A stretch of DNA of 17,704 bases from assembly GCA_002705125.1 (NCBI GenBank), contig PAHQ01000016.1, positions 1-17,704 on the forward strand, written 5' to 3'. Below the pieces are notes generated by a model. It ran no database searches, had not been told where the DNA came from, and saw nothing but the letters and a program-made list of their open reading frames with translations. Shown here one piece after another: positions 1-17,704 of the stretch. The position numbers were made by a program, and so were the translations under genes. Within the stretch, counting starts at the first letter, position 1. Each line of letters starts with the position of its first letter. The DNA is from Verrucomicrobiales bacterium. GTDB lineage: Bacteria; Verrucomicrobiota; Verrucomicrobiia; Verrucomicrobiales; DEV007.

Positions 1-1
1 A

Positions 2-319
2 TCAGACACCACTCCTTTCAACGGTGGAGATCTAATCAATTATGCCTTAGGCAATAATACTGATAATGTAATTATTGTTTCATCAGGTAATTTGATTGAA
101 TTAAAATACAATACAAAACTGACAGCTGATTATGCTCAAGTAACAGTAATGCTATCTGATGATCTAGTGAATTGGCAGGAAACTAAAAACATCACTACTC
201 TTTCTCAATCTTTATCAAATAATTTGGATATAGAATCTTTAATAAGATTTGAAAATCAGATGCATGAAGAAAACTTAGACATGCAGTTTATAAAGTTAAA
301 AGTTGAAGTTAGTCCCTGA
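2..319 (+). CDS. C-terminal end of an exported protein (5' truncated by window)
   Basis: The reading frame is open from base 2 to the TGA at 317-319, so this is the last 105 residues of a longer gene that begins outside the window. The TTG at 92 is simply an internal codon of the same frame. It contains NYALGNN followed about 30 residues later by a beta-rich stretch with SDDLVNWQ. I associate this pairing (YALG, then S-DL-W) with the C-terminal tails of large exported verrucomicrobial proteins, where it follows a calcium-type linker; that link is from general knowledge, not a search. The catalytic or binding part of the protein is not visible, so no function can be given. The gene ends inside the 3' end of the convergent permease gene, with an 11-base overlap and no room for a separate terminator. 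Confidence 0.75.
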   Translation, partial: SDTTPFNGGDLINYALGNNTDNVIIVSSGNLIELKYNTKLTADYAQVTVMLSDDLVNWQETKNITTLSQSLSNNLDIESLIRFENQMHEENLDMQFIKLKVEVSP

Positions 320-1661
320 GCGCTTTTGCTGGATCAAGTCTAGCAACCATATATGCGGGTGGAAGTGCTGCTAGAGTACACAACACGAAAGCTCCAAGAC
401 AAATAATCGTAATATCACTTGGAATTATTTGTGCTGGTATCTCTGCAACCCCATACATTTCTTCAGGGAATATCTCAACTCCTAGATTTTTTGATAAAAT
501 TCCACGAATAGCATTGCGGTAATATAATACTAAAGATCCTGCAGCGAGGCCTGAAATAGACCCGATAAACCCGACAATCAATCCTTGACCAATAAAAACA
601 CCTACAATCTGAGATATCTTCGCCCCCAAAGCCTTCATTACTCCTATTTCATGACGCTTTTGAACAGTTACTGTAATCATAGTATTCATTGTACTAAATG
701 CAGCGACCAAAATGATAAAAAAGAGCACAAAGTACATCATACCTCTCTCATTTCTTATCGTTGCAAATAGCTGCTTGTTTCGCTCGATCCAAGTCTGAGA
801 CTGCCACCCTGTCGGGATAATTTCATTGATGGATTCTCTATTCACAATGTCCGCAATAAATGGGTCGTCTAACTCTACGGAAAGACCATGAACATCAGTA
901 CCCAATTCATATAAATCTTGTCCAATCTCAAGCGGAACTAAAATCATTTCTCCATATCTAACAGAGTCGAAAATTCCTGTAACTATTAGATCCTTAGGAG
1001 TCTTAATACTTTCTGTTAGCTCCCTAACTCTGTCTCTAAGCGCATCATCATCCAAATTGTTATTATCCGCAGCTTCAAAAAGATCAGTGACAATAGGCTC
1101 AATGTCTGCAGTTGAAAATGCTTCTATATGCTCACCTAATCTTATTCCATTTCTCTCTGCAAACTGTAAGGAAACCAAGCAACCAAATTTCCCTTCTTCA
1201 GCTTGGTAAGAAAGATCTAAATCACCTTGATCAACAATTTCTTTTATTCTGCCAGTTAAGGTATTTTTAGATGAATCAACACCCATCATCATTAGAGCCG
1301 ATTGCCGTCGAGAATTTTCATTGCCGAATTGCAGCAAAACCTGTCCCATCACATAAGGATCAACTGATTTAACTCCATTAATTTTTGAAACTTTCTCCAT
1401 TAAAAGATCCCAACGAGCAGCATCAGAGTTAGGGTCTTCACTGTCGATCAAACCAAATTGTTCAATTCTGAGATGAGGTTCAAACCCTAATATCAAATCC
1501 TCTAGTCTTTTTTCAAATCCAGTCATCACAGCAATGACAACAATTAGAACCCCCACTCCCAACGCGACCCCAATAATTGATATCAGAGTGATAATTGAAA
1601 CGTAAGTCCGCTTAGGCTTTAGATATCGTAAAGCCAAGAATAGGCTAAAGTTCTTAATCAC
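309..1661 (-). CDS. LolC/LolE-family ABC transporter permease
   Basis: An inner-membrane permease of the FtsX/MacB-like superfamily, most like LolC/LolE, which release lipoproteins from the inner membrane for transport to the outer membrane. The 450-residue length fits the family. The N-terminus has the family signature: LALRYL at about 9-14, then a membrane segment at about 21-46 with the ISIIGVALGVG pattern and VMTGFE just after it. A large periplasmic domain follows (about 50-305). Three C-terminal membrane segments lie at about 309-332, 353-382 and 414-436, ending in LDPAKALRD, typical of the family. The start is a GTG at 1661 without a clear Shine-Dalgarno sequence. It lies 57 bases after lysS on the same strand, so co-transcription is plausible. 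No LolD-type ATPase is next to it; the next gene downstream is convergent. LolC and LolE cannot be told apart here. Confidence 0.9.
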   Translation of the reverse strand: MIKNFSLFLALRYLKPKRTYVSIITLISIIGVALGVGVLIVVIAVMTGFEKRLEDLILGFEPHLRIEQFGLIDSEDPNSDAARWDLLMEKVSKINGVKSVDPYVMGQVLLQFGNENSRRQSALMMMGVDSSKNTLTGRIKEIVDQGDLDLSYQAEEGKFGCLVSLQFAERNGIRLGEHIEAFSTADIEPIVTDLFEAADNNNLDDDALRDRVRELTESIKTPKDLIVTGIFDSVRYGEMILVPLEIGQDLYELGTDVHGLSVELDDPFIADIVNRESINEIIPTGWQSQTWIERNKQLFATIRNERGMMYFVLFFIILVAAFSTMNTMITVTVQKRHEIGVMKALGAKISQIVGVFIGQGLIVGFIGSISGLAAGSLVLYYRNAIRGILSKNLGVEIFPEEMYGVAEIPAQIIPSDITIICLGAFVLCTLAALPPAYMVARLDPAKALRD

Positions 1662-1718
1662 TGGATTTGGTTATGTAATTCATAACTAGGTAAAATCACT
1701 TGCTGAAATAAATCAAGC

Positions 1719-3197
1719 CTAGTCCTCATCAGTATTTTTTTTCAATTGAGGAAATAGCACAACATCTCTTATAGAATCAGCACCGGTTAACATCATCACG
1801 AGTCGGTCTATACCAATACCAATACCTCCAGCAGGTGGCATTCCATGCTCTAATGCCATCAGAAATTCCTCATCAACTTTTTGAGTCTCTTCTCCTGCTT
1901 GATCCAAGAGCCTTTTTCTTTGAATGTCAGGGTCGTTTAGCTCTGAGTATCCTGGCGAAATCTCCTGTCCATTTATGATGAGTTCATATACATCCACCAA
2001 AGAATCATCATCAGCATTTTGTTTCGCCAAAGGAACTAGCTCTTTCGGCACATGGGTCACATAAAGTGGATCAAATGTTTTCTCTTCCACAAGTTTCTCA
2101 AAAACCTGTTGTGTCACCTCATAATCTTCCATCAGGTCTGATATTTCAACGCCAAGGTTTTTACATTTTTCGCGCCTTTGCTTATCACTAATTTCAAACC
2201 AATCATTACCTGCAACTTCTATAATAAGCTCTCTATAAGGGGCTCTCTTCCAAGGCCTACTTAAATCTATACTCTTTAGAATTTTCCCTTCATCATCTTT
2301 AGTCTCAATATTCAATCCTCCACAAAATTTTTCTGCAACGGCACATACCATCTCCTCCACCAGATCAGCCATGGCCTCAAAATCCGCAAAAGCCCAGTAA
2401 GCTTCTAGCATCGTAAATTCTGGGTTATGCCTTCTACTTATTCCCTCATTTCGAAAGTTTCGGTTCAATTCAAAAACTTTAGTCATCCCACCAACCAATA
2501 ATCTCTTTAAAAAGAGCTCAGGGGCAATTCTCATATATAAAGGCATATCCAATGCATTATGATGGGTTTCAAATGGTCTAGCTGCTGCACCGCCTGGGAC
2601 ATCTTGAAGCATTGGCGTCTCTACCTCTATAAACCCACGGTCTTGTAGAAAATCTCTAATTTCTCTTACTATCAAAGAACGCTTCAGAAAAACATCTCTA
2701 CTAGCTTCATTCGAAACCAAATCTAAATACCTTTGTCTGTAACGCGTCTCTTTATCAGAAAGCCCATGATATTTATCAGGTAAAGGTCTAAGAGACTTAG
2801 AAAGAACTTTAAAAGAACTTACCTTAACTGTCGGCTCACCTACCTTAGTCTTGAAGGTTTCACCTTCTATTCCAATCCAATCACCAAGGTCAAGCTGTTT
2901 GAAAATTTCAAAATTCTCATCTCCTACAGCTTTTTCATTCAAGTAGCACTGTATACGGCCTTTAAAGTCAGATACGTCAAAGAAATGGCTTTTACCCATA
3001 TCCCTGTGCGCGGTAATCCTACCGGCAATAACTACCTTAGTTTCTTCTTTAAAGGATTCTGAGAGCTCGACAATTTCTTGATCAATTAGAAACTTTTCTC
3101 CATAAGCATTGACTCCTAATTCTTTTAATCTATTCAGCTTTTCTCGCCGAACAGCTATTAACTCCGCTTCAGTGCTCTTATTTTCCTCATCTGACAT
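1719..3197 (-). CDS. lysS: Lysine--tRNA ligase, class II
   Basis: Attaches lysine to tRNA-Lys using ATP, in the cytoplasm. Numbering from an upstream GTG at 3215 (add 6 to count from the chosen start), the anticodon-binding OB fold spans about 60-140 (VVIAGRITAHRDMGK). The class II catalytic core follows: motif 1 around 188-202 (FLQDRGFIEVETPML), the PGGAAARPFETHHN substrate region, motif 2 at 254-273 (FRNEGISRRHNPEFTM), and motif 3 at 463-478 (GGIGIGIDRLVMMLTG). Length is normal for bacterial LysS. I chose the ATG at 3197 because the GTG at 3215 lies inside the AGGAGG ribosome-binding sequence (3220-3215); the protein then begins MSDEENKS. The spacing to that ATG is unusually long (17 nt). 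The gene begins 46 bases after the DUF1501 gene and is followed by the LolC/LolE-type permease. Confidence 0.97.
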   Translation of the reverse strand: MSDEENKSTEAELIAVRREKLNRLKELGVNAYGEKFLIDQEIVELSESFKEETKVVIAGRITAHRDMGKSHFFDVSDFKGRIQCYLNEKAVGDENFEIFKQLDLGDWIGIEGETFKTKVGEPTVKVSSFKVLSKSLRPLPDKYHGLSDKETRYRQRYLDLVSNEASRDVFLKRSLIVREIRDFLQDRGFIEVETPMLQDVPGGAAARPFETHHNALDMPLYMRIAPELFLKRLLVGGMTKVFELNRNFRNEGISRRHNPEFTMLEAYWAFADFEAMADLVEEMVCAVAEKFCGGLNIETKDDEGKILKSIDLSRPWKRAPYRELIIEVAGNDWFEISDKQRREKCKNLGVEISDLMEDYEVTQQVFEKLVEEKTFDPLYVTHVPKELVPLAKQNADDDSLVDVYELIINGQEISPGYSELNDPDIQRKRLLDQAGEETQKVDEEFLMALEHGMPPAGGIGIGIDRLVMMLTGADSIRDVVLFPQLKKNTDED

Positions 3198-3214
3198 AAG
3201 AGGAATAACAAACA

Positions 3215-3220
3215 CCTCCT
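3215..3220 (-). promoter_or_regulatory. Strong Shine-Dalgarno sequence (AGGAGG) before lysS
   Basis: On the minus strand the bases read AGGAGG immediately before TGTTTGTTATTCCTCTTATG. It is one of only two convincing Shine-Dalgarno sequences I could see in the window. It lies 17 nt from the likely ATG at 3197, overlaps the alternative GTG at 3215, and is 8 nt from an in-frame ATT codon (3206-3204). The true start is therefore not settled by spacing alone. Confidence 0.6.
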
Positions 3221-3243
3221 TGGCTTAGGAACAAGAATTAAAT

Positions 3244-4626
3244 CTAAGACATTAATTCATGGACAACTCGACCATAAACGTCAGTAAGACGGAAATCACG
3301 ACCCGCATAACGGTATGTGAGATTTTCATGATCTAATCCGAGAAGATGAAGAATCGTGGCATGTAAATCATGTACATGAACAGGATTTTCAATGACGTTC
3401 ATTCCAAAATCGTCAGATTTTCCATAAGCAAAGCCTCCCTTGAGACCTGCTCCTGCAAGCATCATTGAAAATGCTGTATGATGATGATCTCTGCCGGGTT
3501 TCTTCTTATCATGTTTTTGAGCATAGGGGGTTCTTCCAAACTCTCCCCCAAATACCACTAAGGTATCATCAAGAAGGCCTCTAACTTTTAAATCACTAAT
3601 TAAAGCTGCCGCAGCCTTATCAGCGTCTGCACAAAGTTTGGCATGAGATGCATAATGGTTTTCATGGGTATCCCAAGGTTGATTACTAGAGTCTTTAGTA
3701 TAATAAACCGTGGTAAATCTTACCCCTCTTTCAGCTAAACGACGGGCAAGTAAACAGGATTGAGCAAATGTGGATTTTCCATAGTTCTCCTTTGTTTTTT
3801 TCGTCTCTTTCGAAATATCAAAAGCATCAGTAGCTTCGATCTGCATCCTGTATGCAGTTTCCATAGTTTTTATGTGAGATTCAAGTTCAGCATCGCCTCC
3901 CCTGTTCAACTTGTGAGAATGGTTGATTTTTGAGAGTAAATCAAGTTGGTGCCTTTGTTCACTCTTGGCAGATCCAGGACTTCTAATGTTGGCTAACAAT
4001 TTCTCCAAAGACATATCTTTAGTGACTACACTAGAAGCCTGGAAATGGGCAGGTAGAAAACCTGAACTCCATAAGGCAGGCCCTACCACTGTTTTAGGAC
4101 TTGGTCTGAGAACAACATAACCTGGTAAATTTTCATTTTCGGACCCTAAGCCATAAAGAGTCCACGCACCAATTGATGGCCTAGTCGGCTGAAGAACTCC
4201 TGTATGCATCTGCAATAAAGCAGGTTCATGATTTGGAACATCACAATGCATCGATCTAATAACACATAAATCATCAGCGATTTTGGATAAATTCGGTAAT
4301 GACTCACTAATTTGAAGACCAGAACCACCACAATTATTAAACTTTAAAGGTGAAGGCAAAAATCCTGCTTTTGTCGATTTATATAATTTCCCCTCGGGCT
4401 TTTTCCCTTCATGTTCTAAAAGACTTGGCTTTGGATCAAAAGTATCAACATGTGAAGGCGCGCCGTTAAGGAATAAAAAAATAACTCTCTTTGCTCGAGG
4501 AGCAAAGCTTCTCTTCAATGAACTAACAGAATTGGCTTCAACTATATTCCTAGAACCAATCATATTATTTAACCCAAGGGCACCAAAACCTAAAGCAGTT
4601 CGAGTGAGTATAGAACGACGATTCAT
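3244..4626 (-). CDS. DUF1501 exported protein (Tat signal, alkaline-phosphatase-like fold)
   Basis: A DUF1501-family protein, distantly related to sulfatases and alkaline phosphatases; members are abundant in Planctomycetes and Verrucomicrobiota and usually lie next to PSD1 genes. No reaction is established for the family. From the ATG at 4626 the protein opens MNRRSILTRTALG, a twin-arginine export signal. Numbering from the upstream GTG at 4644 (6 residues earlier), family motifs are FLNGAPSHVDTFDPKP at 58-73, MHCDVPNHEPALLQMHTG at 132-149, WDTHENH at 324-330, VVFGGEFGRTP at 363-373, GRDHHHTAF at 384-392 and the VHDLHATILHLLGLDH block near 424-439. The many His and Asp residues would suit metal binding. 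I prefer ATG 4626, because it puts the arginine pair at residues 3-4 and leaves a 10-base gap after PSD1; GTG 4644 would overlap PSD1 by 8 bases. lysS follows closely. Confidence 0.93.
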   Translation of the reverse strand: MNRRSILTRTALGFGALGLNNMIGSRNIVEANSVSSLKRSFAPRAKRVIFLFLNGAPSHVDTFDPKPSLLEHEGKKPEGKLYKSTKAGFLPSPLKFNNCGGSGLQISESLPNLSKIADDLCVIRSMHCDVPNHEPALLQMHTGVLQPTRPSIGAWTLYGLGSENENLPGYVVLRPSPKTVVGPALWSSGFLPAHFQASSVVTKDMSLEKLLANIRSPGSAKSEQRHQLDLLSKINHSHKLNRGGDAELESHIKTMETAYRMQIEATDAFDISKETKKTKENYGKSTFAQSCLLARRLAERGVRFTTVYYTKDSSNQPWDTHENHYASHAKLCADADKAAAALISDLKVRGLLDDTLVVFGGEFGRTPYAQKHDKKKPGRDHHHTAFSMMLAGAGLKGGFAYGKSDDFGMNVIENPVHVHDLHATILHLLGLDHENLTYRYAGRDFRLTDVYGRVVHELMS

Positions 4627-4636
4627 AGAATTATTA

Positions 4637-6400
4637 TTAATCACGGAAAATGAATTCGTTAGAGATTAGAAGATTCTGAGCAAACCGAGTTAACCGCTCT
4701 ATTGTTTTTTCTTCATCTACTGTTATATATTTAATAGTATCGGATTTCTCCTGTTCTGATGGGAGTCTAGATAAAATTTTTAAATAAATATTTTGCACTG
4801 ACAATGCAAGATTATCATTTACTAAATTTGAAACAATGTTTCTCGCTCGAGACAAAACGAATGGACTATTTATGAAATAAAGTTTTTGAGCTGGCGTAAT
4901 GGTCTCCTCACGGGTTGAGGCATGAATATTCGGATCCGGATAATCAAAAAGAGCTAAATAATGATTCAATTCTTTTCTGCTAATTCTTCCGTATATTGTA
5001 CGCCTAAAATTCTTAACATCAGAAATTTTTAGTGATTCGCTTCCACTATCTCCTTTTTCCATTTCCCCAGAAACAAATAACATCGAATCTCTAAGCATCT
5101 CAGCCGAAAGTCGTCTTCTAGGAAAGTATGAATAGAATTTATTCTCTTCATCCATTTTCCGTTTATTCAAAGAAACGATAGAGCTTTGCTTATAAGTTGA
5201 AGATAACAGAATCCTCTTGATTAAATTCTTTGTGGACCAACCTCCCTCGATGAACGTAATAGCCAAATAGTCTAATAATTCAGGATGAGTAGGAGGAGTT
5301 CCAAGACTGCCAAAATTACTTGCTGTAAGAACTAATCCTCGTCCAAATAACATCTGCCAAATTCTATTAGCTGCGACTCTAGCCGTTAACGGGTTTTTAG
5401 GATCTACAATAGCTTCAGCAAGCTCTAATCTTCCGCTTCCTTTAGTAAAAGTTTTTTTTTCTTGAGCTGATAAAATTCTTAAAAAAGATCTAGGAACGAT
5501 ATCTCCTTTATCTCTAACATCTCCTCTTTTAAATAAAGGCAAATCTTGAACTTTTCCATCTTTAACGACATGAATAAATGATTTCGCGCCATCTTCATAA
5601 ATTACTTCACGCTTATGAATTTCAGTGCTCGCAAAAACTCCTGCAAAGGCATGATAGTCTGCCGCACTAATTGGGTCATACTTATGGTCATGGCAACGTG
5701 CACAAGCAACTGTTAAAGCCATAAACCCTCGACTCACTACATCCACGCTATCCTCCCATTCTTCAGCTTTCACTTCAAGTCTACCACGGTCATAATATTG
5801 AGGGCCAAGACCAAGAAATCCCAATGCAACGATATCTTTATCACTTACATTATTGATCTGATCTGCCGCTAATTGTAAACGAATGAAATCATTATATGGC
5901 AAATCGTTATTAAAGGATTTTATAACCCAATTCCTGTACTTATGGGCGTGTGGATAAAAGAATTTTTCGTTATTACCAACCTGATGGGCTTGATCTTCCG
6001 CATAGCGCGCAACATTCATCCAAAGGCTCGCTATTTTTTCTCCAAATTCAGGTCTTTCAAGAAGATAGTCGATTAATTTCTTATACTCACTTCTATGATT
6101 GATATTCCTGAATTTTTTAACTTCATCAAACGTTGGAGGAAGTCCAATCAAATCATAAAAAAGCCTTTTAACTAAAATTTCAGGAGCAGCTTCTTCTACA
6201 GGTGACAAACCATTTTTTTCAATCTTTGAAAGTATATATTGATCAATATCACCTTTAGCCCATTTAGTATTCTTAATTTTAGGAAGTGACCCTTTATGTG
6301 GAGTAATAAAGGACCAAAAGTCTGAATGATCTTTAGTTACACCAACGGTGTTATTGCTTCCATAGGAAAAAAATAACAAAAGCAAAACAATTGTTCTCAT
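4637..6400 (-). CDS. PSD1-type protein (DUF1549 + DUF1553) with a CxxCH motif, short form
   Basis: An exported protein of the DUF1549/DUF1553 (PSD1) family typical of Planctomycetes and Verrucomicrobiota; biochemical function is unknown. A short signal peptide (MRTIVLLLLFFSYG) opens the 587-residue protein. DUF1549 covers about 45-250: WAKGDIDQYIL at 47-57, RLFYDLIGLPPTFDE at 79-93, and CARCHDHKYDPI at 233-244, whose CxxCH could bind c-type haem. DUF1553 covers about 300-580, with NPLTARVAANRIWQMLFGRG, SNFGSLGTPPTHPELLD, and the RRRLSAEMLRDSML block. Many PSD1 proteins are longer and carry an extra N-terminal cytochrome (PSCyt1) domain; this one goes straight from the signal peptide to DUF1549. 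It pairs with the DUF1501 gene immediately downstream (stop TAA at 4639-4637). The ATG at 6400 has AGGGA right against it and no properly spaced Shine-Dalgarno sequence. Confidence 0.93.
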   Translation of the reverse strand: MRTIVLLLLFFSYGSNNTVGVTKDHSDFWSFITPHKGSLPKIKNTKWAKGDIDQYILSKIEKNGLSPVEEAAPEILVKRLFYDLIGLPPTFDEVKKFRNINHRSEYKKLIDYLLERPEFGEKIASLWMNVARYAEDQAHQVGNNEKFFYPHAHKYRNWVIKSFNNDLPYNDFIRLQLAADQINNVSDKDIVALGFLGLGPQYYDRGRLEVKAEEWEDSVDVVSRGFMALTVACARCHDHKYDPISAADYHAFAGVFASTEIHKREVIYEDGAKSFIHVVKDGKVQDLPLFKRGDVRDKGDIVPRSFLRILSAQEKKTFTKGSGRLELAEAIVDPKNPLTARVAANRIWQMLFGRGLVLTASNFGSLGTPPTHPELLDYLAITFIEGGWSTKNLIKRILLSSTYKQSSIVSLNKRKMDEENKFYSYFPRRRLSAEMLRDSMLFVSGEMEKGDSGSESLKISDVKNFRRTIYGRISRKELNHYLALFDYPDPNIHASTREETITPAQKLYFINSPFVLSRARNIVSNLVNDNLALSVQNIYLKILSRLPSEQEKSDTIKYITVDEEKTIERLTRFAQNLLISNEFIFRD

Positions 6401-6467
6401 TCCCTAAAAATTAAAACCTTTATCCGTAAGAATCAATACCTTTACCAAAAATACAAAGATCATAATA

Positions 6468-9400
6468 TTATTTAATGAAAGGTTTCTTTAAGCGATAAAG
6501 CTCAAGTCTAGATTGTGCGGGAATCCGCTCTGGATGATCACCATAAATCTCGATAGCTTTTGATACAGTTATGGCGGCCTTTTCAAAAGCTCCACAACTT
6601 GCCTCAGCCATTGATAGTATATCAATATACCTGGGGTTTTTGTAATTTGTCATCTTGCATAGCCTGTCAGCTAGGACTCTTGCTTCTTGCGGTCTCCTGA
6701 TAGTCGAATCATTATCAGTAGCTAGAATAATCGCAAGATTCTCAGCAGCCTGAAGAGTTTTAGGAAACTTACTAAGAGTTTTCTTGTATTCCTGAACAGC
6801 TCGAACCTTATCCCCAGAATCGCGAAAGGAATTAGCATTTGCCAACATTTTCATTCCGCTATTAACCGGTATACCAAGCCCCTCTTTCAGAACACCTATC
6901 ATTCTAATAACTTCGTGGTCTTCCGGGTACCTTTGATTGAATTTCTCCAGATACATTAAAGCTTCTTTAGGCTGATCAGAATCAAGCAATTGAGAACTCA
7001 CCCTAGTAGGATCTGGTTTAGGTATTGGACTAATGAAACGCCCTTTAAAGGGAACTGACATTAACCTCCACTGCTCTGGATCAACATTAAGATTCTCAAA
7101 ATCTTTTAACACCTGATCAATAGAAACTTTTCCTTTATAAATAACTCCAACATCTCCATTGTGATCAACTAAAAAACTTGAAGGCACCGGCAAATCAATC
7201 CAGCGATCTAATACTCCTTTTTGAAACAAGTCTAAGGCTTGTATACCTTTATTAGAAATTAAAGAGTTTCTGAAAGGGTATGGTGATTTAATCATTGAAT
7301 CACCATCAACATTAAGTAATTCAACGTTTAGACCAGATTGAGTGATTTTCTGAACATTTTTTGACCAGTCATTCAGCTCTTCAACGCAAGGCTTACAGGA
7401 TGCAGACCATAAATTAATCAAAGTCGGTTTCTTTATTTCTGGCAATTCATCAAGTGATGGTAGTGGAAGTCTGGCAGGAAGAAGAATCCTAGCCTCATCA
7501 TGGTCAGGGAAAACATCTTGAACTGACGCCTTCATGGATTCATGACGCTGCAATTCAAGTAATTCAGCATTAGTTGAACCATATTTAATGGTATAGGCTT
7601 TAGATTTATTAATTCCTTTAACATCGACTGATGTTCCGTCAGGCCAGATAACGGAAACTTTATTTACCTTTTCAACATTACCTAATCCGAGATGGACTAA
7701 AGTTCCCGACTGCGAGAGAAAACCATCTCCTGCGTAAACAGTACGCATAATGGGTTTTGTAGATTTATCAGTAAATACATGAACCTCTGCCCCAATAGCA
7801 TCCTTGTTTACTTTGATTCCATCGCCCTCAAGCTCTATTGCAAGCCAATGAGATTTACTTTGTGAGCGATTCTCCAATAACCTTAATCTTGGAGCATTGC
7901 GACAACTCAACCAAATATCCAGATCTCCGTCAAAATCCCAATCAGTTGCAACGATAGCTCTAGCATCATCAGGAAAATCAAATCCAGTAATTGCAGAATT
8001 ATCAGCAAACCCTTTTCCTTCACAATTTATGAATGCACAATTTCTTTCGCGACCACTGAAGGACTTATCCTTATGCAAAAGACGATTGAGGGCTCTCCAT
8101 CCTTGTTTGTATTTTAACGTTTCGCCCTCAGTAGCATCAATGCTTAGCGGGGATTTCGACACGACCTGCCGCCAATAAACACTTCACAAATCCCCAGAAT
8201 CAGGAGCAGTTATAAAGCCATTAGCAACTAATATATCAAGCCAGCCATCATTATCTATGTCAGCAAATCGCGAGCCCCAAGCCCAACGCCCCATAGTAAC
8301 ATTAGCGACCTCACTAACATCCTTGAAAGGTTGACCAGAAACTGCCTGAAAAAGCGAATTGCCTCGAGCATGCCTACGAAAATCATTCAGTAAATTTAAA
8401 TTAACACCCAACTTAAATTGTCTTTGATAGGTAATTCTATTTCCTGCGGAAGAAAACATATTACTTACATACAGATCAGGAAGTCCATCCCTATTGTAAT
8501 CCCCCCAACTAACCGACATTCCTGCGGACATGTCTTCTACTCCAAATTCTTTAGCTACGTCTACAAACTTACCTCCATTATTTTGATAAAGATTATTTCT
8601 ACCGTAATCGTTAGCAACATACAAATCAAGATCACCATCTCTATCGTAATCGTGCCAACTGGATGCAAAACTAAATCGATCATTGTTTTGATTTAGCCCA
8701 GACTCCTCAGTTACTTCGGTGAAATTCCAATTCCCATCATTTCTAAGCATTTTGTTTTTACCTCCATTTCTTGCGTCGTGATAAGGCATAGGTTCACCCA
8801 TAACACCGGACTCACTCTCAGAACCAGCCGGAGGATTGTACCCACAAAGAAAAACATCTAAATCTCCGTCATTATCATAATCGGCGGCACTAATAGAAAA
8901 AGTTTGAGCGTGTGTTCCTAACCCCAAAGCAATCTCAAACTTTGCATTGCCCAAATTGTCCATGAATAAAATCTTAAAATTCTGTGATATTGCAATATCT
9001 CGATCCCCATCATTATCAAAATCAAGAATTAAAGCACTAGCACAATAATCAAGCCATCCTGTATTACTTGATTCTGTAACATCTTTAAGAGTCCCATCAG
9101 CCCGTCTAATAAAGAGACGATTAGGTAACCCTCCTTGTTGACAGACATACATGTCATCAAGCTTATCTCCATTTACATCTCCAAAAGCGATACCATGATT
9201 AGCCACAACATCTAAACCAAAGTCACGAGCAATTCGTGACCTCCAATGATCGGTAGATCTTAAGAATTGCTCTCTGTAGGCCTCACCGTTTCCGAATACC
9301 GAACTCGTGATATCCACAAATAACTTATGATTTTTTGCGCCATTCCGAGAAACCTCTTCATATGATAGCACAATAATACCATTCAATTTTAGAGATTCAT

Positions 9401-10073
9401 CTGAGAGGATCCATGAAGTTTCCCATTCAGAATTAATTTGAAATAGATTACCTCCAGATAACCCTGAAATATTTACCAAGACTCGGCCCTTGAAAATGTC
9501 TTTCTTGCTATCAATACCTAAATCCTCTTGATTAATTCGGTAAAGTTTGAAGGCAATTTTCTCAGGAGGTGCATCAAACAGGGACAACAAATCATTTATT
9601 GAATCTTTCAATTTAACATTAGATTCTTTTTTGGCATGACCTCTTTTAACAATGAATTCATCATTCTTGTAAATTTCTTCTAGTACCTTAGGTCTCAAAA
9701 AGTTTCCTTTGTATTCATCACCTTGAATTTGCTGCAAATCTTTTTTATTAATAAGATTTTTAAGCTTCATTATATTCGATAAATTTTTTAACTTCTTTGT
9801 GGTGATTTCATTAAGAAATTCAGAATTCCAACCGTCCTCTTTAGGGTCAATCCTTCGCCATGCGTCTTCGAGAGGGGCAATCACCTTACTATCTTTGAGA
9901 CCCGGAGCCACGACCATACCAGAAACCAAATCAGTGTCTACTATATCGATTAATTCAGAGCCCACTTTTTTCTCTGAACATCCGGTAGAAAAACAACACA
10001 AAGTAATTACGAATAGTCCGAAAAAGAAAAGCCAAGAAACTTTAAAGCTTAATCTCAATTCAAAACCATACAT
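6468..10073 (-). CDS. Candidate selenoprotein: FG-GAP propeller + ASPIC/UnbV + TlpA-like thioredoxin + TPR, read through an in-frame TGA
   Basis: Seen: two open frames in the same phase, 10073-8184 and 8183-6468, separated only by one TGA (8186-8184). Read through, they give about 1,201 residues. Numbering from the GTG at 10076 (subtract 1 for the ATG at 10073): membrane/lipoprotein signal 8-33 (STGC at 30-33); unrecognised N-terminal region 34-290; seven DxDxDG-type FG-GAP/VCBS repeats at 300-308, 352-360, 399-407, 476-484, 526-534, 606-614 and, after the TGA, 712-720; ASPIC/UnbV about 738-833 (DAIGAEV, GFLSQSG, HLGLG, WPDG); thioredoxin/TlpA-like domain about 868-1008 with CKPC at 894-897; TPR-like tail about 1028-1198. 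The TGA is residue 631, in GDL-U-SVYWRQVV. Six repeats before and one after would complete a seven-bladed propeller, so the halves form one protein. A conventional pipeline would split it at 8184. Known: these domains occur together in PVC proteins. Inferred: residue 631 is selenocysteine. Alternatives are a recent nonsense mutation or a TGC/TGT sequencing error. Confidence 0.8.
8155..8175 (-). promoter_or_regulatory. Candidate bacterial SECIS hairpin just after the TGA
   Basis: Counting nucleotides after the TGA on the minus strand, C13-G27, G14-C26, G15-U25, C16-G24 and A17-U23 pair around the loop GGUCG (nt 18-22; bases 8166-8162). U10-A28 and U9-A29 can extend the stem below a two-base GG bulge. 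Known rules for bacterial SECIS elements, from memory: apical loop 16-37 nt after UGA, short loop, G in its first two positions; all are met. The stretch GCAGGUC is shared with the apical hairpin of E. coli fdhF, where by my recollection the loop starts at nt 19. The 17 bases at 8173-8157 are 13/17 G+C in a very AT-rich gene, as expected if RNA structure is selected. Folding was done by eye. Confidence 0.68.
8184..8186 (-). other. In-frame TGA, proposed selenocysteine codon
   Basis: The TGA falls between GDL and SVYWRQVVSKSPLSID in an otherwise uninterrupted frame. The next possible restart, a GTG at 8162, comes after seven sense codons, which still look like family sequence rather than drifted sequence. 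A general switch of TGA to a sense codon is unlikely: TGA ends yqeY (11204-11206) and the leftmost gene (317-319), and tryptophan is written TGG throughout, including four codons after this TGA. A hairpin meeting bacterial SECIS rules follows immediately. No selA, selB, selC or selD is in the window, so the decoding machinery must be looked for elsewhere in the genome. Confidence 0.75.
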
Positions 10074-10131
10074 CACTGCAAGGAGAACAAAACTCCTAAG
10101 GTACTAATTGTAAAGAATTTGCTTAACTAAG

Positions 10132-10638
10132 CTAACTCTTATTAATGAATCTTTTAAAAGCATTAATAATGATACCTAATCCAGCAATAACAAAAAGGCC
10201 AGGAAACCATACTGTATATAATGGCGCTAAGGTTCCATGTTTAAGCAAAGCTTGAGAAGGGTCATTGGGATTGACCCAACAATCAACTTCTGCCCCTTTG
10301 GAAAAAGGCTTAATTTTTTTTTCCGCCCTTCCCCTATCTGAGCTTGGCCCGTTAACCCTTTTAATTGAAGTTCCTATGTATTTGACATCTCCATAAAGAT
10401 ACTCGTACTCCACAACTGGAGTAAATTGAATAGGACTATTGGGAGTCGGTCTTGATTCAATAATCTCTAGTCGCAAAATCTTTGCAGAGACCTTATTCCA
10501 AGATCTTGTTTCTTTAGCTCTTCCATAGGCAACAAGAAGCACATAGATGAAAAGAATCCCCAAAAAAACTATAGCTAAACCAAACAGCAAAGTACCTACA
10601 AATGATCCGGGCTTCTGGGCTTCACTTTTATTTGTCAT
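10132..10638 (-). CDS. DUF3592-family membrane protein
   Basis: A small inner-membrane protein with two predicted membrane segments and a soluble domain between them. Numbering from a possible TTG start at 10650 (4 residues earlier), the first hydrophobic stretch is about 16-42 (VGTLLFGLAIVFLGILFIYVL) and the second about 142-162 (LYTVWFPGLFVIAGLGIII). Between them lies the beta-rich DUF3592 pattern: W-KV-A-I, then FTPVVEYEYLYGDVKYIGT, and VDCWVNPNDPSQALL, where the VDCWVNPNDPSQALL stretch is the most recognisable part. The function of DUF3592 is unknown. I prefer the ATG at 10638 over the TTG; neither has a clear Shine-Dalgarno sequence. It lies 58 bases upstream of the giant FG-GAP/ASPIC gene on the same strand and may be the first gene of that transcription unit, facing away from yqeY. 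Confidence 0.82.
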   Translation of the reverse strand: MTNKSEAQKPGSFVGTLLFGLAIVFLGILFIYVLLVAYGRAKETRSWNKVSAKILRLEIIESRPTPNSPIQFTPVVEYEYLYGDVKYIGTSIKRVNGPSSDRGRAEKKIKPFSKGAEVDCWVNPNDPSQALLKHGTLAPLYTVWFPGLFVIAGLGIIINAFKRFINKS

Positions 10639-10753
10639 TCTAGAGTGCAATTAATGCAAATTTCAACGATTGTCTTATGAAAAAAGACCCAATTTTCAAT
10701 CATTAATTACTCATTAATAATAGACATAAACTAATATGGAAGGAAGTTAACTT
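10639..10753. promoter_or_regulatory. Divergent intergenic spacer between DUF3592 and yqeY genes
   Basis: This 115-base AT-rich spacer must hold the start signals for both the leftward block and the rightward yqeY-ispD pair. I could not find a convincing promoter by eye: the best plus-strand pair is TTTTCA (10693-10698) with a poor TAATAA -10 at 10715-10720. It contains repeated ATTAAT/ATTAAT-like runs but no long inverted repeat. Confidence 0.35.
10738..10744 (+). promoter_or_regulatory. Shine-Dalgarno sequence for yqeY (GGAAGGA)
   Basis: GGAAGGA lies 9 bases before the ATG at 10754 and supports that start. Most other genes in the window lack such a clear site. Confidence 0.7.
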
Positions 10754-11206
10754 ATGTCATTATCTGAAAAAATTACTTCTGACTTAAAGGATGCCATGCG
10801 GGCTAAAGACTCAACAAAATTAGCCGTCCTCAGATCCCTCAAAAGCGCACTCACCAACTTCATTATAGAAAAATACGGTGCGGATGGAAAACTTGAAGCT
10901 AGTGAAGAAATTGCTGTAATCCGTACAGCAATTAAACAAAGGCAAGATTCCATTGAAAAGTTCGAGGAAGCAGGAAGAAGCGAACTCGCCGATAAAGAAA
11001 AAATAGAAGAAGGCATTTTAGAAAAATATCTTCCTGCTGCCCTTAGTGAAACTGAGGTCTGTAAAATGATTGAAGAGGCAATTCAGGAAACCGGTGCCAC
11101 TTCAAGAAAAGAAATGGGACAGGTAATGAAACTGTTACAGAGTAAAACTGAAGGAAGAGTAGACAATAAAACTCTTTCCTCGGCAGTAATGAAAAGATTA
11201 TCTTGA
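10754..11206 (+). CDS. yqeY: GatB/YqeY domain protein
   Basis: A 150-residue stand-alone YqeY protein, the small helical domain also found at the C-terminus of GatB, the amidotransferase subunit that makes Gln-tRNA or Asn-tRNA. The domain is thought to contact tRNA, but the role of the free protein is not firmly known. The sequence shows the usual pattern: an N-terminal helix with DLKDAMRAKDSTKLAVLRSLKSAL (residues 10-33), the RTAIKQRQDSIEKFEEAGRSELA helix (about 57-79), ILEKYLPAALSETEV in the middle, and a C-terminal MGQVMKLLQSKTEGRVD segment. Length is normal. The ATG at 10754 has a good Shine-Dalgarno sequence. Its TGA stop overlaps the TTG start of ispD in the four-base TTGA, so the two are probably translated together. 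Confidence 0.93.
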   Translation: MSLSEKITSDLKDAMRAKDSTKLAVLRSLKSALTNFIIEKYGADGKLEASEEIAVIRTAIKQRQDSIEKFEEAGRSELADKEKIEEGILEKYLPAALSETEVCKMIEEAIQETGATSRKEMGQVMKLLQSKTEGRVDNKTLSSAVMKRLS

Positions 11207-11892
11207 GCGAAAATCCGTCAGAGGAAAATGTGACGTCCATTATAGTTGGGGGTGGTTCTAGTACACGAATGGGGTTTGATAAACTCTTTGCTCAACTTGG
11301 CAATCAAACCGTAATCGAATATTCAATTCATGCCTTCATAGAATGTTCTTTTGTTTCCAATCTCATAATAGTAATTAGTGAAGAGAGTAGAAAAAAATTA
11401 GAAGCTATTATTAGCAAAATCAAAACTGATAAGGGCATTTCTATTATAGAAGGAGGTACAACAAGAAAAAATTCTGTAGCAAAAGGACTAAATTTACTAA
11501 ATGACAAATGCTCGTATGTGGCGATTCATGATGGGGCTAGACCATGGATAAAGCCTAATCAAATAATTAAAGTATTAGAATGCGCGAAAGAACATGGGGC
11601 AGCAGCAAGCGGCAGACCAATTACTGACACAATAAAAAAATGCGACAAAGATTCAACAGTAATAGGAAGCATCTCTCGTGAATTTCTATGGGCCATGGAA
11701 ACGCCCCAAATTTTTAGATGCCAACTGATCAAAGAAGCCTACGATTTTATCATTAAAAAAGGTATTGAAGTAACCGACGAGGTTTCAGCAGTTAATCATT
11801 ACGGTAAACCTGTTAAAATAGTTCAAGACGAGTGGAAGAATCCGAAAATTACCTTTCCAGAAGATCTTAATTCAACACCTCCTTCACATTAA
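11203..11892 (+). CDS. ispD: 2-C-methyl-D-erythritol 4-phosphate cytidylyltransferase
   Basis: Third step of the MEP isoprenoid pathway: joins CTP and 2-C-methyl-D-erythritol 4-phosphate to give CDP-methylerythritol, in the cytoplasm. The 229-residue length fits the family. Motifs in order: GGGSSTRMGFDK near 17-28 (CTP-binding loop), RKNSVAKGL near 87-95, VAIHDGARPW near 106-115, ASGRPITDTIK, METPQIF, VTDEVSAV and the closing NPKITFPEDL. The start is a TTG at 11203 overlapping the yqeY stop. An in-frame GTG at 11230, with AGAGGA four bases before it, would begin nine residues later, right before the conserved TSIIVGGG strand, and is a real alternative. The MEP pathway being used, rather than mevalonate, fits most bacteria of this kind. 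No ispF gene follows, although ispD and ispF are often neighbours elsewhere. Confidence 0.95.
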   Translation: MSENPSEENVTSIIVGGGSSTRMGFDKLFAQLGNQTVIEYSIHAFIECSFVSNLIIVISEESRKKLEAIISKIKTDKGISIIEGGTTRKNSVAKGLNLLNDKCSYVAIHDGARPWIKPNQIIKVLECAKEHGAAASGRPITDTIKKCDKDSTVIGSISREFLWAMETPQIFRCQLIKEAYDFIIKKGIEVTDEVSAVNHYGKPVKIVQDEWKNPKITFPEDLNSTPPSH

Positions 11893-11956
11893 AAAATTAG
11901 AGATTAATTAAATAATTTCTAAGGAAATACATAAACAAGCCGTTTCCATTAATAGA

Positions 11957-14296
11957 ATGAAGTACACTCCCGCTAAAAAGGCATTAATTGTGGTTTTATG
12001 TATTACTTCCGGCCTATTATCCACGCAAAAAAATGCTCAATCTCATGGTTTTTACATAGTCGACAAACCTCAAATCTCACCCCCCCGACCACCATTTCCT
12101 CCGTACCCAAGGCCAATACATAGGCACTTACCATTAGAGTTAAACTCAGTTCATGTTAACACAAAAATAGAAGATCAAATAGCTCAAACCACTATAGAAC
12201 AAACTTTTTATAATCCATCAAAAGAAAGAATTGAAGGCACTTATATGTTTCCAATTCCGTTAAATGCAAAGTTAACATCTATCCAAATGGAGGTTAACGG
12301 TAAGATGACCAAAGGAGAACTTCTTGATGCTAAAAAAGCCAAGGAGCTTTACGAAAATATTGTTAGAAATTCAAAAGACCCTGCGCTTATGGAGTACTCG
12401 GGTCAATCAATGTTCCAAGTGAGACTGTTTCCTATTGAACCCGGAAAAGAGAAGAAGGTCAAAATGAAGTACAAAGAACTACTTACCAAAGACGGCCAAA
12501 TAATATCCTACAAGTTCCCTCTTAGATATGAAAAATTTTTGAATAAACCAATTAAAAAAATATCTGTGGAAGTTTTGATGAACACTGAAAAACAATTCAG
12601 GACAATCTACTCACCAAGCCACGAAATTACTATTGAAAGAAAAGGAAAAAGAAGTGCTATCTTGAAATATGAAAAAAATAAAGTATCACCAGATACAAAT
12701 TTCGAAATTTTATTCTCTACAAAGAGTGAAGAGGAATCACCGATAAGCTTTGATTTCATAACCCATAGAGAAAAAGATTTAAAAAAGGGATACTATGCAA
12801 TGCTAGTGTCACCGGGAATCTGGGAATCAGACCAGCTAGTTCCAAAAGATGTTACATTTGTCATCGACAGCTCAGGATCAATGAGAGTAAAGAAATTGGA
12901 TCAAGCTAAAGACGCAATTAATTTTTGTCTAAATGAGCTAAATGAAAGGGATCGATTTGAAATCATACGTTACTCGACTGAGTTAGAATCTCTATTTGGT
13001 AAATTAAAGCAGGCCAAGAAACAAAATTTAAATCGAGCTAAAGAATTTATTAAAAATTTAAATGCCGGGGGAGGAACTGCAATTGAAGAAGCCCTTTTAA
13101 AAGCGATAAGCACTCAATCGACTGAAAAAACAAATAAATCTCCAAGACAGAAGCAAATTATTTTCATAACTGATGGTAGACCTACAATCGGAGAAACTAG
13201 AACCGACAAAATCATAGATAGACTTTCAAAAATCATAGAAAAAGATAAATCCAGTCCGAGGATTTTTACTTTCGGAATAGGAACTGATATAAATACAAAG
13301 CTCCTTGATTTAGTCTCCCAGAAAACGAAAGCATCCAATGAATACGTCCTTCCAGAGGAAAACATCGAAGATAAAATCTCTCGTTTTTATTCGAAGGTTG
13401 CTCAACCTGTAATGACAGAGATTAAAATCAAGACAGATGACAACCTTCGCCTTTCTGAACAACACCCGAAAAACTTGCCTGATTTATTTAAAGGTGACCA
13501 ACTCATACTCATTGGACGATATCAATTAAATGAAAGCGAAAAGGAGAAAGTGAATTTCACAATTTCAGGGAATATAGGTGTTAAAAAAGTTAATTTGGGC
13601 TTCAGTAAAAAGATCAATAATAAAGACAACAATCAATTTATAGCCCGATTATGGGGCACACGAAGAGTCGGATATTTGTTAGAGGAAATTCGTCTGCATG
13701 GGGAGAATAATGAACTTAAGAACTCTGTAGTTTCATTAGCTAGAAAATGGGGAATTGTTACTCCGTACACCAGCTATCTGATTCTCGAAGATGAAGAATC
13801 AAGAAATGTCCCAATAGAACGTCAGTCAATTGGCAACAGAATCACAACACCCAAGGACTCTCAAACCACAATTAAAGAAGCTGCGTCAATGAGGCGAAAA
13901 TTAGAATCTAATAGTTTTCTGAAATTCAGAAATGAAGTTAGTGGAGATGCAGCAGTTGCAGCCTCTCGCTCAAGCAATCAGCTCAAAAGAGCAAATCATC
14001 CAAAAGTATTTAGAGATGCCTATAACGAATCTCAATATGGAATTAGTGACCACTACGAGCAGCAAGAGACTAAAACGATGGCTGGAAAAACATTTTTTAA
14101 AAATGCTCAAGGATGGATCGACTCGAGAGTTCCGCTCCAAGAGCATAAAAGATCAGTAAAAATAAGATTTGGTTCAGATGAATATTTTAAAATAATTAAT
14201 CAGAACGTAAATAATGCGAAATGGTTGTCGTTAGGGACAAACATTCAGGTCATTATTAGAGAAATTCATTATGAAATTGTAAATTATACGAAATAA
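11957..14296 (+). CDS. Exported VIT + von Willebrand factor A domain protein
   Basis: A 779-residue protein with the inter-alpha-trypsin-inhibitor-like arrangement: a signal peptide (about 1-29, hydrophobic ALIVVLCITSGLL), a proline-rich spacer at 39-60, a VIT domain at about 58-180 (TTIEQTFYNPSKERIEGTYMFPIP at 78-101, the helix with DAKKAKELYENI, then MFQVRLFPIEPG), and a vWA domain at about 297-465. The metal-binding MIDAS site is complete: DSSGS at 304-308 (D304, S306, S308), T374 in GGGTAIEEAL, and D406 in ITDGRPT. The region after about 480 shows a second VIT-associated part with WGIVTPYTSYLILEDEE and then a low-similarity tail. Family members are thought to bind proteins or act at the cell surface in a metal-dependent way; the partner here is unknown. 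No C-terminal anchor is obvious. It sits between ispD (64 bases) and tig (175 bases) with no evident functional link. No clear Shine-Dalgarno sequence precedes the ATG. Confidence 0.9.
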   Translation: MKYTPAKKALIVVLCITSGLLSTQKNAQSHGFYIVDKPQISPPRPPFPPYPRPIHRHLPLELNSVHVNTKIEDQIAQTTIEQTFYNPSKERIEGTYMFPIPLNAKLTSIQMEVNGKMTKGELLDAKKAKELYENIVRNSKDPALMEYSGQSMFQVRLFPIEPGKEKKVKMKYKELLTKDGQIISYKFPLRYEKFLNKPIKKISVEVLMNTEKQFRTIYSPSHEITIERKGKRSAILKYEKNKVSPDTNFEILFSTKSEEESPISFDFITHREKDLKKGYYAMLVSPGIWESDQLVPKDVTFVIDSSGSMRVKKLDQAKDAINFCLNELNERDRFEIIRYSTELESLFGKLKQAKKQNLNRAKEFIKNLNAGGGTAIEEALLKAISTQSTEKTNKSPRQKQIIFITDGRPTIGETRTDKIIDRLSKIIEKDKSSPRIFTFGIGTDINTKLLDLVSQKTKASNEYVLPEENIEDKISRFYSKVAQPVMTEIKIKTDDNLRLSEQHPKNLPDLFKGDQLILIGRYQLNESEKEKVNFTISGNIGVKKVNLGFSKKINNKDNNQFIARLWGTRRVGYLLEEIRLHGENNELKNSVVSLARKWGIVTPYTSYLILEDEESRNVPIERQSIGNRITTPKDSQTTIKEAASMRRKLESNSFLKFRNEVSGDAAVAASRSSNQLKRANHPKVFRDAYNESQYGISDHYEQQETKTMAGKTFFKNAQGWIDSRVPLQEHKRSVKIRFGSDEYFKIINQNVNNAKWLSLGTNIQVIIREIHYEIVNYTK

Positions 14297-14471
14297 GCCA
14301 ACGAATCGACAAATTGGCGATAAATCGTTAATTTCCCTAATACTTATAGAGCTGTTGGTCATTCGATCATGTAATTTTACGCTTTTAAGTTATTTATTGA
14401 GGAAGGCTATTGGATTAAAAAAAGGCATTGTTTATTGCGAATTTCCAAATCCTCCTTAGAATTTCCGCCCG

Positions 14472-15803
14472 ATGATTATTAACCTCGAAAAATTACCCGA
14501 CTGCAAGGCACTCCTCAGAATTGAGTTTCCAGCTCAAGATACTGAAGCAGAAAGAAAGCAAATCATTAAAACATTTTCAAAACAGGCTAAGATTCCAGGA
14601 TTTAGACCAGGAAAAACACCTGCTCATGTGATTCAAAACCGATTTAAGTCTGAAATTGAAAGTGAATTTGAAGATAGAGTAGTAAGGAAAGCAATCCAAA
14701 AAACAAATGATGAAAATGAATTAGACATCATTAGCATAAAGGAAATAAGAGACCAATCTCATAACAATGATGGAACTTTTTCAGCAACAATAGAGTTAGT
14801 TATAGCACCAGAATTTGAACTTTCAGAATATAAAGGTATTGAAGTGACTGTTCCCAAAATTGACGTCTCTAATGAGGAGTTGGAAGAATCCTTGGGTCAA
14901 ATAAGAGAACGTTTTGCTGATTACCAAAATGTTGAGGATCGTGGAATTCAAATGGGAGACTTTGTTGTCATAAACTACAAGGGTTCCATAGACGGTAAGG
15001 CAGTAGGTGAAGTATTACCTTTGGCTCCAGCAACCTTAGCTCAAAATACAGGCTTTTGGTTAAAAATGGATGATAACTCATTCCTACCAGGTTTTTGTAA
15101 GCCCCTCTTGGATCTAAAAAACAATGACTCAAAATCTTTAAATGTTACCATCCCTGATGACTATGAAGCCGAAGAGCTCCGTGGGCAAAGTCTTGACTAT
15201 GAGGTTGAGATAGTTGAAATCAAAGAGCAAAAATTACCAGATTTGGATGATGAATTCGCGGAAAAAATTGAACCTGGAAAGTCACTGGATGAATTAAAAA
15301 ATACCCTAAGAGAGCAAATGGAAGAGCAGCGTAAAGGATATAGGCAGGAAATGATAACCAATCAGATACTTTCAAAAATTAATTCCGAATTAGAATTTGA
15401 AGTTCCTCAAGAAATAGTAATGAGAGAAACTCAAAGCCGAGTAAATGATATTTTTAATTCGAACACTGAAAGGGGTGTTTCAGAGGAAGAATTGGTTGAG
15501 CATCAAGAGCAAATCATTGAGTCTGCAGGTCAACAAGCAAACAATAGTGTTAAAACTAGCTTTATTCTCGAACAAATCGCAGACAAAGAAAAAATTGAAG
15601 TTACACAAGAAGAGGTATTAAATCGCGTAGGGGAAATCGCTGCTCGCCAAAAAACTTCTGTTAAGCAACTTACTAAACAATTACAAAAAAAGAATGCTTT
15701 TGGCAAAATAATTAACGGCATCAAAATACAAAAAACTATTGAGTTTCTCAGAGATTCTGCGGTGGTAAAAGAGGTTGAGCCCGAAGAATTCGAGAATAAA
15801 TAA
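14472..15803 (+). CDS. tig: Trigger factor (ribosome-associated chaperone and prolyl isomerase)
   Basis: Binds the ribosome exit tunnel and helps new proteins fold. All three parts are visible in 443 residues: the ribosome-binding domain at 1-115 with the signature GFRPGK at 43-48, the FKBP-type prolyl isomerase domain at about 160-247 (GDFVVINYKGSIDGK, then FLPGFCKPLLDLKNND), and the long helical chaperone arms at about 250-435 (LPDLDDEFAEKI opens it, EVPQEIVMRE marks a conserved turn). Length is usual. It starts the common tig-clpP-clpX order, which links folding with degradation. The ATG at 14472 has no Shine-Dalgarno sequence; the leader instead carries CCTCCTTA at 14451-14458, the same sense as the 16S tail. 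I found no convincing promoter in the 175-base gap upstream. Confidence 0.96.
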   Translation: MIINLEKLPDCKALLRIEFPAQDTEAERKQIIKTFSKQAKIPGFRPGKTPAHVIQNRFKSEIESEFEDRVVRKAIQKTNDENELDIISIKEIRDQSHNNDGTFSATIELVIAPEFELSEYKGIEVTVPKIDVSNEELEESLGQIRERFADYQNVEDRGIQMGDFVVINYKGSIDGKAVGEVLPLAPATLAQNTGFWLKMDDNSFLPGFCKPLLDLKNNDSKSLNVTIPDDYEAEELRGQSLDYEVEIVEIKEQKLPDLDDEFAEKIEPGKSLDELKNTLREQMEEQRKGYRQEMITNQILSKINSELEFEVPQEIVMRETQSRVNDIFNSNTERGVSEEELVEHQEQIIESAGQQANNSVKTSFILEQIADKEKIEVTQEEVLNRVGEIAARQKTSVKQLTKQLQKKNAFGKIINGIKIQKTIEFLRDSAVVKEVEPEEFENK

Positions 15804-15840
15804 ATACATAACTATAAAAGCCAAAAAATTTAGGCTACGT

Positions 15841-15846
15841 TATAAT
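15841..15846 (+). promoter_or_regulatory. Possible -10 box (TATAAT) upstream of clpP
   Basis: A perfect TATAAT lies 68 bases before the clpP start, in the 110-base gap after tig. No good -35 hexamer is found at 16-18 bases upstream, so this is only a candidate. If real, clpP-clpX could be transcribed apart from tig. Confidence 0.3.
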
Positions 15847-15861
15847 AACATTACAATCTAG

Positions 15862-15879
15862 TTAACTGTGCTTAGTTAA
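15862..15879 (+). repeat. Inverted repeat in the clpP leader
   Basis: TTAACT and AGTTAA form perfect 6-base arms around GTGCTT, just downstream of the TATAAT and 34 bases before clpP. It may be an operator or a small leader hairpin. There is no following T-run, so it is not a typical terminator. Short AT-rich arms may also arise by chance. Confidence 0.3.
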
Positions 15880-15913
15880 GTTATTAAAAAATCGATTAAA
15901 ACCGATTAAAATT

Positions 15914-16588
15914 ATGTCAGAATTTCCAACATCATCAATCAATACAAGCGATAATAAAACAATACGTAATATGGTTATACCAACAGTTATAGAATCGGAG
16001 GGAAGAGTTGAACGAGCCTATGATATATATTCTCGTCTCTTAAAAGATAGAATTGTATTTATTGGAAGCGAGATCGACCCTTACAATCAGATATCTAATT
16101 CAGTGATTGCTCAATTACTTTTCTTGCAAATGCAGGATCCTCAAAAGGATATCAATATGTATATCAATTCTCCAGGAGGTTCAGTTTCCGCAGGGCTTGC
16201 AATTTACGATACAATGCAATTTGTGACCTGTGATATTAACACCTACTGCATTGGAATGTGTGCAAGTATGGGTGCTGTTCTACTCAGTGCGGGAACAGCT
16301 GGTAAGCGATATGCATTACCTAACTCTGATATTATGATTCACCAAGTATCGGGTGGAGCAAGTGGTACTGCTTCTGATGTAGAGAGAACTGTCGAGCATA
16401 TGTACTCATTGAAAAAGAGACTAAATAAAATTCTAGCTAAGCACACTGGTAAGACTGAAAAACAAGTTGAAAAAGATGCAGACCGTGATCATTGGTTGAG
16501 CGCAAAAGAAGCTGCCGATTACGGACTTGTTGACCACGTATTAGAAACTAAAAAAGATCTTCCTGATGATAAAAAGGGAAAGGAATAA
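15914..16588 (+). CDS. clpP: ATP-dependent Clp protease proteolytic subunit
   Basis: The serine peptidase that forms the two-ring ClpP chamber and degrades proteins fed by ClpX or ClpA/ClpC. The catalytic triad is Ser118 (GMCASMGA), His143 (MIHQ) and Asp192 (DRDHW). The spacing 25 and 49 residues matches E. coli ClpP (Ser111, His136, Asp185). INSPGGSV at 84-91 forms the oxyanion region. The N-terminus has about 21 extra residues before VIPTVIE, which would serve as a propeptide cleaved on maturation, and the C-terminal tail is charged ([10 protein letters not shown]). Length 224 is slightly long. It lies between tig and clpX; clpX begins 28 bases later, so the two are probably co-transcribed. 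No clear Shine-Dalgarno sequence precedes the ATG. Confidence 0.97.
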
Positions 16589-16616
16589 ATTAATTTGATT
16601 TAAAACAGATTCAAGT

Positions 16617-17704
16617 ATGGCCAGAGCATCAAATCTTACCATGTGCTCTTTTTGTGGCAAGAGCCACTCGGAGGTACGAAAATTAATTGCAGGTCCTGGT
16701 GTATACATATGTGATAGTTGTATCGTTGTTTGTAAAAACATACTAGATAAAGAGCTTAGCGAAGGCCTGGAAGGTGAAATCAGGGATGTCTCTGAAGATA
16801 ACTCCACTTTGAAAGTTCCAGACCCTGCAACAATTTGTCAAAAACTTGATGATTATGTCATCGGTCAAGATCACGCAAAGAAAGTTCTATCAGTTGCAGT
16901 TCATAACCACTACAAGCGTGTACTCCACGATAGAGGAGAGCTCGATAGTTCTAGGTCAAAATCACTAAAAAACAGTCAATTTTCAAAACTTGCAAATGTT
17001 GAGCTGGAAAAAAGTAATGTACTATTACTTGGACCAACTGGATCTGGTAAAACTTTATTGGCTCGAACTTTAGCAAAAGTACTTAACGTTCCTTTTTGTA
17101 TAGCAGATGCAACCACTCTTACAGAAGCCGGGTACGTTGGAGAGGATGTTGAAAATATCGTACTTCGCTTACTTCAAACTGCCGACAATGATGTAAGTCG
17201 TGCTGAATTAGGTATTATTTACATCGACGAAATTGATAAAATCGGCCGTAAGACAGAAAACGTAAGCATCACACGAGATGTCTCTGGAGAAGGGGTTCAA
17301 CAGGCCTTGTTAAAAATTCTTGAAGGCACCGTTTGTAATGTGCCTCCTCAAGGAGGAAGAAAACATCCCCAACAAGACTACATTCAAGTAAACACAGAAA
17401 AGATACTTTTCATTTGTGGTGGCGCTTTTGTTGGGCTGGAGGATATGATCCGAAGGCGCCTTGGCAAGGGCGTCATGGGGTTTAAAACTGGAGAAGAAAA
17501 AATAAAAGAAGAAGAGCAAACAAAAAATGAAATCCTAAAGCTCTCCGAACCTGAGGATCTTTTGGGTTTTGGCCTAATTCCAGAATTCATTGGTAGATTA
17601 CCAATCATTTCAAGCCTTGAAGAATTAAGTACCGACCAATTAGTAAAAATATTGACGGAACCAAAAAATGCAATGGTTAAACAATATCAAAAGCTAATTG
17701 CTCT
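16617..17704 (+). CDS. clpX: ClpX, ATP-dependent unfoldase of the Clp protease (3' truncated by window)
   Basis: The AAA+ ring that recognises, unfolds and feeds substrates to ClpP. The frame is open from the ATG at 16617 to the window end (362 codons), and the C-terminus is missing. The N-terminal zinc-binding domain has Cys10, Cys13, Cys32 and Cys35. Next come [16 protein letters not shown], Walker A GPTGSGKT, the pore loop GYVGED, Walker [12 protein letters not shown], and [14 protein letters not shown] near the end of the visible part. The linker between [10 protein letters not shown] and VELEKSN (about residues 107-128) is longer than in E. coli. The ClpP-docking loop, IGF in E. coli, appears as MGF within [10 protein letters not shown], a conservative change. 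It follows clpP by 28 bases without a clear Shine-Dalgarno sequence. Confidence 0.96.

Follow-up and report, generated by a model that had tools for sequence, protein, structure and literature searches.

Reading frame and domain plan

The Verrucomicrobiales DNA analysed here (the window, 17,704 nucleotides of contig PAHQ01000016.1) raises the question of whether a TGA inside a long coding region ends a protein or encodes selenocysteine (Sec). Two open frames on the minus strand of the window, 8184-10076 (-) and 6468-8183 (-), share a common phase and are separated by a single TGA (8186-8184). The first-pass annotation had described this arrangement, and the read-through translation of both frames confirms it, giving 1202 residues from the GTG at 10076 with one internal TGA. 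Residues are numbered from this GTG, which makes the TGA residue 631; it is residue 630 if the start is the ATG at 10073. The features of the gene are collected in Table 1.

Both sides of the TGA fit one domain plan, as had also been proposed from the sequence. FG-GAP repeats (PF13517, 130 bits; PF01839 is also matched) precede the TGA, and UnbV_ASPIC (PF07593, 57 bits), a ResA-like thioredoxin domain with a CKPC motif, and a TPR match (TPR_14, PF13428, 32 bits) follow it. The FG-GAP repeats and PF07593 both score over the Pfam cut-off, the combination that marks CRTAC1 / ASPIC-UnbV proteins. The AhpC-TSA match after the TGA is weak (23.6 bits against a Pfam cut-off of 26), and the sequence scores for this domain lie below the curated Pfam and NCBIfam cut-offs; a thioredoxin-like domain with a CxxC is assigned nonetheless because residues 877-996 match ResA structures (E 5e-5), the fold is of this type and the CKPC motif is present. 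No selenoprotein model is among the NCBIfam matches to the window protein. The predicted structure of the product has a pLDDT of 92.6 and a CRTAC1-like propeller fold. The N-terminus carries what we take to be a lipobox (Cys33), and in the set of TGA-bearing sequences (81 rows, including the TGC-bearing locus L055) 54 of the 72 rows with a residue at that column have Cys.

Table 1. Coordinates of the read-through gene, its parts and its relatives in the same genome (G000)
Feature	Position	Strand	Basis or remark
Read-through gene, probable Sec at residue 631	6468..10076	(-)	Start GTG 10076 or ATG 10073; 1202 residues from GTG
Putative export signal, lipoprotein type, Cys at residue 33	9978..10076	(-)	Read from translation; presumed lipobox
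FG-GAP beta-propeller as far as the Sec codon	8187..9194, left edge approximate	(-)	PF13517, PF01839; CRTAC1-like fold
In-frame TGA, read as selenocysteine	8184..8186	(-)	TGA in 79/80 related loci (best 80 of 518)
SECIS-like hairpin, loop GGUCG, 6-bp stem (outermost pair mismatched in window)	8156..8172	(-)	Stem starts 11 nt, loop 17 nt after TGA
Cys680, proposed Sec partner	8037..8039	(-)	Cys in 65/80 Sec-type rows vs 7/63 relatives without Sec/Cys at 631
UnbV_ASPIC domain	7593..7799	(-)	Pfam; residues 129-197 of post-TGA piece
ResA/TlpA-like thioredoxin domain	7149..7433	(-)	Pfam, NCBIfam, fold and structure matches
CKPC motif (Cys894, Cys897) of ResA-like domain	7386..7397	(-)	Both Cys in 75/75 Sec-type rows reaching the motif
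TPR-like stretch	6897..6992	(-)	PF13428
Five further TGA-bearing paralogues	G000 contigs C49, C101, C30, C40, C46		SECIS-like hairpin in each

Conservation of the TGA

A protein search with the read-through product gave a list of the best 120 database proteins, 29 of which are short (661-709 residues), and every one of these short proteins ends in DL at the very position where the window has its TGA; the DNA behind these 29 was not inspected individually. The short proteins and the window were aligned and scanned against genome records, and the best 80 of 518 loci were kept, which are not a random sample because they are the loci most like the query. By record title they comprise 51 Verrucomicrobiota, 23 Planctomycetota, 3 Acidobacteriota and 3 unassigned loci. 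The codon at the Sec site is TGA in 79 of these 80 loci and TGC in one, the Phycisphaerales record L055. The residues that follow are S[VF][YF]WRQVV or close variants, and the frame stays open beyond the TGA, with 72 of the 80 loci reaching a stop inside the locus and 8 running off its end. Among the 72 frames with an end in the locus, 26 terminate at a TGA, including that of L019 (Verrucomicrobiales), the nearest relative of the window gene in this set. That the TGA is a real stop, arising by mutation or sequencing error and leaving the halves as separate or dead proteins, would fit the database proteins that end there and a GTG at 8162 that could start the second piece, but error and decay are already contradicted by the conservation of the same TGA in these 79 loci with records from three phyla, as well as by six TGA copies in one genome, the coding maintained after the TGA and a covarying hairpin (see below), and this explanation is extremely improbable.

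Relatives with a sense codon at the site give a different picture. In 67 full-length relatives without TGA, chosen from the best 120 proteins by length (>850) and motif pattern, the residues at 631 are D17 N17 S14 C4 A4 H4 E3 G2 Q1 L1. The first-pass annotation had named Cys or a further in-frame TGA at this place in homologues as its check. The TGA half of this held, but Cys occurs in only 4 of the 67, and Asp, Asn and Ser are commoner than the Cys that had been expected as the usual alternative. The other 63 have neither Cys nor Sec, which is unusual for a redox site.

L055 (5310-5345) has TGC (Cys) in place of the TGA and keeps a complete hairpin, and its genome has SelA, SelB and tRNA-Sec; it looks as if Sec had recently been replaced by Cys in this gene. 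Three distant relatives from other genomes of the phylum (L101, L115 and L124) also have Cys at the aligned place, in the context DYC-x-x-[FY]WTDDIYRG, and may be a Cys branch of the same site.

A SECIS-like hairpin after the TGA

Compensatory changes preserve the hairpin that follows the TGA, beyond what free codon choice would give. For 81 sequences, namely the window and the best 80 of 518 loci, the 36 nt starting at the TGA were aligned without gaps. Columns 15-20 pair with columns 26-31 around a 5-nt loop, which reads GGUCG in 72 of the 81. Standard pairs fill 98.8% of the cells (67 distinct rows) compared with 94.1% in shuffles, and changes on both sides of a pair number 15 compared with 2.3; none of 500 shuffles reaches either value or the covariation score of the hairpin. 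Further pair types are matched by 10 of 500 shuffles, and pairs with a double change number two, which is not above chance (221 of 500). Structures slid along the alignment pair at 11 to 67%.

Amino acids change together with the pairing in these 81 rows. With Ala for Ser at +9 (8 rows), the Arg codon is CGC in six, CGT in one and CGG, which is unpaired, in one; with Pro at the same place (2 rows), it is CGG in both. With Arg for Gln at +6, the partner base is C for U in six of seven rows, and Val is replaced by Thr in four. Paralogues from the same genome that lie outside the alignment show A-U for C-G at column pair 16/30 (L121 and L128), and another, L113, retains a stem whose loop, after a shift, reads GGU. 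Synonymous recoding with the codon use of each locus predicts 3.62 pairs, compared with 5.94 seen; taken singly, 63 of the 81 loci fall below 0.05, the window at 0.026. The codons of well-kept residues upstream vary, except for that of the Leu directly preceding the TGA (TTG in 70 of 81), and those within the hairpin are nearly fixed (Val-Val, GTC 78/80 and GTG 74/74; Ser, TCG 69/71). A covariance model of the aligned rows, R1, finds six genes in the window's own genome at E <= 3.3e-4, with the next best match at 0.59. Five of the six are outside the training set, and coding constraint also helps the score.

The bacterial SECIS (bSECIS) model has a loop of 3-9 nt, a stem of 4-16 bp, a G in the first two loop places and 16-37 nt from UGA to loop, according to the available text of PMC13188914. 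The hairpin has this shape, with a 5-nt loop, a 6-bp stem (5 bp in the window) and a spacing of 17 nt. Compared with the bSECIS energy threshold of <= -7.5 kcal/mol, the hairpin alone averages -7.9 across 76 loci, with values from -10.0 to -6.0. The window's own copy is weak at -5.2 kcal/mol, having lost the outermost pair and containing one G-U, and a different fold of the 45 nt that follow the TGA is better, at -11.6. The fold energy of these 45 nt is unremarkable (z -1.17; 26 of 200 shuffles are as stable), and a search of Rfam over window 7900-8400 gave nothing over threshold and two far weaker matches. In E. coli fdhF, GGUC starts 18 nt after the UGA. R1 gave weak matches to fdhF with filters off, none above chance, so that only the loop letters and the spacing are shared.

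Paralogues and Sec machinery

The assembly that contains the window (2.98 Mb, 114 contigs, 83.7% complete) has 28 matches to the TGA region at E <= 1e-5. The best six (48-100% identity) each have exactly one TGA, at the same place and followed by the hairpin, and the remaining 22 have no TGA, several of them falling in the same genes. Six copies in one 3-Mb assembly suggest a marked demand for selenium. On contigs C25 and C26 there are additional, closely spaced frames of FG-GAP type that have no TGA.

The Sec genes of the same genome had been suggested as a second check, and selA, selD and tRNA-Sec were found, while selB was not. SelA scores 399 bits, SelD 333 bits and tRNA-Sec 61 bits, the last also called SeC by ARAGORN. 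The best SelB match in this 83.7%-complete assembly has 180 bits against a cut-off of 242, and is presumably EF-Tu, judging by its sequence. The genome of the nearest relative L019 (G387) has SelB at 338 bits together with SelA and tRNA-Sec, from which we infer that the missing SelB is a gap in the assembly. The selD gene (L016, G000:C59:27753-28673) itself contains an in-frame TGA, its context being TCG-U-AAK, with GGTC starting 17 nt after it, so that the window gene and selD have the same loop letters and TGA spacing (GGUC, 17 nt). This context fits the SelD Sec motif, listed as UxxK in Table 1 of PMC13188914 in its available text.

The search for SelA covered one locus each from 50 of the approximately 59 genomes behind the best 80 of 518 loci. 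SelA is present in 43 of the 50, comprising 42 of the 49 TGA-bearing genomes and the TGC genome; 41 of the 42 score above 300 bits and one is a partial match at 234. With G349, a genome of the window's phylum, the set grows to 51 genomes, of which 42 have SelB and 41 have tRNA-Sec over cut-off; tRNA-Sec scores near 47 bits are weak evidence, since control genomes, Caulobacter among them, also exceed the tRNA-Sec cut-off. In four of the 51 (G389, G391, G414 and G427), whose records are titled MAG, neither SelA nor SelB nor tRNA-Sec exceeds its cut-off. A background set of 387 genomes, sampled evenly across the window's phylum, contains 27 with SelA above 300 bits and 35 with SelA over the low curated cut-off. 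A survey of this set, with up to six candidates scored per genome, found the TGA form in the window's genome and in G349, which has three TGA-bearing genes. Both are among the 27 SelA genomes, leaving 25 of 385 others, and the SelA matches include none of the 12 phylum genomes in which every match to the gene had a sense codon. SelA is far commoner with the TGA form (42 of 49 TGA-bearing genomes vs 25 of 385 others of the phylum), a rough contrast since the two sets differ in phyla and completeness.

These data also bear on whether the UGA is decoded without selenium, by a reassigned code or by unspecific read-through. The SelB missing from the 83.7%-complete assembly and the 4 of 51 genomes with no Sec machinery over cut-off would be in keeping with such decoding, but 26 of the 72 related frames with an end in the locus, that of the nearest relative included, stop at a downstream TGA, Trp is found at 631 in none of the 67 sense relatives, the genome has tRNA-Sec, SelA and SelD, and the loop, stem and spacing of the hairpin match the bacterial SECIS model. 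Decoding without selenium is very improbable. The earlier reading of the TGA as a Sec codon is supported by the conservation of the TGA, the six copies in one genome, SelA, SelD and tRNA-Sec, the covarying SECIS-like hairpin and the enrichment of SelA, and from these sequence comparisons residue 631 is very probably Sec.

Possible role of Sec631

In the proposed mechanism, tRNA-Sec would decode the UGA, guided by a bacterial SECIS hairpin in the following codons W-R-Q-V-V-S, a step with strong support. The product is probably a cell-envelope lipoprotein, judging from its N-terminus. It is modelled as a CRTAC1-like propeller with ASPIC/UnbV, in which Sec631 would lie in the first turn of a helix that runs between strands of the propeller region. 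Co-conservation points to Sec631 as a catalytic selenol that may work with Cys680 and have as its reductant the CxxC of the protein's own ResA-like domain, and the protein would then act as an envelope thiol or peroxide oxidoreductase. An envelope oxidoreductase with the ResA-like domain as its own reductase (a relay) is put forward tentatively, as a serious candidate for the function.

The CxxC of the ResA-like domain is present in all 75 Sec-type rows that reach the motif (5 more end earlier), compared with 15 of the 60 relatives that have residues there, out of the 63 with neither Sec nor Cys at 631. Cys680 is likewise concentrated in the Sec-type rows (Table 1); Cys680 or Cys685 is found in 71 of 80, and 9 of 80 have neither. 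This co-conservation speaks for a Sec631-Cys680-CxxC chain, although it is confounded by kinship. In a FastTree tree built without the Sec/Cys columns, Sec and other residues must interchange 9 times, of which well-supported branches force only 1, and an independent-pair test of Sec with CxxC or Cys680 gave one supported pair and no significance. Many sense rows and the Cys form L055/P0001 sit among Sec-type branches in the best tree, which is unrooted; this is read as repeated loss of Sec, though the tree does not prove it.

It is also conceivable that Sec is real but serves as a metal ligand or structural residue and not as a redox catalyst. The sense residues at 631 (D, N, S, C, A, H, E, G, Q, L) include several possible metal ligands, and metal binding has been predicted for part of the selenoproteins in the available text of PMC13188914. 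Such a role is unlikely, if still worth weighing, since CxxC and Cys680 accompany Sec as they would in a redox chain, with the same confounding by kinship. The redox relay remains the preferred reading of the site.

The next genes downstream in the window, at 3244-6400 (-), encode a PSCyt2/PSD1 protein and a DUF1501 protein. Relatives of PSD1 and DUF1501 lie near 5 and 3, respectively, of the best 80 of 518 loci, only 24 of which extend at least 1500 bases downstream, and with these counts the gene neighbourhood was no help as a clue to function. Window 8700-9300, the one stretch compared with plasmid records, had no match among them.

Comparison with known systems

The first-pass annotation knew of no described Sec-containing ASPIC/UnbV protein, and none appears in the sources consulted here. 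A 2026 table of 119 selenoprotein families and subfamilies, as far as available, has no FG-GAP, ASPIC, VCBS or CRTAC1 entry (PMC13188914). The terms FG-GAP, ASPIC, CRTAC1 and VCBS are absent from the available texts of that paper, of the deep-Sep paper (PMC12013277) and of a 2022 review (PMC9312934). Searches of the full-text literature, exclusive of supplements (including S9 of PMC4807772), bioRxiv and closed journals, gave no earlier report of this selenoprotein, nor did the passages available from PMC4807772 and PMC9402790. Selenoproteins have already been reported from Planctomycetes, and the available passages name other enzymes (PMC4807772).

As a group, these selenium proteins seem to have escaped notice so far. 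They may form a widespread selenoprotein family, not described before, that belongs to Verrucomicrobiota, Planctomycetota and Acidobacteriota and has several copies in some genomes; its CRTAC1-like propeller would be a selenium enzyme with a built-in ResA-type reductase. In other lineages Asp, Asn or Ser would repeatedly have taken the place of Sec, the reductase Cys being lost as well, and a selenium enzyme would thus have turned into a non-redox protein. This broader proposal is advanced with reserve, because the claim of lost Sec rests on weakly supported branches. If it is true, database proteins of the family stop at the UGA (29 of the best 120) and about half of each protein is absent from the annotation. 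With a propeller Sec and a reductase combined in one polypeptide, the function of bacterial ASPIC/UnbV proteins would also become testable, and there would be a first chemical handle on them.

The closest structural likeness is to CRTAC1 (cartilage acidic protein 1; mouse structure 9ETN), which has a propeller fold akin to that of the window protein, whereas the ResA-like domain, the TPRs and, by the Sec reading, the Sec are known here from the window protein only. Residues 877-996 with their CKPC motif resemble the ResA/TlpA thiol-disulfide oxidoreductases, but in the window protein the domain is fused to a propeller and does not itself contain the Sec; for the TlpA-type selenoprotein in the catalogue, the Sec motif is given as UGC (Table 1 of PMC13188914, in its available text). 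E. coli fdhF, a known selenoprotein gene, likewise has a UGA followed by GGUC at 18 nt, in a different protein. The 119 prokaryotic selenoprotein families and subfamilies of PMC13188914, as described in its available text, likewise have a UGA with the SECIS directly after it and within the coding region.
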